From: Argonema antarcticum A004/B2
GTDB taxonomy: Bacteria > Cyanobacteriota > Cyanobacteriia > Cyanobacteriales > Aerosakkonemataceae
DNA: 64,000 nt
Assembly (NCBI RefSeq): GCF_023333585.1
Contig: NZ_JAIQZN010000007.1
Span: 1-64,000 of the forward strand
Direction: 5' to 3'
Shown here: in pieces, positions 1 to 64,000 of the stretch
How the letters are laid out: every line of letters begins with the position of its first letter
Position numbering within the stretch: the first letter of the stretch is position 1
Notes under the pieces: generated by a model
The model's input: the letters and a program-made list of their open reading frames with translations, nothing else
Told to the model about the DNA's origin: nothing
Database searches by the model: none
Made by a program: the position numbers and the translations under genes

Positions 1-225
1 CCTTGTCCAGAAATTGATGACTCCTTATCCACCCACCTCCCTCATCAGCCTGCGGCTGATATAGGTCAGTAGGTGTAGGAGTCGCCATCCGGCTTATATC
101 CCGCCGCCGAATCGAAGCGATTATGGCGGGGGACTTACGCCGAAAGAGTTAAATTTTAGATTTGAGATTTTAGATGGCAAATTTATTCAATTTGCAATCT
201 GGAGTTTAAAATCTACAATTCCCTA
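1..225. other. Intergenic region with AT-rich repeat
   Basis: I see no gene here. Positions 148-225 hold an imperfect AT-rich inverted repeat built of 'gattttagat'/'aaaatctaca' words. The same word family recurs between genes at about 16200-16262, 17400-17460, 39250-39280 and 44318-44400, so it is a dispersed element. It lies 3' of the minus-strand CHAT-like gene and could act as its terminator. Confidence 0.5.
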
Positions 226-2370
226 TTACGGCTTTTGTTGAAGTAGCGATCGCCAATCTTTAATCGCCTGTTCTGTCCACAGCCAATTTGTCTTAAGCGT
301 ATTAGGCTGAAAATGAACTGAGTCGTCGCGAATCACCTTTTGGCGCAGCTTGAGGGCCTCATTCATCAGACGCGATCGCCGATCGGCTGGTTGATCGAGG
401 GCCGATCGCTTCAGCACTAATGCTAATCCCGCATAAGCTGTGAGGGCATCTGGACTGGCGACTGAGTTGGTTGGTATGGGTGCAAAATTTCCAGCCGTTT
501 CTCTGCTAGCAAGTTCCATTTTGGCAGCTTGTTGTTCTTGCGTTAAATATAGAGCCTCAAACCAAGCCTGGTTAGCACGAGTTAAATTACCTTTTGCGTA
601 GTAAGCAAAGCCGAGAGCGTTGTAGTAAACCGGCGATTTTAACGATCCCGCAGCAGTCTCCCAGTAACGTCGCGCATCATCCACGGTGTAACTTTTGTCT
701 CCCGCCCGAACTGATTGCCAAGCCAAACGTCCGTAGAGAAAGTTAATACCGGGATTATCCTTTTGCTGCTTCGGTACGGCAGTTAAGGCAGCTTTTGCTT
801 GTTCGATCGCACCCCTATCCAGGAGTACTTCGACAGTTTGTTCCCCAGCCGCTAAGTCACCTTGCTTGAAATGTTTAATTGCGATCGCAGTAACGGTTGA
901 AGTGCTGGCTTTTTTAAGAGCGATGGATGGCGCTTTTGCTTGAGGTTGGGCCCCTTTAAGAGCGATGGATGGCGCTTTTGCTTGAGGTTGGGGTGCGGGC
1001 GTTGTTGAAGGTGCCTCATGTAACAAATGGGCCGAGCGCAAGCCTACTTGAAACGATCGATTTCGGAAAAACCATAAACTCAAAGAAGTCAAAAGTAAAA
1101 AAGTCAAAGGCCAAACCAGCAAAGTTTTGTTTTGTAGGGGCGAGACATTGGCTTTGAAGCGATCGCGTCCCCTGACTTTATCCCATATTTGGACTAAATT
1201 TCTAGGCGAATCGATCGCCCTGATTTTTTCTTGGCGATTGGGATTGGTTGTTTTTCCGATTTCTTCAGATAGAATAAGTGGCTTATCCGTATCCACAACA
1301 GAATCAAAACGTTGAGTAATAGGTACAGATGTCAACTCCTTGTCTGTTGACTCAACCTTCAGCCTCAAAGTTACATCGGTTAAAGTATTTTTGGGCGACT
1401 CTTGGGTAGGATTGGGTTTGGACGGTTGACCGAGAAGACCGGAAATAAAGGCTAAATCTTCTCGATCATCAAAATCATTCATATCTCCATCTTCCAATGC
1501 CGTCGGGTTCTGGGCATCGGACTCCTCAAATTCGTCGAACTCCGCAGCTTGTTGTGTAGACATCAAATATCCATCAAATTCCGGGTGAAGATAGAGGATA
1601 GGTAAAGCCCAGTAAAAGCGATCGAAACCGTATATCAAAATTAACTTCTGCCGCGCCAAAGTCAAGCTCACATCGACAGGATCGCCTTCACGGATGTTTT
1701 CGTAAAACAGATCGGTGAAGGTAGAAGCCACCCGATCCGGCATATACTGAGAAATCGCCAGCACGCTGGAAATACCTGCTTTGACTAGGGCATCTGCCTG
1801 ATTTTTCTCATCGGCGTCATCCCAGGATATCTCCCTCAAAATTTTCAGTTGTTCTTGATGGTGTCCCTTTAACTCTGACTGAGTGCGAAAAGTCGTCGAT
1901 TTGCCGACGCAGCGAGAGAAAGCCACATCAGTACTGATGGCAACAAAGCAATCTGGTGAAACATTATCTAGGTTTTCCAAATCGCCACTATAAAGCAATT
2001 CCCAAGGAAGATGCGCCAAACGATTATCTTTGAGTTCCAATCGCAGCCGCAATAACTCTCCCCGCGATCGGGCCATTTTTCGAGCCGTCAACCAGCTATT
2101 AAGCAGAGTGCCTTGAAACAGCCCCCTGTACAGTTGCTGACCCAGCCCTACCGGGGACTGGGAAGAAGACAGGATGCCATTGTGCCCCTTTGGTTCGCTT
2201 GCCTCTGCGGGCAAAATAGCCAGCAACTGTGCAGCTTGGCTTAACCAATCTTCGATTGGCCAAACCACCAGATCTTCCGCCAATGGCACTCCTGGCGCTA
2301 CTCGTTCTGTTTGCACCAGATATTTATTTTCTCCGACTGGTGTTACGGATACGTGAAATTCCTGAGTCAC
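226..2370 (-). CDS. Degenerate CHAT-domain membrane protein with C-terminal TPR-like region
   Basis: The 714-residue protein begins with the N-terminal part of a cyanobacterial CHAT (caspase-like) domain, including LPWELLY near residues 121-127. It then jumps almost directly to the C-terminal part of the fold (about 190-270: LFYENIREGDPVDVSL, WALPILYLHPEFDGYL). The central stretch that normally holds the catalytic His-Gly and Cys-Ser motifs is not there, so protease activity is unlikely (inference). An acidic linker follows, then a single membrane segment at about 416-435, a Pro/Ala-rich linker with a duplicated 14-residue unit (about 458-487), and a helical TPR-like region (about 495-650). 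The order suggests a cytoplasmic CHAT remnant and an extracytoplasmic helical region. Start ATG at 2370. No operon partner is visible. Confidence 0.75.
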   Translation of the reverse strand: MTQEFHVSVTPVGENKYLVQTERVAPGVPLAEDLVVWPIEDWLSQAAQLLAILPAEASEPKGHNGILSSSQSPVGLGQQLYRGLFQGTLLNSWLTARKMARSRGELLRLRLELKDNRLAHLPWELLYSGDLENLDNVSPDCFVAISTDVAFSRCVGKSTTFRTQSELKGHHQEQLKILREISWDDADEKNQADALVKAGISSVLAISQYMPDRVASTFTDLFYENIREGDPVDVSLTLARQKLILIYGFDRFYWALPILYLHPEFDGYLMSTQQAAEFDEFEESDAQNPTALEDGDMNDFDDREDLAFISGLLGQPSKPNPTQESPKNTLTDVTLRLKVESTDKELTSVPITQRFDSVVDTDKPLILSEEIGKTTNPNRQEKIRAIDSPRNLVQIWDKVRGRDRFKANVSPLQNKTLLVWPLTFLLLTSLSLWFFRNRSFQVGLRSAHLLHEAPSTTPAPQPQAKAPSIALKGAQPQAKAPSIALKKASTSTVTAIAIKHFKQGDLAAGEQTVEVLLDRGAIEQAKAALTAVPKQQKDNPGINFLYGRLAWQSVRAGDKSYTVDDARRYWETAAGSLKSPVYYNALGFAYYAKGNLTRANQAWFEALYLTQEQQAAKMELASRETAGNFAPIPTNSVASPDALTAYAGLALVLKRSALDQPADRRSRLMNEALKLRQKVIRDDSVHFQPNTLKTNWLWTEQAIKDWRSLLQQKP
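913..992 (-). repeat. 42-bp tandem duplication inside the CHAT-like gene
   Basis: A 38-bp word at 913-950 is repeated exactly at 955-992, a period of 42 bp. It encodes two copies of QPQAKAPSIALK, the 14-residue unit in the linker after the membrane segment. The near-identity of the copies points to a recent in-frame duplication. Confidence 0.9.
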
Positions 2371-2529
2371 AGTTGCCCTTCACTCCCGCTCAACTCCTCA
2401 ATCTCGTTGGCTTTAGCCGCCTTTAAAGCGAGTCCTTCGCCCTTAATATAAGTAGATTCATTTAAGTCGCTAAAGTTTCAATTTTTGTTTCTGAGTCCCT
2501 AAAAAGTTGCCGTTGCCATTTTTTTTAAA

Positions 2530-2627
2530 TTTATCCCGATCCCAACGCTTAGGGATCGGACAAAGAGATGGTAGATGCACCCTGATAAGACAACTTCCCC
2601 CTGGCCCTCAAGGTCGGGGGTTTTTCT
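2530..2627 (+). ncRNA. Candidate small RNA with 3' terminator
   Basis: The 2371-2821 gap contains a perfect 8-bp stem, CCGATCCC (2536-2543) with GGGATCGG (2552-2559). It is followed after about 35 nt by a GC-rich hairpin ending in a T-run (2597-2627). Two hairpins with the second as an intrinsic terminator, and no open plus-strand gene upstream, suggest a short plus-strand transcript. I do not recognise it as 6S RNA, tmRNA, Yfr1 or a known riboswitch. The ORF that overlaps it has no recognisable protein features. Confidence 0.3.
2597..2627 (+). terminator. Intrinsic terminator
   Basis: CCCCC-TGGCC-ctcaa-GGTC-GGGGG pairs as a GC-rich stem with one bulge and a G-U pair, followed directly by TTTTTCTT. 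The orientation is plus strand. Confidence 0.65.
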
Positions 2628-2821
2628 TATTAAAGGTGATTTGCGATCGGGCTAAGAACGGCTCTGAGGCCATATTAGCCTTTCGGATCGTTTTCATTTG
2701 CAAAGATATCGTGAAGACGAAGTTACAGGGGCTGCAATCTAATATCTTTGAACGCAACTCGGTATCATTTGTTTGCTTAGATAAGCTTTGTTTGCCTACC
2801 CATTCAATCAGGTAACGCTAA

Positions 2822-3433
2822 ATGAAAATTTTTATTGGCTTATTGATAAGTGCATTATTTGCGCTCACCATCTTATTCAGTTCGCCCACTAAGGCTGAAA
2901 ATCAGGGATTTGGAGAGGGGTCATTTACCGAGTACGAAGCCTATATACATCCTGCCCAAGAACTCGGCCCTGCCACGGGGTCTCAAGCCAAAGGCTATGG
3001 TCGAATCCGTTTCGCTCGAAATCTCAGTTCTGGTCATGTTGATGTTCAAATGGCTGGCATCAATCCGGCAAACATGACTGCGTTTCACATCCATTGTGGC
3101 ACGCCAGATGTCCTCGGCCCGATCGTCGTTAATTTTGGTCAGTTTGGTGATTTTAAGAACACCGTTGTGAATGGTCACTTCTCTGCTTCCATTACTAACG
3201 ACAAGTTAACCTTTGTCAAACAACCTCTGCCACCGCCTTCTCTTTCTAGTGCGCCTACACTCCCTCTACCTGAAGGTTGCCCCAGCGATCTCAATATTCC
3301 CGTTCAAGTCAATACGATCGCAGGCATGGAAGCTTTGGCTAGGAAGGGAGTCCTTTATTTCAACGTTCACACCAAGGGAAACGAATTTTATGGCGAAATG
3401 CGAGGTCAGATCTATAAAGTAGAGAAGTATTAA
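2822..3433 (+). CDS. Secreted CHRD-domain protein
   Basis: The 203-residue protein has a clear signal peptide (MKIFIGLLISALFALTIL, cut near the Ala at about 25). It then shows a CHRD (chordin-type) domain: GRIRFARNLSSGHVDVQMAG, then FHIHCG...GPIVVNFG around residues 90-110, and the family's closing LYFNVHTKGNEFYGEMRGQ at about 180-198. CHRD domains are secreted beta-rich modules of uncertain function in bacteria. The protein should be periplasmic or extracellular. The gene is monocistronic: a terminator hairpin follows at 3470-3491 and the next gene has its own ribosome binding site. Confidence 0.75.
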   Translation: MKIFIGLLISALFALTILFSSPTKAENQGFGEGSFTEYEAYIHPAQELGPATGSQAKGYGRIRFARNLSSGHVDVQMAGINPANMTAFHIHCGTPDVLGPIVVNFGQFGDFKNTVVNGHFSASITNDKLTFVKQPLPPPSLSSAPTLPLPEGCPSDLNIPVQVNTIAGMEALARKGVLYFNVHTKGNEFYGEMRGQIYKVEKY

Positions 3434-3469
3434 GATTGTCAATGCGTAAGTCATACCAAATTTCTTTCT

Positions 3470-3491
3470 AAAGCCCGCGCAGACGGGCTTT
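3470..3491 (+). terminator. Perfect 8-bp hairpin, terminator-like
   Basis: AAAGCCCG, loop cgcaga, CGGGCTTT, then GTTTGTG. It sits 36 bp after the CHRD gene stop. The word run continuing into 'gtagctgcgac' looks like a dispersed intergenic repeat rather than a dedicated terminator, but it could serve as one. Confidence 0.5.
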
Positions 3492-3560
3492 GTTTGTGTA
3501 GCTGCGACTAAAGTCGTCGGGTAACTTTCGCTTTTTTGACAAACAAGGAGAATGGGACAG

Positions 3561-3878
3561 ATGGATAGAACTGTAATCAAATTTTCTTCAGAAGACTGTG
3601 GCATTTGCCATAAAATGTCTTTTTATGACCAAAAAGTAGCCGAAGAACTGGGTTTGCAATTTATTAATGTCAAAATGCAGGATACTGCTACCTACCGCAA
3701 GTATCGCAAGATTCTGTTAACCCAATATCCCAATAAAGGAGAAATGGGATGGCCGACCTACATAATCTGCGATTCCCCAGAAGGTGAATTTAAGATTTTG
3801 GGAGAGGTTAAAGGCGGCCACCCCAAAGGAGAGTTTAGAAGTCGGCTGCAAGAAGTTTTGGATGGAGTAGCAAGTTAG
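3561..3878 (+). CDS. Thioredoxin-like protein
   Basis: A small single-domain thioredoxin fold. VIKFSSEDCGICHKM carries a CGIC redox motif near residue 10-13, and WPTYIICD supplies the cis-Pro segment. It probably acts as a thiol-disulfide exchange protein or thiol sensor in the cytoplasm; there is no signal peptide. I chose the second ATG (3561, MDRTVIKF) because AAGGAG at 3545-3550 is only 1 nt from the ATG at 3552 but 10 nt from the one at 3561. The stop TAG ends at 3878 and a MITE begins at 3879. Confidence 0.7.
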   Translation: MDRTVIKFSSEDCGICHKMSFYDQKVAEELGLQFINVKMQDTATYRKYRKILLTQYPNKGEMGWPTYIICDSPEGEFKILGEVKGGHPKGEFRSRLQEVLDGVAS

Positions 3879-3979
3879 TAAGCTATTACGCATCTAAATC
3901 GAATAAAAAGACGGGCAGAATGCCCATCCCACAATAATCTCAGAAAAACTGACTGTGAAATTAGATGCGTAGCAGCTTA
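3879..3979. repeat. MITE-like element, family B, copy 1
   Basis: A 101-bp element. Its left end TAAGCTATTACGCATCTAAAT matches the reverse complement of its right end, TAAGCTGCTACGCATCTAAT. A second copy with the same ends lies at 40912-41013. It starts on the base after the stop codon of the thioredoxin-like gene. Confidence 0.8.
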
Positions 3980-3981
3980 GT

Positions 3982-4008
3982 GTAAGGTGCGTTAGTAACG
4001 CACCCTAC
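3982..4008. repeat. Palindrome GGTGCGTTA-g-TAACGCACC
   Basis: A perfect 9-bp inverted repeat flanked by GTA/TAC. It belongs to the same sequence family as the TIRs of the element at 30435-30502, with a relic near 46285. It lies just 3' of the minus-strand 75-residue gene and may form its terminator. Confidence 0.6.
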
Positions 4009-4013
4009 GCCTT

Positions 4014-4241
4014 CTAATCCACAACTTTAAAGGATTTGACTTCTAGGACTGGGCCAATCATGGCGAAGGTCATCACATCGTCTCGTACCTCGCCTTTGAT
4101 TTTGGCTTTCACGCCAGATTTGAGCAGTTCGTCGGGGGCACCTTGGTAGAGTTCGTAGGTTTCCCCTTCCTCCGTGACTATGGCCCAGGTTCCTGGCCCA
4201 AGTCCTTTGCGTTCGATCGTGCCGGTAACATTTATACTCAT
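4014..4241 (-). CDS. Small OB-like conserved protein, coupled to protease gene
   Basis: With the start placed at 4241 the product is 75 residues (MSINVTGTIERKGLG...). Its ATG overlaps the TGA of the upstream protease gene as ATGA, which argues for this start and for translational coupling. The longer reading frame would run into the protease gene. The sequence is a compact beta-rich pattern (GTIERKGLGPGTWAIVT, YELYQGAPDELL, AKIKGEVRDDVMTFAMIGP) like a small OB-fold domain. I do not know its function. A role linked to the membrane-anchored subtilase is an inference from the overlap alone. Confidence 0.6.
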   Translation of the reverse strand: MSINVTGTIERKGLGPGTWAIVTEEGETYELYQGAPDELLKSGVKAKIKGEVRDDVMTFAMIGPVLEVKSFKVVD

Positions 4242-6004
4242 GCGGTTTTTTGTTCTCCCTGCATCGATAACCAAGAGAGTCCGTAACACAGTATGGCGTT
4301 GACGATCAGGAAGCTACGAGCCAAAAGCCCTTCTCCCAGCCACATCACATTAGGCATCATCACTGCACTGACTAGCAAGCAGCTGGCGACGCCTATCCCG
4401 GAACCAATAGCGAACCATTTCCAGCTACGATTTCCCAGCAGCAGCGCTATTAAGGCTAAGGGAATCAGCACGCTGGCAAAAATGGGGTTTAAGGCGATCG
4501 TACCTTGAACGGCGTTGCCGAGTTCGGGAATGGAACTACCCAGGACGCGGAAGGGCCACTGGGGCAGATCGAAGACGTAGAAGCCGCGCAGGAAAAATAA
4601 CCCAGAACTGCCGAAAATTAGGCCGCCGCTGAGCGACCAACTCCAGCCGGGTAAGTAATTCCGCAAAAACCAAGCCAGGATATAAGAACCCAATACCATC
4701 GCAATCTTGGGCAGGAGTGCTACTGCACCGCCATCAAACCAGAAGCGAAGGTTGAGATAGCCGTTTTCGCGCAACCAGCGGAAGAAGTCGCGGAAGGTGA
4801 TTTGTCCTTTCTGGGCAAATTTGACTGCCGCAGCTGCATCTAGGTGACCAGCACCAAAGTGGTTGAGGGGGTCTTCTGTGACGACTCGTGCCGATTTGGT
4901 GAGGACTGTTTCAATTTCATCTGGGTTTTCGACACCGCTGGCTTTCACCAATGCTGCTACTCCGGCAACGTGGGGAGAAGCCATGCTAGTACCTTGGTAC
5001 TCAGCAAAGACAGGTTCGCCGGTTTGGTAGTCTATGGTTTCTTGCAGAATCTTACCAGTTTCGCTGCCACCGGGTGCGGAGATATCCACACCGGCACCAA
5101 AGTTGGAATAGGGTGCTTTTTCACCGGCGGGGCCGGTTGCTGCCACACTGATGACGTGGGGATAACGAGCTGGATAGGAGGAAGAATTTCGATTTTCGTT
5201 ACCTGCTGCTGCGACTATGACTACGCCTTTACTGTAGGCATAGTCAACGGCTTCTTGCATGAGTTCGCTGGCACCACCGCCACCCAAGCTCATGTTAATC
5301 ACATCTGCGCCGTTGTCGGCGGCAAATTTGATGGCTTCGGAAATATCGGCAACTGTGCCGCCACCGCTGCCACTCAGCACTTTCAGGGGCATGATGCTGG
5401 CTTCGTAGGCGATCCCGGCGACGCCGTAACCGTTGTTGGTTGATTGGGCGATCGTTCCGGCAACGTGGGTGCCGTGTCCGTTGTCGTCATCGGCTTCTTC
5501 TTTGTCGTTAACGAAGTCGTAGCCTTTGACAAATTTGGTATCTTTTAAGTCGGGAACGCGACTGACGCCAGTATCGATCACCGCAACTGTCATCCCGCTG
5601 CCTTTGGTTTCTTCCCAGGCCGCTTCTACGTTGATGCTCCGCAAGTTCCACTGCTTGGTGTAGTGGGGGTCGTTGGGGACTTCGTAGGCGTTATAGATAT
5701 AGTTGGGCTCGATAGATTCTGTGGCTTTGGCTATATCTGACTTTTTCAGGGCGTTAAGTAAGTTGGCATCGCCCTTGACAATATAGACATTATCCTTTAT
5801 GGAGAATTCGCTGTTTAGGAAAGGGTTAACGTGATACTGTTGTGCGATCGCGCTAAGCTTACCAGCGATTTGCGCTGCTGGAACATCTTCCCGGAAGTCC
5901 AGCACAATAGAGTCATAGGTGCCACGGGTTGCCAAACCTTTAAAATTAAAGATCGCAAAACCCAGGCCGATTATAAACAAGCACAGAATAAAAACCTTTC
6001 TCAT
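4238..6004 (-). CDS. Membrane-anchored S8 (subtilisin-like) serine protease
   Basis: 588 residues. An N-terminal hydrophobic segment (about 4-22) is a signal peptide or anchor. A propeptide-like region follows, then the peptidase S8 domain with the complete triad: AVIDTGV (Asp144), DDNGHGTHVAGT (His177) and GTSMASPHVAG (Ser340). AAAGN (Asn269) forms the oxyanion hole. After about residue 400 come four hydrophobic stretches (about 425-450, 455-475, 505-525, 535-585), so the C-terminus is membrane-embedded, which is longer than a plain subtilase. The catalytic domain is probably outside the cytoplasm. The gene is upstream of, and overlaps by 4 bp, the 75-residue gene. Confidence 0.85.
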   Translation of the reverse strand: MRKVFILCLFIIGLGFAIFNFKGLATRGTYDSIVLDFREDVPAAQIAGKLSAIAQQYHVNPFLNSEFSIKDNVYIVKGDANLLNALKKSDIAKATESIEPNYIYNAYEVPNDPHYTKQWNLRSINVEAAWEETKGSGMTVAVIDTGVSRVPDLKDTKFVKGYDFVNDKEEADDDNGHGTHVAGTIAQSTNNGYGVAGIAYEASIMPLKVLSGSGGGTVADISEAIKFAADNGADVINMSLGGGGASELMQEAVDYAYSKGVVIVAAAGNENRNSSSYPARYPHVISVAATGPAGEKAPYSNFGAGVDISAPGGSETGKILQETIDYQTGEPVFAEYQGTSMASPHVAGVAALVKASGVENPDEIETVLTKSARVVTEDPLNHFGAGHLDAAAAVKFAQKGQITFRDFFRWLRENGYLNLRFWFDGGAVALLPKIAMVLGSYILAWFLRNYLPGWSWSLSGGLIFGSSGLFFLRGFYVFDLPQWPFRVLGSSIPELGNAVQGTIALNPIFASVLIPLALIALLLGNRSWKWFAIGSGIGVASCLLVSAVMMPNVMWLGEGLLARSFLIVNAILCYGLSWLSMQGEQKTA

Positions 6005-6019
6005 CTAAGACCTCACGGG

Positions 6020-6394
6020 AGAACGGAAACCGCGATGTTTTAACTCGCGGATGAAGTTCGAGTCGGCATTTAAAAATGCCGTCCCCGATTTGGGGAGGAT
6101 AGAAAGAGGTACAGTTTCTATCCATTCCTGTTAAATAGCCGGAAGCGCCTATCCTGTACGATGTAATGTTAGCTTCGCCAATGTTTAAGGTCGGTAACTA
6201 TCAAGAAAGCACTGTCTTACCCCTCGTAAAACTGTTTAACCTTCTTGTTCTAGAGCAAGGAACTAGCTACGCATCCCTTGGTAGGTTCTTCAACGCTTAC
6301 CTTAAACGTAGTCCTTGCGAGACTGAGGCTGGTCAGCTATCTAAAGTTTGAGGCATGACGCCCCGTTTCTTTAGAGCGGGGTGCTGACGTCAAC
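6020..6394 (+). mobile_element. Possible decayed IS200/IS605-type remnant
   Basis: The 6005-6552 gap has no convincing gene. Its left part carries consecutive hairpins: CCGCGA/TCGCGG (6030-6050), CGGCATTT/AAATGCCG (6064-6081) and CCCC/GGGG (6083-6095). Its right part has a CCCCG/CGGGG hairpin (6361-6381) ending in TGACGTCAAC. That resembles the right-end hairpin plus GTCAA terminus of TnpB elements, like the one at 10152. The 61-codon frame at 6166-6351 could be a tnpB tail, but I see no RuvC or zinc motif. The hairpins may simply be regulatory. Confidence 0.3.
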
Positions 6395-6552
6395 CTGCTA
6401 GGGATAGCGCCAGTTTAATCACCACGATAACTCAAGCTCACCCGATTAGAACATTTTGTTGCAGGATATTAAGTAAAAGGGAAAAGGGAAAATTAGGCTT
6501 TCTCTATCTGCCTTCACCAATTTACTCGTAGCGAACGCTGGGATAACGAAAA

Positions 6553-6981
6553 ATGGAAAGAGGTCTTTTATGGCTGCCCCTGCTGGCAGCGTTTATTTGG
6601 CTAGCTTGGGCTGGCTGGAACGAATTTCAAAAAGTTCAAGCTTATCAGCGCTGGGCATCCCAGTTTGAGCGTGCTAAGTACGATATTTATGCGGTTTTGG
6701 GTCAAAATGGCAGCAATTTGACTTGGGGAAAACCTACGCGCAGCGAACCAATCAATCTGCAAACTTTTTCTCTAATAAATATAAAATATATCTATCTAAT
6801 GGTAGATGACAAAGCAGTAGATTCAAAAAATCCACCTAGCCAAGGTCGTACAGTTGCTTTGGAATTTTTGTTTTCAGAGTCTGGTGCTTCTGTGCGAATT
6901 CCCTTCACAGAAATACCCCTGGCAGCTGAGTGGGGAAAATATTTGCAGCAGGAATTGCAACGTTTGCATAATGGGGCATAG
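6553..6981 (+). CDS. Conserved hypothetical single-pass membrane protein
   Basis: 142 residues. One membrane segment lies at the N-terminus (LLWLPLLAAFIWLAWAGW, about 4-21), followed by a soluble domain of about 115 residues rich in beta-strand patterns (TVALEFLFSESGASVRIPF). No catalytic motif is visible and I do not recognise the family. It lies alone between the putative IS remnant and a convergent minus-strand gene. Confidence 0.6.
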   Translation: MERGLLWLPLLAAFIWLAWAGWNEFQKVQAYQRWASQFERAKYDIYAVLGQNGSNLTWGKPTRSEPINLQTFSLINIKYIYLMVDDKAVDSKNPPSQGRTVALEFLFSESGASVRIPFTEIPLAAEWGKYLQQELQRLHNGA

Positions 6982-7080
6982 AAGATAGGGACTGGGAGAA
7001 GATTTTTTATCCACAATTTTCACCAAAATCCCTATTGCTTATCACCAATTCCCGATTTGGCAATTCCTGCTAAATGGGAT

Positions 7081-7437
7081 TTAGTCTTGACCTGTCACTT
7101 TTTCAATCAATTGTTTCGCTTCTTTGATTATGCCAGTGTCCGGTTGTGTTTCTTCGTATTCCTCTAAGTTTTTTTCGTAAACCTTTTCTAAACCTTGTTC
7201 GTCAACTGCCTTCACGGCTTTTTCGTAAGCCGCTGCTCGATTTACAGTACCTTCGCTAGCTTCGTTGGCGTTGTCGATGCCTTTTTCTATAGTCGGTTGG
7301 CTTTGTACGGGAGCTGCTGCTAAACTTGGCCCTGCGGTGAAAAGGAATAAAGCCGACAGGCTAATGAAACTAATCAGACTGAAAGCCACAAGGCTGTTGC
7401 GGATTGCTTGCTTTAAGCTTGAAAAAATGCGCTGCAT
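7081..7437 (-). CDS. Small secreted charged helical protein
   Basis: 118 residues. A long signal peptide is seen (LVAFSLISFISLSALFLFTAGPSLAAAP, about residues 17-42). The mature part is highly charged and helical (KAVKAVDEQGLEKVYEKNLEEYEETQ). It is probably exported to the periplasm or thylakoid lumen. I recognise no family with certainty. The region upstream (7438-7661) shows no other gene. Confidence 0.6.
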   Translation of the reverse strand: MQRIFSSLKQAIRNSLVAFSLISFISLSALFLFTAGPSLAAAPVQSQPTIEKGIDNANEASEGTVNRAAAYEKAVKAVDEQGLEKVYEKNLEEYEETQPDTGIIKEAKQLIEKVTGQD

Positions 7438-7661
7438 CTAATTTTTCTCCTAACTTTGTTTTTAGTTCAAAAATACGCACAGATACCTTTAAACCCTTAA
7501 AGAAAAAAGGGCTAAAAAGCTATCTACAAGGCTGGAATTTTTAAGGGTGCCTAAATGGTGCATAAGTTTGTTGTTCACAAGTATCCTAAGTGTGTAGCTA
7601 CTACTTTCGCTTCTGCCCAAAGGTACATTCAAAAGGTAATGAAAATCACAAATTATTAATG

Positions 7662-7784
7662 TTATAGCAACTTTAGGGCGATGAGGGCAACTCCAATTGT
7701 TACCTTTAACCTCTTCCCTCTTCCCTCTTCCCTCTTCCCTCTTCCCTAGCCCCTAGCCCCTAGCCCCTAGCCCCTAGCTATAAA
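7662..7784 (+). repeat. Dispersed element family A, copy 1
   Basis: It starts TTATAGCAAC and ends CTAGCTATAA, giving short terminal inverted repeats TATAGC/GCTATA. The interior is tandem CTCTTCC heptamers and CTAGCCCC octamers. Other copies lie at 18193-18322, 18343-18468, 51953-52088 and 55194-55296. The right end overlaps the stop codon of the GH31 gene. Confidence 0.8.
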
Positions 7785-10150
7785 GTTAACTGCCTTGCTG
7801 TACCATCATCGTGGTAGCGCTGTTCGCCTATACCTACGAGTTGTACGATCGCATCTCGCGCTGGTGGAGAAAATTGTCCCTGACGCGCTCCAATTTCTAC
7901 TATAGTTTGTTGCCCATCTGGATAAACGCGATAAGTAGTGGTTGCCCAAGCGCCGCTTTTATATTCAAAGCTATGACCGTCATCTTCGTAAAGCGTCCAC
8001 TCACCTGTACCAGGCCAAATACGCAGCGTTAATTGGTCTAGGGGACGTTCGTCAACGTATTGCATTACTGGTGCCATTGGGATAATTGCGCCAGCACGCA
8101 CGTAGAGAGGCATCCGTTCTAGTGGAGCCTGTGCCAGGATATGGACAGGCCCTTTGTAGCGATCGCCACTCCACCAGTCATACCAGGTGCCTTCGGGGAG
8201 GTATACGGCGCGATGATCGATTCCAGGTCGGTAGATGGGTGCTGCCATCAGGGATGGGCCGAGCAATACTTGGTCGTAGAGGTTGTAGGTTTTGCGATCG
8301 TTGGGGAAATGATAAAGTAAGGGACGCAAAATCGGTGCCCCTGTTGTCGCCGCTGACCAGAAAAGTGTGTAAATGTATGGCAATAGCCGATATCGCAAAT
8401 TGATATATTCGCGGCAGATTTTCTCGACTCGATCGCCAAATACCCACGGTTCGTGACGTGCCGTACTCATTGCCGAGTGACCGCGCATCAAGGGATAAAG
8501 CATTCCCACCTGCATCCACCGGGCGAACATTTCGGCAGTCGCGTTGCCAGCAAATCCGCCAATATCACAACCCACAAACTGCACGCCTGATAACCCCATA
8601 TTGCAAAGCATGGGCAGGGACATTTCTAAATGATCCCATAAGGATTGGTTGTCGCCCATCCACACGGACGACCACTTTTGAATGCCTGCAAAACCCGATC
8701 GCGTTAGCACGAAGGATCTCTCTGTAGAACGGTGTCGCTCAAGTCCTTGAAAACAAGCTTTAGCCATTGACAAACCGTACAAATTATGGACTTCCAGATG
8801 ATTTGTCAGCTCGTCGGGCGGGCCTTGGGGTGCGTCGAAGGGAAACCAGATTTTATTGCCGGGATCGCCAAAAGGCCGATCGTCCAGTGCGGGTTCGTTC
8901 ATATCGTTCCAGATACCCGCAATGCCAATATCGGTGAGGGTTTTCTGCCAGTCGCCCCACCACTGCTGCACATCCGATCGCAAAAAATCTGGAAATACCG
9001 CTTTATCAGGCCAAACATAGCCGTGGAATAGTTGTCCATCCGCTTTACGAACAAAATAATCCTGTTTTATGCCTCGATCGAAAACGGGATAATCTGCTTC
9101 TGGTTCGTACTTAACGCCGGGGTCGATAATAGTTACTGTCTTAAAACCATCTTGTTTCAAATCGCTAATTAGTTTGGCAGGATCGGGGAAGCGTTTCGGA
9201 CTCCAGGTGAAGACGCGATAACCGCGCATATAATCGATATCGAGATGGATGACATCGCAAGGAATGCTGCGATCGCGAAATTCCTGCGCTAGTTCCCGCA
9301 CCACCGTTTCTGATTCATAACTCCAGCGACATTGATGATAGCCCAACGACCATTTTGGCGGTAGTGGCATTCTACCTGTTAGTTGAGTGTAGGTATCAAG
9401 AATTTGAGCGGGTTCATCGCCATAAATAATGTAGTAATCGAGTTCGTCGCCGCGTGTTTCCATCCGTAAAACACCTGGTTTCTCAGCACCAATATCGAAT
9501 TGACTCCAAAACGTAGTGTTGAAAAAGATGCCGTAACCAACTCCCCCTAATCCCTCTTGTAAACGGGAGTGATTTTCATCGTGACGCAAAGCGATAAAAA
9601 ATGGAATCGCTTGGTACATTTCGTCAGTAAGCGAACCGTAATCTAGCGCATCAGTTGTCCAATTAGTCTTAACTTCAGATAATTTATCGAGAAATCCAGT
9701 CCGTTCGCCAAAGCCATAAAAATGTTCGTCAGCTTCGATGCGTTTCCAAGCTGCAACTGCACCAGTACGCCAACCCATACTCATATCTATATCGTGAGCG
9801 AAAGGACGCCCATATTTGTCAAAACATTGGATGCGGCAAGGATGGCGTTGAATGGAAACGCGCATCTTTTCTGTTTCGATTTCTATAGTTTCATTTGTTT
9901 CTTGAAATTGGAAATGTACGATATCCCATTCTTCATCATCCAGGGTAACCGCCCAGGAACGGCGCGACATAAATTCGCCGTTTGGTGATAGACGGACGCG
10001 GATTAAGTTGGGTGCCAGCACGGTAATTTTCAGACGCGCATCGCCACATTCGCAGGTGACACAGCGTTCCTCGTGTTGGACCGATCGTACCGTTCCAATT
10101 GTTGACCAAGGCTGATTTGTTGTGGGTAGTTTTCCGAAGTATTGCGGCAT
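7778..10150 (-). CDS. GH31 family glycoside hydrolase (alpha-glucosidase type)
   Basis: 790 residues, the usual length for the family. A GH31 N-terminal beta domain (about 30-250) is followed by the (beta/alpha)8 barrel. GIWNDMNEP contains the catalytic nucleophile Asp416. SSVWMGDNQS holds the likely acid/base Asp500, and FVGCDIGGF and RGHSA (His558) are substrate-site motifs. The C-terminal beta domain closes with YEDDGHSFEY. It should hydrolyse alpha-glucosidic bonds in the cytoplasm, as there is no signal peptide; the exact substrate cannot be told. A TnpB element ends immediately upstream: GGAGG at 10161-10165, within the element end, is spaced 10 nt from the ATG. The last codons and the TAG stop lie in a family A repeat. 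Confidence 0.9.
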   Translation of the reverse strand: MPQYFGKLPTTNQPWSTIGTVRSVQHEERCVTCECGDARLKITVLAPNLIRVRLSPNGEFMSRRSWAVTLDDEEWDIVHFQFQETNETIEIETEKMRVSIQRHPCRIQCFDKYGRPFAHDIDMSMGWRTGAVAAWKRIEADEHFYGFGERTGFLDKLSEVKTNWTTDALDYGSLTDEMYQAIPFFIALRHDENHSRLQEGLGGVGYGIFFNTTFWSQFDIGAEKPGVLRMETRGDELDYYIIYGDEPAQILDTYTQLTGRMPLPPKWSLGYHQCRWSYESETVVRELAQEFRDRSIPCDVIHLDIDYMRGYRVFTWSPKRFPDPAKLISDLKQDGFKTVTIIDPGVKYEPEADYPVFDRGIKQDYFVRKADGQLFHGYVWPDKAVFPDFLRSDVQQWWGDWQKTLTDIGIAGIWNDMNEPALDDRPFGDPGNKIWFPFDAPQGPPDELTNHLEVHNLYGLSMAKACFQGLERHRSTERSFVLTRSGFAGIQKWSSVWMGDNQSLWDHLEMSLPMLCNMGLSGVQFVGCDIGGFAGNATAEMFARWMQVGMLYPLMRGHSAMSTARHEPWVFGDRVEKICREYINLRYRLLPYIYTLFWSAATTGAPILRPLLYHFPNDRKTYNLYDQVLLGPSLMAAPIYRPGIDHRAVYLPEGTWYDWWSGDRYKGPVHILAQAPLERMPLYVRAGAIIPMAPVMQYVDERPLDQLTLRIWPGTGEWTLYEDDGHSFEYKSGAWATTTYRVYPDGQQTIVEIGARQGQFSPPARDAIVQLVGIGEQRYHDDGTARQLTL

Positions 10151-10170
10151 AACTTGACATCCTCCCGGCG

Positions 10171-11442
10171 CTAATTCGGAGTACCGAATATAGCGCGGGA
10201 TTCCAAAGATTGCTCTTTGGGCTTCCTCTTTCCACGAGTCGGCTTACTTAATTGAGTTGACCCAACCAAGCAGAGGTCATTCTCTCTAGAGGCGTTAATT
10301 TCCGTCTGCCCGACGGTATTTTCTAACATTTTACTTAAGATGGATAGCGCAATATTTAGAATATTAATAGCCGCGTTCCAATCTCGATCTTGAATATGCC
10401 CACAGTGATGGCATTGATGAGTTCTATTGCTTAAGGTTTTCTTAACTACCGTACCGCAATTAGAACAATCCTGTGATGTATAGTTCGGAGGAACAGCTAC
10501 AACTGGTACTGCAAATACTTGACCGAAATATTCAAGCCATTGTCTAAACATCGACCAAGAAGCATCACTAATTGATTTAGCTAAATGATGATTCTTCACC
10601 ATGTTTTTTACCTGTAAGTCTTCAATGGCTACCAAGTCACTAGACTGGATTACGCACCTTGCTAATTTGACAACAAAGTCTTTACGCTGCCTTTCAACTT
10701 TTAGGTGTTTCCTACCTAAGCGATTCTTGGCTTTCTTTCTATTTTTTGACCCAATATTTTTTCGTGAAAGTTGACGAGCAGCTCTCTTGAGCGATTTTTC
10801 ACCTTGACGTAAAAAGCGAGGATTTTCTATTTGATTGCCTTCTGAATCGGTGTAGAAATGGTTTAAACCAACATCTAGCCCTAACATTCGACCTGTTAAT
10901 TCATGGGTTTCTTTCCTTTCATGATTAATGCAAAACTGCACGTAATATCCATCAGAGCGACGAACTATCCTAACACGCTTAAGAAGGTCTATTTGGTAAA
11001 AATGTAAGTCTCTAGTTCCCCAAAGTCTGAAAGTACCAGCACCAAATTTATCCGTGAAAGTTATATATCTTCTATCGGATGAAAGCTTCCAACCACAGGT
11101 TTTATACTCAACTGATGCTCTGGTCAACAGTTTTTTGAACTTCGGATAACCTTTTTTGCCTGCTACTTTCTGTTTGCAGTTATCAAAAAATCGAACTATA
11201 GCCAACCAAGCGCGTTCAGCCATTGCCTGTCTTGCCATTGAGTTAAGTTTTTTAACCCAAGGGAATTCAGGATTGTCAGCCAGGACTTTGCAGTATTTGT
11301 TCAAGTCCATGCCGTTTACTCCTGGATTATCCATCCAGTATCGCAAAGCTTTATTACGAACAAAAAGCCCAGTCCGCAACATCTCATCGAGGATGCGGTA
11401 CTGAGCTTCTGTTCCTTTTATTTTTGCTTCGTAAACTAACAT
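10171..11442 (-). CDS. tnpB: TnpB, RNA-guided nuclease of IS200/IS605 family
   Basis: 423 residues with all RuvC residues in place: LGLDVGLNHF (Asp190), VAIEDLQVKNM (Glu274) and DRDWNAAINI (Asp354). The zinc finger is CSNCG...CHHCG (Cys326, 329, 344, 347). A basic N-terminal helical region (about 1-130) and a lysine/arginine-rich C-terminal tail (about 375-423) complete it. TnpB proteins are nickases/endonucleases guided by the RNA from the element's right end. The gene looks intact, so activity is possible. Neighbours: the GH31 gene begins 20 bp after its stop. Confidence 0.9.
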   Translation of the reverse strand: MLVYEAKIKGTEAQYRILDEMLRTGLFVRNKALRYWMDNPGVNGMDLNKYCKVLADNPEFPWVKKLNSMARQAMAERAWLAIVRFFDNCKQKVAGKKGYPKFKKLLTRASVEYKTCGWKLSSDRRYITFTDKFGAGTFRLWGTRDLHFYQIDLLKRVRIVRRSDGYYVQFCINHERKETHELTGRMLGLDVGLNHFYTDSEGNQIENPRFLRQGEKSLKRAARQLSRKNIGSKNRKKAKNRLGRKHLKVERQRKDFVVKLARCVIQSSDLVAIEDLQVKNMVKNHHLAKSISDASWSMFRQWLEYFGQVFAVPVVAVPPNYTSQDCSNCGTVVKKTLSNRTHQCHHCGHIQDRDWNAAINILNIALSILSKMLENTVGQTEINASRENDLCLVGSTQLSKPTRGKRKPKEQSLESRAIFGTPN

Positions 11443-11481
11443 TTTATAGAAATGTGCTGTGTAAATATAGTAACATGATTT

Positions 11482-11516
11482 GTTAAAATTGGGTACATCG
11501 AGTACCCAATTTTAAC
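11482..11516. repeat. 15-bp perfect inverted repeat upstream of tnpB
   Basis: GTTAAAATTGGGTAC, loop ATCGA, GTACCCAATTTTAAC. It lies 40-74 bp upstream of the tnpB ATG. It could be the element's left-end hairpin, or a terminator for the HAD gene transcribed toward it; no T-run follows on minus. Confidence 0.7.
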
Positions 11517-11607
11517 CCGCCTTTCATCCCCACACCAAGCAGAAGCTGCTATGGTGTGGGTCTGACCGGCGGGGTAGATAAAAATGGCCTAACGCACGCA
11601 AGTCTAT

Positions 11608-12267
11608 TTAGAAGAGTGGGGAATCGCTGTAGTGTGCCAATATATCGGCGGGGTTGTCATAAATAGCGATCGCATCCTTTAGCTGACTCTCCTCGAAACC
11701 ACCGCAGCGTACTGCGATCGTGCCGACACCAGCTTTATTGGCAGATTCAATATCGTAGGGAGTGTCAGCAATCATCACAACTTGACTTGGTTCGATCTCA
11801 AGTTTACTAAGTGCTGCTTCCACAATATCGGGTGCTGGTTTAGATTCTTCAGCATCGCTTGATGTTGTTGCTTCATCTAGCAAATCATCCACCTGCGCGG
11901 CTTTCAGCAAGAAAGAAAGTTCTTCAGTTGTAGCCGAAGTAGCAATAATCAGTCGTAATCCTTCTTTCTGCATCCTCAAGATAAGTTCTCTCGATCCCTT
12001 AGTCGGATGTAGTGTTGGTGCAAAGCGTTTGATCATCAGTTCTTTGCGCTTTTCGGAAATAGCTTTTCCATCTCCTTCCTCATCATTAAGTCCAGGCACC
12101 ATTTTCGGTATAATTTTATCGCCACCCATACCGATCAGCGGTCGAACTTTTTCGTATGGCACCTCATATCCATTAGTTGCAAATGCTTCCACCCAAGCTT
12201 GTGCGTGAGCATCATTGCTGAGGACAAGTGTGCCATCTACATCTAGAATTACTGCTTGCAATGCCAT
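11608..12267 (-). CDS. HAD-superfamily phosphatase (beta-phosphoglucomutase/Gph-like)
   Basis: 219 residues with all four HAD motifs: VILDVDGTLV (Asp9 nucleophile, Asp11), IIATSATTEE (motif II), ESKPAPDIVEAAL (Lys, motif III) and MIADTPYDIESANKAG (motif IV). An alpha-helical cap (about 18-85) places it in subfamily I with phosphoglycolate phosphatase and beta-phosphoglucomutase. The substrate is a small phosphorylated metabolite that I cannot name. The protein is cytoplasmic. There is no clear operon. Confidence 0.85.
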   Translation of the reverse strand: MALQAVILDVDGTLVLSNDAHAQAWVEAFATNGYEVPYEKVRPLIGMGGDKIIPKMVPGLNDEEGDGKAISEKRKELMIKRFAPTLHPTKGSRELILRMQKEGLRLIIATSATTEELSFLLKAAQVDDLLDEATTSSDAEESKPAPDIVEAALSKLEIEPSQVVMIADTPYDIESANKAGVGTIAVRCGGFEESQLKDAIAIYDNPADILAHYSDSPLF

Positions 12268-12349
12268 TGTTAAATTTTGCGATCGTTCTCTTACCCAAAT
12301 GAACTTTAAACGTCAAAACGCCTTATATCGTCTGCCTTTGGAGAGAATA

Positions 12350-12516
12350 ATACAGTGTCCGGTTGCATCATTAGTACATGAGTGAGATCGTCAAATTTTC
12401 TGTTGTCATCGTTGGTTAAATTTTTACCGCAGATGAAGAGAGATGAACGCAGATAAACGCAGATAAGAATAATCCACGATTTTTTTAGGTAACCAATTCG
12501 TAAGGATATGATATAA
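12350..12516. repeat. MITE-like element, family C, decayed copy
   Basis: It shares the interior words TTTTTACCGCAGATGAAGAG and 'gcagataaacgcagataaga' and the end word GTCCGGTTGCATC with the better-preserved copy at 56899-57046. The right TIR here (GATATGATATAAG) is degraded. The 12268-12612 gap holds nothing else that I recognise. Confidence 0.65.
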
Positions 12517-12612
12517 GTTAATCACGGCACGGCGATAAAAGCTGTGTTAAGCAGCTTATTGCTCAGGCTCCTTGCATCGCTACTTTAGGTAAGCTGCTGA
12601 GGCATAAAAAGA

Positions 12613-12888
12613 CTATTCCATTTCCGATGGCGGATTTTTGCCTATTTTCATTGCCTTCTTGCTTTGCTTCAACGGCTTCCACAAAGATTTGATCTGTCGG
12701 TAAGCTTCCTGGGGAGTAAGCTTACCTCCAGTTTCTAGTGCCGCTATATATGCAACTTTCTGAGCAAATTCTTGCAAATTGGCGTTAAAAGCTAGGTGTT
12801 CGGGTGTAAACGCACCATAGTAGCGGCTCCGTGGGTAGAAAAAGTTGTTTTTGCTCTCTTGGTTGAAGTTTTTGTCCTTAGTTGACAT
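12613..12888 (-). CDS. DUF7219-type small cyanobacterial protein
   Basis: 91 residues. FFYPRSRYYGAFTPEHLAFN, then LQEFAQKVAYIAALETGGKL and AYRQIKSLWKPLKQSKK, match my memory of a widespread small cyanobacterial family (DUF7219). It is soluble, helical and basic at the C-terminus. No function is known to me. Single gene. Confidence 0.65.
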   Translation of the reverse strand: MSTKDKNFNQESKNNFFYPRSRYYGAFTPEHLAFNANLQEFAQKVAYIAALETGGKLTPQEAYRQIKSLWKPLKQSKKAMKIGKNPPSEME

Positions 12889-13038
12889 TGATTTTTAATC
12901 GTAATAACCTTGGTTATACATATTCTTAACCAATTCTTAACCAAAAGTATACCCTGCTGGGGGATAAACTTTGCAAAGATTAACTTATGTTGTCATTGGT
13001 CAGTTGTCAGTTGTCAGTTGTTATTCTCTTTCCTCGCC

Positions 13039-13126
13039 TCCCCCACTCTCCCACTCCCCCACTCTCCCACTCCCCCACTCTCCCACTCTCCCACTCCCCC
13101 ACTCTCCCACTCCCCCACTCTCCCGC
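13039..13126 (+). repeat. Octanucleotide tandem repeat T(C/T)CCCCAC-type, 11 units
   Basis: Eleven 8-bp units alternating tcccccac and tctcccac, the last one being tctcccgc. The same octamer forms the 16-unit array inside the NACHT gene at 62721-62848. It is non-coding here; the frames crossing it are low-complexity only. Confidence 0.9.
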
Positions 13127-13214
13127 AACGCTGCACGCATAGTTAAAACCCAAGAGCCGTGTGCGATCGGGTATTTTATAGCAACCGATGAGTCGGTTAA
13201 GCCATAAATCTGGG

Positions 13215-13313
13215 GTAGGGGCGAACGCGAGTGCGTGCCGAGTTCATTAGCATTCGGGCATATAATTTATTGGTTAAAACCGAAGATTTACTACCCGAAT
13301 GCTTCGCCCCTAC
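13215..13313. repeat. MITE-like element, family F, copy 1
   Basis: Ends GTAGGGGCGAA (13215-13225) and TTCGCCCCTAC (13303-13313) are perfect inverted repeats. Inside, GCATTCGGG and CCCGAATGC also pair. It ends 2 bp before the stop codon of the minus-strand methyltransferase. Related copies lie near 14226-14296, 38091-38155 and 53905-53975. Confidence 0.8.
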
Positions 13314-13315
13314 TG

Positions 13316-14140
13316 TCAAGAGTCGCCTTGGTGGTTGCTATACAAGCTAGTCATGATTTGAAATAATTCATTAGACAAATCGTAAGGAGCTTGGCGCTGT
13401 TTTTGAAAGAGAACACCTGCTAATAGATAGATGTTTTGTGAATAAAAAGCCATGTTTTTTTCTCGCATCTTGGCAATCGTATTCCTAACTTTTGGCTCAG
13501 AACTATAATAGCCAAACTCTAGAGGCGAAACTAAAAACTTGGAGATGTAATAACCTTGTTCGAGGCCATAATCAATCGTCTCTACAGGATTGGAGTAACT
13601 AGAAATCATCAGCATCACGTTTTCGTAATCTAATGACAGGAGTTGTTTGGTAATAGTAGATCCGTCGTTGCCTCCACGTAACAAGGGTAGATAGATCTCG
13701 TCATCTACTGACGGTAAATATGGCGGGTTTGATACAAGATACCTGGAATCAGGTTTAGCCGAATTAAAAAAGCAGGAATTATGAACTACATATTTATCAT
13801 TGAGTTCGTAGGCGGCAATTTTTGAATTGGCGATATCGCAAGCTGAACTGTTCAACTCATAACCATGAATTAAGCCATCAAACTGAGTTCTAAGTAATGA
13901 ATTAAGAACTGGAAGGCCATCGCCAGAACCAAATTCGATCGCAACTTCATTTTCATGACAATTACTTAGAATCATCATGTCTAAGCATTGTGAGTAAAAA
14001 TTCGATTCTTCTGGGCAAATAAATACTTCTTTTCCAGAAGGGCTCCTCTTAGCAATTTTGGAGGTGGGATTTTGGGTAGAGATTTTGCGAGAGCCCAAAA
14101 TTGACGTGGCTGTTGGATTTAAGATTGTCTGGTCAAACAT
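13316..14140 (-). CDS. Class I SAM-dependent methyltransferase with NPPY motif
   Basis: 274 residues. EFGSGDGLP (69-76) is the SAM-binding glycine loop, and VSNPPYLPS (Asn138-Pro-Pro-Tyr141) is the motif of HemK/PrmC-type and DNA adenine N-methyltransferases that act on a planar amide or amino nitrogen. The rest does not resemble PrmC (no N-terminal PrmC domain), so the substrate is unknown. It is soluble. The next gene upstream on the same strand is a haem-oxygenase-like diiron protein. Such pairs occur in small-molecule or peptide modification, but joint function here is an inference. Confidence 0.7.
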   Translation of the reverse strand: MFDQTILNPTATSILGSRKISTQNPTSKIAKRSPSGKEVFICPEESNFYSQCLDMMILSNCHENEVAIEFGSGDGLPVLNSLLRTQFDGLIHGYELNSSACDIANSKIAAYELNDKYVVHNSCFFNSAKPDSRYLVSNPPYLPSVDDEIYLPLLRGGNDGSTITKQLLSLDYENVMLMISSYSNPVETIDYGLEQGYYISKFLVSPLEFGYYSSEPKVRNTIAKMREKNMAFYSQNIYLLAGVLFQKQRQAPYDLSNELFQIMTSLYSNHQGDS

Positions 14141-14225
14141 TGTATGGCGGTTGGTAGTTGGGAAAAGGTTAGTGTTGGAAAATCAAACTTGTGGCTCATG
14201 GCAAAGCTAGCTGGTTGCCAGGATA

Positions 14226-14296
14226 TAGGGCTAAGCATTCAGACAGCAAATGTGGGTTTTGAGTAAGAAATTGTGGCCTGAATGCTTCGCCTCTAC
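14226..14296. repeat. Family F element, copy 2
   Basis: AAGCATTCAG (14233-14242) pairs with CTGAATGCTT (14278-14287), followed by CGCCTCTAC, close to the family F end CGCCCCTAC. It fills much of the 222-bp gap between the methyltransferase gene and the diiron-oxidase-like gene. Confidence 0.6.
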
Positions 14297-14362
14297 TCAC
14301 TCACGATTGTGATGGCTCAGCTTGGTAAGAAGAATGTTCGGTTCGACGGATACAATAGGTTT

Positions 14363-15472
14363 TTAAAGTGATGCTTCTACTTCGCGGATCGATCGCACTA
14401 CAGCAGCGCCAGCGCGATCGCCCATACATTTCCCTTGGTCGTACCCCAGGACGATTTCCCAGGCGCTTGAGGCGTACATATCCGCCAATGGCAAAGCCGC
14501 ATCATCTAACATCCAGCGACCGTGCAGCTCGTCTACTTTAATGTGCAGATCCCAATAGGCTGTTGCATCTGCTTGAAGTCCCAATCGGTCAGCTGCGGCG
14601 CGGTAGTTTTTGAACGGGGCCGGTACGGAAAGTTCTCCGTAGAGCAGTCCGCCGATGTAGCGTAGGAAACAGCGCTTGCGTTCGGTGAGCAAGAAGCTAT
14701 GGTTGATGAGTGCGAGAATTTCCCAAGGCACTAAATCAAAATATGCCTCTGGTTCGGTGTGCATTTTGAATTCGGCAAGCATGGTGATGAAATGGGATGA
14801 GTGCTTGCGGCCAAGACGACCGCCGCCGTACTCTTCCAGCAGCAAGCGCGTCAGCACCGAATGCACCTCATTACTGACACCACCCAGGGTGCGGGACAGT
14901 TGACTTGCTTCGACTAATCCATCCAGGGATGCGATCGCAAGCAGATGGCGATATCCCGCCTCAGTCATCTCTTCTCGTATGTAATGACTGTCCTGTGTTA
15001 GAGGTGGATCGAGGTCGCTTTTTACCCGCTCAATTAATGCCTGCTTGACATCAAGTTTTTGCAGGCTTTCTACATCTAAGTGCGACAACTCCCACTGCTG
15101 CCAAACTTCCTCGATTCGATCGCGTATCTTTCGCAAGTAATAAGAACGCTCGTTGGTGTAATGACGCAAATCGTCATACCAAAAAAGCTTTAATCGGTTG
15201 ATGCGATAAAGCACGCGCTGTAAAAAAAGATGTGCCGCGTTGCTAGAGCCTGATGCTCCTGCGTAAGCAACTGGGATTGCGCGTGCGATCGCGCTTTCAA
15301 AATCAACAGCAATTTCAGGTTGTGCAGCTAGTTTTTTGTCTAAATCTTCCAGTTCCAACAGCGCGATGAATTGCTGCTCAGCCTCATCATATTTGAAAAC
15401 TTCCGTTTGTAGCTCAGCCTTACTATTCACCTTAAAGTTGGTTAGCGGCAAGCTAACTACATTGCTCGGCAT
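14363..15472 (-). CDS. Haem-oxygenase-like diiron oxidase (iron-containing redox enzyme family)
   Basis: I place the start at 15472 (MPSNVVSLPL, 369 residues), because AAGGA at 15480-15484 is 7 nt upstream; an upstream ATG at 15556 would add 28 residues. The C-terminal half is all-helical, with EEYGGGRLGRKHSSHF (about 213-228), LLYGELSVPAPF and YWDLHIKVDELHGRWM (His310, Asp314, His317). This is the pattern of HDO-fold diiron proteins (PF14518 group, TenA-like). These enzymes cleave or oxidise small amine or fatty substrates using O2. The substrate is not predictable. It is soluble. A SAM methyltransferase gene follows on the same strand. Confidence 0.75.
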   Translation of the reverse strand: MPSNVVSLPLTNFKVNSKAELQTEVFKYDEAEQQFIALLELEDLDKKLAAQPEIAVDFESAIARAIPVAYAGASGSSNAAHLFLQRVLYRINRLKLFWYDDLRHYTNERSYYLRKIRDRIEEVWQQWELSHLDVESLQKLDVKQALIERVKSDLDPPLTQDSHYIREEMTEAGYRHLLAIASLDGLVEASQLSRTLGGVSNEVHSVLTRLLLEEYGGGRLGRKHSSHFITMLAEFKMHTEPEAYFDLVPWEILALINHSFLLTERKRCFLRYIGGLLYGELSVPAPFKNYRAAADRLGLQADATAYWDLHIKVDELHGRWMLDDAALPLADMYASSAWEIVLGYDQGKCMGDRAGAAVVRSIREVEASL

Positions 15473-15695
15473 CTCATCTTCCTTATTCTCGTACAACTTA
15501 TTTTTGTTTATTATTTTGTTGTCCGCACAATTTAACAATAACTTCGTTATAGGCATTATTAAATCTTTCTTAAGTAGGAACGATTGCAGAGATAAAAGAT
15601 TAAAAAATTAGGGTGGGCTTTACCCACCCTAATCAACTATGACTCATCATCGGTCATTTTTTATTGCATATATTTAATGACCGATAACTTGGATA

Positions 15696-15905
15696 TCAGG
15701 ATGTTGTATAGTTCTCATCTTTCCAACAGCGTGGCAGATCCTCCCCGGAAGGAAAAAGCAATTTTTCCTTGGCATAAGAAACAGCCTGTTGTTCTTCTTG
15801 ACCTTCTTGATCTCGTCCTGTTACCTCATTCTTAATAGGGTTGAACAAGTCTTCAACATCGACTATTTTGATTAAATTGCCATTCTCTTTCGTTTTGAGA
15901 AACAT
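15696..15905 (-). CDS. Small conserved cyanobacterial protein
   Basis: 69 residues: an N-terminal beta-type segment (GNLIKIVDVEDLFNP) and a C-terminal LLFPSGEDLPRCW. The FPSGE-LP-CW pattern is one I associate with a short cyanobacterial family of unknown function. There is no signal peptide or membrane segment. The unique Cys/Trp near the end is conserved-looking. Confidence 0.55.
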   Translation of the reverse strand: MFLKTKENGNLIKIVDVEDLFNPIKNEVTGRDQEGQEEQQAVSYAKEKLLFPSGEDLPRCWKDENYTTS

Positions 15906-16056
15906 AAAACCTCTGTAAGTAGATCTAATTGCTTTAATTTATAATTTTTTTACGGCAAATTGGTCATCTATCAAAAGTTGTTTGTTATTGTTTACACTCG
16001 TTTATTTGTGCCGCCAACCAATGACTAATGACAGATGACAAATGACCGATGGCCGA

Positions 16057-16152
16057 TTAAGGCTTGAGAACCACCTTGATGCAGTTGTCTTTTTTGTGCT
16101 TGAAAATTTCGTAGCCTTTCGGCGCGTCTGACAAACTCATGCGATGGGTGAG
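16057..16152 (-). pseudogene. 3' remnant of zinc-dependent alcohol dehydrogenase gene
   Basis: Read on minus, this stretch translates as LTHRMSLSDAPKGYEIF followed by KHKKDNCIKVVLKP and a TAA stop. That is the typical C-terminus of Zn-dependent alcohol/formaldehyde dehydrogenases of the MDR family. Upstream the frame runs straight into a repeat carrying GGGGGG/CCCCCC palindromes (16151-16199), so only about 32 codons remain. The rest of the gene is absent from the flanking sequence, which goes directly to the DJ-1/PfpI gene. A clear truncated relic. Confidence 0.75.
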
Positions 16153-16199
16153 TTCCCCCCAGATTTGGGGGGCAAAACCTTGGTTAGTGCGTAAGTCCT
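16151..16199. repeat. Family H element, partial copy
   Basis: CCCCCCAGATTTGGGGGG followed by GTGCGTAAGTCCTG matches the right half of the complete element at 51780-51891. It abuts the ADH remnant, suggesting insertion or recombination here removed the rest of that gene. An AT-rich imperfect palindrome follows to 16262. Confidence 0.65.
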
Positions 16200-16270
16200 G
16201 TTCAGATTTCAGATTGGAGATTTAATTTTTCTATTAGACTTCTCCAATCTGAAATCTAAAATTACTTATT

Positions 16271-17371
16271 TCACACGCCTACAGCAGGTGAAGTAGAAGG
16301 TTTGGCCGGTTTGGCAATTTCTGAACCCAACCGCGCATGGTAAAGTTGTACAAACCGTTGTTCGTAATCAGATAGAGCGATTTCGATTTGGTTGAATATC
16401 TCTGTTGTAACTGGGTCGGTAAACTGATTGCGTAGTTCATAGGTATCAACAACAGCAGTTTGGATATCGCCCAAGGCGCGACGCAGCATCGCCATTTCGT
16501 CGCTACCTTGAAGAGAGGTTTTTAATTTGGCATAAGCGTCAGCTGCTTGCGCGGGTAAAGAAGGTTTTTCGCCCAGTCCATTCAGCCGTTCTTCCAGCAT
16601 TTGGATATGTTGCTTTTTAGTTGCGATTGTCTCTTGAAGGAGACTGCGTACTTCCCCATCAGATGACTTTTCGGCGTAATGCTCAAACGCTTCGCAGGAA
16701 TAACGTTCACCCGCAAGTGCTGTGTTCAAAGCCTTGACAATATCGCCCTTAGTCGATCCATCCCAAGCGGCTGCAATTTTCCACCATTCTGCCGTAACAT
16801 CATTTTCATTAGGCAGATCGACTTCTTTGCCACCATAACCCAGACGACTCAGAATTGCTGTTGCGAAAATCGCCAAATCTCCAGGACGGCGCGATGTAAT
16901 TAGATTGCCATCTACAACCAGAGGCTCATCGATATAGTTCGCACCGGCGTTAATAATATCCTTGCGGATCGAGATAAAACAGGTCGCATTTTTGCCTTTG
17001 AGCAAATCGCCTTCAATCAAAACTTGTGGCCCGTGACAAATAGCTGCAACCAGTTTTCCTTGCGCCATCGCCTGCTGCACAAATTTTACCGTATTCGGGT
17101 TGGTACGCATCGTGTCGGGAGCAAGACCTCCCGGAATAACGACTGCATCGAACTCTTCAGGGCGTGCTTCTGTCGTCGTTGCATCCGGTTTGATGGAAAG
17201 TTTGCCCTGTTTCCCCACATAGGTGCTGTTCATGCGGGAACCAAGGACAACTACGTCAAATCCCGCCATTTTTAGCGCCTTGTAAGGAACTTGAAATTCG
17301 GCGTCTTCAACACCAGTTTCAATTAAAATAGCAACTCTTTTTTTGCTGACATGATTATTGTCTTGAGTCAT
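16271..17371 (-). CDS. DJ-1/PfpI domain fused to a ferritin-like four-helix domain
   Basis: 366 residues. Residues about 10-185 are a DJ-1/PfpI-type glutamine-amidotransferase fold with the nucleophile elbow AAICHGPQ (Cys112-His113) and an acidic residue in GVEDAEF (about 22) placed as in PfpI. Residues about 210-350 are all-helical (ALNTALAGERYSCEAFEHYAE, then TIATKKQHIQMLEERLNGLG), resembling DUF2383/rubrerythrin-like bundles. PfpI-type proteins act as deglycases or stress chaperones; the helical domain may bind metal or sense stress. The fusion is unusual. It is cytoplasmic and monocistronic. Confidence 0.75.
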   Translation of the reverse strand: MTQDNNHVSKKRVAILIETGVEDAEFQVPYKALKMAGFDVVVLGSRMNSTYVGKQGKLSIKPDATTTEARPEEFDAVVIPGGLAPDTMRTNPNTVKFVQQAMAQGKLVAAICHGPQVLIEGDLLKGKNATCFISIRKDIINAGANYIDEPLVVDGNLITSRRPGDLAIFATAILSRLGYGGKEVDLPNENDVTAEWWKIAAAWDGSTKGDIVKALNTALAGERYSCEAFEHYAEKSSDGEVRSLLQETIATKKQHIQMLEERLNGLGEKPSLPAQAADAYAKLKTSLQGSDEMAMLRRALGDIQTAVVDTYELRNQFTDPVTTEIFNQIEIALSDYEQRFVQLYHARLGSEIAKPAKPSTSPAVGV

Positions 17372-17712
17372 GTAATTACCTCAAATTATTTCAAATGGGC
17401 ATTTAAGATTGCAAATTCATTTTTTTAATCTGCAATCTTAAATCTTTCAAGCTGCAATCTTTTTACAGAGATAACGCTTAAATTACCTCTAAAGAGGGAT
17501 TTGCGCTGGCAAGAAATTGTTTATTGCACTTAACAACATCTGTTAGTTGTCGTCAAATCTCTTCTTTAGATTACGCATCCCAGCACTCGGATATCGTCCT
17601 TCCAAAGTGATAAATCAATTTCGCTCTAAAGTGATAGATCGGTTTCGCTCTAAAGCGATACATGGGTTTCCCCATCAGAAACTAAACTTTAAAAGCAGAA
17701 CAAGTGATGATT

Positions 17713-18126
17713 ATGACGGACAAAGCAGATAGAAAGACACCAGACATAGATGAACCGATGATTGCGGATTTGCCGCCGGAAATTACCGAATCCTACGGAA
17801 CTGGAGTTAAGACAGAGCCGGGATACAACATCGGTACGCGAAGACTGCGGGATGAAATGAAGCAATATACATCGACTAGCCCAGAACTTAGTGGAGGCGA
17901 TGTTGATGCAGCTTGGGAACAAGCTAATACGTCTGGTGAAGAGGCGGTTGGTGGAACTGTCGCTACTCCCGATCAAAATATTGTAGATGAATTGGGAGCG
18001 GCTGTTGGATTGGAGATGGATGACAGGGCTTTTCTGCATACAACAGATATTTTAGAGCAGCGCGATGAGCAACGCTGGGAGTTAGAGCCAACGTCTTCTG
18101 AAGATTATGAGGAACGCAAAAATTAA
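17713..18126 (+). CDS. DUF6335-type acidic cyanobacterial protein
   Basis: About 137 residues, very acidic. It matches a cyanobacterial family I know as DUF6335: PEITESYGTGVKTEPGY, then SPELSGGDVDAAWEQA, EEAVGGTVATPDQNIVDELG and RWELEPTSSEDYEE. Three starts are possible (GTG 17704, ATG 17707, ATG 17713). I prefer 17713 as the family begins close to MTDK, but no ribosome binding site decides it. Function unknown; stress-related accumulation is only a guess. Confidence 0.65.
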   Translation: MTDKADRKTPDIDEPMIADLPPEITESYGTGVKTEPGYNIGTRRLRDEMKQYTSTSPELSGGDVDAAWEQANTSGEEAVGGTVATPDQNIVDELGAAVGLEMDDRAFLHTTDILEQRDEQRWELEPTSSEDYEERKN

Positions 18127-18192
18127 ATAATTAAATTCATCCCACGCCGGAAGGCAGTGGAATGTAGTCTACGGGCGATCGCAATTAACGAT

Positions 18193-18322
18193 TTATAGCA
18201 ACCGCCAGGGCGATTAAGCCAACTCCAACTGTTACATGAAGTCCATAATCCCTTACGGAGTAACCTTTTCCCTCTTCCCTCTTCCCTAGTCCCTAGCCCC
18301 TAGCCCCTAGTCCCTAGCTATA
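18193..18322 (+). repeat. Dispersed element family A, copy 2
   Basis: From TTATAGCAACCG to CCCTAGCTATA. The interior has 'gccaactccaactgttac' and CTCTTCC/CTAGCCCC tandem units. The 18127-18451 gap is filled by this copy and the next one; I see no gene there. Confidence 0.8.
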
Positions 18323-18342
18323 CATTGCGGTATTTTGGTTTA

Positions 18343-18468
18343 TATAGCAAGCGATGAAGTCGGTTAGGACAACTCCAACTCTTACCTCTGGTTTTTCCAT
18401 CCCTTATTTCGTAACCTTCTTCCCTTTTCCCTCTTCCCTAGCCCCTAGCCCCTAGCCCCTAGCTATAA
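18343..18468 (+). repeat. Dispersed element family A, copy 3, overlapping murD 3' end
   Basis: TATAGCAAGCGATGAAGTCGG to CCCTAGCTATAA. The last 17 bp lie inside the murD reading frame: the final residues (Ile-Ala-Arg-Gly) and the TAG stop are written by the repeat end. Confidence 0.8.
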
Positions 18469-19834
18469 ACTCGATGCAGAGTTGACGAAAACGATCGCCT
18501 CTTTGCTCGAAGTTCTGGTACTGGTCAAAGCTAGCGCAGGCGGGTGATAGCAGGACAACTTTGGCTTGATGTTGTTTGGCTAATTCAGCCGATCTTGGCA
18601 CAGCGTGTTCCATTGTTTCGACTATTTCATAACTTGAATAACCGATGTCGTCCAGTCTTTTGGCGAAGGCAGTTGCAGCGTCACCGATGAGTAAAACTGC
18701 GGCGGCTTTCTCTCGAATTTTGTTCATCCAACCCGTGTCATCACCGGCTTTCGCTTCGCCACCTGCTATTAAGATAGCGGGAGCGGTGACGGCATTTAAC
18801 CCCACTTCAGCAGCGTCGTAATTGGTTGCTTTGCTATCGTTAATGAAGTCAATTCCTTGCCAAGTGCAGATGTGTTCGAGGCGATGGGGAACGCCGGGGA
18901 AGTTGGTGATGGCGTTAGCGATCGCATCTTTATCAATACCCGCCAATCTCGCCGTCGCTACTGCCATTAACAGATTTTGCAAATTGTGTTCTCCTACCAT
19001 TTTTAATGATGAGGCTTGCACTATTCGATCGCCGCGATTGACCACCCAACCATCTTCAATATAAAAACCCCGATCGCCAACTAAATCAGCTTTGCCTTTC
19101 ACACTTGTCCAGTACGCATTGGGAAAACTTTCAGGTGCATTTTCTCTCAGATATGGATCGTCACCATTAAATACTTGCAGTTGCGACTGATTTAGTAATT
19201 TTGCCTTGATATTGAAGTAATTTTCTAAGGTTTTATGACGACTGAGATGATCCGGCGTGAAAGTTGTCCAAACGCCAATATGCGGTGCCAAAAGACGAGA
19301 GGATTCAATTTGATAACTGCTAATTTCACCAATTACCCAATCTGGCGGCGTTTCAGATAACGCTAATTCGCAAGCAGCATAGCCGATGTTACCGCAAGCG
19401 GGTGCATTAAATCCAGCGGCTTGAAAGATAGCAGCAATTAAAGCTGTGGTGGTAGTTTTGCCGTTCGTACCCGTGACACCTACCCAAGGACAAGTTTGCA
19501 GACGACGCCACGCCAGTTCAATTTCGCCAATTGTTTCTATACCTAACTCTCTGACGCGAAGCAATACGGGTATATCCCAAGGTACGCCGGGACTGACAAC
19601 AATTAGCTGGGGTAAATCTTCGCCTTCTGGTGCAAAAGAATAGCCAAGCTTAACGGTAATTCCATCGGCGACAAGTTGCTGCTGCTGTTTTTGGAGGGTT
19701 TCGGAGGTGTTGCGGGAAGCTAAGGTTTCTGCGCTGGCGGAATCGCTCAGTGTCACATCCCAACCTTCCCGTTTTAACAGTCTTGCAGCTGCAATTCCCG
19801 ATCTCCCCAAACCAATGATGTGCGCGTTAGGCAT
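18452..19834 (-). CDS. murD: UDP-N-acetylmuramoyl-L-alanine:D-glutamate ligase
   Basis: 460 residues. The enzyme adds D-glutamate to UDP-MurNAc-L-Ala with ATP in the cytoplasmic part of peptidoglycan synthesis. Seen: an N-terminal Rossmann-like domain ([18 protein letters not shown]), the Mur ligase P-loop [17 protein letters not shown] (about 119-135), the central domain motif ISSYQIE, and the C-terminal domain with [10 protein letters not shown] and [19 protein letters not shown]. Length and motifs are complete. The extreme C-terminus has been rewritten by a family A repeat. It is not in a dcw cluster; the neighbours are unrelated, as is usual in cyanobacteria. Confidence 0.95.
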
Positions 19835-19965
19835 AGACGTTGTGGTAGGTTTTCCCCTGATTTAGCAATCTTTATCGTACCGGATCGGGATGAAAAAGAA
19901 TATTAACCACAGATATACACTGATAAACACAGATGAAGATTCGATCGATCTGCTACAGGCTGCGG

Positions 19966-22116
19966 TTAACTTTTCACGATCGGGCCAAAATCTGCCAGCA
20001 CCCGCGCATGATTTCGCAGCAATCCCAGCAAATTCAAACGATTTCGCCTGATATCCAGATTTTCATCCATAACTAACACGCTTTCTGCACCATCAAAAAA
20101 TGTGCTGACTTTGGGAGTAATTTCGCTGAACGCATCTACCAATTGTTGATAATTGCGCTGTTCTCGCGATGCTGTTGTTTGGGGAACAAGTTGTACGATC
20201 GCATCATAAAATGCTTGTTCTGATGGTTTTTGGAATAACTCTGTCTTCACCAATCCTGTTGGTTCCAACTGTTGCTTATCCAATTCACCTTGTGCGGCGA
20301 GACGGGTAGAACGATTGACGGTTTCGTAAATCTCAGATAGTTTGCCGTTGTTCCGAATTTCTTGCAGGAAAGTAGCGCGATTGCGTACATCCAACAAATC
20401 TTTTAAGGCGCGTTCTGTATATTCTGGATCGTTTTCTCCCAAAACGGCATTGACTAAATCGTAATCTATGGCGCGTTCTTCTTGCAGTAATGTACGAATG
20501 CGTTGGAGGAAAAATTCTTGCAATTGTTGCACTAATTGAGATAAGTTTGTTTTGGGATAAGCGGCAACAAAATCTGCTACAACTTGTTCTAATAATTGTT
20601 GCAAATTCAAAGGTAATTCTGCCACCCAAGTGATATTAACTACGGCATTAGCAGCACGACGTAAGGCGAAGGGGTCAGAAGAACCTGTTGGCAACATTCC
20701 CAAACCGAAAATGCTGACTAAAGTATCGAGTCGATCGGCTAAACCAACAACTTGACCTGTGAGAGTTTCCGGTAATTTATCCCCTGCACCTCGCGGCAAA
20801 TAATGTTCAAAAATCGCATTTGCCACGGCTGAGGTTTCGCCACTTGCCGCCGCATATTTTTGCCCCATTACTCCTTGCAATTCGGGGAATTCGCCTACCA
20901 TTTGGGTAACGAGGTCAGCTTTACACAAGAAAGCGGCGCGTTGGATATTTTTACTATCTTCTGCGTTTAATTTGAGTTGTTCGCTAATTTGTCCGGCAAT
21001 TTTGATGATGCGATCGACCTTTCCACGCACTGTACCCAAATCTTCTTGAAATGTCACTTTCTCCAGTTGGGGAACATAACTTTCTAAGGGTTTATCTAGG
21101 TCTATTTTATAGAAATACTGACCATCGGCTAATCGCGCCCGAATTACCCGTGCGTTTCCAGCGGCGATCAGATCTGATTTGGCTGGATCGCCGTTGGAAA
21201 TTGTGATGAAATTGGGTAACAATTCCTTAGTTTCTGCTGTTTTGAATACCGGGAAATAACGCTGGTGAGTTACCATCACCGTGGTAGTTACTTCCGCTGG
21301 TAATACCAAAAATTCCTCATCAAATTTTCCCAATACAGCGGTAGGCCATTCTACCAAGTTGATGACTTCTGCTAATAAATCGGGATAGATTTCGGTATAG
21401 GCATTTTGCTCTTGGGAAATTGCCTCAACTTGCGCTTTTATTTTCGCTTTTCGCACTTCTGGGTCAACTTCCACAAAGGCAGAACGGAGAGAATTTACAT
21501 AATCTTTCGGGTGGGAAATTGTGATAGGTTCGGGATGTAGAACGCGATGGGTGTGAGAAATGCGATCGCTCTTTATCCTCTCCGATCCATTTTCAATTTC
21601 CACTGGCAATACCGCATCATCCAATAATGTTACCAGCCAAGCGATCGGACGAGAAAACTTAATATCCCCATCGCCCCAACGCATGAACCGCTTACCTTCC
21701 AACCCCAAAATCCACGCAGGAACCAATTCCTTGAGAATATCAGCCGTAGCGCGTCCCGGAATGCTTTGCTGGACAAACACGAAATCGCCCTTATCCGTGG
21801 CGCGAACTTCCAACGCCTCTAGCGAGACACCCTGCTTGCGGGCAAACCCTTCCGCCGCTTTGGTGGGTTGTCCATCCTTAAACGCCGCCGCTGCTGGTGG
21901 GCCTTTGATCTCTTCTATGCGATCGGCTTGTTGTGCGGGCAAACCTTCGATGAGGACAGCGAGACGGCGAGGAGTACCATATACATTAATCGTCTCACTT
22001 GTCAAGTATTGTTCCGAGAGACTTTTGGGGATAAGGCTTTGCCATTGTTGGATGGCGCTACCCACAAAGCTGGCGGGGAGTTCTTCTGTACCGACTTCTA
22101 ATAAAAAGGATGGCAT
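19966..22116 (-). CDS. glyS: Glycyl-tRNA synthetase beta subunit
   Basis: 716 residues, full length. It begins with [18 protein letters not shown] and contains [43 protein letters not shown]-type segments and the HD-like helical body ([31 protein letters not shown]). It ends with an anticodon-binding DALR-like tail ([14 protein letters not shown]-type). It pairs with the alpha subunit (glyQ, not in this window) to charge tRNA-Gly. It is monocistronic. The 19835-19965 gap upstream of murD contains an 'aaccacagat...aaacacagatg' repeat. Confidence 0.95.
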
Positions 22117-22206
22117 AACTGGGGGTTGAGATGGCTAGTTAGAACAGTTTATCGCGATTAGACGGCTGTGGGGTTATGGTGAGAGGGATATTGCGGTGAG
22201 CAACTG

Positions 22207-22328
22207 GCCCGCCTGCGATTTGAATCGCAGGCTCATAGCGAAAGTCCACTGAAGTGGACTGAATTGCGTTTTCCAGTCCACTTCAGTGGACTTCAGCTAT
22301 TAGCCTGGGAATTAATTCCCAGGCGGGC
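22207..22328. repeat. 122-bp nested palindrome, family G
   Basis: The two arms (about 55 bp each) are near-complementary from GCCCGCCTG... to ...CAGGCGGGC. Each arm itself holds two smaller palindromes, CCTGCGATT/AATCGCAGG (or CCTGGGAATT/AATTCCCAGG) and GTCCACTGAAGTGGAC. A half copy lies at 30359-30415. No reading frame; it is a likely MITE/REP element able to form a cruciform. Confidence 0.85.
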
Positions 22329-22394
22329 TGACAGCGTAGCAGTTATCTATCACCTGTTTAAGTAACTTAGCAACTATTGCATCAGGAGAATCAA

Positions 22395-23048
22395 ATGGTA
22401 GCGCTGCAACTGCGACAACTGGGCGTACCGCCAGGACATCGGGTGTTATTCCATGATGTAAATTGGCAAGAATTTGAGGCAATTTTAGAAGAGTTGGGAG
22501 AAAAACGACCTTCTCGATTAGCTTATATTAACGGAACTTTGGAGATTAGGGTGCCACTACCAGAACATGAAAAAGCCAAAGTAATTATTGGTGATTTAGT
22601 GAAAGCTTTGCTAGATGAATGCGATCGCAATTGGGAATCCTTGGGCTCGACAACCTTTAAACGAGAGGAAATGGGGGCAGGTATTGAACCTGATGACTGC
22701 TTTTATATTCAAAATCATGCTCAAATGATTGGCAAAACTCGCATAGATTTAACAATCGATCCACCGCCAGATTTAGCTATTGAGGTAGATGTTACTTCCA
22801 AAACCCAAGTAAGTGCATATCAAGCATTAGGAGTACCGGAAATCTGGCGATATGAAAACGGGAAAATCCAAATTTACCTACTGCAATCTGGAAAATATGT
22901 GGAGTTGCAAACCAGTCCCACTTTTCCCAGTTTTCCAGTAATTGAGGAGATTTCTCGTTTTCTGGAAATGAGTCGGACAATAGGGACAAGTCGGGCGCTG
23001 AGAGAGTTTCGTAAGTGGGTGAGAGAACAAAGAAATCTTATCAATTAA
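22395..23048 (+). CDS. Uma2 family (DUF820) PD-(D/E)XK endonuclease-like protein
   Basis: 217 residues from the ATG at 22395, chosen because AGGAG sits 8-9 nt upstream; the ATG at 22377 has none. Family motifs: YINGTLEIRVPLPEHEKAKVIIGD, GIEPDDCFYI (Glu-Pro-Asp), DLAIEVDVTSKT (acidic and Lys positions) and YQALGVPEIWRYENGKI. Uma2 proteins are abundant in cyanobacteria and have a restriction-endonuclease-like fold, but their role is unknown. It lies next to a large palindromic repeat; a link is not shown. Confidence 0.85.
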   Translation: MVALQLRQLGVPPGHRVLFHDVNWQEFEAILEELGEKRPSRLAYINGTLEIRVPLPEHEKAKVIIGDLVKALLDECDRNWESLGSTTFKREEMGAGIEPDDCFYIQNHAQMIGKTRIDLTIDPPPDLAIEVDVTSKTQVSAYQALGVPEIWRYENGKIQIYLLQSGKYVELQTSPTFPSFPVIEEISRFLEMSRTIGTSRALREFRKWVREQRNLIN

Positions 23049-23088
23049 AATCTAACACCCCAACCTTCCCTACCAGCGAACGGAGATT

Positions 23089-23979
23089 TTAACCTTGTGT
23101 CACCTCCACATAAATATGCTCCAAACGCACAGGCGATCGCGCGATCGCATCCACAGCAATCCCATCAAAACAGGCAATTATCTCCTTTAATTCTAAAGGT
23201 TCCGGTAGCCAAAAAGCCAGGTCATTGCCATAGCGTCGATGGGTAAAGCCTAGTTGTTTGCCGCGTGCGATCGCACTTTCCTCATCCCGCGTTTGCACCA
23301 CCACAACTTCCTGCGCCGGAATCAACTCCCGCAACGCAGACAAACTCCCTTCAACCACAATTCGCCCATCTTTAATAATACCTATTTTATCGCAAAGACG
23401 CTCAGCTTCATCCAACAAATGAGTAGTCAACAAAACAGTAATACCCTGCTTTTTCAGATTCCGAATTAACTCCCAAATCTCATAACGCGCCTCAATATCC
23501 AAACCCGTCGTCGGTTCATCCAAAATCACCAACTTCGGCAGATGTACCAACGCCACAGCAATATTCAACCGCCGCTTCATCCCACCGCTGAGAGTTTCCA
23601 CCGGACTTTTAGCCCTATCTACTAAATTAACAGCCTCCAAACAAACTTGTACCTGTTCCCAGCGCTGCTGTTTTGATAACCCATAAATCCGAGCAAAAAA
23701 ATCAAGATTTTCCGCACAAGTCAGACTTTTATACAGTAAATTCTCTTGTGGCGCTACCCCAATCAGCGACTTAGTAGCCTCAGAAACAGGTTGCTTATTA
23801 ATCGTAATTTCTCCCCTATCCTCCTTAACCAAATTACATAATATATTGATAGTAGTAGTCTTCCCAGCACCATTGGGCCCCAACAACCCATAAATTTCCC
23901 CCGGTCGAACGTGCAGCGTCAAATCCTGAAGAACTTGTCGCTTCCCGAAAGACTTACTCAACCTTTTTATATGCAGCAC
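23089..23979 (-). CDS. ABC transporter ATP-binding protein (ABC-2 exporter type)
   Basis: About 296 residues. Walker A GPNGAGKTT, signature LSGGMKRRLNIA, Walker B LVILDEPTTGLD and switch His in TTHLLDEAERL are all present. The C-terminal extension (about 210-296) is typical of drug/lipid/polysaccharide ABC-2 exporters. I place the start at the GTG at 23979 (VLHIKRLSKSFG); the frame upstream has only a TTG at 24021 and lies in repeat sequence. The cognate permease gene is just upstream on the same strand. Confidence 0.9.
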   Translation of the reverse strand: MLHIKRLSKSFGKRQVLQDLTLHVRPGEIYGLLGPNGAGKTTTINILCNLVKEDRGEITINKQPVSEATKSLIGVAPQENLLYKSLTCAENLDFFARIYGLSKQQRWEQVQVCLEAVNLVDRAKSPVETLSGGMKRRLNIAVALVHLPKLVILDEPTTGLDIEARYEIWELIRNLKKQGITVLLTTHLLDEAERLCDKIGIIKDGRIVVEGSLSALRELIPAQEVVVVQTRDEESAIARGKQLGFTHRRYGNDLAFWLPEPLELKEIIACFDGIAVDAIARSPVRLEHIYVEVTQG

Positions 23980-24093
23980 AACCTTAGTAGATAGAGGAAA
24001 TAAACATTGACATCCAATCAAATCTTATCTGTGTTCATCTGTGTTCATCTTCTTCCATCTGTGGTAAAAAATTAGCCCTTTCGCAAGAAGACA

Positions 24094-24867
24094 TCACAAT
24101 CTCCTCTCCACACTCAACATCCGCCGATAGGATAGCCATCCCGCCACCACCATCAAAATAGCAAACACATATAAAAACCAAAAATGCAACTCAATATCTG
24201 CAAATTTCTTTCCCTCATCAGACACTCCAGAAAGCGCTTTAACCATGTGGTAAACAGGATTAAATTTAGCTATATCCAGCAGAGTCTTAGGAAAAACAAA
24301 ACTTGGCACAAATGCGCCCCCCAAAATTAACAAAGGCACCCCAAAAGCCGCCACCAAAGCATTGACATCCTCAGTCCGACGAGCAAATTGCGTACCGAGA
24401 ACAAATCCCACACCAACATACGAGATAATGCTTAGTAAAATAATAACTCCTCCCAAGAGGATAGAACCTTGAAACTTAGCGCCCCAAAAAGCCGCAATAG
24501 TATAAACCAGTAGCGTTTGACCGATGCCAATGCAGGTGTGAGCAACAAAAATGCCCAAAAAGTAGGACGTGCCACTCAAGGGCGAGATAAACAGACGTTT
24601 GAGCGTTTGCTGTTCTCGTTCTGCTACCACCGTTGCTACACTACCACCCAAGCAGCTGAAAAACAACGCCGCACCCACCAGAGTTGAGGGGGCAGCGTAT
24701 TCAAACGCCTCAGCCATTGACAGTTGGGCACGTTCTGCCACAATAAAGCCGTTGATTATTAGGATAGAAACTGGAAAAATAGTCCAAAAAACCAGGCTGC
24801 GTCGCCGCCGCAACAATTCAATCAAGATTCGCTGCGCCACAGCCAGCGTTTCGCGCCAATATTTCAT
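24094..24867 (-). CDS. ABC-2 type permease
   Basis: 257 residues from the ATG at 24867 (MKYWRETLAVAQRIL). The longer frame would overlap the divergent cruE-like gene. Six hydrophobic stretches are visible, starting LVFWTIFPVSILIINGFI, with the ABC-2 consensus between them (FISPLSGTSYFLGIFVAH, LVAAFGVPLLILGGAFVP). It forms the membrane half of an exporter with the ATPase encoded downstream. The 72-bp gap between them holds 'ctgtgttcatctgtgttcat' repeats. The substrate is unknown. Confidence 0.85.
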   Translation of the reverse strand: MKYWRETLAVAQRILIELLRRRRSLVFWTIFPVSILIINGFIVAERAQLSMAEAFEYAAPSTLVGAALFFSCLGGSVATVVAEREQQTLKRLFISPLSGTSYFLGIFVAHTCIGIGQTLLVYTIAAFWGAKFQGSILLGGVIILLSIISYVGVGFVLGTQFARRTEDVNALVAAFGVPLLILGGAFVPSFVFPKTLLDIAKFNPVYHMVKALSGVSDEGKKFADIELHFWFLYVFAILMVVAGWLSYRRMLSVERRL

Positions 24868-24893
24868 CTTGTGAGGAGTGAACAGTATAATAC

Positions 24894-26840
24894 ATGAATC
24901 AATTATCAAGGTACGCGCTTTCGCAGCCCATTTCCCGACGCACATTATTTAAGATGTTCGGTGTCGGTGCTGTCAGCGGGATGGTAGGATACTCCCGATT
25001 CTCTAAGCCGAAGCCGACTGTCTTTCAGCAAGATACCCTAGATTTGCCGCATTGGGTTAATCGACCTATCAGCGTGGCAGTCGTTGGGGGTGGATTGGCA
25101 GGATTAGCTTGTGCCTACGAACTCAGTCAAAGGGGTTTCGCGGTCACGCTTTTAGAACGTGCGCCGCAGTTGGGAGGCAAAATCGCCAGTTGGCCTATCC
25201 AATTTGGCGGTGAATCTTTTATGATGGAACATGGGTTTCATGGCTTTTTTCCCCAGTATTACAACCTCAAGAGTTTAGTTGCAGAAGTGGGAATTAAAGA
25301 CAATTTTGTAGATTTGAAATTCTACTCAGTTGTTTATCGAGATGACAAATATAAGCCAGAAGTATTTCGCCCTAGCCATTCAGCTTTCCCCTGGAATATA
25401 GTAGATTTGGCAATAGCATCTCCGAATCGTTTGCGTTGGGGAATAAATCTGACTAAGTGGAAACATTGGCAAGTTTTTCGAGCAATTACTGGCTTCCAAA
25501 CTGAAAGGACTTTCCACAATCTGGATAATATATCAGTTGCCGAATGGGTTGAGAAGGAGTTCCCCAGAGGACTTTATGACCTCTATTTCCTCCCGTTTGC
25601 GAAATCTAGTTTAAATGCGCCAGATAAAATGAGTGTGGGGGAATTAATGCAGTTTTTCCACTTCTATTTTTTTGGCAATCCAGAAGGACTAGCTTTCAAC
25701 GGTACGAAGGATGATATGGGGACGAGTTTGGTGCAACCAATTGCTAGGTCAATTGAAAGTAAGGGTGGTAAAATTATTACAGGTGCAACTGTTAGAGAAA
25801 TTAACTGTTCCCAAGGTAAGATTGCTTCGTTGAGTTATCAACAAGGGAATGCTGTCAGCGATGTTCCTTTTTGGGTGAGTCGCAACGAAGTTATCGCTGA
25901 TGACAATATGGAATATTTTGGTGCTGGCGATGAAGTTTTTGCTGCTAAATCTGGGGAAGCTGAAGCGATTTCCCTAAGTTGCACTCACCAAGGTTGTACG
26001 GTTAAGCGACAAGCTGATGGGGAGTTTCACTGTCCCTGTCACGGTGCTGTTTTCGATGCGGATGGTAAGGTGGTGAAAGGGCCAGCAGAACGGGATTTGC
26101 CCAGATACAAGATTTTACAGCGTCAGGGAGATCGATCGCAATTAGTCGCCGTCATTGATTCCCCAAAACAAAAATCCGCCGAAACCATCAAAGCTGACTA
26201 CTACGTCATCGCCGCTGATGTGCCTGGAGTTCAACACCTGTTTACATTGATGACTGGCGATGTCGCGCCCCAAGTGCAAACACAAATCGCGCACTTAAGT
26301 ATAGCAGATCCCTTTGCAGTTTGTCGATATTGGTTCGATCGCGACTTTGAATGGTCACAAAGTTGGTTTACCTCCCTCTCCGGTTATCGCCTCACTGACA
26401 GCATCACCCTCTATCACAAAATTCAAACACAATACATCGCATGGGCAAAAAAAACCGGAGGTAGCGTTGTAGAATTACACGCATATTGCTACAAAGAAAA
26501 AGAATTTCCCACCCAGGAAACATTACTTGCAACCTTCCAGCAAGAACTGTATGAAATTGTCCCAGAACTCAAAGAAGCCAATATCCTGCACCGCGAATTA
26601 GTCAATCAGAAAAACTTCTCCGGTTATCCACCAAATAGTTATGCAGAACGTCCCAAAACCAGCACCACTATTCCCAACCTCATGTTTGCCGGAGATTGGG
26701 TAAAAATGCCATTCCCTTGTGGTTTAATGGAACGCGCAATTAGCAGCGGATTACTAGCAGCAAACGAAATTCTGCATCGCGAAGGTTTGCAGAGGCGTCC
26801 ATTACTTTCCGTCAACCCCGAAGGCATTTTAAAGATTTGA
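24894..26840 (+). CDS. cruE: FAD-dependent carotenoid desaturase with inserted Rieske domain (CruE/CrtU-like)
   Basis: 648 residues. A Tat-like N-terminus (SRRTLFKMFG, residues about 15-24) precedes the FAD motif VAVVGGGLAGLACAYELSQRG (about 61-81). Carotenoid-desaturase features follow: LGGKIASW, HGFHGFFPQYYNL, and C-terminal MFAGDWVKMPFPCGLMERA. A Rieske [2Fe-2S] module is inserted in the middle (CTHQGC...CPCHGAVFD, about 363-386). This layout and the adjacent Rieske oxygenase gene suggest CruE, the beta-carotene desaturase/methyltransferase of synechoxanthin biosynthesis. Assignment within the CrtU/CruE/CrtO group is by similarity of layout and not certain. The gene is divergent from the ABC operon. 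Confidence 0.6.
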   Translation: MNQLSRYALSQPISRRTLFKMFGVGAVSGMVGYSRFSKPKPTVFQQDTLDLPHWVNRPISVAVVGGGLAGLACAYELSQRGFAVTLLERAPQLGGKIASWPIQFGGESFMMEHGFHGFFPQYYNLKSLVAEVGIKDNFVDLKFYSVVYRDDKYKPEVFRPSHSAFPWNIVDLAIASPNRLRWGINLTKWKHWQVFRAITGFQTERTFHNLDNISVAEWVEKEFPRGLYDLYFLPFAKSSLNAPDKMSVGELMQFFHFYFFGNPEGLAFNGTKDDMGTSLVQPIARSIESKGGKIITGATVREINCSQGKIASLSYQQGNAVSDVPFWVSRNEVIADDNMEYFGAGDEVFAAKSGEAEAISLSCTHQGCTVKRQADGEFHCPCHGAVFDADGKVVKGPAERDLPRYKILQRQGDRSQLVAVIDSPKQKSAETIKADYYVIAADVPGVQHLFTLMTGDVAPQVQTQIAHLSIADPFAVCRYWFDRDFEWSQSWFTSLSGYRLTDSITLYHKIQTQYIAWAKKTGGSVVELHAYCYKEKEFPTQETLLATFQQELYEIVPELKEANILHRELVNQKNFSGYPPNSYAERPKTSTTIPNLMFAGDWVKMPFPCGLMERAISSGLLAANEILHREGLQRRPLLSVNPEGILKI

Positions 26841-26848
26841 AATCCAAC

Positions 26849-26897
26849 CACAGATAGTAGATATTAACCACACATAAAACTATATCTACTATCTGTG
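26849..26897. repeat. 15-bp inverted repeat between cruE-like and cruH-like genes
   Basis: CACAGATAGTAGATA (26849-26863) and TATCTACTATCTGTG (26883-26897), followed by tandem 'tgttcatc(c/t)g' words to 26935. It belongs to the 'acacagatg' repeat group also seen at 19905, 24020 and 28128, and inside the NACHT gene near 62665. Confidence 0.75.
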
Positions 26898-26962
26898 TTC
26901 ATCCGTGTTCATCTGTCTTCATCTGTGGTAAAAAATAACCTATCCACAAAGTTACTACCCGT

Positions 26963-28018
26963 ATGAACTCCCTCTCTTCAACTACCCAACCTCGCCATAT
27001 CCGCCAACTAGGAATCAACCCAAACCACTGGTACGTTGTCGCCAAAAGTAACGAAGTAAAAACCCAACCTTTCGGCATTACCTTATGGCATCAACCAATA
27101 GTTATATATCGAGATAGTGCAGGCAAAACCCACGCTTTAGAAGATAGATGTCCGCATCGCCAAGTAAAACTAAGTCACGGTAAAGTTATCGGCGATAACT
27201 TAGAATGTGCTTATCACGGATGGCGTTTTAACTCAACAGGTGAATGCGCTGAAGTTCCCTACTTAGCAGATAATCAAAAATTACCAAATTGTCAGATTCG
27301 CCGATATCCCGTCCAAGAGAAAGATGGTTTTATCTGGCTATTTCCCGGCGATGATACTTTATCTGAAAAAATCTCTCCTTTGGCATTACCAGAATGGGAA
27401 CATCTCAATTATATTGCAACTGTTGCAGTTATTCATTGCAAAGCACATTATTCCTATCTAATTGAAAACCTGATGGATATGTATCATGGACATTTGCATC
27501 AAGACTGGCAAGCTTGGGCAAATCCAGTACTTGAGGATATTGACGAAGATGATAACCGTGTTGATGCTCATTATCAAGCAGAAAGTTATTATAAAATAGA
27601 TAAAATATGGTCAATTTCGCAATTGTTTTTCCCAGGTTTACGACGACTGCATCCCGAACCATTGGATGTCAGTTATGTTTATCCGCATTGGGTTTCTAGA
27701 TTGGGAAATGATTTTAAAATTTACTGTTTGCTTTGTCCTGTGAATGAGACGGAAACTCGCGCTTATCTGATTCATTTCACATCGCTGAATGCCTTTTGGC
27801 GATTGCACAAATTGCCTGTGTGGTTTCGTCGATTTGTGAAAGATAGTTTGTTTGGTGCAGCGAAAGGTTTACTGGAAGGTTTGGTGCGTCAGGATGTAGA
27901 AATGATTGAGGAGGAACAACAGGCGTATTTGCAGAATCATGAGAGAAGAAATTATGAATTAAATCGAGCTTTGGTGAGTGTGCAAAGGTTGATGAGGAGT
28001 CAGTTTGAAAAAGGATAA
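26963..28018 (+). CDS. cruH: Rieske-type oxygenase (CruH-like)
   Basis: 351 residues. The N-terminal Rieske centre is CPHRQVKLSHG (Cys-x-His) and CAYHGWRF (Cys-x2-His), about residues 63-87. The C-terminal mononuclear iron domain has ENLMDMYHGHLHQD (Asp/His ligands, about 167-180). The layout is that of pheophorbide-a-oxygenase/ring-hydroxylating oxygenase alpha subunits. Co-orientation 122 bp after the cruE-like gene suggests CruH, which oxidises ring methyl groups to carboxyls in synechoxanthin synthesis. The family call is firm, the pathway call inferred. No membrane segment is evident. Confidence 0.6.
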   Translation: MNSLSSTTQPRHIRQLGINPNHWYVVAKSNEVKTQPFGITLWHQPIVIYRDSAGKTHALEDRCPHRQVKLSHGKVIGDNLECAYHGWRFNSTGECAEVPYLADNQKLPNCQIRRYPVQEKDGFIWLFPGDDTLSEKISPLALPEWEHLNYIATVAVIHCKAHYSYLIENLMDMYHGHLHQDWQAWANPVLEDIDEDDNRVDAHYQAESYYKIDKIWSISQLFFPGLRRLHPEPLDVSYVYPHWVSRLGNDFKIYCLLCPVNETETRAYLIHFTSLNAFWRLHKLPVWFRRFVKDSLFGAAKGLLEGLVRQDVEMIEEEQQAYLQNHERRNYELNRALVSVQRLMRSQFEKG

Positions 28019-28024
28019 TATAAA

Positions 28025-28096
28025 TTTGTAGGTTGGGTTGAGGTACGAAACCCAACATAAGCGTTGGGTTTCGCTTCTCTCAACCCAACCTACAAA
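28025..28096. repeat. 72-bp MITE-like element with 18-bp TIRs, family D
   Basis: TTTGTAGGTTGGGTTGAG (28025-28042) and CTCAACCCAACCTACAAA (28079-28096) pair perfectly. Inside, AAACCCAAC and GTTGGGTTT also pair. It starts 6 bp after the Rieske oxygenase stop and may end its transcript. The rest of the gap to 28258 contains 'gaacacagatgaacacagat' repeats only. Confidence 0.85.
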
Positions 28097-28258
28097 GAAA
28101 TGGCTAAAGGGGGCAAGTTAGTTAAATTTTAACCACAGATGAATACAGATGAACACAGATGAACACAGATAAGAACGCCATGTTGAGATTTAGCGCTAAA
28201 GCGCAACAACATACCTGGGTTTTCCAGTAATATAGATTCAACTGCCATTTTGCCCAAT

Positions 28259-30217
28259 ATGATTTGCTGTCTCAACCCCGATTGTCAAAATCCCGTCAAT
28301 CCTGATGGGACAAAACATTGCACCAGTTGTGGGACGAAAATGATACCTTTACTGCGGGGACGATTTCGCGTTATGGAACCGCTGGGACAAGGTGGTTTTG
28401 GCAGAACTTATTTGGCGGAAGATGAAGATAAACTGAAGGAACGCTGCGTGGTGAAACAATTAGCGCCAAATGTGAGTGGAACTTGGGCGCTAAATAAGGC
28501 GGTGCAACTGTTTCAGCAGGAGGCGCAACAGCTGCAAGCTTTGGGCGGACATCCGCAAATTCCAGCGCTGTATGCTTATTTTGAAGAAAGTGGTTATTTG
28601 TATTTGGTGCAGCAGCTGATTGATGGAGAGAATTTGTGGAAGTTGTTGCAGAAGCAGGGTGTTTGGCGAGAAAGTGAAATTCGGCAATTTTTATTGGATA
28701 TTTTACCTGTCCTTCAGTTTATCCATTCTCGGCATATCATTCACCGCGATATCAAACCGGAAAATATAATGAGGAATCGCACGAATGGGTTGCCAGTTTT
28801 AATTGACTTTGGCGTTTCTAAAGAACTGTCGCAAACGGTGATGGCGAAAACGGGAACAAATATCGGTTCGCAAGGTTATGCGCCTATCGAACAAATGCAG
28901 GATGGTAAGGCGTATCCCGCTAGTGATTTATTTAGTTTGGGTGCGACTTGTTTTCAATTGCTGACTCAAGTTCATCCTTATCGTTTGTGGATAAAACAGG
29001 GTTATAGTTGGACGGCGAATTGGCGAAAACATTTAAAGAGTCCGATTAGTAATGAGTTAGGTCGGATTTTGGATAAGTTGTTGCAAGAAGATATGCAGCG
29101 ACGCTATCAGTCTGCTGAGGAAGTTTTGCGGGATTTGCAACCGCCGCCACCACCGCCTGCTGCTTCTCCTCAAACTCGCCGCAATTTTCTGCAATTTGCT
29201 GGATTTGCTGGTTTGGGATTAATTGGAGTTATTTTATATCGGTTTGGATTTGCTAATAAATCAAGTGAGGGTGAAAAATCTGTTTCTGTGCGTGACTTGC
29301 CTGAAAGCGAAATACCGACTCCTACTCGTAATTCACCTGTACCTACAAAACAACCTGTAAAACCTGCGAATAGTTTAAGTAAGTTTTCATTTGAAGTTGT
29401 GACGGTAAATGCTGGCGGTGCAATAATTAATCGCCGCAACAGGGAAGCGGAATTTTTTAGGGAATATATTAATGGAGTGAGTTTGGAAATGGTATCGATT
29501 CCCGGTGGTACTTTTATAATGGGTTCGCCGGATGGGGAGAAAGGACGGTATAGCGATGAAGGGCCACAGCATCAAGTAGCTGTGGCATCTTTTTTTATGG
29601 GGAAATATGAAGTAACTCAAGCTCAATGGCAAACTGTCGCTGCTTTACCGCAAATTAATATATCTTTGAATGCTAATCCATCGAGGTTTAAAGGTGGAAA
29701 TCGACCTGTAGAAAATGTAAGTTGGGATGAAGCACGGGAATTTTGCGCCCGACTTTCTATAAAAACGGGGAAAACTTATCGTTTACCTAGCGAAGCGGAA
29801 TGGGAATATGCTTGTCGGGCGGGAACGACTACTCCTTTCTATTTTGGGGAAACGATTACTGCGGATTTAGCTAATTACAACGCAAGTTCTACTTATGCTT
29901 CGGAACGGGAAGGAATTTATCGAAAAGAAACAACTGATGTGGGGAGTTTTCCACCGAATGCTTTTGGTTTATACGATATGCACGGAAACGTTTGGGAATG
30001 GTGTGCTGATTCTTATCACGAAAATTATAATGGTGCTACGTCTGATGGAAGTGTTTGGGAGTCTGGTGGAGATAATAAATACCGGGTGGGGCGTGGAGGT
30101 TCTTGGGACCACTCTCCTGCGGATTGCCGTAGTGCGCTTCGTTCTTGGCTCGCTCTGGTTAGCAGGTACGACCATTTGGGATTTCGGGTAGCGGTATCGT
30201 CCGGATTCCGTTTGTAG
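28259..30217 (+). CDS. Ser/Thr protein kinase fused to FGE/SUMF1 domain; DGR target protein
   Basis: 652 residues from ATG 28259 (upstream TTG at 28250 less likely). In order: an N-terminal four-Cys zinc ribbon (CLNPDCQ...CTSCG, 4-25) and a protein kinase with G-loop LGQGGFGRTY (42-51), Lys66, HRDIKPEN (162-169) and DFG (183-185). Then come a proline run, a twin-arginine-like TRRNFLQ followed by a membrane segment (about 309-329), a linker, and an FGE-sulfatase/SUMF1 (C-lectin-like) domain (about 405-650: MVSIPGGTFIMGSPDGE, YRLPSEAEWEYACRAG, GNVWEWCAD, RGGSW). The last 40 or so residues are encoded by a variable repeat that matches a template 457 bp away, differing at template adenines. The kinase should be cytoplasmic and the variable domain outside the inner membrane. 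Confidence 0.9.
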   Translation: MICCLNPDCQNPVNPDGTKHCTSCGTKMIPLLRGRFRVMEPLGQGGFGRTYLAEDEDKLKERCVVKQLAPNVSGTWALNKAVQLFQQEAQQLQALGGHPQIPALYAYFEESGYLYLVQQLIDGENLWKLLQKQGVWRESEIRQFLLDILPVLQFIHSRHIIHRDIKPENIMRNRTNGLPVLIDFGVSKELSQTVMAKTGTNIGSQGYAPIEQMQDGKAYPASDLFSLGATCFQLLTQVHPYRLWIKQGYSWTANWRKHLKSPISNELGRILDKLLQEDMQRRYQSAEEVLRDLQPPPPPPAASPQTRRNFLQFAGFAGLGLIGVILYRFGFANKSSEGEKSVSVRDLPESEIPTPTRNSPVPTKQPVKPANSLSKFSFEVVTVNAGGAIINRRNREAEFFREYINGVSLEMVSIPGGTFIMGSPDGEKGRYSDEGPQHQVAVASFFMGKYEVTQAQWQTVAALPQINISLNANPSRFKGGNRPVENVSWDEAREFCARLSIKTGKTYRLPSEAEWEYACRAGTTTPFYFGETITADLANYNASSTYASEREGIYRKETTDVGSFPPNAFGLYDMHGNVWEWCADSYHENYNGATSDGSVWESGGDNKYRVGRGGSWDHSPADCRSALRSWLALVSRYDHLGFRVAVSSGFRL

Positions 30218-30230
30218 TCTCCTTTGCCAG
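30082..30230 (+). repeat. DGR variable repeat (VR)
   Basis: 149 bp aligned without gaps to 30539-30687 (offset 457). There are 17 differences: 16 are positions where the template has A and the VR has G, C or T. The single exception is VR 30205 (A, template G) in the 3' invariant part. The first 100 bp hold all the A-substitutions. The last 49 bp (30182-30230), spanning the TAG stop, are otherwise identical and fit the IMH segment of DGRs. Affected residues: 610, 611, 617, 618, 622, 627, 629, 630, 631, 634, 635, 637 and 639. Confidence 0.93.
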
Positions 30231-30358
30231 GACTCTTACCCTTTGCTCTTTTATCCTTTTACCCTTTTCCCTTCTTTTCCCTTTTCACTTCTTCCGCCGC
30301 AGGCGGATCAAATTTTTTTTTAAAATAGGAGTAAATCATATCTTGTGCCAGTTACCAG

Positions 30359-30415
30359 ACCCGCCTGGGATTCAAATCCCAGGCTAATAGCGAAAGTCCA
30401 CTGAAGTGGACTGAA
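30359..30415. repeat. Half copy of family G palindrome
   Basis: 'cccgcctgggattcaaatcc' through GTCCACTGAAGTGGAC matches one arm of the element at 22207-22328. It lies between VR and TR. Confidence 0.75.
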
Positions 30416-30434
30416 TATTAATAACACAAGAGTC

Positions 30435-30502
30435 TGTAGGGTGCGTCAGAGGTCAAAATTTTGGCGGCAATGATTAATTTTCTTCTTCTGACGCACCCTA
30501 CA
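30435..30502. repeat. 68-bp MITE-like element with 16-bp TIRs, family E
   Basis: TGTAGGGTGCGTCAGA (30435-30450) and TCTGACGCACCCTACA (30487-30502) are perfectly complementary. It sits between VR and TR, 36 bp before the template repeat. Confidence 0.85.
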
Positions 30503-30538
30503 AATTTGATGATATGATTAAGTTTGGGGCAGACACTT

Positions 30539-30687
30539 CCGGATGGAGCGTGGAGGTTCTTGGAACAACTCTCCTGCGAATTGCCGTAGTGCGAATCGTA
30601 ATAGGAACGCTCTGGATAACAGGAACGACAATTTGGGATTTCGGGTAGCGGTATCGTCCGGGTTCCGTTTGTAGTCTCCTTTGCCAG
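30539..30687 (+). repeat. DGR template repeat (TR), probable non-coding RNA
   Basis: This is the adenine-rich partner of the VR. Read in the VR frame it gives RGGSWNNSPANCRSANRNRN then ALDNRNDNLGFRVA, with Asn (AAC/AAT) at nearly every varied site. That is the usual logic of DGR templates, since AAY codons mutated at A can reach many residues without creating stops. Of 27 adenines in the first 100 bp, 16 differ in the VR; none of the C, G or T positions there does. There is no start codon or continuing frame. A possible -10 box TATGAT lies at 30513-30518 and a hairpin with T-run at 30791-30838. No reverse transcriptase gene is nearby. Confidence 0.93.
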
Positions 30688-30790
30688 TACTCTTCTATGC
30701 CAGAACTGGTAGATGGGAATTTACCGGGTGAGTAATGAAGAGTCCAAGTCTGTTCCAGTGATGAAGATAACTTTGTCCAAATATAAACCT

Positions 30791-30838
30791 AAATCGGGTG
30801 GCTTGGTAGGTGAATAACCGAAGACTCGCCCGATTTTT
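30791..30838 (+). terminator. Hairpin with T-run downstream of the TR
   Basis: AAATCGGG (30791-30798) pairs with CCCGATTT (30829-30836), followed by TT. It would end a transcript coming from the TR region just before the first antitoxin gene. The 30-nt loop makes it a weak terminator. Confidence 0.4.
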
Positions 30839-30855
30839 AAGTTATAAAGCAGATT

Positions 30856-31182
30856 ATGAAAAACTTGAAAATGCCAACGAGTAGAAGTTACCATAAGTTT
30901 CTAATTGAATCTCTGAAAAACCCGGAAAGATCTGCTGCTTATATCGAAGCTGTTTTAGAATTGGAAGAAGAAAGTCCCGATCCAGAACTACTGCGGGCGG
31001 TGTTTAAAGATGTTATTGATGCACGTATTAATGCTAACAATATCTCGGATTCAGCGAAACAGTTGCATGAAAAATTCGATCAAATGCTAGCAGAAAGTAA
31101 TGCTTCTGAAATTTACACTTTTATTGAATTACTGGATGAACTGGGTTTTCGAGTAGCGATACGCGCTGACGCCGACGAATAG
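30856..31182 (+). CDS. Antitoxin 1, HI1420-like addiction-module antidote
   Basis: 108 residues. The layout matches putative addiction-module antidotes of the HI1420 family: an N-terminal segment SYHKFLIESLKNPERSAAYIEAVLE, then the helix-turn-helix region DSAKQLHEKFDQMLAES...IYTFIELLDELGFRVAI. It should bind and neutralise the HI1419-type toxin and repress its own operon. A toxin gene follows after 59 bp. The start context (ATGAAAAACTTGAAAA) is that of an antitoxin overlapping a toxin 3' end, as in antitoxin 3, so an ancestral upstream toxin may have been lost. Confidence 0.75.
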   Translation: MKNLKMPTSRSYHKFLIESLKNPERSAAYIEAVLELEEESPDPELLRAVFKDVIDARINANNISDSAKQLHEKFDQMLAESNASEIYTFIELLDELGFRVAIRADADE

Positions 31183-31257
31183 CGCGATCGCACCCACGCA
31201 GTTGCCCTGATATTATTATGGTAAGCGGCTACAATGAAATCATGGAAGTGCAACCAA
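31143..31257 (+). repeat. Direct repeat of antitoxin-toxin junction, unit 1 of 2
   Basis: The antitoxin 3' end, the 59-bp spacer and the toxin 5' end are repeated almost exactly at 31839-31953 (offset 696 bp). The spacer is far more conserved than the flanking coding parts. This records a tandem duplication of an antitoxin-toxin unit, with either recent conversion or selection on the spacer. Confidence 0.85.
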
Positions 31258-31580
31258 GGGAAATTCAGCGTTACGTTACACCAGATGGCAAAATTCCTTT
31301 CTCCGAGTGGTTGTATTCCCTCCGGGATCTCAAAACTCAAACCAAGATCCGTGGGAGGCTTGAACGAGTTGAGCTAGGTAATTTAGGCGACTACCGCGCC
31401 GTAGGAGAAGGAGTCTGTGAATTCAGAATTGATTATGGCCCTGGCTACCGAATTTATTTTGGACAAATAGGATCTATTATAGTGGTTCTACTCTGTGGTG
31501 GAGATAAAAGCACTCAAGAGCAAGACATTCGTACAGCTAAGGAATACTGGGCAGAATATAGGAGTCAAGACAATGCTTAA
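31242..31580 (+). CDS. Toxin 1, HI1419/Gp49-like (RelE/ParE superfamily)
   Basis: 112 residues from ATG 31242 (MEVQPREIQRYV); the upstream ATG 31218 gives 8 more residues. Family motifs: YVTPDGKIPFSEWLYSLRD, KIRGRLERVELGNLGDYRAVGEGVCEFRIDYGPGYRIYFG, and LLCGGDKSTQEQDIRTAKEYW. RelE/ParE-fold toxins of this group usually cut mRNA on the ribosome. The stop overlaps the start of the next antitoxin by 8 bp, so the two are coupled. Confidence 0.8.
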   Translation: MEVQPREIQRYVTPDGKIPFSEWLYSLRDLKTQTKIRGRLERVELGNLGDYRAVGEGVCEFRIDYGPGYRIYFGQIGSIIVVLLCGGDKSTQEQDIRTAKEYWAEYRSQDNA

Positions 31581-31878
31581 AAGTGTTAGTTACCATGAAG
31601 ATTTGATTCAATTTCTCAAAGACCCAGAACACGCTGCTGGCTACATCGAAGCTATCTTAGAAGAAAAAGATCCCGAACCGGAACTGCTCCGCAATGCGCT
31701 TAGAAAAGTTGCAGAGGCTTATCTAAAAAGCAATAAACTCTCAGATTCGGCGAAGCAGTCTCATGAAAAACTCGACAAGATGCTGACAGAAAGTAGGTGT
31801 ACTGAAATTTACACTTTTATTGAATTATTGGATAACCTGGGTTTTCAAGTGGCGATACGCGCTGACGCTGACGAATAG
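31573..31878 (+). CDS. Antitoxin 2, HI1420-like
   Basis: 101 residues from ATG 31573 (MLKSVSYHEDLIQFL), which overlaps the toxin 1 stop by 8 bp. A longer frame from 31495 would run through toxin 1 and is rejected. The helical N-terminus and HTH-like C-terminus (LSDSAKQSHEKLDKML...LLDNLGFQVAIRADADE) are as in antitoxin 1. A toxin follows with the same 59-bp spacer. Confidence 0.75.
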   Translation: MLKSVSYHEDLIQFLKDPEHAAGYIEAILEEKDPEPELLRNALRKVAEAYLKSNKLSDSAKQSHEKLDKMLTESRCTEIYTFIELLDNLGFQVAIRADADE

Positions 31879-31937
31879 CGCGATCGCACCCACGCAGTTG
31901 CCCTGATATTATTATGGTAAGCGGCTACAATGAAATC

Positions 31938-32282
31938 ATGGAAGTGCAACCAAAGCAAATTCGACGTTATATTACCCAAGATGGCAGAGTTCCTTTTGCT
32001 CAGTGGTTGGATTCCCTTCGAGATCCAAAAGCCAAAAACCGGATTCAGTTGAGGCTTGACCGAATTGAGGAAGGCAATTTAGGGGATTGCCGTTCAGTTG
32101 GAGAAGGAGTTTTTGAGCTTAGAATTGATTATGGCCCTGGTTATCGAGTCTATTTTGGACAAATAGAATCTATTATTGTACTTCTCCTCTGTGGTGGAGA
32201 TAAAAGCACTCAAGATCGAGATATTCGCAAAGCTAAGGAGTATTGGGCTGATTATGAAAAATCTGAAAACGCCAACGAGTGA
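31938..32282 (+). CDS. Toxin 2, HI1419/Gp49-like (RelE/ParE superfamily)
   Basis: 114 residues from ATG 31938 (MEVQPKQIRRYI). It has the same motifs as toxin 1 (DGRVPFAQWLDSLRD, RIEEGNLGDCRSVGEGVFELRIDYGPGYRVYFG, LLCGGDKSTQDRDIRKAKEYW) with many substitutions, so the two toxins have diverged while keeping the fold. It overlaps antitoxin 3 by 29 bp. Confidence 0.8.
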   Translation: MEVQPKQIRRYITQDGRVPFAQWLDSLRDPKAKNRIQLRLDRIEEGNLGDCRSVGEGVFELRIDYGPGYRVYFGQIESIIVLLLCGGDKSTQDRDIRKAKEYWADYEKSENANE

Positions 32283-32577
32283 TAGCTATCACGACTACCT
32301 AATTGAGTCTCTTAAAAACCGCGAAGAAGCGGCGGGTTATATTGAGGTGGTGCTAGAAGAAGGAGGCGACCAACCAATATTACTACGAAAGGCAATTAGA
32401 AATGTTGTTGAGTCTTGTGCAAAAAGCGATCGACTTTCTGATTCAGCGAAACAGTTGCATGAAAAATTCGATCGCATTCTAACAGAAAGTAATGCTACTG
32501 AAATTTACACTTTCGTAGAGTTACTAAATGCGATCGGTTTTCGAGTGGCGATCGCACCCAAAGATCCTGAGTCCTAA
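32254..32577 (+). CDS. Antitoxin 3, HI1420-like
   Basis: 107 residues from ATG 32254 (MKNLKTPTSDSYHDYL), overlapping the toxin 2 end by 29 bp. The frame upstream to 32176 belongs to toxin 2's shadow. It has the same domain pattern (LSDSAKQLHEKFDRIL...LLNAIGFRVAIAPKD). The array therefore runs A-T-A-T-A and closes with an antitoxin, giving three antidotes for two toxins. Confidence 0.75.
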   Translation: MKNLKTPTSDSYHDYLIESLKNREEAAGYIEVVLEEGGDQPILLRKAIRNVVESCAKSDRLSDSAKQLHEKFDRILTESNATEIYTFVELLNAIGFRVAIAPKDPES

Positions 32578-32600
32578 ATGCGATCGCTTCTTTTACCAGT

Positions 32601-33221
32601 TTATCGCTTCGGTAACATCGGACGCATAATCAAATAACCAGCACCGAACGCCGTCACCACAATCATCACGATCGCAAACGTCAACCACCATCCATTCACC
32701 TCAGAACTTTTTTCTGGCTGGGGACGACGACGATTGCGGGTTTCTGGCTGTTCTATCACTAATTTTGCTGGCAACCCAGAGTCTGTCGGTTCCATTTCTG
32801 GGAAAATGTTTGATATATCAACCCCCGGCGCAGAAGGGGTAGCATTGGAAACAGAACGAGTCCGACGAGGCATCGGAGGTGCTTCTGGTATAGGGCGGCC
32901 CGGTTCGGTTCTTAATTCGGGATGAGTGTAGGAAGGTTGACTCCAGCCACTTGGTACAGAAGAGTCCGCTATCTGCTGTAGATGGAGACTCGCATGAACA
33001 ACCTTTTCAATTTCCCGACGCAGCTGTTGATTTTGTTGAGACATCTGCTGATTTTGGTTATTCAGCGAGTCCAGCATCACCTTAGTCGCTTGCAACTCTG
33101 CTGCGAGTTCTCGATAAAGCGAAATTGGTACGGAAGGTGAGTAAGCACCGGGTGCTGTTTGGGAATTATGACCTGCACTCGCATTGGGCACCGATTGCTT
33201 GGGATTGAAGTTAGATGTCAT
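32601..33221 (-). CDS. Coiled-coil protein with C-terminal membrane anchor
   Basis: 206 residues. A disordered N-terminus is followed by a coiled coil (about 35-85: LAAELQATKVMLDSLNNQNQ and following Gln-rich heptads), a Pro/Ser-rich middle, and a single membrane segment near the C-terminus (WWLTFAIVMIVVTAFGAGYLIM, about 178-199). I do not recognise a family; the layout is that of a tail-anchored scaffold. It lies downstream of thiD on the same strand, with 117 bp between. Confidence 0.65.
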   Translation of the reverse strand: MTSNFNPKQSVPNASAGHNSQTAPGAYSPSVPISLYRELAAELQATKVMLDSLNNQNQQMSQQNQQLRREIEKVVHASLHLQQIADSSVPSGWSQPSYTHPELRTEPGRPIPEAPPMPRRTRSVSNATPSAPGVDISNIFPEMEPTDSGLPAKLVIEQPETRNRRRPQPEKSSEVNGWWLTFAIVMIVVTAFGAGYLIMRPMLPKR

Positions 33222-33338
33222 AAGCTTCTTCGCTTTACCTAGAATTGCGTCAGACAGAGGCGACCTGTATAACTATGCCTCAGAATAGTCCAGATCGGGA
33301 AAATATCACAAGCTGATTTAAAATATTCTTTTTTATTT

Positions 33339-34163
33339 TTACAGAGGCTTTTGTAATATGGGAAAAAAGTGTCCCACCGGCCCTTGACCGTGACCGATAT
33401 TTAAAGCATACTCCAAAGCGGCGCTGACATAATCCTTTGCCAGTCGAACGGCAGAGAATAAATCTTTGCCTAGTGCTAGATTAGCTGCGATCGCAGCTGC
33501 GAGAGTACAACCAGTACCGTGAGTATTCGTCGTCTCTACCGTCGATGCACTCAAAGTTTCCAGCCGACTACCATCAAACCAAACATCCACACCACGCAGA
33601 CTCCCCTGCATCCCGCCTCCCTTGACCAAAACTGCTTTAGATCCCAGTTGGTGAATACGCTGTGCTGCTTCCCCCATATCATCCAGAGTCAGAATCTCCA
33701 ACCCACTTAAAATTTGCGCTTCATAACGATTTGGCGTTACGATCGCCGCTTGGGGGATTAGCTTAGAGCGCAAGCACATTACCGCATCATTGTCAATCAA
33801 TTGGGCTCCTGTACGGGACACCATCACCGGATCGACCACCAAATTATTCAGCCCTAAAGCTTCTATGCGATCGGCCACTGCGGAGATAATCTCCTGGTTG
33901 AGCAGCATACCCGTTTTAGTAGCTTGCACCCCGATATCTGCAACCACTGCCTCAATTTGGGCTATAACAGCCGCAGCCGGTAGAGCGTCAACCCGTGTGA
34001 CGCCCAAAGTATTCTGAGCAGTCACGCAGGTTATGGCGCTGGTGCCGTGGACGCAGTGAAAGGCAAATGTCCGTAAATCAGCCTGAATTCCAGCACCGCC
34101 ACCACTATCGGAACCAGCTACAGTCATAGCTACAGGTACGCTTAAGCCATTTCTTGGCCTCAT
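33339..34163 (-). CDS. thiD: Hydroxymethylpyrimidine/phosphomethylpyrimidine kinase
   Basis: 274 residues, the family length. It phosphorylates HMP and HMP-P with ATP for thiamine synthesis. Motifs: VAMTVAGSDSGGGAGIQADLRT at the N-terminus, VVDPVMVSRTGAQLID, VTPNRYEAQILSG, VLVKGGGMQG and NTHGTGCTLAAAIAANLA with the catalytic Cys/Asp anion hole. Cytoplasmic. It follows ftsZ on the same strand with a 120-bp gap. Confidence 0.93.
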   Translation of the reverse strand: MRPRNGLSVPVAMTVAGSDSGGGAGIQADLRTFAFHCVHGTSAITCVTAQNTLGVTRVDALPAAAVIAQIEAVVADIGVQATKTGMLLNQEIISAVADRIEALGLNNLVVDPVMVSRTGAQLIDNDAVMCLRSKLIPQAAIVTPNRYEAQILSGLEILTLDDMGEAAQRIHQLGSKAVLVKGGGMQGSLRGVDVWFDGSRLETLSASTVETTNTHGTGCTLAAAIAANLALGKDLFSAVRLAKDYVSAALEYALNIGHGQGPVGHFFPILQKPL

Positions 34164-34283
34164 ACTACCAAAAGGATGAAAGATTCTGGACTCGTGGGCG
34201 GCAAAGCAGACCCCTTTGCCGTCGCCGACCCGTACTTGCAGATGCTAGGAGCGAAATTACGGCTTTATAGGTAAATTTTGGCC

Positions 34284-35543
34284 TTATTTCGGGGGGCGTC
34301 TCCTTTGGAGAAACTCCGGGATGTCCAAGCCACCTTGTTTATCTGGGGACTCAGGATTTGCGGGAGGTTTAGTTGGAGTCGGTGATATCGATCGCGGTGG
34401 TTGAACTTTAGCCCCTCGCGATTGCGTTGAGCCTTGCGGTTCGCCGCTAAACCCAGTCGCAATCACCGTAATCCTAATTTCGCCTTGCAGCCTTTCATCA
34501 ATGACTGCCCCAAAAATAATATTGGCGTTGGGATCGACTACTTCGTAGATAGTTTCCGCAGCCGCATTGACTTCGTGCAAAGTCAGATCGGTTCCACCCG
34601 TAATGTTAAACACCACGCCTTTGGCTCCATCCACAGAAGCTTCCAGTAAAGGAGAGGAAATAGCTGCGATCGCCGCCTCTCTGGCACGCGATTTGCCAGA
34701 ACCAACACCGATTCCCATCAAAGCTGAGCCTGCATCCGCCATAATAGCGCGGACATCGGCAAAGTCAACGTTAACCAAACCGGGGATAGTGATGATATCC
34801 GAGATCCCCTGCACACCCTGACGCAGAATGTCATCTGCTACCCGAAAAGCTTCCTGCACCGGCGTTGTCTCTGGGATCACAGACAGCAGGCGATCGTTCG
34901 GAATAATAATCAGCGTATCTACCCGACTTTGCAAAGCCGCAATGCCTTCCTCCGCCTGGTTCGTGCGCCGCCGTCCTTCAAACAAAAAAGGACGAGTTAC
35001 TACCCCAACGGTTAAAGCGCCCACTTCCTTTGCTGTTTCAGCAACGATTGGTGCTGCACCAGTACCCGTACCGCCTCCCATCCCAGCCGTAATAAAAACG
35101 AGATCCGAGTTGGCTACAGCTGCGGCAATTTCGTCGCGAGACTCCTCAGCGGCTTTCTGACCGATCGCCGGATTGCCCCCCGCTCCCAGTCCCCGCGTCA
35201 ATTTCTGTCCCACTTGCAAGCGTCTTGAGGCAGATGATAAAGTCAGAGCTTGAGCATCTGTATTAATCGCCCAAAACTCAACACCAGCGAGATCGCTGGC
35301 GATCATGCGGTTAACCGCATTGCTTCCACCCCCGCCGACGCCAATCACCTTAATTTTGGCTATCCGACTTGGCACGATATCGCTACTTCGAGATGTTTCC
35401 TCAGCCATACCTTTGGCATCGCGAACTTGACCGAACTGAAATACAGTATAGGGATTAACGGCGTCCACCGTCGGTGCCAAACCCGGTTGTCCCTCTGCTT
35501 GGGAACGGTTAAAAGCGAGCCCCTGTTTATTATTAAGCGTCAT
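34284..35543 (-). CDS. ftsZ: Cell division protein FtsZ
   Basis: 419 residues. A cyanobacterial N-terminal extension of about 60 residues precedes the GTPase: [14 protein letters not shown], the tubulin signature [12 protein letters not shown] (about 154-165), and the T7 loop in [11 protein letters not shown]. The C-terminal tail ends with the FtsZ peptide [12 protein letters not shown], used for binding partners. It polymerises to form the division ring. It sits downstream of ftsQ on the same strand, the usual cyanobacterial ftsQ-ftsZ order. Confidence 0.97.
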
Positions 35544-35705
35544 TGCTCTTCAAAAATAGCTGGTAAACAACTTTTCAATTTTAGGTAGCTCAAGTCAACT
35601 ATAGGCTAAGTCGGTTGAAAAACCAATAATAGTGACAAAGCCGATTTTTCGGTTGAAAACGCCTTTTTCAAATAGCCCTGCGGTTACGATATCTGCGATC
35701 GGTTT

Positions 35706-36581
35706 TTAGCGAGGATCGGGATCTTTGTCCGAACTTGCTGGTTCTAGCAGTTGAATCGCTGGGGCTTCTGGTTTTTTGAGGTCAATGTAAGCAATTTGGC
35801 GTCCATTCAGTTTAGCTGACAATTGTCTCAAGCGATCCAGGACTTTGAGTTGCTCCGGCAACTGGGAACTGTACGATCCCAGATGTACGATTCCTAACTC
35901 AGTTTTCAAGATTAAATTTTCCGGGTCTTGCCAGTCAATCTCAGAAACTTTCACAGGACTAAGACGAACTACTTGATAAAGTTGAGACCAGTATGGCAGA
36001 TACCGATCTCTAGAACCGATAATTTTGAGGTTTGGCAACGGAAACGACTTATCTATGCTGGTGTTGTTTTTTATAGGCATCCAAACACCTTTTTCATCGA
36101 GCAACCCCATCGTCGATTCTTGGGATCGCGTTTTTCCCTCTTTTGCGGCGATCGAGAGGCTGCATCGAACGTTTGTACAGGCTAGAGCCACCGGCTGTCT
36201 TTCCTGAATTTGTACTGTCAGGCTGGGCGGGAATAGCTGCCGGGTAACTGTAGCTTTGGCAATCAGCGACTGCCTCGACTCCAGTTTTGCAGCCAGCACT
36301 TGAGGTTCAATTCGGAGCAAAGACTGGGGATAGGATAAGGATAACAGAGACCGAATCGTTCTAGAGGAAAGAAGTTGATTGCCCTCTATAGAGATCTGCT
36401 CTGGGTGACGAATTACCCACACTGGTTGAGTGCTTCCCCAGAGTAAACCCAGGGCCAAACTGCTGAGCGCTAAAGTCCGCCAAATATCGTGAACCGTGTG
36501 GCGACGCCTTTGGCGACGCAAGGTTTGACGCCGCTGGCTCAAGTCCGCAGGCGAGACTGATACAATACTGGTCATCCTCAT
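35706..36581 (-). CDS. ftsQ: Cell division protein FtsQ (POTRA domain)
   Basis: 291 residues. A basic cytoplasmic N-terminus (RQTLRRQRRRH), a single membrane segment (about 36-56) and a periplasmic POTRA domain (ISIEGNQLLSSRTIRSLLSL...VTRQLFPPSLTVQIQERQPVAL, about 82-135) are followed by the FtsQ beta domain to the end. It is a bitopic divisome protein. It lies 162 bp upstream of ftsZ, probably co-transcribed. Confidence 0.9.
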   Translation of the reverse strand: MRMTSIVSVSPADLSQRRQTLRRQRRRHTVHDIWRTLALSSLALGLLWGSTQPVWVIRHPEQISIEGNQLLSSRTIRSLLSLSYPQSLLRIEPQVLAAKLESRQSLIAKATVTRQLFPPSLTVQIQERQPVALACTNVRCSLSIAAKEGKTRSQESTMGLLDEKGVWMPIKNNTSIDKSFPLPNLKIIGSRDRYLPYWSQLYQVVRLSPVKVSEIDWQDPENLILKTELGIVHLGSYSSQLPEQLKVLDRLRQLSAKLNGRQIAYIDLKKPEAPAIQLLEPASSDKDPDPR

Positions 36582-37333
36582 CCCTCAACTATGCGATCCT
36601 ATTCGACTGGTTAGTTTACTATGCTTAAACGTTGTATAGTAAATACTCGCTATTTGTTCAAATCTGCGATACAACCGCCGATTATTATACATAACACCTT
36701 ATTTTCCCTTGTTAAATCCAAACGCTCCGGAAGCGATCGCCCCTATTTCACCATCCGTAACCGATCGGCCAACTATTTAGCGCTCACATTGACTGCGGTA
36801 AGTCCACTGAACCGCAAAGGCTCATGACAAACTAGGAGCAGCAAGGATTTCATGTAATTTATTTTGAATCCAGTCAAGACCTTGTGGTGATTATCTATAA
36901 TCTGGGTCGGCTAGATATACGCCCTCTGACGGCTAGCAGACGATCGCAGCCAGAGTATTATAAAACTTCACTGACTTTCTAGTTATTTCTAGCTAATTAT
37001 AGTAGAATTTAGACAAAATGACGGCAGAACAATGCAGCTACTTGAAAAACACATTATCGCTCTTCACCACTCGGTATAAAAGAAGCTAGATAATTTATGC
37101 TTTCTTTCTAAGAATATTTTCAACTAGGCTAACTAGATAAAAATTAAAACTAGAAATCCCTCGCTAACTCTAGTTACTCTAGCGGGGGAGAAAATACAGC
37201 GCTTTTCAGGTTAGTGAGGTACACAAATCCCCGACAACTCCTGCGAAGTCGGGGATTAGTCCACATAGCCTCTACTTCATCCGACTGAAAGACGCTGTAA
37301 TATGTAGCACTCTCAAAAGAAAATTGACCAAAC
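36582..37333. other. Intergenic region, no supported gene
   Basis: 752 bp between divergent-side ftsQ and the carotenoid-binding gene. One short frame (36621-36827) has no recognisable feature. CCCTCGCTA/TAGCGGGGG pair at about 37159-37188, and a perfect 10-bp hairpin lies at 37226-37257. The rest looks like AT-rich promoter or untranslated sequence. Confidence 0.5.
37226..37257 (-). terminator. 10-bp perfect hairpin downstream of carotenoid protein gene
   Basis: AATCCCCGAC (37226-37235) and GTCGGGGATT (37248-37257) pair, 77 bp after the stop of the minus-strand gene. There is no long T-run, so its terminator role is tentative. Confidence 0.45.
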
Positions 37334-37813
37334 CTAAATACTAGAGCCACCCGCTGCTTCGGCACCCATTTCTAACACGGCACCGCGTAAGAAATCGATT
37401 TGCTCTTGAAAACTCATTCCTTCGATCTTCGCCAACAAATCTTTTCCGGCTTGGGGAAGTTGATAATCACTAGGCACGGGAATAATAGTACCGTTCTCCA
37501 TGCCTTGGGCTAAATAGTACCAAAAAGCCAGCTTAGTTTCGGGACTCAAAGACCCATATTCACGACTAATTTGAGTATTCGCTCTTGAAGCAATATCGCG
37601 CTGAACTTGCAACTGTTCTTGATGAGGAAGTGGCTTAACTTGATTGAACAATCCCTGAGCGATTTCAGAACCAGAAGCACCTGGAGCGGCTGGGGTTATA
37701 GACTTACCTAGTTTGGTATAAACAAACCATAATAGGCCGAGTTGGTCGTCTACGCTCAAGCTTTTTAAGGCTGTTTTACCTCGATCGTAAGCACTCACAT
37801 TCGTAACTGTCAT
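37334..37813 (-). CDS. Helical carotenoid protein (OCP N-terminal domain, stand-alone)
   Basis: 159 residues, equal to the all-helical N-terminal domain of orange carotenoid protein with no C-terminal NTF2-like domain. Seen: LSVDDQLGLLWFVYTKLGKSITPAAPG, AQGLFNQVKPLPHQEQLQVQRDI, YGSLSPETKLAFWYYLAQGMENGTIIPVP, and LLAKIEGMSFQEQIDFLRGAV. Such helical carotenoid proteins bind a ketocarotenoid and quench singlet oxygen or phycobilisome excitation. The clade (HCP1-9) cannot be told by eye. Soluble. No partner C-terminal-domain gene is nearby. Confidence 0.9.
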   Translation of the reverse strand: MTVTNVSAYDRGKTALKSLSVDDQLGLLWFVYTKLGKSITPAAPGASGSEIAQGLFNQVKPLPHQEQLQVQRDIASRANTQISREYGSLSPETKLAFWYYLAQGMENGTIIPVPSDYQLPQAGKDLLAKIEGMSFQEQIDFLRGAVLEMGAEAAGGSSI

Positions 37814-38051
37814 AGTAATCCCGTCGTTTTGTTAACTAACAGTTACATGGTGAAACAAACAGTAACGTACTTACCCCTGCAAGAAGGTAGAGACTTGGCA
37901 GGGGATCGAGAGTAGGCAAACCCTACTCAAGGTAGATGTACTTAGTCTCAATTCCAGAAATGCGCTTTTGCCTCACATTGGAATTGGAAATTTGCGATCG
38001 AGCCCGTCGCCCCCCCTTAAAAAGGGCCAAGGGAGGATGTCAATTCATCTC

Positions 38052-38202
38052 ATACCAAATCCGGGATAAAAACCCCCGTTATCCATAAGAAGGGTGAAGC
38101 ATTGCGGTAGAAAGGCTTTGCTTAGGGGAATACACTTATTGCCGCAATGCTTCACCCCTACACTTCCCACTAGAAAGGGGGTAAATAACCCGGATTTGGT
38201 AT
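38052..38202. repeat. 151-bp MITE-like element, family J, with nested family F core
   Basis: ATACCAAATCCGGG (38052-38065) and CCCGGATTTGGTAT (38189-38202) are perfect inverted ends. Nested inside is GGGTGAAGCATTGCGG paired with CCGCAATGCTTCACCC, a family F core. The last base of the element is the first base (on plus) of the CobW gene's stop codon. Confidence 0.85.
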
Positions 38203-39242
38203 CATGTGTCTAAAAGTGCTGACTGAATTTGACTTTTGTCAAGAGCCCGACCAATAAACACCAATCTTGTTTGACGCAGTTCGTCAGGTTGCCAAGCACG
38301 ATCGTAGAAGTATTCTATGCGATCGCCCACTCCTTGCAGCACTAACCGCATCGGCTTATTCAAAACTGCGACAAAACCTTTAATCCGATAAATCTCCAAC
38401 TTTTTCACTAAATCTTCCAGCTTAGCTACCAAAACTTGTGGCTCAAACGTTCTATCTAAAATCAAATGAATCGAGTTAATTTCTTCATCATGGTCGTGGT
38501 CTTCTTCCTCATCATGATGACTGGGACGATTGTCCAAATTATCCTCCACAGAAGCATTGAATCCCAACAGCAATTCTGGATTAATATTTCCTTGTTCGCA
38601 AGGGACAATTTTCACCGATTGAGGTAACTGTTGTCTGAGCCAGTTTTGCACCTGAGTTTGAGTTTGGGTATCTACCCGATCGACTTTAGTCAACAGCACC
38701 AAGTCAGCACAAGCGAGTTGGTCTTCAAAAAGTTCTTCAATCGGCGTTTCGTGATCCAGATTTGGATCGGCTTGTCGTTGAGCATTTAAAGCATTAATAT
38801 CGCTTGCTAGCGTACCCACCGACACAGCTTCGCAGTCCACCACCGTCACCACACCATCCACTGTGGCTCCCGTGCGAATTTCCGGCCAGCGAAATGCTTG
38901 AATTAATGGTTTGGGTAAAGCCAATCCCGATGTTTCGATTAGTATGCAATCCAGCTTATCTCTACGCTGCAAAATTTGTTGCATAGTTGGCAGAAATTCT
39001 TCTTGAACGGTGCAACAAAGGCAACCATTTGTGAGTTCGACAATATTGCTAGCCGCATCTTCTTCCTCATCGCAAACTTGGCAAGATCGCAACAATTCTC
39101 CATCTATTCCTAGCTCACCAAACTCGTTTACCAGAACTGCTATTCTGCGACCTTGATTGTTCTGTAGCATCTGACGAATCAAGGTTGTTTTGCCGCTACC
39201 GAGAAAGCCAGTAATCACAGTAACAGGAATCTTTCCAGCCAT
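38202..39242 (-). CDS. CobW/COG0523 family metallochaperone GTPase
   Basis: 346 residues. The P-loop GFLGSGKTT is near the N-terminus. Then come the family metal motif NGCLCCT (Cys-Leu-Cys-Cys), ILIETSGLALP and LLTKVDRVD. A His/Asp-rich stretch (HHDEEEDHDHDEE, about 241-253) is probably metal-binding, and the CobW C-terminal domain follows. These GTPases deliver Co, Zn or other metals to targets. Placed last in an operon behind a cobalamin riboswitch with cbtB, cobalt is the likely metal here. Whether it is CobW of B12 synthesis or a paralogue cannot be settled by sequence alone. Confidence 0.88.
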   Translation of the reverse strand: MAGKIPVTVITGFLGSGKTTLIRQMLQNNQGRRIAVLVNEFGELGIDGELLRSCQVCDEEEDAASNIVELTNGCLCCTVQEEFLPTMQQILQRRDKLDCILIETSGLALPKPLIQAFRWPEIRTGATVDGVVTVVDCEAVSVGTLASDINALNAQRQADPNLDHETPIEELFEDQLACADLVLLTKVDRVDTQTQTQVQNWLRQQLPQSVKIVPCEQGNINPELLLGFNASVEDNLDNRPSHHDEEEDHDHDEEINSIHLILDRTFEPQVLVAKLEDLVKKLEIYRIKGFVAVLNKPMRLVLQGVGDRIEYFYDRAWQPDELRQTRLVFIGRALDKSQIQSALLDT

Positions 39243-39276
39243 AAAAGCTCCTCAATCTAAAATCTAAAATCTAAAA

Positions 39277-39648
39277 TTATCCGATTGGTGGAATTTTTGC
39301 CAATATGCCTTTTTTCAGTGGTTCGGGTCGCTCAGACCAAGGGAGGGAACCATCTGGTTTGGCATAATATTGAGTGGCACATTCCAGTATGGCAGCTGCG
39401 CTATCTTGAACTGGTAAATTGCCAAATAGGTAGGTGTATTTGCCAGGAGCGGCGAAAGAGACGGTACAGGAATGACTGCACGCGCTCATACACTGAACTT
39501 CTTGAATGGGAAAGTTATCTTTTAAATCCCAGTTTTGGTGGAGTTCGCTTAGGTGTTCTAACAGTTGTTGACCGCCGCTTTTTCCTTCTGGTTTTCCCTG
39601 TTTCCAAACAGTGGCACAGGTTTTACAAACAAACAAATTGTGTTGCAT
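39277..39648 (-). CDS. DUF1636 putative metal-binding protein
   Basis: 123 residues. It has an N-terminal Cys pair (LFVCKTCATVW) and a central QCMSACSHSCTVSFAAPGKYTYLFGNL, the DUF1636 (COG5469) pattern of a thioredoxin-like ferredoxin fold with four or more Cys. The family is repeatedly found beside cobalamin/cobalt genes. It lies 34 bp upstream of the CobW gene and 2 bp after the membrane-protein gene, so it belongs to one operon. Function unknown; a cobalt-binding or electron-transfer role is an inference. Confidence 0.8.
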   Translation of the reverse strand: MQHNLFVCKTCATVWKQGKPEGKSGGQQLLEHLSELHQNWDLKDNFPIQEVQCMSACSHSCTVSFAAPGKYTYLFGNLPVQDSAAAILECATQYYAKPDGSLPWSERPEPLKKGILAKIPPIG

Positions 39649-39650
39649 CT

Positions 39651-40823
39651 TTACTGAAATCTCTCTGCTGTACGTTGTCGCAATCCCAGTCCTAATACTA
39701 AGCCAATTCCGATTATGCCCGTAAAATAAGCTAGGGCAATTAATCGCACTGATAGGGGAGGCGCTATGCCTTGTACGGCGATCGATCTCTTCAATTGCAA
39801 AGGTAAAAATTCATTGGATGCACGATTTTTGTCAGTAAATTCTACCTCTACTTGGTGGGGTGCGCCATCGAAAAATTGATGATTCCATTCAAATTTACCC
39901 TTGGCATCTGTCGTTCCAGTATAGGCAAACGCTACCCAATTATCTTCTAGCGGAATTGTCTTGATTTTAAATGTTAAATTGCTAGCAGGTTTGTTTGTTT
40001 TAGTGTCAATTGCTTGAACTTTAAAGTTAGCAAGTTGACCTACTGTGGCGTTGTTATCTCCAGTTAATTCGAGTTTTATTCCTGAAGAATCGGTAATGGC
40101 TGCGTTTTCTGTGGGGTGCGAATCTTCATGAGAGTGATGTTCATGAGGCTGAGATTCTGCGAGTTCAGCGCTGATGTTTACGAATAGTAGGGTTACGATC
40201 GCAATTACAGTTGCCCCACTCAGCAATAATCGCACTCGTTCCGGCGCTATTTCTCCTGGCTGAATTTTTTGTTTCCCTCCAATTATCCAGCCTCCCCCCA
40301 ATCCTACCAACAACAGAATCGTGACTAAAATGCCAAAATTGCGCCATTTGACTGGATTTTCAGGAACAGAGAGGGTCAGAGTTTGCTGAATTGGCTTAAA
40401 TTGATTGGCAACGATGGGAGTAACATTTACCAATAACTGATATTTGCCACGAATCGGCAAAATTTGCTCGACTTGCACTTTGCCACTAGGAGCAATAGTT
40501 TCAATATCGAGTAACTTCGTTCCCTCCACTATGGGGAAATCGGTACTAAACCAGGGATTTTTAGGCGGCGTGAGAATAGTGAGGTGAATTTTGGCAGCTT
40601 TTAGGGGTTTACCAGCTGCATTGAGCGCTTGTAGCGTTAGACGCACTGGCAATTGAGGTGTTGTTGCTTCTGCTTCAAAGGGTAACAACTGCCCTACAGG
40701 TGGTTCCGTTGTCAATTTTACTGTTGGTTGGGGGGATTGTGCTATCCCTGCCCCACTCAACCGCAAAGAAGCTAGCGCCATCAATGCGATCGCAGCTATC
40801 AAAATATTTTTGTTTTTTCTCAT
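39651..40823 (-). CDS. His-rich membrane protein of the cobalt operon
   Basis: 390 residues. A signal peptide or anchor (about 6-28) leads into an Ig-like beta domain (about 33-160). A membrane segment (FGILVTILLLVGLGGGWII, about 166-184) and a second one (LLLSGATVIAIVTLLFVNI, about 204-222) follow, then a His-rich segment SQPHEHHSHEDSH (about 228-240). A second beta domain (about 250-350) and a C-terminal membrane helix (about 360-382) complete it. I do not recognise a named family. Position and histidines suggest periplasmic cobalt capture, perhaps replacing the missing CbtA. It is followed 2 bp later by DUF1636. Confidence 0.7.
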   Translation of the reverse strand: MRKNKNILIAAIALMALASLRLSGAGIAQSPQPTVKLTTEPPVGQLLPFEAEATTPQLPVRLTLQALNAAGKPLKAAKIHLTILTPPKNPWFSTDFPIVEGTKLLDIETIAPSGKVQVEQILPIRGKYQLLVNVTPIVANQFKPIQQTLTLSVPENPVKWRNFGILVTILLLVGLGGGWIIGGKQKIQPGEIAPERVRLLLSGATVIAIVTLLFVNISAELAESQPHEHHSHEDSHPTENAAITDSSGIKLELTGDNNATVGQLANFKVQAIDTKTNKPASNLTFKIKTIPLEDNWVAFAYTGTTDAKGKFEWNHQFFDGAPHQVEVEFTDKNRASNEFLPLQLKRSIAVQGIAPPLSVRLIALAYFTGIIGIGLVLGLGLRQRTAERFQ

Positions 40824-40911
40824 TTGTTCCTTGTCAGTTATTAGTTGTCATTTGTGGAAATTCCTTCCCAAAAACCAAGGTTTTGCCCCCCCAGTCCCCC
40901 AAATCTAGGGG

Positions 40912-41013
40912 TAAGCTATTACGCATCTAAATCCAATACAAAGACGGGCTTTCCTACCCATCCCACAAGAATTTCAGAAAAACTGACGGTCATTTTAGAT
41001 GCGTAGCAGCTTA
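40912..41013. repeat. MITE-like element, family B, copy 2, inserted in a family H element
   Basis: 102 bp with ends TAAGCTATTACGCATCTAAAT and 'ttttagatgcgtagcagctta', about 80% like the copy at 3879-3979. The flanks (40880-40911 and 41014-41072: GCCCCCCCAGTCCCCC..., ...AAATCTGGGGGG..., GCATAAGTCCT) are halves of a family H element, so B appears to have inserted into H. It separates cbtB from the rest of its operon. Confidence 0.75.
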
Positions 41014-41075
41014 ACAGGACTGATAGCCCCCAAAATCTGGGGGGCTAGGCGGGCGAAAAGCATAAGTCCTAATGA

Positions 41076-41264
41076 CTAATGACAACTAACTGTCAAAGTT
41101 TGGTGACGCAGAGAATGCAAATTGTTATGCGCTGGCGGATAGGTGGAGAAATAGACCGTCCAGAGTATCGCAGAGGAGAGGGATAAGTAGAGTGTCGCTT
41201 GTACAGGGCGCGATAAAGTCAAACTTATCGCTTTTTTTCCGATAGAAATAGAATGAGCAGTCAT
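41076..41264 (-). CDS. cbtB: CbtB-like cobalt transporter subunit
   Basis: 62 residues from ATG 41264, preceded by GAGG (5 nt spacing); the longer frame would run into the riboswitch. One membrane helix (ATLYLSLSSAILWTVYFSTYP) is followed by the histidine tail HNNLHSLRH and a terminal CH, the CbtB (PF09489) signature. CbtB works with CbtA in B12-regulated cobalt uptake. It is the first gene after a cobalamin riboswitch, which supports the call. No CbtA follows directly. Confidence 0.8.
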   Translation of the reverse strand: MTAHSISIGKKAISLTLSRPVQATLYLSLSSAILWTVYFSTYPPAHNNLHSLRHQTLTVSCH

Positions 41265-41288
41265 CCGTACCTCGCAGATGTTTTCAGG

Positions 41289-41431
41289 GTTGATGTTCAT
41301 GTCGGCAGGCATTCTGACTTAGATACCAAAAGGGATGGTTTCATAACAGTTGCGGGACAGCGACGGACTTTCACCGTTCTTTCCCCGTTACCTCTGGTAG
41401 CTGTTCCCCACCAGAACCGACTGGATTTCGG
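41289..41431 (-). promoter_or_regulatory. Cobalamin (B12) riboswitch
   Basis: Read on minus, the segment carries the aptamer landmarks in order: GGTTCTGGTGGGGAAC, GGGGAAAGAACGGTGAAAGT, CCGTCGCTGTCCCGCAACTG (the B12-box region), and AAGTCAGAATGCCTGCCGAC (P6/P3 closing strand). It ends about 25 nt before the cbtB ATG, so regulation may act on translation. It should repress the cobalt operon when adenosyl- or methylcobalamin is plentiful. Confidence 0.92.
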
Positions 41432-41475
41432 TATTGTATCGCACTACTTGTGCTTTCCGAAAGGGGAAAGTACTT

Positions 41476-43146
41476 TCAGGTAGTGTGGGCGATCGCGCGA
41501 TCGCGCCCTTGTGCTTTTGCTTGATAGAGCGCTTCGTCTGCGGCTGCAATCAGTTTACCAGGAGAGGATTGATGCTCAGGAACGGTGCTGGCGACTCCGA
41601 AACTGAGCGTAATATACTTGCTTACGCCAGACTTGGGATGGTCAATTTCCAAAGCTGCTATCTTGGAGCGGATCTCCTGGGCTACGCAAACCGCCCCATT
41701 AGCATCGGTGTTGGGCAGAATCACGGCAAATTCTTCGCCGCCGTAACGGGCTACCAGATCGGCAGGGCGTCTGGTAGCTTGAGCTAGAGCCTCGGCAACT
41801 TTCTGCAAACAGATATCTCCTGCTATATGACCGTAGGTGTCGTTGTAAGCTTTAAAAAAGTCTACATCGCAAAGAATCAGGGAAAGCGACTCTTTATCCC
41901 GTGCCAGCCGCCGCCACTCAGAGTTTAGGTATTCGTCAAACCGACGACGATTTGCTACCTGGGTTAAGCCATCTAAAGAAGCTAATTGCAGCAGCTGTTG
42001 ATTCACTGCTACCAACTGTTGGTATAGTTCCGCTTGCTGAAGTGCGATCGCCACTTGCGTTGCCAGTTGCTTGAGCAGGTCTATCTCCCACTCTTGCCAC
42101 TGTCTAGACCGAGAACATTGATGAGCCGACAGCAGCCCCCAAAGATGAAATGGGGGCGTAGGTGAGGGAGGGAAGGAAACATCGCTCTCCCGCTCTTTTG
42201 CCCTCTCGCTCTCCTGCACAAAAGCTCCCCTGCTCTCTTTTACAATGGGAACCACCAAGTTGGCTCTGATCTGAAACTGAGATAGTAAGTTGATGTGACA
42301 CCGATCCAAAGAAGCGGTGTAGATATCCTCAATAGCCTGGACGCGACCTTCTCGGTAACGGTGGACATAACTTTCTCCAAAGCAGGGGTCTATAATTGCT
42401 GTTTGCAGAATGGTAGTCCAGCCAGGGCCAACAGATTCTACCGCCACAACCCCACTCCAATCGGCGTTAAAACGATAAATCATCACTCGATCGGCCTTGA
42501 GAAATTGTCGCACTTCTGCGACGGTGGTATTGAGAATTGTGTTTATGTCCAACGACTGACGAATTCGCAAGGAAATTGCTGCCACAAGCCGCTCCCGCGC
42601 CATTTGGTGTCGCAGCGACTCTTCGGTTTGCTTGCGATCGCTAATGTCCCGCAGGATAATTGTCCAGACGGTTCCATCTCCCACATCCATCTGGGAAATA
42701 GAAGCTTCAGCTGGAAACTCGGTGCGATCTTTGCGCCGCAACCAAATTTCCCGGCGCCCTCCCATTTTTGGCCTAACATCAGTGGATTGCAACAAGGTAA
42801 AGATGTGCTGGCGATGAGCTGTGGTGAAGCCAGAAGGCAAAAGCAGGTCAATTGGCTGGTATAAAACCTCAGCGGCGGTGTAACCAAAGATTTTTTCTGC
42901 ACCTTGGTTGAAAAGTTGAACCCGCATTTGTTCGTCTACCGAGATAATGGCATCCTCGGCGATATTGAGAATTCCAGCCAGACGAGCTTGCGATAACCGC
43001 AGTGCCGCCTCTATTTGCTGGCGCTCCTGAATTTCCCGTTCTAATTGCTTGTTGGCTTGCGAAAGTTCTGTTGTCCGTTCGTCAACTACTTGCTGCAAAG
43101 CTTCTATGGAGGCATTGAGTTCGATCGGATCTAGCGCTTCCAGCAT
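41476..43146 (-). CDS. DXCF-type cyanobacteriochrome GAF with PAS and GGDEF (diguanylate cyclase)
   Basis: 556 residues. A short coiled coil (about 11-50) leads to a PAS domain (about 50-170). A bilin-type GAF (about 185-375) carries both chromophore cysteines of DXCF cyanobacteriochromes: DPCF (Asp253-Cys255-Phe256) and CH (Cys283-His284) followed by LLSQFQIRANLVVPIV. The GGDEF domain is complete (RYGGEEF, 467-473) with an inhibitory RxxD site (RPAD, 460-463). It should be a photoreceptor, probably of the blue/green class, that makes c-di-GMP on illumination (established for the family, inferred here). The GAF holds a foreign-looking insertion at about 304-333. Cytoplasmic, no membrane segment. 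Confidence 0.88.
   Translation of the reverse strand: MLEALDPIELNASIEALQQVVDERTTELSQANKQLEREIQERQQIEAALRLSQARLAGILNIAEDAIISVDEQMRVQLFNQGAEKIFGYTAAEVLYQPIDLLLPSGFTTAHRQHIFTLLQSTDVRPKMGGRREIWLRRKDRTEFPAEASISQMDVGDGTVWTIILRDISDRKQTEESLRHQMARERLVAAISLRIRQSLDINTILNTTVAEVRQFLKADRVMIYRFNADWSGVVAVESVGPGWTTILQTAIIDPCFGESYVHRYREGRVQAIEDIYTASLDRCHINLLSQFQIRANLVVPIVKESRGAFVQESERAKERESDVSFPPSPTPPFHLWGLLSAHQCSRSRQWQEWEIDLLKQLATQVAIALQQAELYQQLVAVNQQLLQLASLDGLTQVANRRRFDEYLNSEWRRLARDKESLSLILCDVDFFKAYNDTYGHIAGDICLQKVAEALAQATRRPADLVARYGGEEFAVILPNTDANGAVCVAQEIRSKIAALEIDHPKSGVSKYITLSFGVASTVPEHQSSPGKLIAAADEALYQAKAQGRDRAIAHTT
42150..42240 (-). repeat. Low-complexity in-frame insertion within the GAF coding region
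   Basis: Pyrimidine-rich words GCTCTCCCGCTCTTTTGCCC and CTCTCGCTCTCCTGC interrupt a GAF that otherwise reads NLVVPIV...HLWGLLSAHQCS. The extra 30 or so residues (SRGAFVQESERAKERESDVS and then FPPSPTPPFH) have no counterpart in the usual domain. They resemble the intergenic tandem repeats of this genome. Confidence 0.65.
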
Positions 43147-43426
43147 ACTGGTTTGAGTGATTATACATATTTATTTGGGCAACTGTAAGAGCCCCATACT
43201 CTGAGTTTTTAAGGTTCAGGTTGACTGATGACCAGCATTTGCGGCTTTGCCACCTGGTATCATATTATGAGATATTCTCTGTATGCTATCAAAAATTAGT
43301 GCAAGTCCTCAGAAAAATCAGATCGGATCGTTTGCAGCGTGATCGGGTATTTAGTGGGACACTTTCCTAAGTTGATGCGTCTTATATGGAACTATCAAGA
43401 ATAATTCAGCTTCAGCATAACTGTAA

Positions 43427-44311
43427 ATGCCAAACATGAAGAAACTCACCCATTTGTTCAGGGCACCTAGAACTATAATCTTGAGCTTATTGCTAGTAGC
43501 GGGGATCTTAATAGCCGGTTCAGTGCCGGTGTTTGGCGGTGGGGCTCCACGGCTGAGTCAAGAGCCTTATTTGGAAGTAGTCGAGGTTAGCGGCAACGTA
43601 AGTTATGGTTACGAACCTCTGAAAGCTTTGCAAGGACGCCCTGCAAAAGTGGGCGATCGCCTCCGCCGATCGGGAGAAGGCATCACCACTGGTAATGGCT
43701 CTAGCGCTAAACTGGCGGTAGATAATGGCATTGGCAACCTTGACGTTTCAGAAAACACCAATGTCCGAGTTAAAAATCTCAGCCGAGGTCGTAATGGTTC
43801 CAATACCACGGATCTGGCAATGAATAGGGGACGAGTGCGAGCCAAAGTTCGCAGCTTTACCAACCCTCAATCGCGCTTTTCCATTCAAACACCAGGTGGG
43901 GTTGCCGGAGTGCGCGGTACAGAGTTTGTGGTTGAAGTTCTGCCCAACGGCGAAACGCGGGTTATTACTGTGGATGGGATAGTCGCAGTCAGCGCTGCCG
44001 ATCGAACCCAAGCGGTCAGTAAGGGCTATGCTTCTCTTATCGTACCGGGAAACCCTCCTACAACCCCCAGTTTGATATCTGGAAATGTCCGAGTCAGCTT
44101 ACAAATTTTGCCAGCACCAGATACTGGTAAAGTTCGGGTGAGTGGATCTGTTAATCCAATTAATTCGGTTTTTCTCAACGATCTGCCTGTAGATGTTAGT
44201 CCTACGGGTTTGTTCGACACTGTTGTTCCACTTCCAACCAATGGTCTTCTGAGGTTAATGGTTCGCAATCCCTTGGGCGAAGAACAAGTTTATGAACTGG
44301 TAGCTCCTTAG
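43427..44311 (+). CDS. Secreted FecR-domain protein
   Basis: 294 residues (an ATG at 43436 is an alternative). Signal peptide (IILSLLLVAGILIAGSVPVFG). The FecR domain (about 55-180) has GDRLRRSGEGITTGNGSSAKLAVD, MNRGRVRAKV and FSIQTPGGVAGVRGTEFVV. A C-terminal beta domain (about 210-294) follows. Periplasmic. In cyanobacteria FecR proteins are commonly next to CHASE2-cyclase genes, as here (103 bp apart), so the pair may form a sensor complex (inference). Confidence 0.85.
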   Translation: MPNMKKLTHLFRAPRTIILSLLLVAGILIAGSVPVFGGGAPRLSQEPYLEVVEVSGNVSYGYEPLKALQGRPAKVGDRLRRSGEGITTGNGSSAKLAVDNGIGNLDVSENTNVRVKNLSRGRNGSNTTDLAMNRGRVRAKVRSFTNPQSRFSIQTPGGVAGVRGTEFVVEVLPNGETRVITVDGIVAVSAADRTQAVSKGYASLIVPGNPPTTPSLISGNVRVSLQILPAPDTGKVRVSGSVNPINSVFLNDLPVDVSPTGLFDTVVPLPTNGLLRLMVRNPLGEEQVYELVAP

Positions 44312-44414
44312 AAGGATAATTGCTGATTTCAGATTTAAAATTGTTTTTTTTCCAATTTTAAATCTGAAATTTAAAATATAAAATCTTAAATTTATTATAA
44401 ATTACCTGTTCTTT

Positions 44415-46268
44415 ATGGTACATAAAAGCTGGATTCAGCGTCTGCGGCGTTATTTTTCCAATAGCTCTCCCTGCCTTACAGGTGGAGTTGCGGCGCTTTT
44501 ATCTATAGGAATTTTGCATCTAGGCGGCTGGGAACGCCTGGAACAAATTGGCTATAATAAGCTGTTTCAAATTCGCGAAATAAGTATTTTGCCTCATCGA
44601 AACTGGGATGAGAGAATTGCAGTAATTGCGATTGACGAAGCAAGTTTGGAGAAATACGGTCAATTTCCCTGGCAGCGGACTCGCTACGCGCAACTATTGC
44701 AAGCGCTGGAAAAATCTCCGCCTGCTGCGATCGGTTTTGATGTAAAGTTTATCGATCCAAGTTCATTTGATGCCCAATTTGCTTCATCGATCGCAGCTAA
44801 CGGTAAAGTCGTACTAGCTAGGGCTTGGGATAATCAAGGTAACCTCCTCGAACCCGTAGCAGAATTAGCAGACGCAGCCGCTAATCAAGGTCAGATATAC
44901 CACCAAGTTGACGCCGATGGCGTTACCCGCTCGGCGGCAATCTGGATAAACGGGCCAGAAGATTCTATCCCTGGGCTTGGCCCTGCTCTGATTGAGGTGT
45001 ACAACCTCAACAATCCAAACCAACCAGTATCTTTCACTGGGCCAGTTAAAGGAGAGGAATTACAAAAAGTTTGGCTCAATTGGCCGGGAACGGTTAAATC
45101 TTTACCAAATGTGCCGCAGCTAAAATCACCACCCACTTATTCTTTTGTTGATGTTGTGGAAGGTCGGTTTGAACCCAAAGATTTTGCAGGTAAATTTGTT
45201 TTAGTTGGCTTTACTGCCACAGGTTTAGCAGATCCGTTGCGGACGCCCTACAATTTAGAACCGCCAACGTCAGGAGTCTATTTCCATGCTGCGGTAATTG
45301 ATAATTTGCTCAATCACCGACTGCTGCAAAGACTGCCAAAGACGATGGAAATTGGGCTGTTACTTTTGCTCGGCCCAGGGACAAGTTTGCTGCTGTTCCA
45401 TCGAGATTTGAAGGGAAGAATTGCGATCGTATTTTTGTTGCCGATAACTTGGTTAGTCATCGCTTTAATGGGGTTCAGTTTTGATCGATGGTGGATTCCC
45501 ATTGCTGCACCGCTTGGCACAATCTTGTTAGCTGCAATCGGCGTGCAACTGGGAGAACAGTACGAAAGGCAACAACTGATGAACCTGTTTGAAAAGCACG
45601 TTGCGCCGGAAACGGCTAACTTGATTTGGCAGCGTAAAGACGAGATTATCGACGAGGGTGAACTGCAAGCCCAAGAACTGACAGCAACTGTTTTGTTTAT
45701 GGATATTAGAAGTTTCACCACCATATCAGAAAAACTTTCTCCCCGCGAGTTGCTTAGTTGGCTAAACCAGTATTTGGATGCGATGACTGACTGCATTATG
45801 GATCGTGGCGGTGTCGTGGATAAATACATTGGTGATGCGATTATGGCCGTTTTTGGCGTACCCTTTCCCCACACCGAACCTGAAGAAATTCGACAGGATG
45901 CGATGAATGCGATCGCAGCCAGTCTCGCCATGCACGAACGCCTCAAACAGCTAAACAAGCGTCTGAAAGCAGAAGATAAGCCGGTAATTCAGTTTGGGAT
46001 TGGCATTCACACAGGCCCACTGATCGCCGGTAGTGTAGGCGGTTCTAGACGACTGAATTATTCTGTGATTGGAGATACTGTTAATGTAGCGGCCCGATTG
46101 GAGGCGATGAATAAAGAGTTAACTACTGACAAACCTTATAAAATACTCCTCACAGGCGAAACTTTTGATTATGTGAGCGATCGCTATCTTGCTGAAGAAG
46201 TCACAACCATCCAACTCCGGGGACGCCAGCAAGAGACGATTATTTACACGATTTTAGGGGAAAAATGA
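44415..46268 (+). CDS. CHASE2-domain class III adenylate cyclase
   Basis: 617 residues. An N-terminal membrane segment, an extracytoplasmic CHASE2 sensor (about 55-290), and two or three membrane helices (about 310-370) precede the cyclase domain (about 420-610). Both metal aspartates are seen (LFMDIRSFT, about 430; GDAIMAVFG, about 473). The adenine-specifying Lys is in DKYIGD and the Asp in VIGDTVNVAARLE, with the catalytic Asn and Arg. It should make cAMP. The next genes encode a globin-linked degenerate cyclase and an MscS with a cyclic-nucleotide-binding-like domain. Confidence 0.88.
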   Translation: MVHKSWIQRLRRYFSNSSPCLTGGVAALLSIGILHLGGWERLEQIGYNKLFQIREISILPHRNWDERIAVIAIDEASLEKYGQFPWQRTRYAQLLQALEKSPPAAIGFDVKFIDPSSFDAQFASSIAANGKVVLARAWDNQGNLLEPVAELADAAANQGQIYHQVDADGVTRSAAIWINGPEDSIPGLGPALIEVYNLNNPNQPVSFTGPVKGEELQKVWLNWPGTVKSLPNVPQLKSPPTYSFVDVVEGRFEPKDFAGKFVLVGFTATGLADPLRTPYNLEPPTSGVYFHAAVIDNLLNHRLLQRLPKTMEIGLLLLLGPGTSLLLFHRDLKGRIAIVFLLPITWLVIALMGFSFDRWWIPIAAPLGTILLAAIGVQLGEQYERQQLMNLFEKHVAPETANLIWQRKDEIIDEGELQAQELTATVLFMDIRSFTTISEKLSPRELLSWLNQYLDAMTDCIMDRGGVVDKYIGDAIMAVFGVPFPHTEPEEIRQDAMNAIAASLAMHERLKQLNKRLKAEDKPVIQFGIGIHTGPLIAGSVGGSRRLNYSVIGDTVNVAARLEAMNKELTTDKPYKILLTGETFDYVSDRYLAEEVTTIQLRGRQQETIIYTILGEK

Positions 46269-46363
46269 GGTTAGAGGAAAGTAGGGTGCTTTAGGCACAG
46301 CCGTAACGCACCATCCTAGTCTTTTCGGCTCATTCGTACTTAGTATGCTAAATTAGTAGTAAA

Positions 46364-49117
46364 ATGCTAGTCAATATCCTATGTACTCCCACCCAAGTTT
46401 TTGGGGTAAATCGCATACCGATGGGCAGTCGGGAATTAACGTCTGTGGAGATAACTTCCTCAAAGAGAGATAAGCAACAGGTTAACTATTTACCATCAAG
46501 ATTAATAAAAAAGATGTTAAATCCCCAAAATCACCTGCGTAAGTTCCGTAATCGCTCCCTAATTAATCTAAAACTCAGTGACTGGACAATTAAATCCAAA
46601 CTGCAAGCGTTGCTCCTATTAGTTAGCCTCGGTTCTGTAATGGTAGTTAGTGGGATTGGTTGGTATCAAACACAAGCCACCCTCAGAAACAAAATCGCCG
46701 AGCAACTTGAAGGTATCAGCAACACCAAAGCCGAACAGTTTGAGTCGTACTTTGAAAATTTGAACAGCCAAGTGGGGATGCTGGCAGCAGACGGCAACAT
46801 TGTGAAAGCGATGGTAGAGTTGAATGCAGGTTACCGCATCTTGGAGAGCAACTTTATTCCCCCCGAATGGGATAAAGCTTTGGATGCTTACTACAACGAA
46901 AAATTCTTTCCTCAGTTGCAAAAGAATCTATACCCTGAAGTACTGAATCCCAGCGTCTATATTCCCACCGCACAAGCGGCTCGCTATCTCCAGTATTACT
47001 ATATTGCTTCTAATCCAAATACACTCGGCAAAAAAGACAAGCTCCTCGATGCTGGTGATGGCAGCGATTACACCAAAGCTCATGCCAAATATCAAAAAAT
47101 CTTTGCAGGGATTGTCCAAAAATTCGGTTATTACGATGTATTTTTGATTAATCATAAAACAGGTGATATAGTCTATTCCTATTTTAAAGAAACAGATTTT
47201 GCCACTACTAGACTACAGGGTTTTTATTCCCAGAGTTCACTAACAAGTTTAGTGCAGGCAGTCCAGACAAATCCGACACAAGGTAGCATTCAGGTTGCTG
47301 ATTTTAAACCTTACCGTCCCTCTTATAATGCTCCAGCCGCTTTCATAGCAACACCCATTTATAGCGGTTCTAACATGATTGGCATCTTGGCAGTGCAAAT
47401 TCCCATTGAAAAGATGGACAAAGCTATTAGCCGGAATAATAATTGGGAAGGCAGTGGTTTGCAGAAAACGGGGGAAGCTTATTTAGTTGGGCCTGATTTC
47501 CTAATGCGATCGACATCCCGTTTTTGGGTTGAAGACCCCAAAAAATATCAAAATGTTGTTCGTAACATGGGGACTGACAAGAGAACTCTCGAACTGATGG
47601 AGAACTTCAACACTACCATTGCTTTACAGAAAATCAACAGTCCAGCCGCCAAAGCCGCCTTAGAAGGGCAACAAGGTATGATGGTAAACCGCAACTATCG
47701 GGGGGTAGAGGTATTGAGTTCCTACGCTCCTTTGCAGTTGAACGGGTTAAATTGGGCGATTCTGGCAGAAATAGAGGTGGGGGAAGCTTATCGTCCGCTT
47801 TACAACTTACAGGTAATTTTGCTGATTGCGGCGGCGCTTTTCTTACTGGGGACGGCGTTTTTAGCGGAAGTTGCAGCCAGGATTTTTACCTCTCCCCTGC
47901 GTCGCTTGACTGAAAACGCTCGGAAACTTGTTGCTGGGGAACTGGATGGGGAAGTTGAGGTAAAGTCACAAGATGAGTTTGGGGAATTGGCAACAGAGTT
48001 CAAACAGGTAGCGAACAAATTACGCCAAACAGAGGAAGATCTGGAAATCAACAAGCAGGAGAACGATATCCTGTTGCACAATATTCTACCCAGAGCGATC
48101 GCCGATCGCAGAAAACAAGGAGAATTGCTCATTGCCGACAGCCTCAAGCAAGTAACCATCCTGAATGCTCATCTGGCAGGTGTTGCTGAGTTGAGCAAGC
48201 AAATGTCACCCACAGAGGTAACAGAACTCCTTACCAGACTATTTGATGAATTTGACAAAGCAGCAGAACATTTTGGCGTAGAACGGCAAAACACCATCAC
48301 TACAGATTACGTAGCGGTGTGTGGACTCACCCAAGCCAGATTTGACCATAGCAAACGAACTGTTGATTTTGCCCTAGCCATGTTAGACATTATCCAACGC
48401 CGGGAGAATGGTCGTCGTAATTTTGCTTTGGGTTTACGCATCGGCATTCATGCAGGTCCGATCGCAGCAGGGGTAGTCGGAACCGAGAAATTTAGTTACA
48501 GCATCTGGGGGGAAACGGTATATTTGGCAAGCCGTTTACAGAGCCAAACTGAGTTGAACTATATTTTACTAACTCAGAGCGTGTACGAACGGGTAGCAGA
48601 TAGCTTCACATTCGTGCAGAACCCATCGGTGAATATTGAAAACTTAGGAAATGTACAAACCTGGACGTTGGTAACCGCCAAAAAGTTGGTTACGAGTCAG
48701 GTGGACTTGGTTCAGTCATCCTTCGCCAAAGTGAAGCCCATCGCTGATAAGGCTGCCGAACTATTCTACAACCGACTGTTTGAATTAGAACCTTCTTTTC
48801 GTCCTTTATTTAAGGGAGATATGAAAGAACAGGAGCGTAAGCTAATGGCTACGCTTGCTCTCTGCGTGGAAGGTTTACGTCACCCAAATAAGATTATCCC
48901 CGTCGTCCAGAAGTTGGGTCGCGACCATGCGGGTTTTGGTGTCAAGGCTGAATACTACGATATTGTCGGCGAGGCGTTGCTGTGGACATTAGCGCAAGGA
49001 TTGGGTGAAGAGTTTACTACGCCAGTGCGAAAGGCATGGGAAGAAGCTTACGCATTCCTGAGCGAAATTATGAAAGAAGCAGCAGCAGAACTTGAGTTGG
49101 AAAAGATAGGTGTATAA
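46364..49117 (+). CDS. Cache-HAMP-degenerate class III cyclase-globin fusion
   Basis: 917 residues. A membrane helix (about 81-98) leads to a periplasmic dCache sensor (about 110-475), then a second helix (480-500), HAMP (about 505-555) and a cyclase homology domain (about 595-770). Aligned to active enzymes, the first metal Asp is His603 (NAHLAGVAEL), the Lys is Asn643, and the second metal Asp is Thr647 (ITTDYVAV). The Asp/Asn of D-T-V-N are Glu717 and Tyr720. The C-terminus (about 783-905) is a globin: Tyr802 (B10), Phe816 (CD1), Gln823 (probably E7) and proximal His855 in GRDHAGFGVKAEYYDIVGEALL. A haem-based gas/redox sensor with a catalytically dead cyclase is inferred. Start uncertain (an ATG at 46514 is possible). 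Confidence 0.8.
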   Translation: MLVNILCTPTQVFGVNRIPMGSRELTSVEITSSKRDKQQVNYLPSRLIKKMLNPQNHLRKFRNRSLINLKLSDWTIKSKLQALLLLVSLGSVMVVSGIGWYQTQATLRNKIAEQLEGISNTKAEQFESYFENLNSQVGMLAADGNIVKAMVELNAGYRILESNFIPPEWDKALDAYYNEKFFPQLQKNLYPEVLNPSVYIPTAQAARYLQYYYIASNPNTLGKKDKLLDAGDGSDYTKAHAKYQKIFAGIVQKFGYYDVFLINHKTGDIVYSYFKETDFATTRLQGFYSQSSLTSLVQAVQTNPTQGSIQVADFKPYRPSYNAPAAFIATPIYSGSNMIGILAVQIPIEKMDKAISRNNNWEGSGLQKTGEAYLVGPDFLMRSTSRFWVEDPKKYQNVVRNMGTDKRTLELMENFNTTIALQKINSPAAKAALEGQQGMMVNRNYRGVEVLSSYAPLQLNGLNWAILAEIEVGEAYRPLYNLQVILLIAAALFLLGTAFLAEVAARIFTSPLRRLTENARKLVAGELDGEVEVKSQDEFGELATEFKQVANKLRQTEEDLEINKQENDILLHNILPRAIADRRKQGELLIADSLKQVTILNAHLAGVAELSKQMSPTEVTELLTRLFDEFDKAAEHFGVERQNTITTDYVAVCGLTQARFDHSKRTVDFALAMLDIIQRRENGRRNFALGLRIGIHAGPIAAGVVGTEKFSYSIWGETVYLASRLQSQTELNYILLTQSVYERVADSFTFVQNPSVNIENLGNVQTWTLVTAKKLVTSQVDLVQSSFAKVKPIADKAAELFYNRLFELEPSFRPLFKGDMKEQERKLMATLALCVEGLRHPNKIIPVVQKLGRDHAGFGVKAEYYDIVGEALLWTLAQGLGEEFTTPVRKAWEEAYAFLSEIMKEAAAELELEKIGV

Positions 49118-49191
49118 AACAAAATTCTCATTAATTGAAAGCGGCTGAAACATACTTAGTACTCACTGTTCATTGTTCGTAAAAAACTCTC

Positions 49192-50682
49192 ATGGATAAA
49201 TCACTTCTGGGATGGCTATTGCTTTTGGGTCTGGGATTCCCATTGTTGAGTATATTACTTGGTGAAGCATCCTCAAGATTGGAACGGCAGCAGCACCCCT
49301 TAGCAGTCGGTCTGCGTCAGGTGCGGGAGTATTTGTTACCTCCCTTAGCCGTGCTATTGGTAATGCGGCAGGTTTTAAGCGTCGCTGACAAAGATTCCTG
49401 GGCACGTTTGGTAGAAACATTAACTTGGGTTGCCGTTATTGTGGCGGGACTTTCTTTAATCAACGCTCTGTTGACCACAAAAAAGCAACCGATCAAATGG
49501 CAAATTCATGTACCTAACCTGTTCTTTCAGATCGCTAGGGGTGTAGTGATCCTAGCAATTGGCTATCAGATTATCAATGGAGTTTGGAATATAGATTTGA
49601 GTGGCTTGGGTTCCACTGTGGGGTTAGCTTCAGCAGTAATTGCCCTAGCGCTGCAAGATACCCTCAGTAACCTGGTGTCAGGATTACTGCTGCTATTTGC
49701 TAAACCGTTTAGAACGGGTGATTGGATTGAGGTAGATGGAAAGGAAGGGCGGATAGTTGAGCAAAATTGGTGGTCGGTCACTATTGGAACTCCTTACTTT
49801 AAAATAAACGTTCCAAATGGGGAGTTGTCCAAGGCAAGCATTATCAATTACGGTCAAGGGGCAATCTGGAAAAGTATTTCTGTCAGTTTTTCTTACAACG
49901 ACTCTCCTAATGTGGTAGTTCCAGCACTAAATAGCTTGGTGGAGGGCATAGATGCGATCGAATCTGAAGGTTTTGCTGAGGTTAGTTCCTATGGAGACTC
50001 TAGTATCACTTACGACCTTTCATACAAAATAGTGCCGGAAGAAGATGAGGACGTTTCTGGACAACTTAAATCCCGGCTTTATTATCTGACCAAGCGTTAT
50101 GGCTTTACTATGCCTTATGCGATGAAAGCGCAGTACAGTCTGAATGCGACGCAAGGGATACCGAGCAAGATTCCGCAAGTAGTTGAGAATCGCCAACAGG
50201 AAGTGGCAACTTATTTGCGATCGCTGCCTTATTTCTCGACCCTTAATGATAATGAGATTGAGAAACTGGCAGAAAGAGCTAGATTTAAAGCCTACGGTAA
50301 GGGTGAGTTAATTATTCAGGAAGGTAAGGAAGACGAAGGACTTTATGTTATCTTCAAAGGCACGGGACAGGCTTACCTAAAAGACGAGCGAGGTGACCGC
50401 AAGATAGTGGATCGACTTGAAATTAACAAAGCATTTGGTGAAATGGCTATCTTTCCAGGAGAGGTAAGTCCAGTTACAGCTGTTGCTGATGAGGATGTTG
50501 AGGTTGTGGTGATTCCAGCGGACGAGATTATCGAAGCGATCGAATCTAACAACAAATTTGCCTCAGAGATTCTTCAGTATATCGAAGAACGGAAAAAGAT
50601 GGTTCGACTTGCCAAAGGAATCAAAGATGGAGCGAGTCCATTAATTAGTAACAATGGTCGGCGGGTGCGAGCGGGATCATGA
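49192..50682 (+). CDS. MscS-type channel with cyclic-nucleotide-binding-like domain
   Basis: 496 residues. Four N-terminal hydrophobic stretches (about 4-22, 44-58, 75-97, 110-130) precede the MscS pore helix and beta domain (GLASAVIALALQDTLSNLVSG, then FAKPFRTGDWIEVDGKEGRI, about 143-190). A C-terminal cNMP-binding fold (about 330-470: LIIQEGKEDEGLYVIFKG, FGEMAIFPGE) follows. In the phosphate cassette the usual Arg is replaced (GEVSPVTAV), so cAMP binding is not assured. Cyclic-nucleotide-gated MscS proteins are known in cyanobacteria. The ATG of the next gene overlaps its stop (ATGA). Confidence 0.87.
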   Translation: MDKSLLGWLLLLGLGFPLLSILLGEASSRLERQQHPLAVGLRQVREYLLPPLAVLLVMRQVLSVADKDSWARLVETLTWVAVIVAGLSLINALLTTKKQPIKWQIHVPNLFFQIARGVVILAIGYQIINGVWNIDLSGLGSTVGLASAVIALALQDTLSNLVSGLLLLFAKPFRTGDWIEVDGKEGRIVEQNWWSVTIGTPYFKINVPNGELSKASIINYGQGAIWKSISVSFSYNDSPNVVVPALNSLVEGIDAIESEGFAEVSSYGDSSITYDLSYKIVPEEDEDVSGQLKSRLYYLTKRYGFTMPYAMKAQYSLNATQGIPSKIPQVVENRQQEVATYLRSLPYFSTLNDNEIEKLAERARFKAYGKGELIIQEGKEDEGLYVIFKGTGQAYLKDERGDRKIVDRLEINKAFGEMAIFPGEVSPVTAVADEDVEVVVIPADEIIEAIESNNKFASEILQYIEERKKMVRLAKGIKDGASPLISNNGRRVRAGS

Positions 50683-51758
50683 AGATAATCAGAGCCAAGG
50701 TTTATAAGATTTGCTTATTTTTGAGCGGCATGGTTTTAGTATTGACAGCCTGCGCCTCAGAGTCAACAACCTCAAAAGCGAAGATTGACGATCGAGCCAG
50801 TGCGGACAACACCTCAACAGAAAACTTAGGTATTCAACAGGTCGAGAGTAAATTAGTTAAACTCCCCTCAACCGAAGGCTCAGCTAAACAGGGTATTGTG
50901 CTGCCGGAAGTAAATCCTCTGGAACTGGAGGGAACACTGGCGATATCAGGATCTCCGGTAGTTTTGCCGATTAGTCAGGCTCTTGCTCAACGCTTTATCC
51001 AAGACGGCTACCCCAACAAGATCGCGCTCTCTGCTATTGATACCAGAGTTAGTTTCAAGCTACTTTGTGAGGATAAAAAGGTAGATATTGTCAATACGGT
51101 TCGCCCGATTACCAGTGAGGAGTTAGCCACCTGTGCTAAGTCAGGTATTAAGCCAATAGGCTTTCCAATTGCCATTGATGCAGTCACCATTGTAGTTAGT
51201 TCTCAGAATAAATTCGTCCCAAACAGTCTGACCCGCGACGAACTGGCAAAGGTATTCACTGTCGAAAAATGGTCAGATGTGAATCCTAAATGGCCAACGG
51301 AAGTGATTAAACGCATTATCCCAGCTGGGGTTAGTACTGGAGGCTCAGTTGACCTGTTTTCCCAAGCTATTCTCAAGGGAAATATCAGCCAAATTATTAA
51401 TGCTCCCAATACGATATTTTATGACTTTGTAGAGCAGTTGCACTCAGAAGCTTTAATCAATCCCTACATGATTGGCTTTTTAGAGTATGGCTCCTATATA
51501 CAAAACAGAGATAAGCTGAAGGCGATCGCTATTGATACAGTAGATCCTTTCCTGCCAGCATATCCTCTCACTCGTTCTTTGTACATTTATGCAGATGCCA
51601 AAGCGATTCGGAAACGACCCGAAGTAGAGGGGTTTGTTAATTATTACTTGACTTATGTGAGCGAAGAAGTTTCTAGTCTGGGCTACTTTCCCATCAAACC
51701 AACCGTGTTGAATGAGTCAAAAACTAAATTTTTGCAAGTGAAGGATAATAAGGAGTAG
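50679..51758 (+). CDS. PstS-like substrate-binding lipoprotein
   Basis: 359 residues. The lipobox is LVLTAC at about 21-26 (Cys lipidation), followed by a low-complexity linker and a PBP-like domain from about residue 85 (LAISGSPVVLPISQALAQRFIQDGY, VDIVNTVRPITSEELA, IPAGVSTGGSVDLFSQAIL). It resembles phosphate-binding PstS, but no pstCAB genes are near. Coupling to the MscS gene by ATGA suggests it serves that channel, perhaps as its periplasmic ligand sensor (inference). Confidence 0.8.
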   Translation: MKIIRAKVYKICLFLSGMVLVLTACASESTTSKAKIDDRASADNTSTENLGIQQVESKLVKLPSTEGSAKQGIVLPEVNPLELEGTLAISGSPVVLPISQALAQRFIQDGYPNKIALSAIDTRVSFKLLCEDKKVDIVNTVRPITSEELATCAKSGIKPIGFPIAIDAVTIVVSSQNKFVPNSLTRDELAKVFTVEKWSDVNPKWPTEVIKRIIPAGVSTGGSVDLFSQAILKGNISQIINAPNTIFYDFVEQLHSEALINPYMIGFLEYGSYIQNRDKLKAIAIDTVDPFLPAYPLTRSLYIYADAKAIRKRPEVEGFVNYYLTYVSEEVSSLGYFPIKPTVLNESKTKFLQVKDNKE

Positions 51759-51779
51759 TTTAGCCATAATTGACGAATC

Positions 51780-51891
51780 CAGGACTTACGCATTAGCCCC
51801 CCCGACCCCCCAAACCTGGGGGGAGAAAAAACTTATTCCCCCCAGATTTGGGGGGTTAGGGGGGCTAAATCAGGATTTTTGCGTAAGTCTT
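51780..51891. repeat. MITE-like element, family H, complete copy
   Basis: Ends AGGACTTACGCA and TGCGTAAGTCT are inverted. The inside is two palindromes of CCCCCC/GGGGGG words. Partial copies lie at 16151-16199 and around 40880-41072. Confidence 0.85.
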
Positions 51892-51923
51892 GGAATCAAA
51901 TTTTCTATTAAAAAAATCATAAA

Positions 51924-51947
51924 GGTGACTGGATTTTACCAGTCACC
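51924..51947. terminator. 9-bp perfect hairpin
   Basis: GGTGACTGG, loop atttta, CCAGTCACC, flanked by A-run on the left and CCTATTTAT on the right. It could end transcripts from the MscS/PstS-like operon. Confidence 0.5.
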
Positions 51948-51952
51948 CCTAT

Positions 51953-52088
51953 TTATAGCTAGGGACTAGGGGCTAAGAGTGCTAGGGGCGAGCGTTGAGG
52001 GAAGAGGGAAAAGCTTGACGAAGTAAGGGATTATGAACCAGAAGTAAGAGTTGGAGTTGCCCTAACCGACTTTCGTCGGTTGCTATAA
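51953..52088 (-). repeat. Dispersed element family A, copy 4 (inverted)
   Basis: TATAGCTAGGGACTAGGGG on the left and CGACTTTCGTCGGTTGCTATAA on the right. It is the reverse orientation of copies 1-3. It lies between the PstS-like gene and the convergent transpeptidase gene. Confidence 0.8.
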
Positions 52089-52114
52089 AAGGAGATGATT
52101 TCTGCAAGGCTAGA

Positions 52115-52699
52115 CTAGCGTTGTACTGTGACGGTTGTACCTACAGTCACCTGCTGGTATAAAGCCATAACATCCCGATTCCGCATACGCACGCAACCGT
52201 GGGAAACTGCCTGTCCGATCAGCTGTTCGTTCGGGGTGCCGTGAAATCCAATCATATTCTTACCGTCAGTCCAAAAAGCAATCCATCTAGGGCCTAAAGG
52301 ATTATTTGGCCCTGGAGGGATCACCTGTCCTGTCCAGGGATGTTCCCAAGCTGGATTTTGTAACATTTGTAGAACTTTAAAGGTGCCTGTAGGGGTTTCC
52401 CAACCTGCCTTACCTACAGCGATCGGGTAACTTGCTTGCACTTGATTGTCCCGATAAACATAGACGCGGCGATCGCTCAACTTGATCGTCAAATTAGTAT
52501 TTTGAGTGGGATTAAACCAGGATGGCTGTACAAAAGCAGGTATGTGACGCTGAAGTTGTGTCTCACTCTTCGTTGCCTCTTGAGTAGTTAGTATAGAGGC
52601 AGTAACCTGCCGCTGAGCTGAACTTAGTGAAATTACTGCCCCAAAGCAGAACAGCATCCAGTTTCGAGATAGGGATTCTCCTCTCACCATTCCTTTCAT
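52115..52699 (-). CDS. L,D-transpeptidase (YkuD/ErfK type)
   Basis: 194 residues. N-terminal signal segment (WMLFCFGAVISLSSAQ), then a YkuD domain from about 68: LTIKLSDRRVYVYRDNQV, GKAGWETPTGTFKVLQM, IGFHGTP (His153) and VSHGCVRM (His167, catalytic Cys169). It forms 3-3 cross-links or attaches proteins to peptidoglycan in the periplasm. Single gene, convergent with the PstS-like operon. Confidence 0.92.
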   Translation of the reverse strand: MKGMVRGESLSRNWMLFCFGAVISLSSAQRQVTASILTTQEATKSETQLQRHIPAFVQPSWFNPTQNTNLTIKLSDRRVYVYRDNQVQASYPIAVGKAGWETPTGTFKVLQMLQNPAWEHPWTGQVIPPGPNNPLGPRWIAFWTDGKNMIGFHGTPNEQLIGQAVSHGCVRMRNRDVMALYQQVTVGTTVTVQR

Positions 52700-53201
52700 C
52701 TATCATCCTTTGCAAACAATTCAAGCAGAGTTCAGACTTTTATTAGTTCATCGGCTACATATTATAGTATCTAAATATTGTCTTAATACTCTTTTAATCA
52801 AAATCCTGTATAGTATAGCTAGAATTCACGAGGCCAAAAACTTCGCTTTTTGGCTGTCATTAGTCGTTGGTCATTAGTCATGAATAATTGACAAATAACA
52901 ATGGATTACTGAGAATGAACTGCGGATTAAAGGTCGCGGACGCAAAAAGCTCACTTTCGGAGGGCGCAGAGTATCAATCGTTTGCTGGGCTGTTGATTCC
53001 CATTTATCCAGTTCTGTGGGCTTTGAAAAATCAAGGTTTCAAGACCTGTGCTGTAGAAAGGGCTGATATCTTTAGATAGAGTTGCTGCCAACCCAGCTGC
53101 GTTAAAATCTGGAGGATGTTCGGATTTTATCAGTTTTTTACCAACCAGGATTGAATAAACTGCTGAGTCAGTTGTACAATTTTCGTAAAAGTGAGGTTGT
53201 C
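52700..53201. other. Intergenic region, no supported gene
   Basis: It contains 'gtcattagtc' tandem words (about 52855-52885) and a 63-codon frame (52888-53079) with no recognisable feature and no ribosome binding site. The end (53180-53201) holds the ribosome binding site of the next gene. Confidence 0.5.
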
Positions 53202-53801
53202 ATGCGTCTTCAGAAAACAAAAGTATTGGCAGGTACAACGCTGTCGGTGCTGCTTTCCCTAGTGGCAGTATATCCGGCTCTAGCACGCCCATCTGGGAAA
53301 CAAGCAGAGGGACAAGCTCTAGCGCAGATCGATCGCATGAATAGCGCTAGCATGAGAGGCACGATCAAAAGTATTGTCGGCAACGTGGTAACGCTAGAGA
53401 TGCCGAACGGTGAAACCAAAGATGTTATGATAGGCCGAGCCGAAAGGGATCGCCTGGGATTGCGGCCTGGAATGGAAATTATGACATCCATGAAGGACGG
53501 TAATCTGATGGTTGAAGTTGTCAGTGCAGGCTCAGCATCTTCTACTTCAGCAGATACGACCAGCACCGAAGCTGCCAGTGAGGCAGAAATGACCACCAGA
53601 ACAGAAGGTCGCCGCGTGGTCGAAGAAACAACTATTCGCAGGAGTACTACGACTCCCTCTAGCGTCCAGCAAACCACCGAACAAACGACTGGTGATATGC
53701 AAGAGTCGAGACAGGTGGTAGATCAAAACACTGAGTCTACACCCGATACAACCTCTTCAGAAACAACTCAGCCGAGTCGGCCAGTAAGAGCCCTTTGGTA
53801 A
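53202..53801 (+). CDS. Secreted Ser/Thr-rich protein
   Basis: 199 residues from the ATG at 53202, chosen because GTGAGG precedes it by 5 nt and a Lys-led signal peptide begins there (KTKVLAGTTLSVLLSLVAVYPALA). The mature part has a small beta domain (about 45-105: MRGTIKSIVGNVVTLEMPNG, RDRLGLRPGMEIMTSMKDG) and a long disordered tail of Ser, Thr, Glu and Gln. No family recognised. Probably periplasmic or cell-surface. Confidence 0.65.
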   Translation: MRLQKTKVLAGTTLSVLLSLVAVYPALARPSGKQAEGQALAQIDRMNSASMRGTIKSIVGNVVTLEMPNGETKDVMIGRAERDRLGLRPGMEIMTSMKDGNLMVEVVSAGSASSTSADTTSTEAASEAEMTTRTEGRRVVEETTIRRSTTTPSSVQQTTEQTTGDMQESRQVVDQNTESTPDTTSSETTQPSRPVRALW

Positions 53802-53884
53802 CTTGTGGAGACTGGGGATTGGGGAAGTAAAAAGTACTTTTTTTCCAATCCCCAATTCTATTAATCAAAATTTGCGATCGACAT

Positions 53885-54009
53885 TAGACCCCTTGCATAA
53901 ATCGGAGAAGGGCGAAGCATTTGCGGATCAAAACCCTGATTCCATCGATAAATCCGGGCGCAAATGCTTCTCCCCTACAGCTAAAAATAGACTTTTGCAA
54001 GAGGTCTAT
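53885..54009. repeat. MITE-like element, family K, with nested family F core
   Basis: TTAGACCCCTTGCATAA on the left and TTTTGCAAGAGGTCTA on the right are inverted with two or three mismatches. Inside, GGGCGAAGCATTTGCGG pairs with CGCAAATGCTTC. Confidence 0.75.
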
Positions 54010-54017
54010 TGATAAAT

Positions 54018-54125
54018 TAAGTAGGTGGGCGTAAATAAACTGAACTCCCAGAAACCGGGTTTCTCTGAGAAACCCGGTTTCTAAGGGCCTGACAGTTTTA
54101 CGTTTAATGATGCCCACCTACTTAA
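54018..54125. repeat. MITE-like element, family I, copy 1
   Basis: TTAAGTAGGTGGGC on the left and GCCCACCTACTTAA on the right, 14-bp perfect ends. The central hairpin is AGAAACCGGGTTTCT/AGAAACCCGGTTTCT. The right TIR contains the TAA stop of the RNA ligase gene (54122-54124). A diverged copy lies at 57907-58010. Confidence 0.88.
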
Positions 54126-55192
54126 ATCTGAATAAGAGATAACAAGCTACCAATCGTCAGCGATTTTAACCCTTCTTTAACAGAATAAAATTTACCGCTA
54201 CGCAGACCGAAGAGAATTTTAGAGTAAGGCTTTGTCAGCGCTATACTAGCAAAGTCTTTTTGACTTTCTATAAATGCGATAGCCTGATAACTTTCTAGTA
54301 TTTCCTCTACTAAAGCGTCATATTTAGCTTTAATACGATTAAATACCGGAACTAAATCGGGAAAATAAGTTAAAAACTCCTCTCCTTCTGCGTTTACTAT
54401 TACCTCTAATAAGCGCTGCGGATGCAGACTGCCTTTTGTATGAGCCAAACCCACATATTCAGGCGATTTAACTTTCACCCGATTGAAGTTATCATCGCAG
54501 ACAATATACCCTTCTAATTCTAAAGGGTTTAAATTTTGAGATGCTGCTAATATAACATCCCAAGAATTAAAGTTAAAACGTTGTACGCATTGCCAACCAT
54601 ATTTTTCGGCAAATTGATCGGGGCTATCTTCCTTTAAGGTAGATAAATTTCTGACGCCATGTAATACGATCGCAGAGGTTTTAGGTATAACAATTATCGG
54701 ATTATAAGGCGTGATTAATTCAAACATGAAACAATAGTTCAATTCTTCAGGTAACCGATACTTTAGCTCGTTCCAGGTTTGCCAAAATAGCTGACCGAAC
54801 GTTAATTTATAAGCATTAACAAAGCCAGAAGCATCGGGAATGCCTGAACTGGAAACTTCCCACTCCGAAGCATAAGGATTAAAATATAACACCATTAAAG
54901 AGCCATCAAGTTTTTCATATATTTTTGCCGTAGACCAATCTATCTGGGCGGCATTAGGTTCACCATAATTGAAGAATTTATCAAATGGATAAGAAATGAC
55001 CGACCAATCTTTTGCTTCATCTAGGATAATCCCTCTAGATTGCTGCACTACTTTTTCACTTAATGGGGAGTAGATAGAATCATATTTTAGCAAAACTAAA
55101 TTAGGATAGATAGTATGCCTTTTTACCCTAATAAAAAATTCAGTAGTGAGACGATTTAATCCATATTCTGTTAAATGTTCAATTAGTTTCAT
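54122..55192 (-). CDS. RNA ligase, Rnl1-like nucleotidyltransferase
   Basis: 356 residues with the ordered motifs of ATP-dependent RNA ligases: YEKLDGS (motif I, Lys94 to be adenylylated), upstream RGIILDE (Arg53), FMFELI (motif III/IIIa, Glu158), LELEGYIV (motif IV, Glu227) and VKVKSPEY (motif V, Lys240/Lys242). It would seal or repair RNA ends in the cytoplasm. No polynucleotide kinase gene or phage gene is near. Flanked by a family A element directly before the ATG and a family I element at the stop. No ribosome binding site is visible because the repeat abuts the start. Confidence 0.85.
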   Translation of the reverse strand: MKLIEHLTEYGLNRLTTEFFIRVKRHTIYPNLVLLKYDSIYSPLSEKVVQQSRGIILDEAKDWSVISYPFDKFFNYGEPNAAQIDWSTAKIYEKLDGSLMVLYFNPYASEWEVSSSGIPDASGFVNAYKLTFGQLFWQTWNELKYRLPEELNYCFMFELITPYNPIIVIPKTSAIVLHGVRNLSTLKEDSPDQFAEKYGWQCVQRFNFNSWDVILAASQNLNPLELEGYIVCDDNFNRVKVKSPEYVGLAHTKGSLHPQRLLEVIVNAEGEEFLTYFPDLVPVFNRIKAKYDALVEEILESYQAIAFIESQKDFASIALTKPYSKILFGLRSGKFYSVKEGLKSLTIGSLLSLIQI

Positions 55193-55193
55193 A

Positions 55194-55296
55194 TATAGCT
55201 AGGGGCTCTTTTGCTAGGGACTAGGGTCAGAAGGCTTTATAATCCGCGAACGTTTCAGGAATTAAGAACGTCCTAATTACCTTGGCGGTTGCTATA
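55194..55296 (-). repeat. Dispersed element family A, copy 5 (inverted)
   Basis: TATAGCTAGGGG to GGCGGTTGCTATAA. It begins one base upstream of the ATG of the RNA ligase, so it supplies the whole 5' leader of that gene. The rest of the gap to 55488 (AT-rich, 'agtactttgtact' palindromes) has no gene. Confidence 0.75.
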
Positions 55297-55560
55297 ATTT
55301 TGCCCGATCTTAGGATCTGGAAAAAGCATACTACATTTATAGTACTTTGTACTATAAATTTATTTTAAGTACTTATACTCAGAAAAGCACTATAATTGCA
55401 GTCAAGTAGGGTATAATTGCTCCCAGTCTTAGATTTGAATCGCCGCCAAGACAACTGAGGGGCAACCCCAGGCGGATTTTGTGGCTTTGTGGATGTAAAG
55501 AGCATCTTAGGCACGGCTTCCCTGCCTAAATGTTCGATCGTTAAGGATGTCAGAGTAGGA

Positions 55561-56898
55561 ATGCAATTGGTAAATGGACTGCGACTAAGCCTAGCGGTGT
55601 CAGCTGCACGCACGATCGCTTCTCTTGTTCGCCTGCTGGGACTGGGTGCGGCTAGCGTTTTACCCGGAGAAATCGCCAGTCGCGTTCAGCCGCAGATACT
55701 GCAACTGCTGTGCCGCCAAGTGAAGCACGGCGTTATTTTTATCGTGGGTACGAATGGCAAAACCACCACGTCGCTGCTGTTGCGGACGATGCTGGAACGC
55801 CAAGGATGGCGGGTAGTTCATAATGCTACTGGTGCTAATTTGGTAAACGGGTTGATTGGCGCATTGCTGGAAAATACCAATTTGGCGGGTAAGGTTTCTG
55901 CTGATTACGCAATTCTGGAGGTGGATGAAAATATCTTGCCGTTGGTTTTGCACTCCTGTCAGCCTCGGATAATTTTATGTTTGAATTTGTTTCGGGATCA
56001 GCTCGATCGCTATGGAGAGGTAGATACGATTAGCCAGCGCTGGCAGAAAGCCATTTCACCGATGTCTTTGGAAACTGTCGTTATCGCAAATGCGGACGAT
56101 CCTACTCTTTCTCATTTGGGTCAGAAATTGCCCCAGCGCGTCTTATTCTTTGGCTTAAACGAGCCGAAATATTATCTTGATGAAATTCCCCATGCTGTTG
56201 ACTCAATTTACTGTCCTAGCTGCGGTCATTCGTTGAATTATCAGGGAGTTTATCTTTCTCACCAGGGTGATTTTGATTGTCCTAAGTGCGGTTTTACTAA
56301 GAGCAAACTAAGTATTGATAGCCGGGAATGGCCGCAAATTCTGATCGGTCTTTACAACAAATACAACACGCTGGCGGCGGTGTTAGTCGCCCAAGAAATT
56401 GGCATAGACGATCGGAACATTCGCGATAGTATCAAAGATTTCAAGGCGGCTTTTGGACGCGCTGAGGAATTAGAAATTGCTGGGAAGCGGGTGCGGATTT
56501 TATTATCTAAAAATCCCGTCGGAATGAACGAAACCATCCGTGCGGTAAACGAAATCAAGAGTGATGGCGGTGCGTCTACAACGCTGATGGTGCTAAATGA
56601 CAGAACGCCTGATGGTACGGATGTATCTTGGATTTGGGATGTGGATACAGAAAAGTTAGTGGCTTCGGGAGGAACTATAGTCGTGAGTGGCGATCGCGTC
56701 TACGATATGGCGCTGCGTCTGCGTTACAGCCAGAATGATGAGAACAACGGCTGCAAATTGATGATCGAAGAAGATTTAAAAGACGCGATCGCAACCGCAC
56801 TCGAATACACCCCAGATGGCGAAACGCTGCACATTTTGCCGACTTATTCAGCAATGCTTGAAGTGCGGGAATTGCTGATCGGACGGAAAATTCTGTAA
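55561..56898 (+). CDS. murT: Lipid II isoglutaminyl synthase, MurT subunit
   Basis: 445 residues from ATG 55561 (AGGA just upstream); the frame continues to 55489. Mur-ligase central domain with GTNGKTTTS (63-71), a four-Cys zinc ribbon (CPSC...CPKC, Cys218/221/240/243) inserted as in known MurT, and a C-terminal DUF1727 domain (VLNDRTPDGTDVSWIWDVD). With GatD it amidates D-Glu of lipid II to D-isoglutamine. gatD follows 186 bp downstream, separated by a MITE. Confidence 0.9.
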   Translation: MQLVNGLRLSLAVSAARTIASLVRLLGLGAASVLPGEIASRVQPQILQLLCRQVKHGVIFIVGTNGKTTTSLLLRTMLERQGWRVVHNATGANLVNGLIGALLENTNLAGKVSADYAILEVDENILPLVLHSCQPRIILCLNLFRDQLDRYGEVDTISQRWQKAISPMSLETVVIANADDPTLSHLGQKLPQRVLFFGLNEPKYYLDEIPHAVDSIYCPSCGHSLNYQGVYLSHQGDFDCPKCGFTKSKLSIDSREWPQILIGLYNKYNTLAAVLVAQEIGIDDRNIRDSIKDFKAAFGRAEELEIAGKRVRILLSKNPVGMNETIRAVNEIKSDGGASTTLMVLNDRTPDGTDVSWIWDVDTEKLVASGGTIVVSGDRVYDMALRLRYSQNDENNGCKLMIEEDLKDAIATALEYTPDGETLHILPTYSAMLEVRELLIGRKIL

Positions 56899-57046
56899 TA
56901 ATATCATATCCGGTTACATCGGCCTTGTCTGTGGTAATCATTGGTTGAATTTTTACCGCAGATGAAGAGAGATAAACGCAGATAAACACAGATAAGAACG
57001 ATCGCCGGAATTTTTTAGATAACCGATGCTACCGGACATGATATCA
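56899..57046. repeat. MITE-like element, family C, complete copy
   Basis: TATCATATCCGGTTACATCGG on the left matches the complement of the right end (TATCATGTCCGGTAGCATCGG) at 18 of 21 bases. The inside carries the 'acgcagataaacacagataa' words. It starts on the base after the murT stop and separates murT from gatD. A decayed copy lies at 12350-12516. Confidence 0.85.
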
Positions 57047-57084
57047 CCAATGACCAATGACTAATAACTAATAACTAATAACAA

Positions 57085-57900
57085 ATGATTAATGACAACA
57101 GAGAATTAACAATTGGTTGGTTGTATCCGACGCTGATGAGTACGTATGGCGATCGCGGTAACGCGATCTGCTTGCAACAACGCGCTCAATGGCGGGGATA
57201 TAATGTACAAGTATTGCCCCTCGATTTGCAATCAACAGTTGCAGATTTTCACAAAGTGGATCTATTAGTCGGCGGCGGCGCACAAGACAGACAGCAAGAA
57301 ATTGTGATGCGCGATTTGCGTGGTGCCAAAGCTGAGGCGTTGCGGGAGATAATTGAAGCTGGGACACCGGGAGTTTTTACTTGTGGGGCCCCTCAGTTGC
57401 TGGGCCATTATTACGAACCGGCGATCGGTCAAAGAATTGAAGGATTGGGATTATTTGATTTTGTGAGTAAGCATCCCGGTATCGATGCGCGGCGTTGTAT
57501 CGGTAATGTGGTATTTGAGATCACAGCATCTCGTTTAGCAAAGGAACTAGAAGCGATGCTGGGTAAACCCCCTGTGGTGATCGGGTTTGAAAATCATGGC
57601 GGTAGAACTTATTTGGGGAAGGTAGAAGCGCTGGGAAAAGCGATCGCAGGTTATGGCAATAATGGTGAGGATGGTATGGAAGGTGCATTTTATCGAAATG
57701 CGATCGCTACCTATTCTCATGGCCCAGTTTTACCGAAGAATCCCTTTTTGGCAGATTGGTTAATTCAGACAGCTTTGGCAGAAAAATATCAGATTTCCGT
57801 ATCCCTGTCACCGTTGGATGATACCCTGGCGTTGCAGGCGCGATCGGCGATGTTTAAGCGGTTGGGTGTTAGCGAATCTGTTGCTGCTGCAAAACGCTGA
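57085..57900 (+). CDS. gatD: Lipid II isoglutaminyl synthase, GatD glutaminase subunit
   Basis: 271 residues. A class I glutamine amidotransferase of the CobB/CobQ type: IGWLYPTLMSTYGDRGNAICL at the N-terminus, the nucleophile in GVFTCGAPQLLG (Cys100), GFENHGGRTYL, and the catalytic His in YSHGPVLP (His212). It releases ammonia from glutamine for MurT. The ATG at 57085 lies in 'aataacaaatg' repeat sequence with no clear ribosome binding site. Confidence 0.9.
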   Translation: MINDNRELTIGWLYPTLMSTYGDRGNAICLQQRAQWRGYNVQVLPLDLQSTVADFHKVDLLVGGGAQDRQQEIVMRDLRGAKAEALREIIEAGTPGVFTCGAPQLLGHYYEPAIGQRIEGLGLFDFVSKHPGIDARRCIGNVVFEITASRLAKELEAMLGKPPVVIGFENHGGRTYLGKVEALGKAIAGYGNNGEDGMEGAFYRNAIATYSHGPVLPKNPFLADWLIQTALAEKYQISVSLSPLDDTLALQARSAMFKRLGVSESVAAAKR

Positions 57901-57906
57901 TAGCAG

Positions 57907-58010
57907 GTAAGTAGATAGGCATAATTAAACGTAAAACAGCCGCGTCTTTAGAAACCCGGTTTCTTGGAGAAACCGGGTTTCTGGTTGTTCAAATTAGTAG
58001 AAAGAAAAAA
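57907..58010. repeat. Family I element, diverged copy
   Basis: AAGTAGATAGGCATAATTAA, then AGAAACCCGGTTTCT and AGAAACCGGGTTTCT, is the reverse complement of the copy at 54018-54125. The right end is degraded. It starts 6 bp after the gatD stop. Confidence 0.75.
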
Positions 58011-58036
58011 TACGCCTGGTTATTTGTACTTTGAGA

Positions 58037-58141
58037 TTATGATTCAGATTCTTTTTTTTGTGTTGCAATTCGACTCGCCTCACGCGCACGATAATATCTC
58101 CGGCGCTGTTCCACCAAATCCGCCTCTAATTTGGCATTCAT
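58037..58141 (-). CDS. Possible 34-residue charged helical protein
   Basis: ATG at 58141 to TAA at 58037 gives a product starting MNAKLEADLVEQRRRYYRAR and ending in KKESES. The sequence is a plausible amphipathic charged helix and follows the 68-residue gene on the same strand after 20 bp. It may be a true small protein or the remnant of a longer one; no ribosome binding site is evident. Confidence 0.3.
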   Translation of the reverse strand: MNAKLEADLVEQRRRYYRAREASRIATQKKESES

Positions 58142-58161
58142 TTAGGTTTGGATATAGATTT

Positions 58162-58368
58162 TTAGTTTGCCAAATCAACTAAAGCGTCTCGCTGGAACCT
58201 GACTACTCGTAATACTGAAATGCGATAATGCTCAGCCGTGAATACTGAGAGTGTAATATTGGCCTGATCCGGATCTATGATGCGTTTGACCGTGCAGATC
58301 TGCTTCTTGTTGTTGCAGTAGGCAACGATGCGATCGCCAACCTGGATATTCAACGCTTGTACTTTCAA
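58162..58368 (-). CDS. Small conserved beta-rich protein
   Basis: 68 residues: VQALNIQVGDRIVAYCNNKKQI, then CTVKRIIDPDQANITLSVFT and YRISVLRVVRFQRDALVDL. The pattern is a small SH3/KOW-like beta barrel. Function unknown to me. The ATG at 58368 has no clear Shine-Dalgarno. Confidence 0.55.
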   Translation of the reverse strand: MKVQALNIQVGDRIVAYCNNKKQICTVKRIIDPDQANITLSVFTAEHYRISVLRVVRFQRDALVDLAN

Positions 58369-58456
58369 TTGTTACTCAACTTCATTAAATAATTGGCTTA
58401 GCTAGCTGTATTCAGGGCTACCTGCTTGTATAGATAAGTGATTGCATAGCGGTTTT

Positions 58457-58512
58457 TTCCTTAGTGCGATCGGCAAGTTACTCCGCTTTTAATTTCCCTT
58501 TGCACTAAGGAA
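58457..58512. repeat. 11-bp perfect inverted repeat
   Basis: TTCCTTAGTGC (58457-58467) and GCACTAAGGAA (58502-58512). In the 58369-58709 gap it is followed by purine-rich 'ctgggggctgagg' tandem words (58625-58665). No gene is seen. Confidence 0.7.
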
Positions 58513-58709
58513 GCAAAAATGTATTGCTACATCTCACTTACCCAGCTATTACGATACTTTTTGATTATAGCACAAAAATAATCCCCCGGATCAAAATTAA
58601 TATTTTTTTTAAGATCGTTTATGGACTGGGGGCTGGGGGCTGAGGGCTGGGGGCTGAGGACTATTCTTTCTTTTAACTTTTGACTTTTGAATGAGTGACT
58701 TTTTTTGAC

Positions 58710-60461
58710 CTACTTACGATCACTATTTTTGCCAAACCGACTTTCTTGCAAAGAGTTACCAATTCCCTCCAGAATTCCCCGCCCAATTAAGCCGATACCT
58801 CTGCCAACAACCTGGGTCAGCAAGTAAACAACAGCGCTACCGATGAAAGCAACTACTGCCTGGAGACGAGGCGCGATCGCATCCCTTGTTTCCAACGCCA
58901 ACGTCACAGCCAATTGTATACCAGAAAGTTGCTTTAATTCTCCAACACGAGGAGTATAAATAGAAGTTTTTATAATGCCAATCCCGTCTAAAAAAAATAA
59001 ATTATATCGACTTTCAAAAATTGCCGTTGGATTGAGTACATATTTCTCTAATCGATATTTCCAAGATAAATCGTTCCTAAATCGTTCGATTTCTCTAGTA
59101 GAAATAAGTTTTCTATCGTAAAAATTTTGCTTAATCGTTTCTACATCTGCAAAGTGATTCAACAGCGGTTGCACTACAGCATTAGCAACTTGAATAACTA
59201 AATTTTGCAGTAATAATTCTGCCCGTGCCAGCGCTGACGACGTTCCAACTGAGTAGGAAACATTATCAACTATCAATGGCGTTTCAAATAACAGATAAGA
59301 AAATAAATCGATAACCAAAGGAATCTTTTTCAGTATTTCTATCTGGACAAGTTGCGTGTCTTGCAATATAATATTGACAACTTCCAAATCGCGCTCTCCC
59401 ACTCGTAGGGTGTAGTATTTACCAAAAAAGTCTGTAGCGGTAGTCTGCCACAAATCCTGTAAAATAGCAGAGCGCAATTCTTGGAGTTGACTCGGCTGAA
59501 CCTGGGAAAAGCGGAGGTCATTCAGGACATCCTCTAACTTTCGCAAAACCAGATTAAGCAATTCCCGCTTTTTTTCTGACCTGAAAATATCGATTTCCAA
59601 AGGGACGTTAGTCAGGTTTTGCACGCCATACTGGATTTTGGCGAAAGTGTTGTCGAACAACTGCGATCGCCAAGTATCGCCTGAGAGATCGAGATCCAGA
59701 GTAGAAAGCGAAGTCCCCCGCTCAAGAGATCCCTCGTTTCTTGCTTCGCTGTTCTGAGGCATCACCAATACGATCGTAGGTGGCCCTAACAGCTTGTTCA
59801 GCAAGCCACGAGCTGCTTTGAGTTCGCGCCGCCGTCCAGCCAAAATAGCCCTGTCTAGCGCAGACAGTCTAGCGTTTTGGAGAGAGTCCGTCACAGAAGC
59901 CAGAGCAACTTCTATTTGCCGCACTCCAGACAAGCGGATATTATTCAACAGAGTTGGCAACACACCAGCTTGAGTTCGAGACGGCAGACTGGGTATACCC
60001 GCCAGAGGTGCCCCTATCAACTCCGAAGGCCAATAAGATTGACCGGCTGCCACTTGACGAATAGCATCGACTAATTCGGAAACAGCACAACCTTTGGGGC
60101 AATAGCCCTCAACACCCAGTTGCCGTGCTGCCGCCAGCAGCACCGGCTCTAAAAAAGAACTCAGCAGCAATATCGGCAGATGGGGGTACTGGGTTTTCAA
60201 TTGCCCACAGAGTTCTAACCCTAAGATTCGATCGAGATCGAATTCAGATCTGTTCGACAGATCGTTTGGCAAACGACCCAAGCCTAAGTCTAAAATGACT
60301 AGAGTGACGGGGGGCTCACCGCTTTGGAGAATCTGTAAAGCATCTTGAAGACATCGGGCAAGAGCGATCGATTGCAGGTCGGGAAACTGACTCGCAACAA
60401 CACGCAGACCTTCTCTGAAGATAGGGTCATCGTCAATTAGGAGTAAATTGAGATTAGTCAT
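58710..60461 (-). CDS. Response regulator receiver fused to DUF3685
   Basis: 583 residues. REC domain about 5-145 with LLIDDDP (Asp10-12), phosphoacceptor Asp58 in VTLVILDLGLG, LLLSSF (Thr/Ser) and EGYCPKGC (Lys). The remaining 430 residues match the cyanobacterial DUF3685 region: an all-alpha middle and a hydrophobic end (about 535-565, VVAFIGSAVVYLLTQVVGRGIGLIG) likely to be membrane-associated. Its output and partner kinase are unknown. Single gene, divergent from the NACHT gene. Confidence 0.8.
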   Translation of the reverse strand: MTNLNLLLIDDDPIFREGLRVVASQFPDLQSIALARCLQDALQILQSGEPPVTLVILDLGLGRLPNDLSNRSEFDLDRILGLELCGQLKTQYPHLPILLLSSFLEPVLLAAARQLGVEGYCPKGCAVSELVDAIRQVAAGQSYWPSELIGAPLAGIPSLPSRTQAGVLPTLLNNIRLSGVRQIEVALASVTDSLQNARLSALDRAILAGRRRELKAARGLLNKLLGPPTIVLVMPQNSEARNEGSLERGTSLSTLDLDLSGDTWRSQLFDNTFAKIQYGVQNLTNVPLEIDIFRSEKKRELLNLVLRKLEDVLNDLRFSQVQPSQLQELRSAILQDLWQTTATDFFGKYYTLRVGERDLEVVNIILQDTQLVQIEILKKIPLVIDLFSYLLFETPLIVDNVSYSVGTSSALARAELLLQNLVIQVANAVVQPLLNHFADVETIKQNFYDRKLISTREIERFRNDLSWKYRLEKYVLNPTAIFESRYNLFFLDGIGIIKTSIYTPRVGELKQLSGIQLAVTLALETRDAIAPRLQAVVAFIGSAVVYLLTQVVGRGIGLIGRGILEGIGNSLQESRFGKNSDRK

Positions 60462-60611
60462 TAGTCATTAGTCATTAGTTATTACTGTGAAAATTTAACA
60501 GTTCGTACCCACTACCGACTACCCAATGACTAATGACTATAGTAAATTCCCACGCAAAAACTTGGCTCATAATGGCCATAGGGGCTGTTTCAGAGTTGCT
60601 GTAGAGGTGAG

Positions 60612-63600
60612 ATGAGCTTAAGCATTCGGCAGTGGCTGATAGATCGCAACATTATAATTACTCAGCTACAGGCACTTGGAGCCCAAACCGCAGGCGTTGC
60701 CTTCCGCATCGGTCAGGACATCGAAGTCAAAAGCCTGACACCTTTTGATATCAGTCCGTTCGCAGAACTTCTGGAACTGCCGTTAGATGTTTTCTGGCAA
60801 TACGTCGAGCCGGTTTGTAATCTGAGTGTTGAACTGCTGCGAATACTGAGTCGTAAGAAGCCCCTCAAGCGCAATGAGGGCACTTGGTTGGCTTTTCAAA
60901 TTGCCTATCTAAGGAGTTTGCAAAAAATTTTAAACCAGGAATTCGCACTGAAAAGACCGTGGTTAGAACGGGCTAACGTACTAGCGCCGGGGACTGCGGA
61001 CGAGACTAGGCCGGTAACTTTAACCGATTCTCAGCTGCAAGCGCTGCTGAAAACCTTAAGACCGGGCAGACTTACGGATACGCAAGCAGAACAGGCGCTT
61101 TCCTCAATCGGCGAATCTTTGCTCGTGGGGCAGATGAATAATCTGGCGCTAGCTTGGTTTGTCACCAACGGTGCTGAAGAAATCCCGGCGAAACAGCTCG
61201 TACAGCGTTTGGTTCATGGACTTCCAGGTCATTTGCTCAGAGTAATTGCGGAGAATGCGCTGCCTCTGGCTCAACTGCAAAGATTCGTCCGCCTGGGTCA
61301 CTTAACCAACAACAACTTAGCGAATCAAATTCTGACGGACGATGACACGATAACGCTAGACCCGGAAAATGAACTTTCCGCACTGTCCGTTGGTGCTACG
61401 ATACCCAATCTAATTGACTTAAACCGGGAAAACTACCGGGCGAACCTTTTGCAAGCTCTCAGCGAACCAGTACTGGGAGAATTCTTTGCCCTGAAAGATT
61501 TATATGTCCCCCTCAAGGGAGTGCCAGTTGAAGAAAGCGAGGGCAAAAGAGACATACAGTGGAAAAGCCCGACTTTTCCATCCGCTCACTCTATCCCCTC
61601 ACCCTCAGCGCCATCAGTCGATTTAATGGAATGGGCAATAGGCCAACTGTCCGATCTCAAAAGTGTCGTTATTATTGAGGGCGAACCGGGTACTGGCAAA
61701 ACCAGTTTCTGCCAGATGTGGGCGGCAAAGATAGCCCAAGAGGTTTACCCGTCCTGGATGCCGGTATTTATTCGCTTGCGAGATGCGACTTTGGGCAAAA
61801 CCCTGGAACAGACACTGGATACTGCCTTAAAAGCGGCCAAATTAACCAGCGCGGATGGCTGGCTTTCCCCTTTACACCCTCCCTGCTTGTTAATTTTGGA
61901 CGGACTGGATGAGTTGCCCCGCGCTCCTGATGTTGAGCGTCAATTTTCGGCATTCTTAGATCGGGTGCAGAAGTTTCAGAACCAATTCGGTGGGGCATCT
62001 GGCCGTCACCGCCACAAGATTGTCCTCACTTGTCGATCGCAGGTACTCAGCAGCTTAGCCCACAGTCTGCCGGTTTCATTCCGGCGCATGGCTATTCAAC
62101 CTCTGGATCAGGAGCAACTCAAACTGTGGTTCAAGAATTGGTCGAAACTCCAACCTAAATCGATCGCTCAAGCTTACTTTAACTTTTTGAAACAGAGCGG
62201 GGTTTTTCGACAGATGCCAGAGGTGAAGGATTTGACGGCTTTTGTTCATCAGCCCCTCAGCCTGTTTCTATTAGCCATTTTGTATCGCAGCGGCAGACTT
62301 GATGAAACCCTCTTTCCTTTGCGCGGTTCCCAAATAAGATTTGAAATTTACGATCGACTTTGCCGCTGGCTGCTGGGAGAAGCACCCGATGGAATGTCGG
62401 CTGGCAATAGTATGATGTTGGTTCGAGAAGGTTCGGCTAATAGCTACCACACTCCAGAAGCGATCGCCAGTCTGCTCCAAGGTCGATCTGCCCAAGAAGC
62501 CCGTCACCAAATGCAAATAGCTGCTATTACTTTACTCGAAAGCGGTCGCAACTCCTGCTCCCTCAGCACTATTGCTACCCGTTTGGCGGGAGTTAATTCT
62601 CAGGCTGCTGCAACTACTTTTACCTTACCTGCATTTTACTTTCGCCGATCGGATGTAAAAGAAGTCACGGATACTACGACACGGATATACACGGATGCAC
62701 GGATGTCAGAATCTGTGTTGTCCCCCACTCCCCCACTCCCCCACTCTCCCACTCCCCCACTCCCCCACTCCCCCACTCCCCCACTCCCCCACTCCCCCAC
62801 TCTCCCACTCCCCCACTCCCCCACTCCCCCACTCTCCCACTCCCCCACTCTTTCTTTCTCCCACCCTAAGTTGGGAGAATATTTCTGTGCCGAGGCTTTA
62901 GCCGAAAAGCTGAAATCTTTGACTCGACGAGTCGCCGATGCCTACGGGGAAGCGATTTTTGCGATCGACTCCCCGTCTAGTGTCGCCCAGCACCTCTATA
63001 ATTCGTTCGGTTACGGTATCATCTCGGCTGAGATTGAAGAGCTGCTGATCGAACGTCTGCGCCGAGAAGAAGCTCGCTCGAGCAGATCGTTTTCTTTTAA
63101 AGTTTTGTTGGATCGCCTCAATAGTTTCTATCGCGCTTACTGTCGAGGTCGATGGTTGGATGAGGGGTTGGTTCACACTACTCGCTCCCAGTTGCGTCTG
63201 CTAGGCAATTCCCTTAATGTTCTGCAAATTGATGCAACAGTGGGACTCAATGTGTTTCAGTTGCTCTGTGCGTGTCACCGAGAGGCGCAAATTCCCTTTT
63301 CACCTTGTGGAGATGCAGAAATTCCAGAGGAGTTCAATGCCGATCGATTCCTTAGCTTAATCGGTCGCACTGCGGTTTTATCGCCAGATGCTTTCTGGAC
63401 GCGATCGAGGGGCAGTCTGCTTTTATTAGATTTACATAAAGCCTGTTTGGATCGCGTGATGCTGACTGGGGCTAACTTCTGGAAAACAAATTTCTTTGCC
63501 GCTGAGTTAGTTGGAGCCAATTTAGCAGGGTCAAACCTTCAAGAAGCTAACTTTTCCTGGGCAAATCTTACCGATGCCGATCTATCAAGTGTCAATCTCT

Positions 63601-63959
63601 CAGCAGCCAAGCTAGAAGGGGCTAATCTGACAGGTGCCAATCTCGTGGGGGCAAACCTTCAGTTGGCTAGTCTCACCAATGCTTGTCTGTTTGAAGCTCA
63701 GCTTGATGAAGCTACCAAAGATTTTGCGGAAAAAAGCGGTGCCCTATTCTCCTTGAATCAGTATCGAGCTTGCCAACAAGCTCTTGCTAATCTGGAAGCC
63801 GGAAACCGGCATAGTACCATACCTGTTACTAAAAATGTCAGGGTGAATGAAGATCGGGATGGTGATTCGACTCTCCTGCTGATTGAGCGTAGCGAAGGAG
63901 AAATACACTCTAACGACGAAAGTGATATGGATAATAATGATGAGACTATGTTTCTTTAG
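60612..63959 (+). CDS. NACHT NTPase with pentapeptide repeats and embedded octamer tract
   Basis: 1115 residues. A helical N-terminal region (about 1-330), then NACHT with Walker A GEPGTGKTS (about 357-365), Walker B LLILDGLDELP (about 427-437) and sensor LTCRSQ (about 475), then a helical winged-helix-like stretch to about 750. A C-terminal block of pentapeptide repeats (about 945-1035, A(N/D)L series) follows. STAND ATPases of this kind serve as signalling switches, some in phage defence; the role here is inferred. At about 690-750 the domain is interrupted by a non-homologous insert whose core is a 16-unit octanucleotide repeat read as PLPHSPTP. The ATG is preceded by GAGGTGAG. Confidence 0.85.
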   Translation: MSLSIRQWLIDRNIIITQLQALGAQTAGVAFRIGQDIEVKSLTPFDISPFAELLELPLDVFWQYVEPVCNLSVELLRILSRKKPLKRNEGTWLAFQIAYLRSLQKILNQEFALKRPWLERANVLAPGTADETRPVTLTDSQLQALLKTLRPGRLTDTQAEQALSSIGESLLVGQMNNLALAWFVTNGAEEIPAKQLVQRLVHGLPGHLLRVIAENALPLAQLQRFVRLGHLTNNNLANQILTDDDTITLDPENELSALSVGATIPNLIDLNRENYRANLLQALSEPVLGEFFALKDLYVPLKGVPVEESEGKRDIQWKSPTFPSAHSIPSPSAPSVDLMEWAIGQLSDLKSVVIIEGEPGTGKTSFCQMWAAKIAQEVYPSWMPVFIRLRDATLGKTLEQTLDTALKAAKLTSADGWLSPLHPPCLLILDGLDELPRAPDVERQFSAFLDRVQKFQNQFGGASGRHRHKIVLTCRSQVLSSLAHSLPVSFRRMAIQPLDQEQLKLWFKNWSKLQPKSIAQAYFNFLKQSGVFRQMPEVKDLTAFVHQPLSLFLLAILYRSGRLDETLFPLRGSQIRFEIYDRLCRWLLGEAPDGMSAGNSMMLVREGSANSYHTPEAIASLLQGRSAQEARHQMQIAAITLLESGRNSCSLSTIATRLAGVNSQAAATTFTLPAFYFRRSDVKEVTDTTTRIYTDARMSESVLSPTPPLPHSPTPPLPHSPTPPLPHSPTLPLPHSPTPPLSHSPTLSFSHPKLGEYFCAEALAEKLKSLTRRVADAYGEAIFAIDSPSSVAQHLYNSFGYGIISAEIEELLIERLRREEARSSRSFSFKVLLDRLNSFYRAYCRGRWLDEGLVHTTRSQLRLLGNSLNVLQIDATVGLNVFQLLCACHREAQIPFSPCGDAEIPEEFNADRFLSLIGRTAVLSPDAFWTRSRGSLLLLDLHKACLDRVMLTGANFWKTNFFAAELVGANLAGSNLQEANFSWANLTDADLSSVNLSAAKLEGANLTGANLVGANLQLASLTNACLFEAQLDEATKDFAEKSGALFSLNQYRACQQALANLEAGNRHSTIPVTKNVRVNEDRDGDSTLLLIERSEGEIHSNDESDMDNNDETMFL
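62721..62848 (+). repeat. 16-unit octanucleotide tandem repeat within a coding sequence
   Basis: Sixteen units of tcccccac/tctcccac. Three units equal 24 nt, so the translated period is eight residues. A gain or loss of one or two units shifts the frame and would remove the pentapeptide region. It is preceded (62665-62715) by 'cacggat' words like those of intergenic repeats. The same octamer occurs intergenically at 13039-13126. Confidence 0.95.
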
Positions 63960-63965
63960 CGATCG

Positions 63966-64000
63966 GTGGTCAGTGGTCAGTGGTCAGTGGTCAGTGGTCA
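63966..64000 (+). repeat. GTGGTCA heptamer tandem repeat
   Basis: Five exact units of GTGGTCA up to the window edge; the array may continue beyond. It is a typical cyanobacterial short tandem repeat and begins 7 bp after the NACHT gene stop. Confidence 0.9.

Follow-up and report, generated by a model that had tools for sequence, protein, structure and literature searches.

A compact, probably non-autonomous DGR cassette lacking a reverse transcriptase gene in Argonema antarcticum

The 64,000-nucleotide stretch of Argonema antarcticum A004/B2 analysed here (the window) holds what is probably a compact non-autonomous DGR cassette, derived by loss of avd and the reverse transcriptase (RT) gene, and with a VR probably rewritten in trans after the split from a sister species (G001); the cassette is most likely idle now. 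The target gene is followed by a spacer, the TR and a retained structured RNA; the TR/VR differences are adenine-limited, and the genome assembly (G000) contains neither a DGR RT nor a full-length avd. The ancestor would have had the canonical cyanobacterial order of target gene, avd, RT, TR and structured RNA, and avd and RT would have been lost from between target and TR, so that the target with its hairpin leader, the TR and an entire 3' template RNA are left. After transcription and folding, the TR RNA was probably copied by an RT/Avd whose genes lay elsewhere in the cell and which thereby rewrote the VR in trans, one or more times after the sister species split off. The features of the locus are as follows.

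28250..30217, + strand: target gene (variable protein), open frame of 655 aa
30082..30237, + strand: VR, including the stop codon of the target and 20 nt past it; 16 of 18 mismatches to the TR lie at TR adenines
30227..30237, + strand: 3' end of the VR, carrying the presumed IMH in its VR version, CCAGGACTCTT, from the TR/VR alignment
30232..30330, + strand: C/T-rich leader with hairpin, resembling the target-avd stretch of other loci; end point judged by eye
30293..30307, + strand: hairpin TCCGCCGCAGGCGGA with a T run 3' of it, a candidate target-recognition hairpin or terminator
30360..30416, no strand assigned: MITE-like repeat in the spacer, with copies at 22208-22264 and, inverted, at 22274-22327
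30435..30502, no strand assigned: second inverted repeat in the spacer, arms 30435-30450 and 30487-30502, read from the sequence
30526..30538, + strand: putative RT-TR junction remnant GGGGCAGACACTT, corresponding to the sequence immediately 5' of the TR in RT-linked cassettes
30539..30694, + strand: template repeat (TR), from repeat search and TR/VR alignment
30684..30694, + strand: TR counterpart of the presumed IMH, CCAGTACTCTT, from the TR/VR alignment
30684..30844, + strand: RT-14-like RNA, the structured 3' portion of the template RNA; covariance model score 142.6 bits, E 2.9e-31
30856..32577, + strand: toxin-antitoxin array of 696-bp repeats, in which RelE/ParE-family toxins and antitoxin-like ORFs alternate

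That the window contains a DGR template, as the original prediction held, is borne out by the TR/VR pair. Pairwise alignment over 156 bp gave 88% identity with 18 differing sites, and the VR was altered at 16 of 32 TR adenines against 2 of 124 other sites (Fisher p = 2.8e-11); over the first 123 VR sites the changes were 16/29 at adenines and 0/94 elsewhere. The name IMH originates in the BPP-1 papers, and a TR/VR difference of like kind at the presumed IMH was found in the other pairs of the clade that extend that far. Compared over about 95-115 bases, the window TR shares 71-77% identity with RT-adjoining TRs of other families, and a DNA search of the genome with the TR as query returned the window pair only. 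The target encodes a fusion of a Hanks-type Ser/Thr kinase (Pkinase, E 1.9e-41) with a C-terminal FGE-sulfatase/C-type-lectin-like domain (FGE-sulfatase, E 2e-59, residues 413-648), and the VR, being at the frame end, lies in this C-terminal CLec/FGE domain. In the sister species the target begins with a different N-terminal part that lacks a kinase domain, a sign that recombination has touched this gene.

The leader downstream of the target ends at about 30330, where avd would be expected to begin. An exact hairpin stem of 5-6 bp was present in 10 of the 12 stretches examined (raw count), including the RT-linked L049 and L051, and absent from G009 and L175; the RT-TR junction motif, slightly altered, was found in most of 12 loci compared and in G009. 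As read from these motifs, both junctions of the canonical layout are kept, namely the target-avd-like leader with its hairpin and the RT-TR motif, with avd and RT apparently gone from between them.

The original prediction described 160 bp of non-coding DNA after the TR; the length is essentially right (161 bp), but the stretch is a conserved structured RNA that is also found 3' of RT-linked TRs. The covariance model that recognized it was trained solely on RT-linked cyanobacterial DGR RNAs (n = 23), in which 26 of the 40 base pairs show compensatory change. The Rfam RT-14 RNA (RF02921) matched the window full-length at 30690-30836 with 41.6 bits, below its gathering score of 48.1, and locus L175 with 48.8 bits, above that score, while no match at E <= 1 was obtained in the RT-linked L049 and L051 or in L167, giving matches in two of the five sources tested. 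The phrase 'RT-14 RNA' occurred in no paper found by a literature search, and the viral contig set, searched for a phage source of the RNA, gave no pattern matches. The toxin-antitoxin array proposed to follow was confirmed after the TR and this 161-bp stretch by toxins matching TIGR02683 (E 7.8e-36 and 2.7e-39); the two antitoxin-like ORFs tested (30856-31182 and 32176-32577) matched no NCBIfam family. The array is a neighbour and lies outside the DGR.

The absence of an RT beside the TR and from the whole window was likewise upheld. None of the six RVT_1 matches of the genome lies on the window contig (C164), and tblastn of the window with seven DGR RTs reached E 0.58 at best; together these rule out an overlooked adjacent RT. 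No avd was found in the window either. Across the genome, tblastn for a DGR RT gave seven matches at E <= 1 with a best identity of 32%, and the DGR RT profile gave at best 133 bits, for a CRISPR RT, compared with 485-667 bits for (nearly) full-length DGR RTs; all RT candidates were scored, 11/11 in one round and 16/16 in another. None of the six RVT_1 matches is a DGR RT. A 348-aa frame on C196, of the best-looking size and at first thought to be a DGR RT, is adjoined by cas1 and cas2 (Pfam E 3.6e-87 and 8.8e-21); the RT on C14 is an RT-Cas1 fusion, those on C181 and C165 belong to group II introns, that on C40 is retron-like though under the NCBIfam cut-offs, and that on C137 is a group II fragment. 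Full-length avd is absent from the assembly, where C216, C222 and C121 carry no more than N-terminal remnants of 56, 29 and 21 aa, and across four genomes six further targets have a truncated avd piece beside them. A search for the TR of the other targets with the C216 VR as query matched the query itself and the FGE gene ends on C121, C222 and C143, and no TR. The original prediction had suggested looking in the genome for a DGR RT and for another TR that is linked to an RT; neither was recovered from the assembly, a draft of 249 contigs that may miss plasmids and has a completeness of 99.93%. By profile and tblastn, a DGR RT was absent from all ten family genomes searched (G000, G001, G002 and seven more), and this lack of an RT donor counts against action in trans.

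Comparison with the sister species suggests that an RT nevertheless acted in trans after loss in cis. Both genomes have the same RT-less layout of variable protein, spacer and TR, with 291 of 300 aligned spacer positions identical and 97/97 identity over window positions 30530-30626, yet their VRs differ at 20 of 29 TR-adenine sites against 2 of 94 others, and of eight sites changed in both only one carries the same base. Since the RT-less layout is shared while the VR adenines differ as if independently rewritten, a trans-acting RT is probable. At a second locus, targets on C216 and on C6 of the sister species have an avd truncation in common and VRs differing at 15/27 TR-adenine sites against 9/81 others. 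A similar case for action in trans is suggested by G234 and G281, genomes of two contigs each in which a profile search found no DGR RT: their TRs are identical (0/129 differences), their VRs differ at 17/28 TR adenines against 0/101 others, and the RNA (2/141) and spacer (18/275) differ to unequal degrees (TR and RNA against spacer, p = 3e-4). In the Nostoc pair L205/L195 the differences were 4/116 in the TR, 4/145 in the RNA (these two counts share about 14 bases) and 20/185 in the spacer, and 18/25 against 3/87 between the VRs. A single rewriting after the split would suffice for the trans reading, and older alleles from the ancestral population could mimic such VR differences.

With a truncated TR in G001 and a deleted target in G002, the cassette now looks idle and decaying in the genus; in G009 the 3' end of the TR and the RNA have been lost. 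These signs of decay in the three genomes, the recombination at the target and the RF02921 result, with two of five sources matched and the window scoring under the gathering threshold, speak against the main reading. In the window genome the cassette is probably idle at present, as no DGR RT is detectable. The original prediction offered an RT acting in trans or a lost RT and a frozen cassette as alternatives; each is partly supported, and both appear to be true at different times, a DGR RT being present now in none of G000, G001 and G002.

Compact RT-less loci recur, with about 15 among the matches listed, in several cyanobacterial families. Of 109 stretches with the RNA pattern, 80 were among the matches listed, 19 of these 80 with upstream sequence too short; 28 listed stretches have no RT in the 2 kb upstream, although three of these (L201, L219 and L254) have RT pieces or a nearby convergent RT, and the count for an RT within 900 bp includes RT pieces. 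In a template-RNA tree of 76 selected rows, one Nostoc set comprises seven compact and three collapsed loci and no RT-linked row. Excluded from the tree were L102 (no RNA), L254 and loci with low-scoring, duplicate or non-added RNAs (e.g., L201, L212, L219, L223, L255, L203, L213, L234, L192, L200, L210, L239 and L261). The RT search within the Nostoc set covered G377, and an RT elsewhere in the remaining members is possible. An intact DGR RT is missing from all eight whole genomes that carry a compact cassette (G000, G009, G010, G234, G281, G291, G360 and G377), and G291 has an RT piece matching model positions 1-128; this sample is biased, since in a genome that contains an RT-linked TR, that TR would come up first, and no anticorrelation between compact cassettes and RTs is claimed. 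The TR/VR pairs of L168, L169, L183, L197 and L259, with 11-20 non-adenine differences, look old, and L249, one of the seven compact Nostoc rows, has only a partial pair, whose differences are not in excess at adenines (4/9 against 14/42, p = 0.70). The recurrence of cassettes lacking the enzyme points to an enzyme that may work from elsewhere and can be lost.

Simple loss, in which RT and avd were deleted, the sister VRs differ by alleles that predate this deletion, no enzyme worked in trans and TR and RNA persist only as slowly decaying relics, is an unlikely account, albeit one with which several observations agree: the ten family genomes without an RT, the truncated avd beside the six further targets, the TR truncated in two genomes and, in the portion of Dore et al. 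(2024; PMC10907252) available, structural variants with an intact RT within the same Thiohalocapsa population. It sits poorly with the better conservation of TR and RNA than of spacer in G234/G281 and alike in the Nostoc pair, and the entire RT-less Nostoc set would need to have retained old alleles. Still less probable is a DGR RT present now on a plasmid or unassembled stretch, with the cassette active in trans today. Such RTs occur on six cyanobacterial PLSDB plasmids (nine records reached E <= 1e-60, these six among them, one of the six with 70% coverage), the assembly is a draft, and no non-adenine change was found in the first 123 VR sites; but completeness is high, no RT fragment was found in G000, none was found in G001, G002 or the seven further family members, and the two-contig genomes G234 and G281 likewise lack a DGR RT.

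Use of the TR RNA by another genomic RT (CRISPR-associated, retron-like or group II intron) is very improbable. The Cas1-linked RT on C196, nearest in sequence at 133 bits, speaks for it; against it, this RT adjoins cas1 and cas2, and no such RT is common to the RT-less genomes, G234 for example having no DGR RT profile match at E <= 1e-15. Direct repeats by gene ends can also come from duplication, but the view that the TR is simply a duplicated 3' gene end that diverged by chance is refuted by the adenine bias and the conserved RNA and has next to no probability.

Beyond the preferred reading of a cassette rewritten in trans and now idle, it may tentatively be proposed that RT-less compact DGRs form a stable class in filamentous cyanobacteria, with template RNA and target maintained over long periods by selection in genomes that mostly lack a DGR RT of their own, and rewritten when an RT arrives on a plasmid or other mobile element or by an RT as yet unrecognised; this is possible, though doubtful. 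If so, the hypermutation machinery would have two separate parts, a template-target pair that stays in the genome and an enzyme that visits it. Searches that start from the RT overlook cassettes such as this one, and if the trans reading is true, hypermutable loci in cyanobacteria are under-counted and the template RNA, not the RT, is the marker to search with. The pairs G000/G001 and G234/G281 and the Nostoc set make action in trans testable, and whether RTs naturally serve distant cassettes is the question on which the cassette bears.

According to the available part of Dore et al. (2024), experimentally characterised DGRs have every part at one locus. The same part describes incomplete DGR loci in Thiohalocapsa PB-PSB1, whose genome has an RT at other loci; as here, targets without their own RT were apparently diversified in trans or in cells with the intact variant, but the DGR lineage is different and a target served in trans there matches a TR located at a different locus, whereas the window TR adjoins its own target. 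In BPP-1, as presented in the sections available of PMC12875486 and PMC3240598, a structured spacer recruits RT-Avd, a hairpin lies 3' of the VR and a target on a separate plasmid functions in the laboratory; the likeness to the window cassette is one of mechanism, by analogy only. The BPP-1 order there is avd-TR-brt, and the E. coli reconstitution has the TR in an operon with avd and RT, whereas the window TR stands with the target. The word 'non-autonomous' was not found applied to a DGR in the literature excerpts available. Vallota-Eastman et al. (2020; PMC7517822), in the text available, demanded RT, VR and TR of each DGR of their cyanobacterial clade. Nostoc sp. PCC 7120 all3226 from that text is among the closest known systems, set beside the window cassette by description only; the available text on all3226 makes no mention of the RNA or of recurrence of the layout, and it places two DGR RTs elsewhere in that genome, unlike the window genome. 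Measured against this clade as the available text describes it, RT and avd are missing here from the locus and the assembled genome, while the kinase and CLec/FGE target, the VR at its 3' end, and a TR and RNA homologous to those of RT-linked cassettes are held in common.

The repeat pair reported in the original prediction is real. Over 156 sites, 18 differences separate the template repeat (TR) from the variable region (VR) of the target gene. Sixteen fall on TR adenines, replaced in the VR by T at six sites, G at five and C at five, an adenine bias (16/32 adenine sites against 2/124 others) with p = 2.8e-11. One of the two non-adenine differences (T30688 in the TR, G30231 in the VR), where other pairs of the clade also differ, may be read as an IMH*/IMH difference, the name being borrowed from the BPP-1 literature. 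The features concerned are:

30082-30237: VR, the 3' end of a kinase-FGE gene of 655 aa
30539-30694: TR, 301 bp beyond the VR
30684-30844: structured RNA, as matched by a covariance model
30849-32552: toxin-antitoxin units repeated every 696 bp

In the sister species, the target at the corresponding site (L019) has a different N-terminal part from window positions 28250-29470 and lacks the kinase domain; the hypervariable domain appears to have moved between N-terminal modules.

No reverse transcriptase (RT) was found in the 64-kb window, as originally observed. An RVT_1 search of the A. antarcticum assembly (7,742,486 bases, 249 contigs, completeness 99.93), with BPP-1 Brt as a control (61.6 bits), recognized RTs in six places:

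C196 (L007): RT adjoining cas1 and cas2
C14 (L008): RT-Cas1 fusion
C181 and C165: group II intron RTs
C40: retron-like RT
C137: group II fragment

The genome carries two different CRISPR-linked RTs, on C196 (beside cas1 and cas2) and C14 (the fusion). A profile built from six plasmid DGR RTs (five cyanobacterial) and Brt scored complete or almost complete DGR RTs from other families at 485-667 bits. The genome-wide search suggested in the original prediction found no DGR RT in the assembly, the best match being the C196 RT at 133 bits (16 of 16 candidates scored). None was found in any of ten genomes of the family, where profile matches never exceeded 133 bits (7 of 13 A. antarcticum candidates scored in that run, 16/16 in the later one), and tblastn at E <= 1, with all candidates scored, returned only 22-36% identity. 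By a count from the table, a whole or partial DGR RT above 200 bits occurs in 22 of the 37 genomes that gave a TR-like or VR-like match, and 15 have none. The accessory gene avd survives in A. antarcticum only as N-terminal remnants (56, 29 and 21 aa) immediately 3' of three other FGE targets, with similar pieces in G001 (the sister species), G002 (same genus) and G003. In all, avd N-termini cut to different lengths directly follow six FGE targets other than that of the window, in four family genomes, all without RT:

L092:5292-5489, L093:4398-4487, L094:4194-4259, L099, L100 and L101: truncated avd N-termini

Comparison with the sister species bears on whether the cassette was active without its own RT. 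The RT-less spacer is common to both (9 mismatches over 300 aligned positions), and 30530-30626 is identical (97/97); downstream, the first 1,000 bases of the comparison have 83 mismatches in 995, and 31361-36958 is 94.6% identical. Despite the common spacer, their VRs differ at 20/29 TR-adenine sites against 2/94 others; of eight sites altered in both, one carries the same new base. At least one VR rewriting must then have followed the split, in one or both lineages, unless old alleles or recombination explain the difference; the sister target, with its different N-terminal part, has been touched by recombination. At a second locus (C216 in A. antarcticum, C6 in the sister), both with the same truncated avd, 15/27 against 9/81 VR sites differ, with 93% identity outside the VR. 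G234 and G281, genomes of two contigs each and without a DGR RT by the profile search, show 0/129 mismatches in the TR, 2/141 in the RNA and 18/275 in the spacer (TR plus RNA against spacer, p = 3e-4), 155 in 922 aligned over 1,000 bases 5' of the VR, and VR differences of 17/28 against 0/101. The Nostoc loci L205 and L195 show 4/116 (TR), 4/145 (RNA), 20/185 (spacer) and 18/25 against 3/87 (VR). In all 36 pairs formed by nine loci, VR differences are commoner at TR adenines than at other sites (largest p 3.2e-4).

Of the two alternatives originally offered, an RT acting in trans or an RT lost and the cassette frozen, each was partly right. The cassette was most likely acted on by an RT in trans, as the VRs of the two sisters suggest, and that RT is now gone from A. 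antarcticum or missing from the assembly. A mobile RT donor is plausible, since six cyanobacterial plasmids carry such RTs.

The 161 bp between the TR and the toxin-antitoxin array align with sequence 3' of RT-linked TRs. RNAalifold on 23 RT-linked sequences gave 40 pairs, 26 changed on both sides, and a covariance model from these, with the window left out, matched 30684-30844 at 142.6 bits (E 2.9e-31). It matched 63/63 named loci, RT-linked and RT-less alike (58-166 bits), these having been selected with a pattern that lies within the RNA, and gave seven matches among 32 sources from the G genomes including the window. The RT-14 RNA family RF02921 scored 41.6 bits in the window, short of its 48.1-bit gathering score, and 48.8 bits in L175, with no match at E <= 1 in L049, L051 or L167. 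In 30 RT-less RNAs, in an alignment fitted to the model, standard pairs fill 93.5% of pair cells, and 27/40 pairs changed on both sides; much of this covariation may be older than RT loss.

Self-alignment revealed TR/VR pairs with adenine bias and no RT or avd close by in G009 (a different genus of the family), G010, G234, G281 and G291 as well as in the window. The RNA pattern was found in 109 stretches of genome_contigs. Among the 80 listed, 33 have an RT or RT piece in the 900 bp upstream, 28 are preceded by 2 kb or more of sequence with no RT in it (three, L201, L219 and L254, with RT pieces or a convergent RT close by), and 19 have insufficient upstream sequence. The RT-less loci inspected more closely (34 rows, in which three contigs appear more than once) were distinguished as follows:

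Compact (target, spacer, TR, RNA), G loci: window, G010 (also L203), G360 (also L234), G377 (also L213), G234, G281, G291
Compact, L loci: L195, L197, L205, L231, L237, L253, L259; L249 doubtful
Compact, addable: G009, without RNA
FGE gene running directly into RNA: L189, L202, L206, L216, L230, L240, L247, L256, L258
TR or RNA without target: L194, L212, L233, L235, L238, L260

An FGE gene running directly into the RNA is expected if VR x TR recombination deleted everything between. Spacers of eight loci (seven named Nostocales and G291) are homologous over almost their full length (69-91% identity). In a quick, unrooted RNA tree (76 RNAs, 163 columns, SH-aLRT only), the compact label needs eight changes, of which starred branches force at least five, and a starred set of ten Nostoc rows comprises seven compact and three collapsed cassettes and no RT-linked row. 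The compact form therefore appears to have originated several times and, once, to have persisted through part of Nostoc. G377, the only genome of that set searched, yielded no DGR RT, and Cyanomargarita has both RT-linked (L218) and compact (L253) cassettes. Two contigs of Candidatus Parabeggiatoa sp. HSG14 (L217, L254) also contain the cyanobacterial DGR RNA pattern, one of them adjoined by a convergent DGR RT; transfer between phyla is possible.

RT-linked cassettes of the clade have the order target, avd, RT, TR, the TR usually lying close behind the RT stop codon (e.g. G115, G209, G228, G065); in Acaryochloris L048 and G254 it lies elsewhere near the RT. The window retains the start of the target-avd gap (a C/T-rich leader, hairpin and T run, as in C216 and other spacers) together with the last part of the RT-TR junction, GGGGCAGACACTT; MITE-like repeats lie between them. 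The leader hairpin is an exact stem in 10/12 stretches examined, two of them RT-linked, a count made without a chance control. G009 has the geometry of the window, and its TR flank, by eye, resembles an RT 3' end with a small hairpin. Signs of decay are seen in the family: in G009 the TR lacks its 3' end and the RNA, in G002 only the target 3' end and the beginning of the spacer remain, and the sister TR ends after 97 query bases and runs into a toxin gene:

L019:6834-7169, minus strand: chimeric open frame of 111 aa, truncated TR joined in frame to the toxin

The toxin part corresponds to the C-terminal two thirds of a toxin of RelE/ParE type (TIGR02683 positions 30-95, E 1.4e-29). Related toxin-antitoxin arrays occupy the same position in G001 and G002.

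The open-access literature searched contained no description of an RT-less compact class. By analogy with BPP-1, the structured RNA would recruit Avd-RT and the hairpin would aid homing (PMC12875486, PMC3240598). Action in trans was inferred for Thiohalocapsa (PMC10907252), and a TR-VR remnant without RT is recorded in Nostoc PCC 7120 (PMC7517822).
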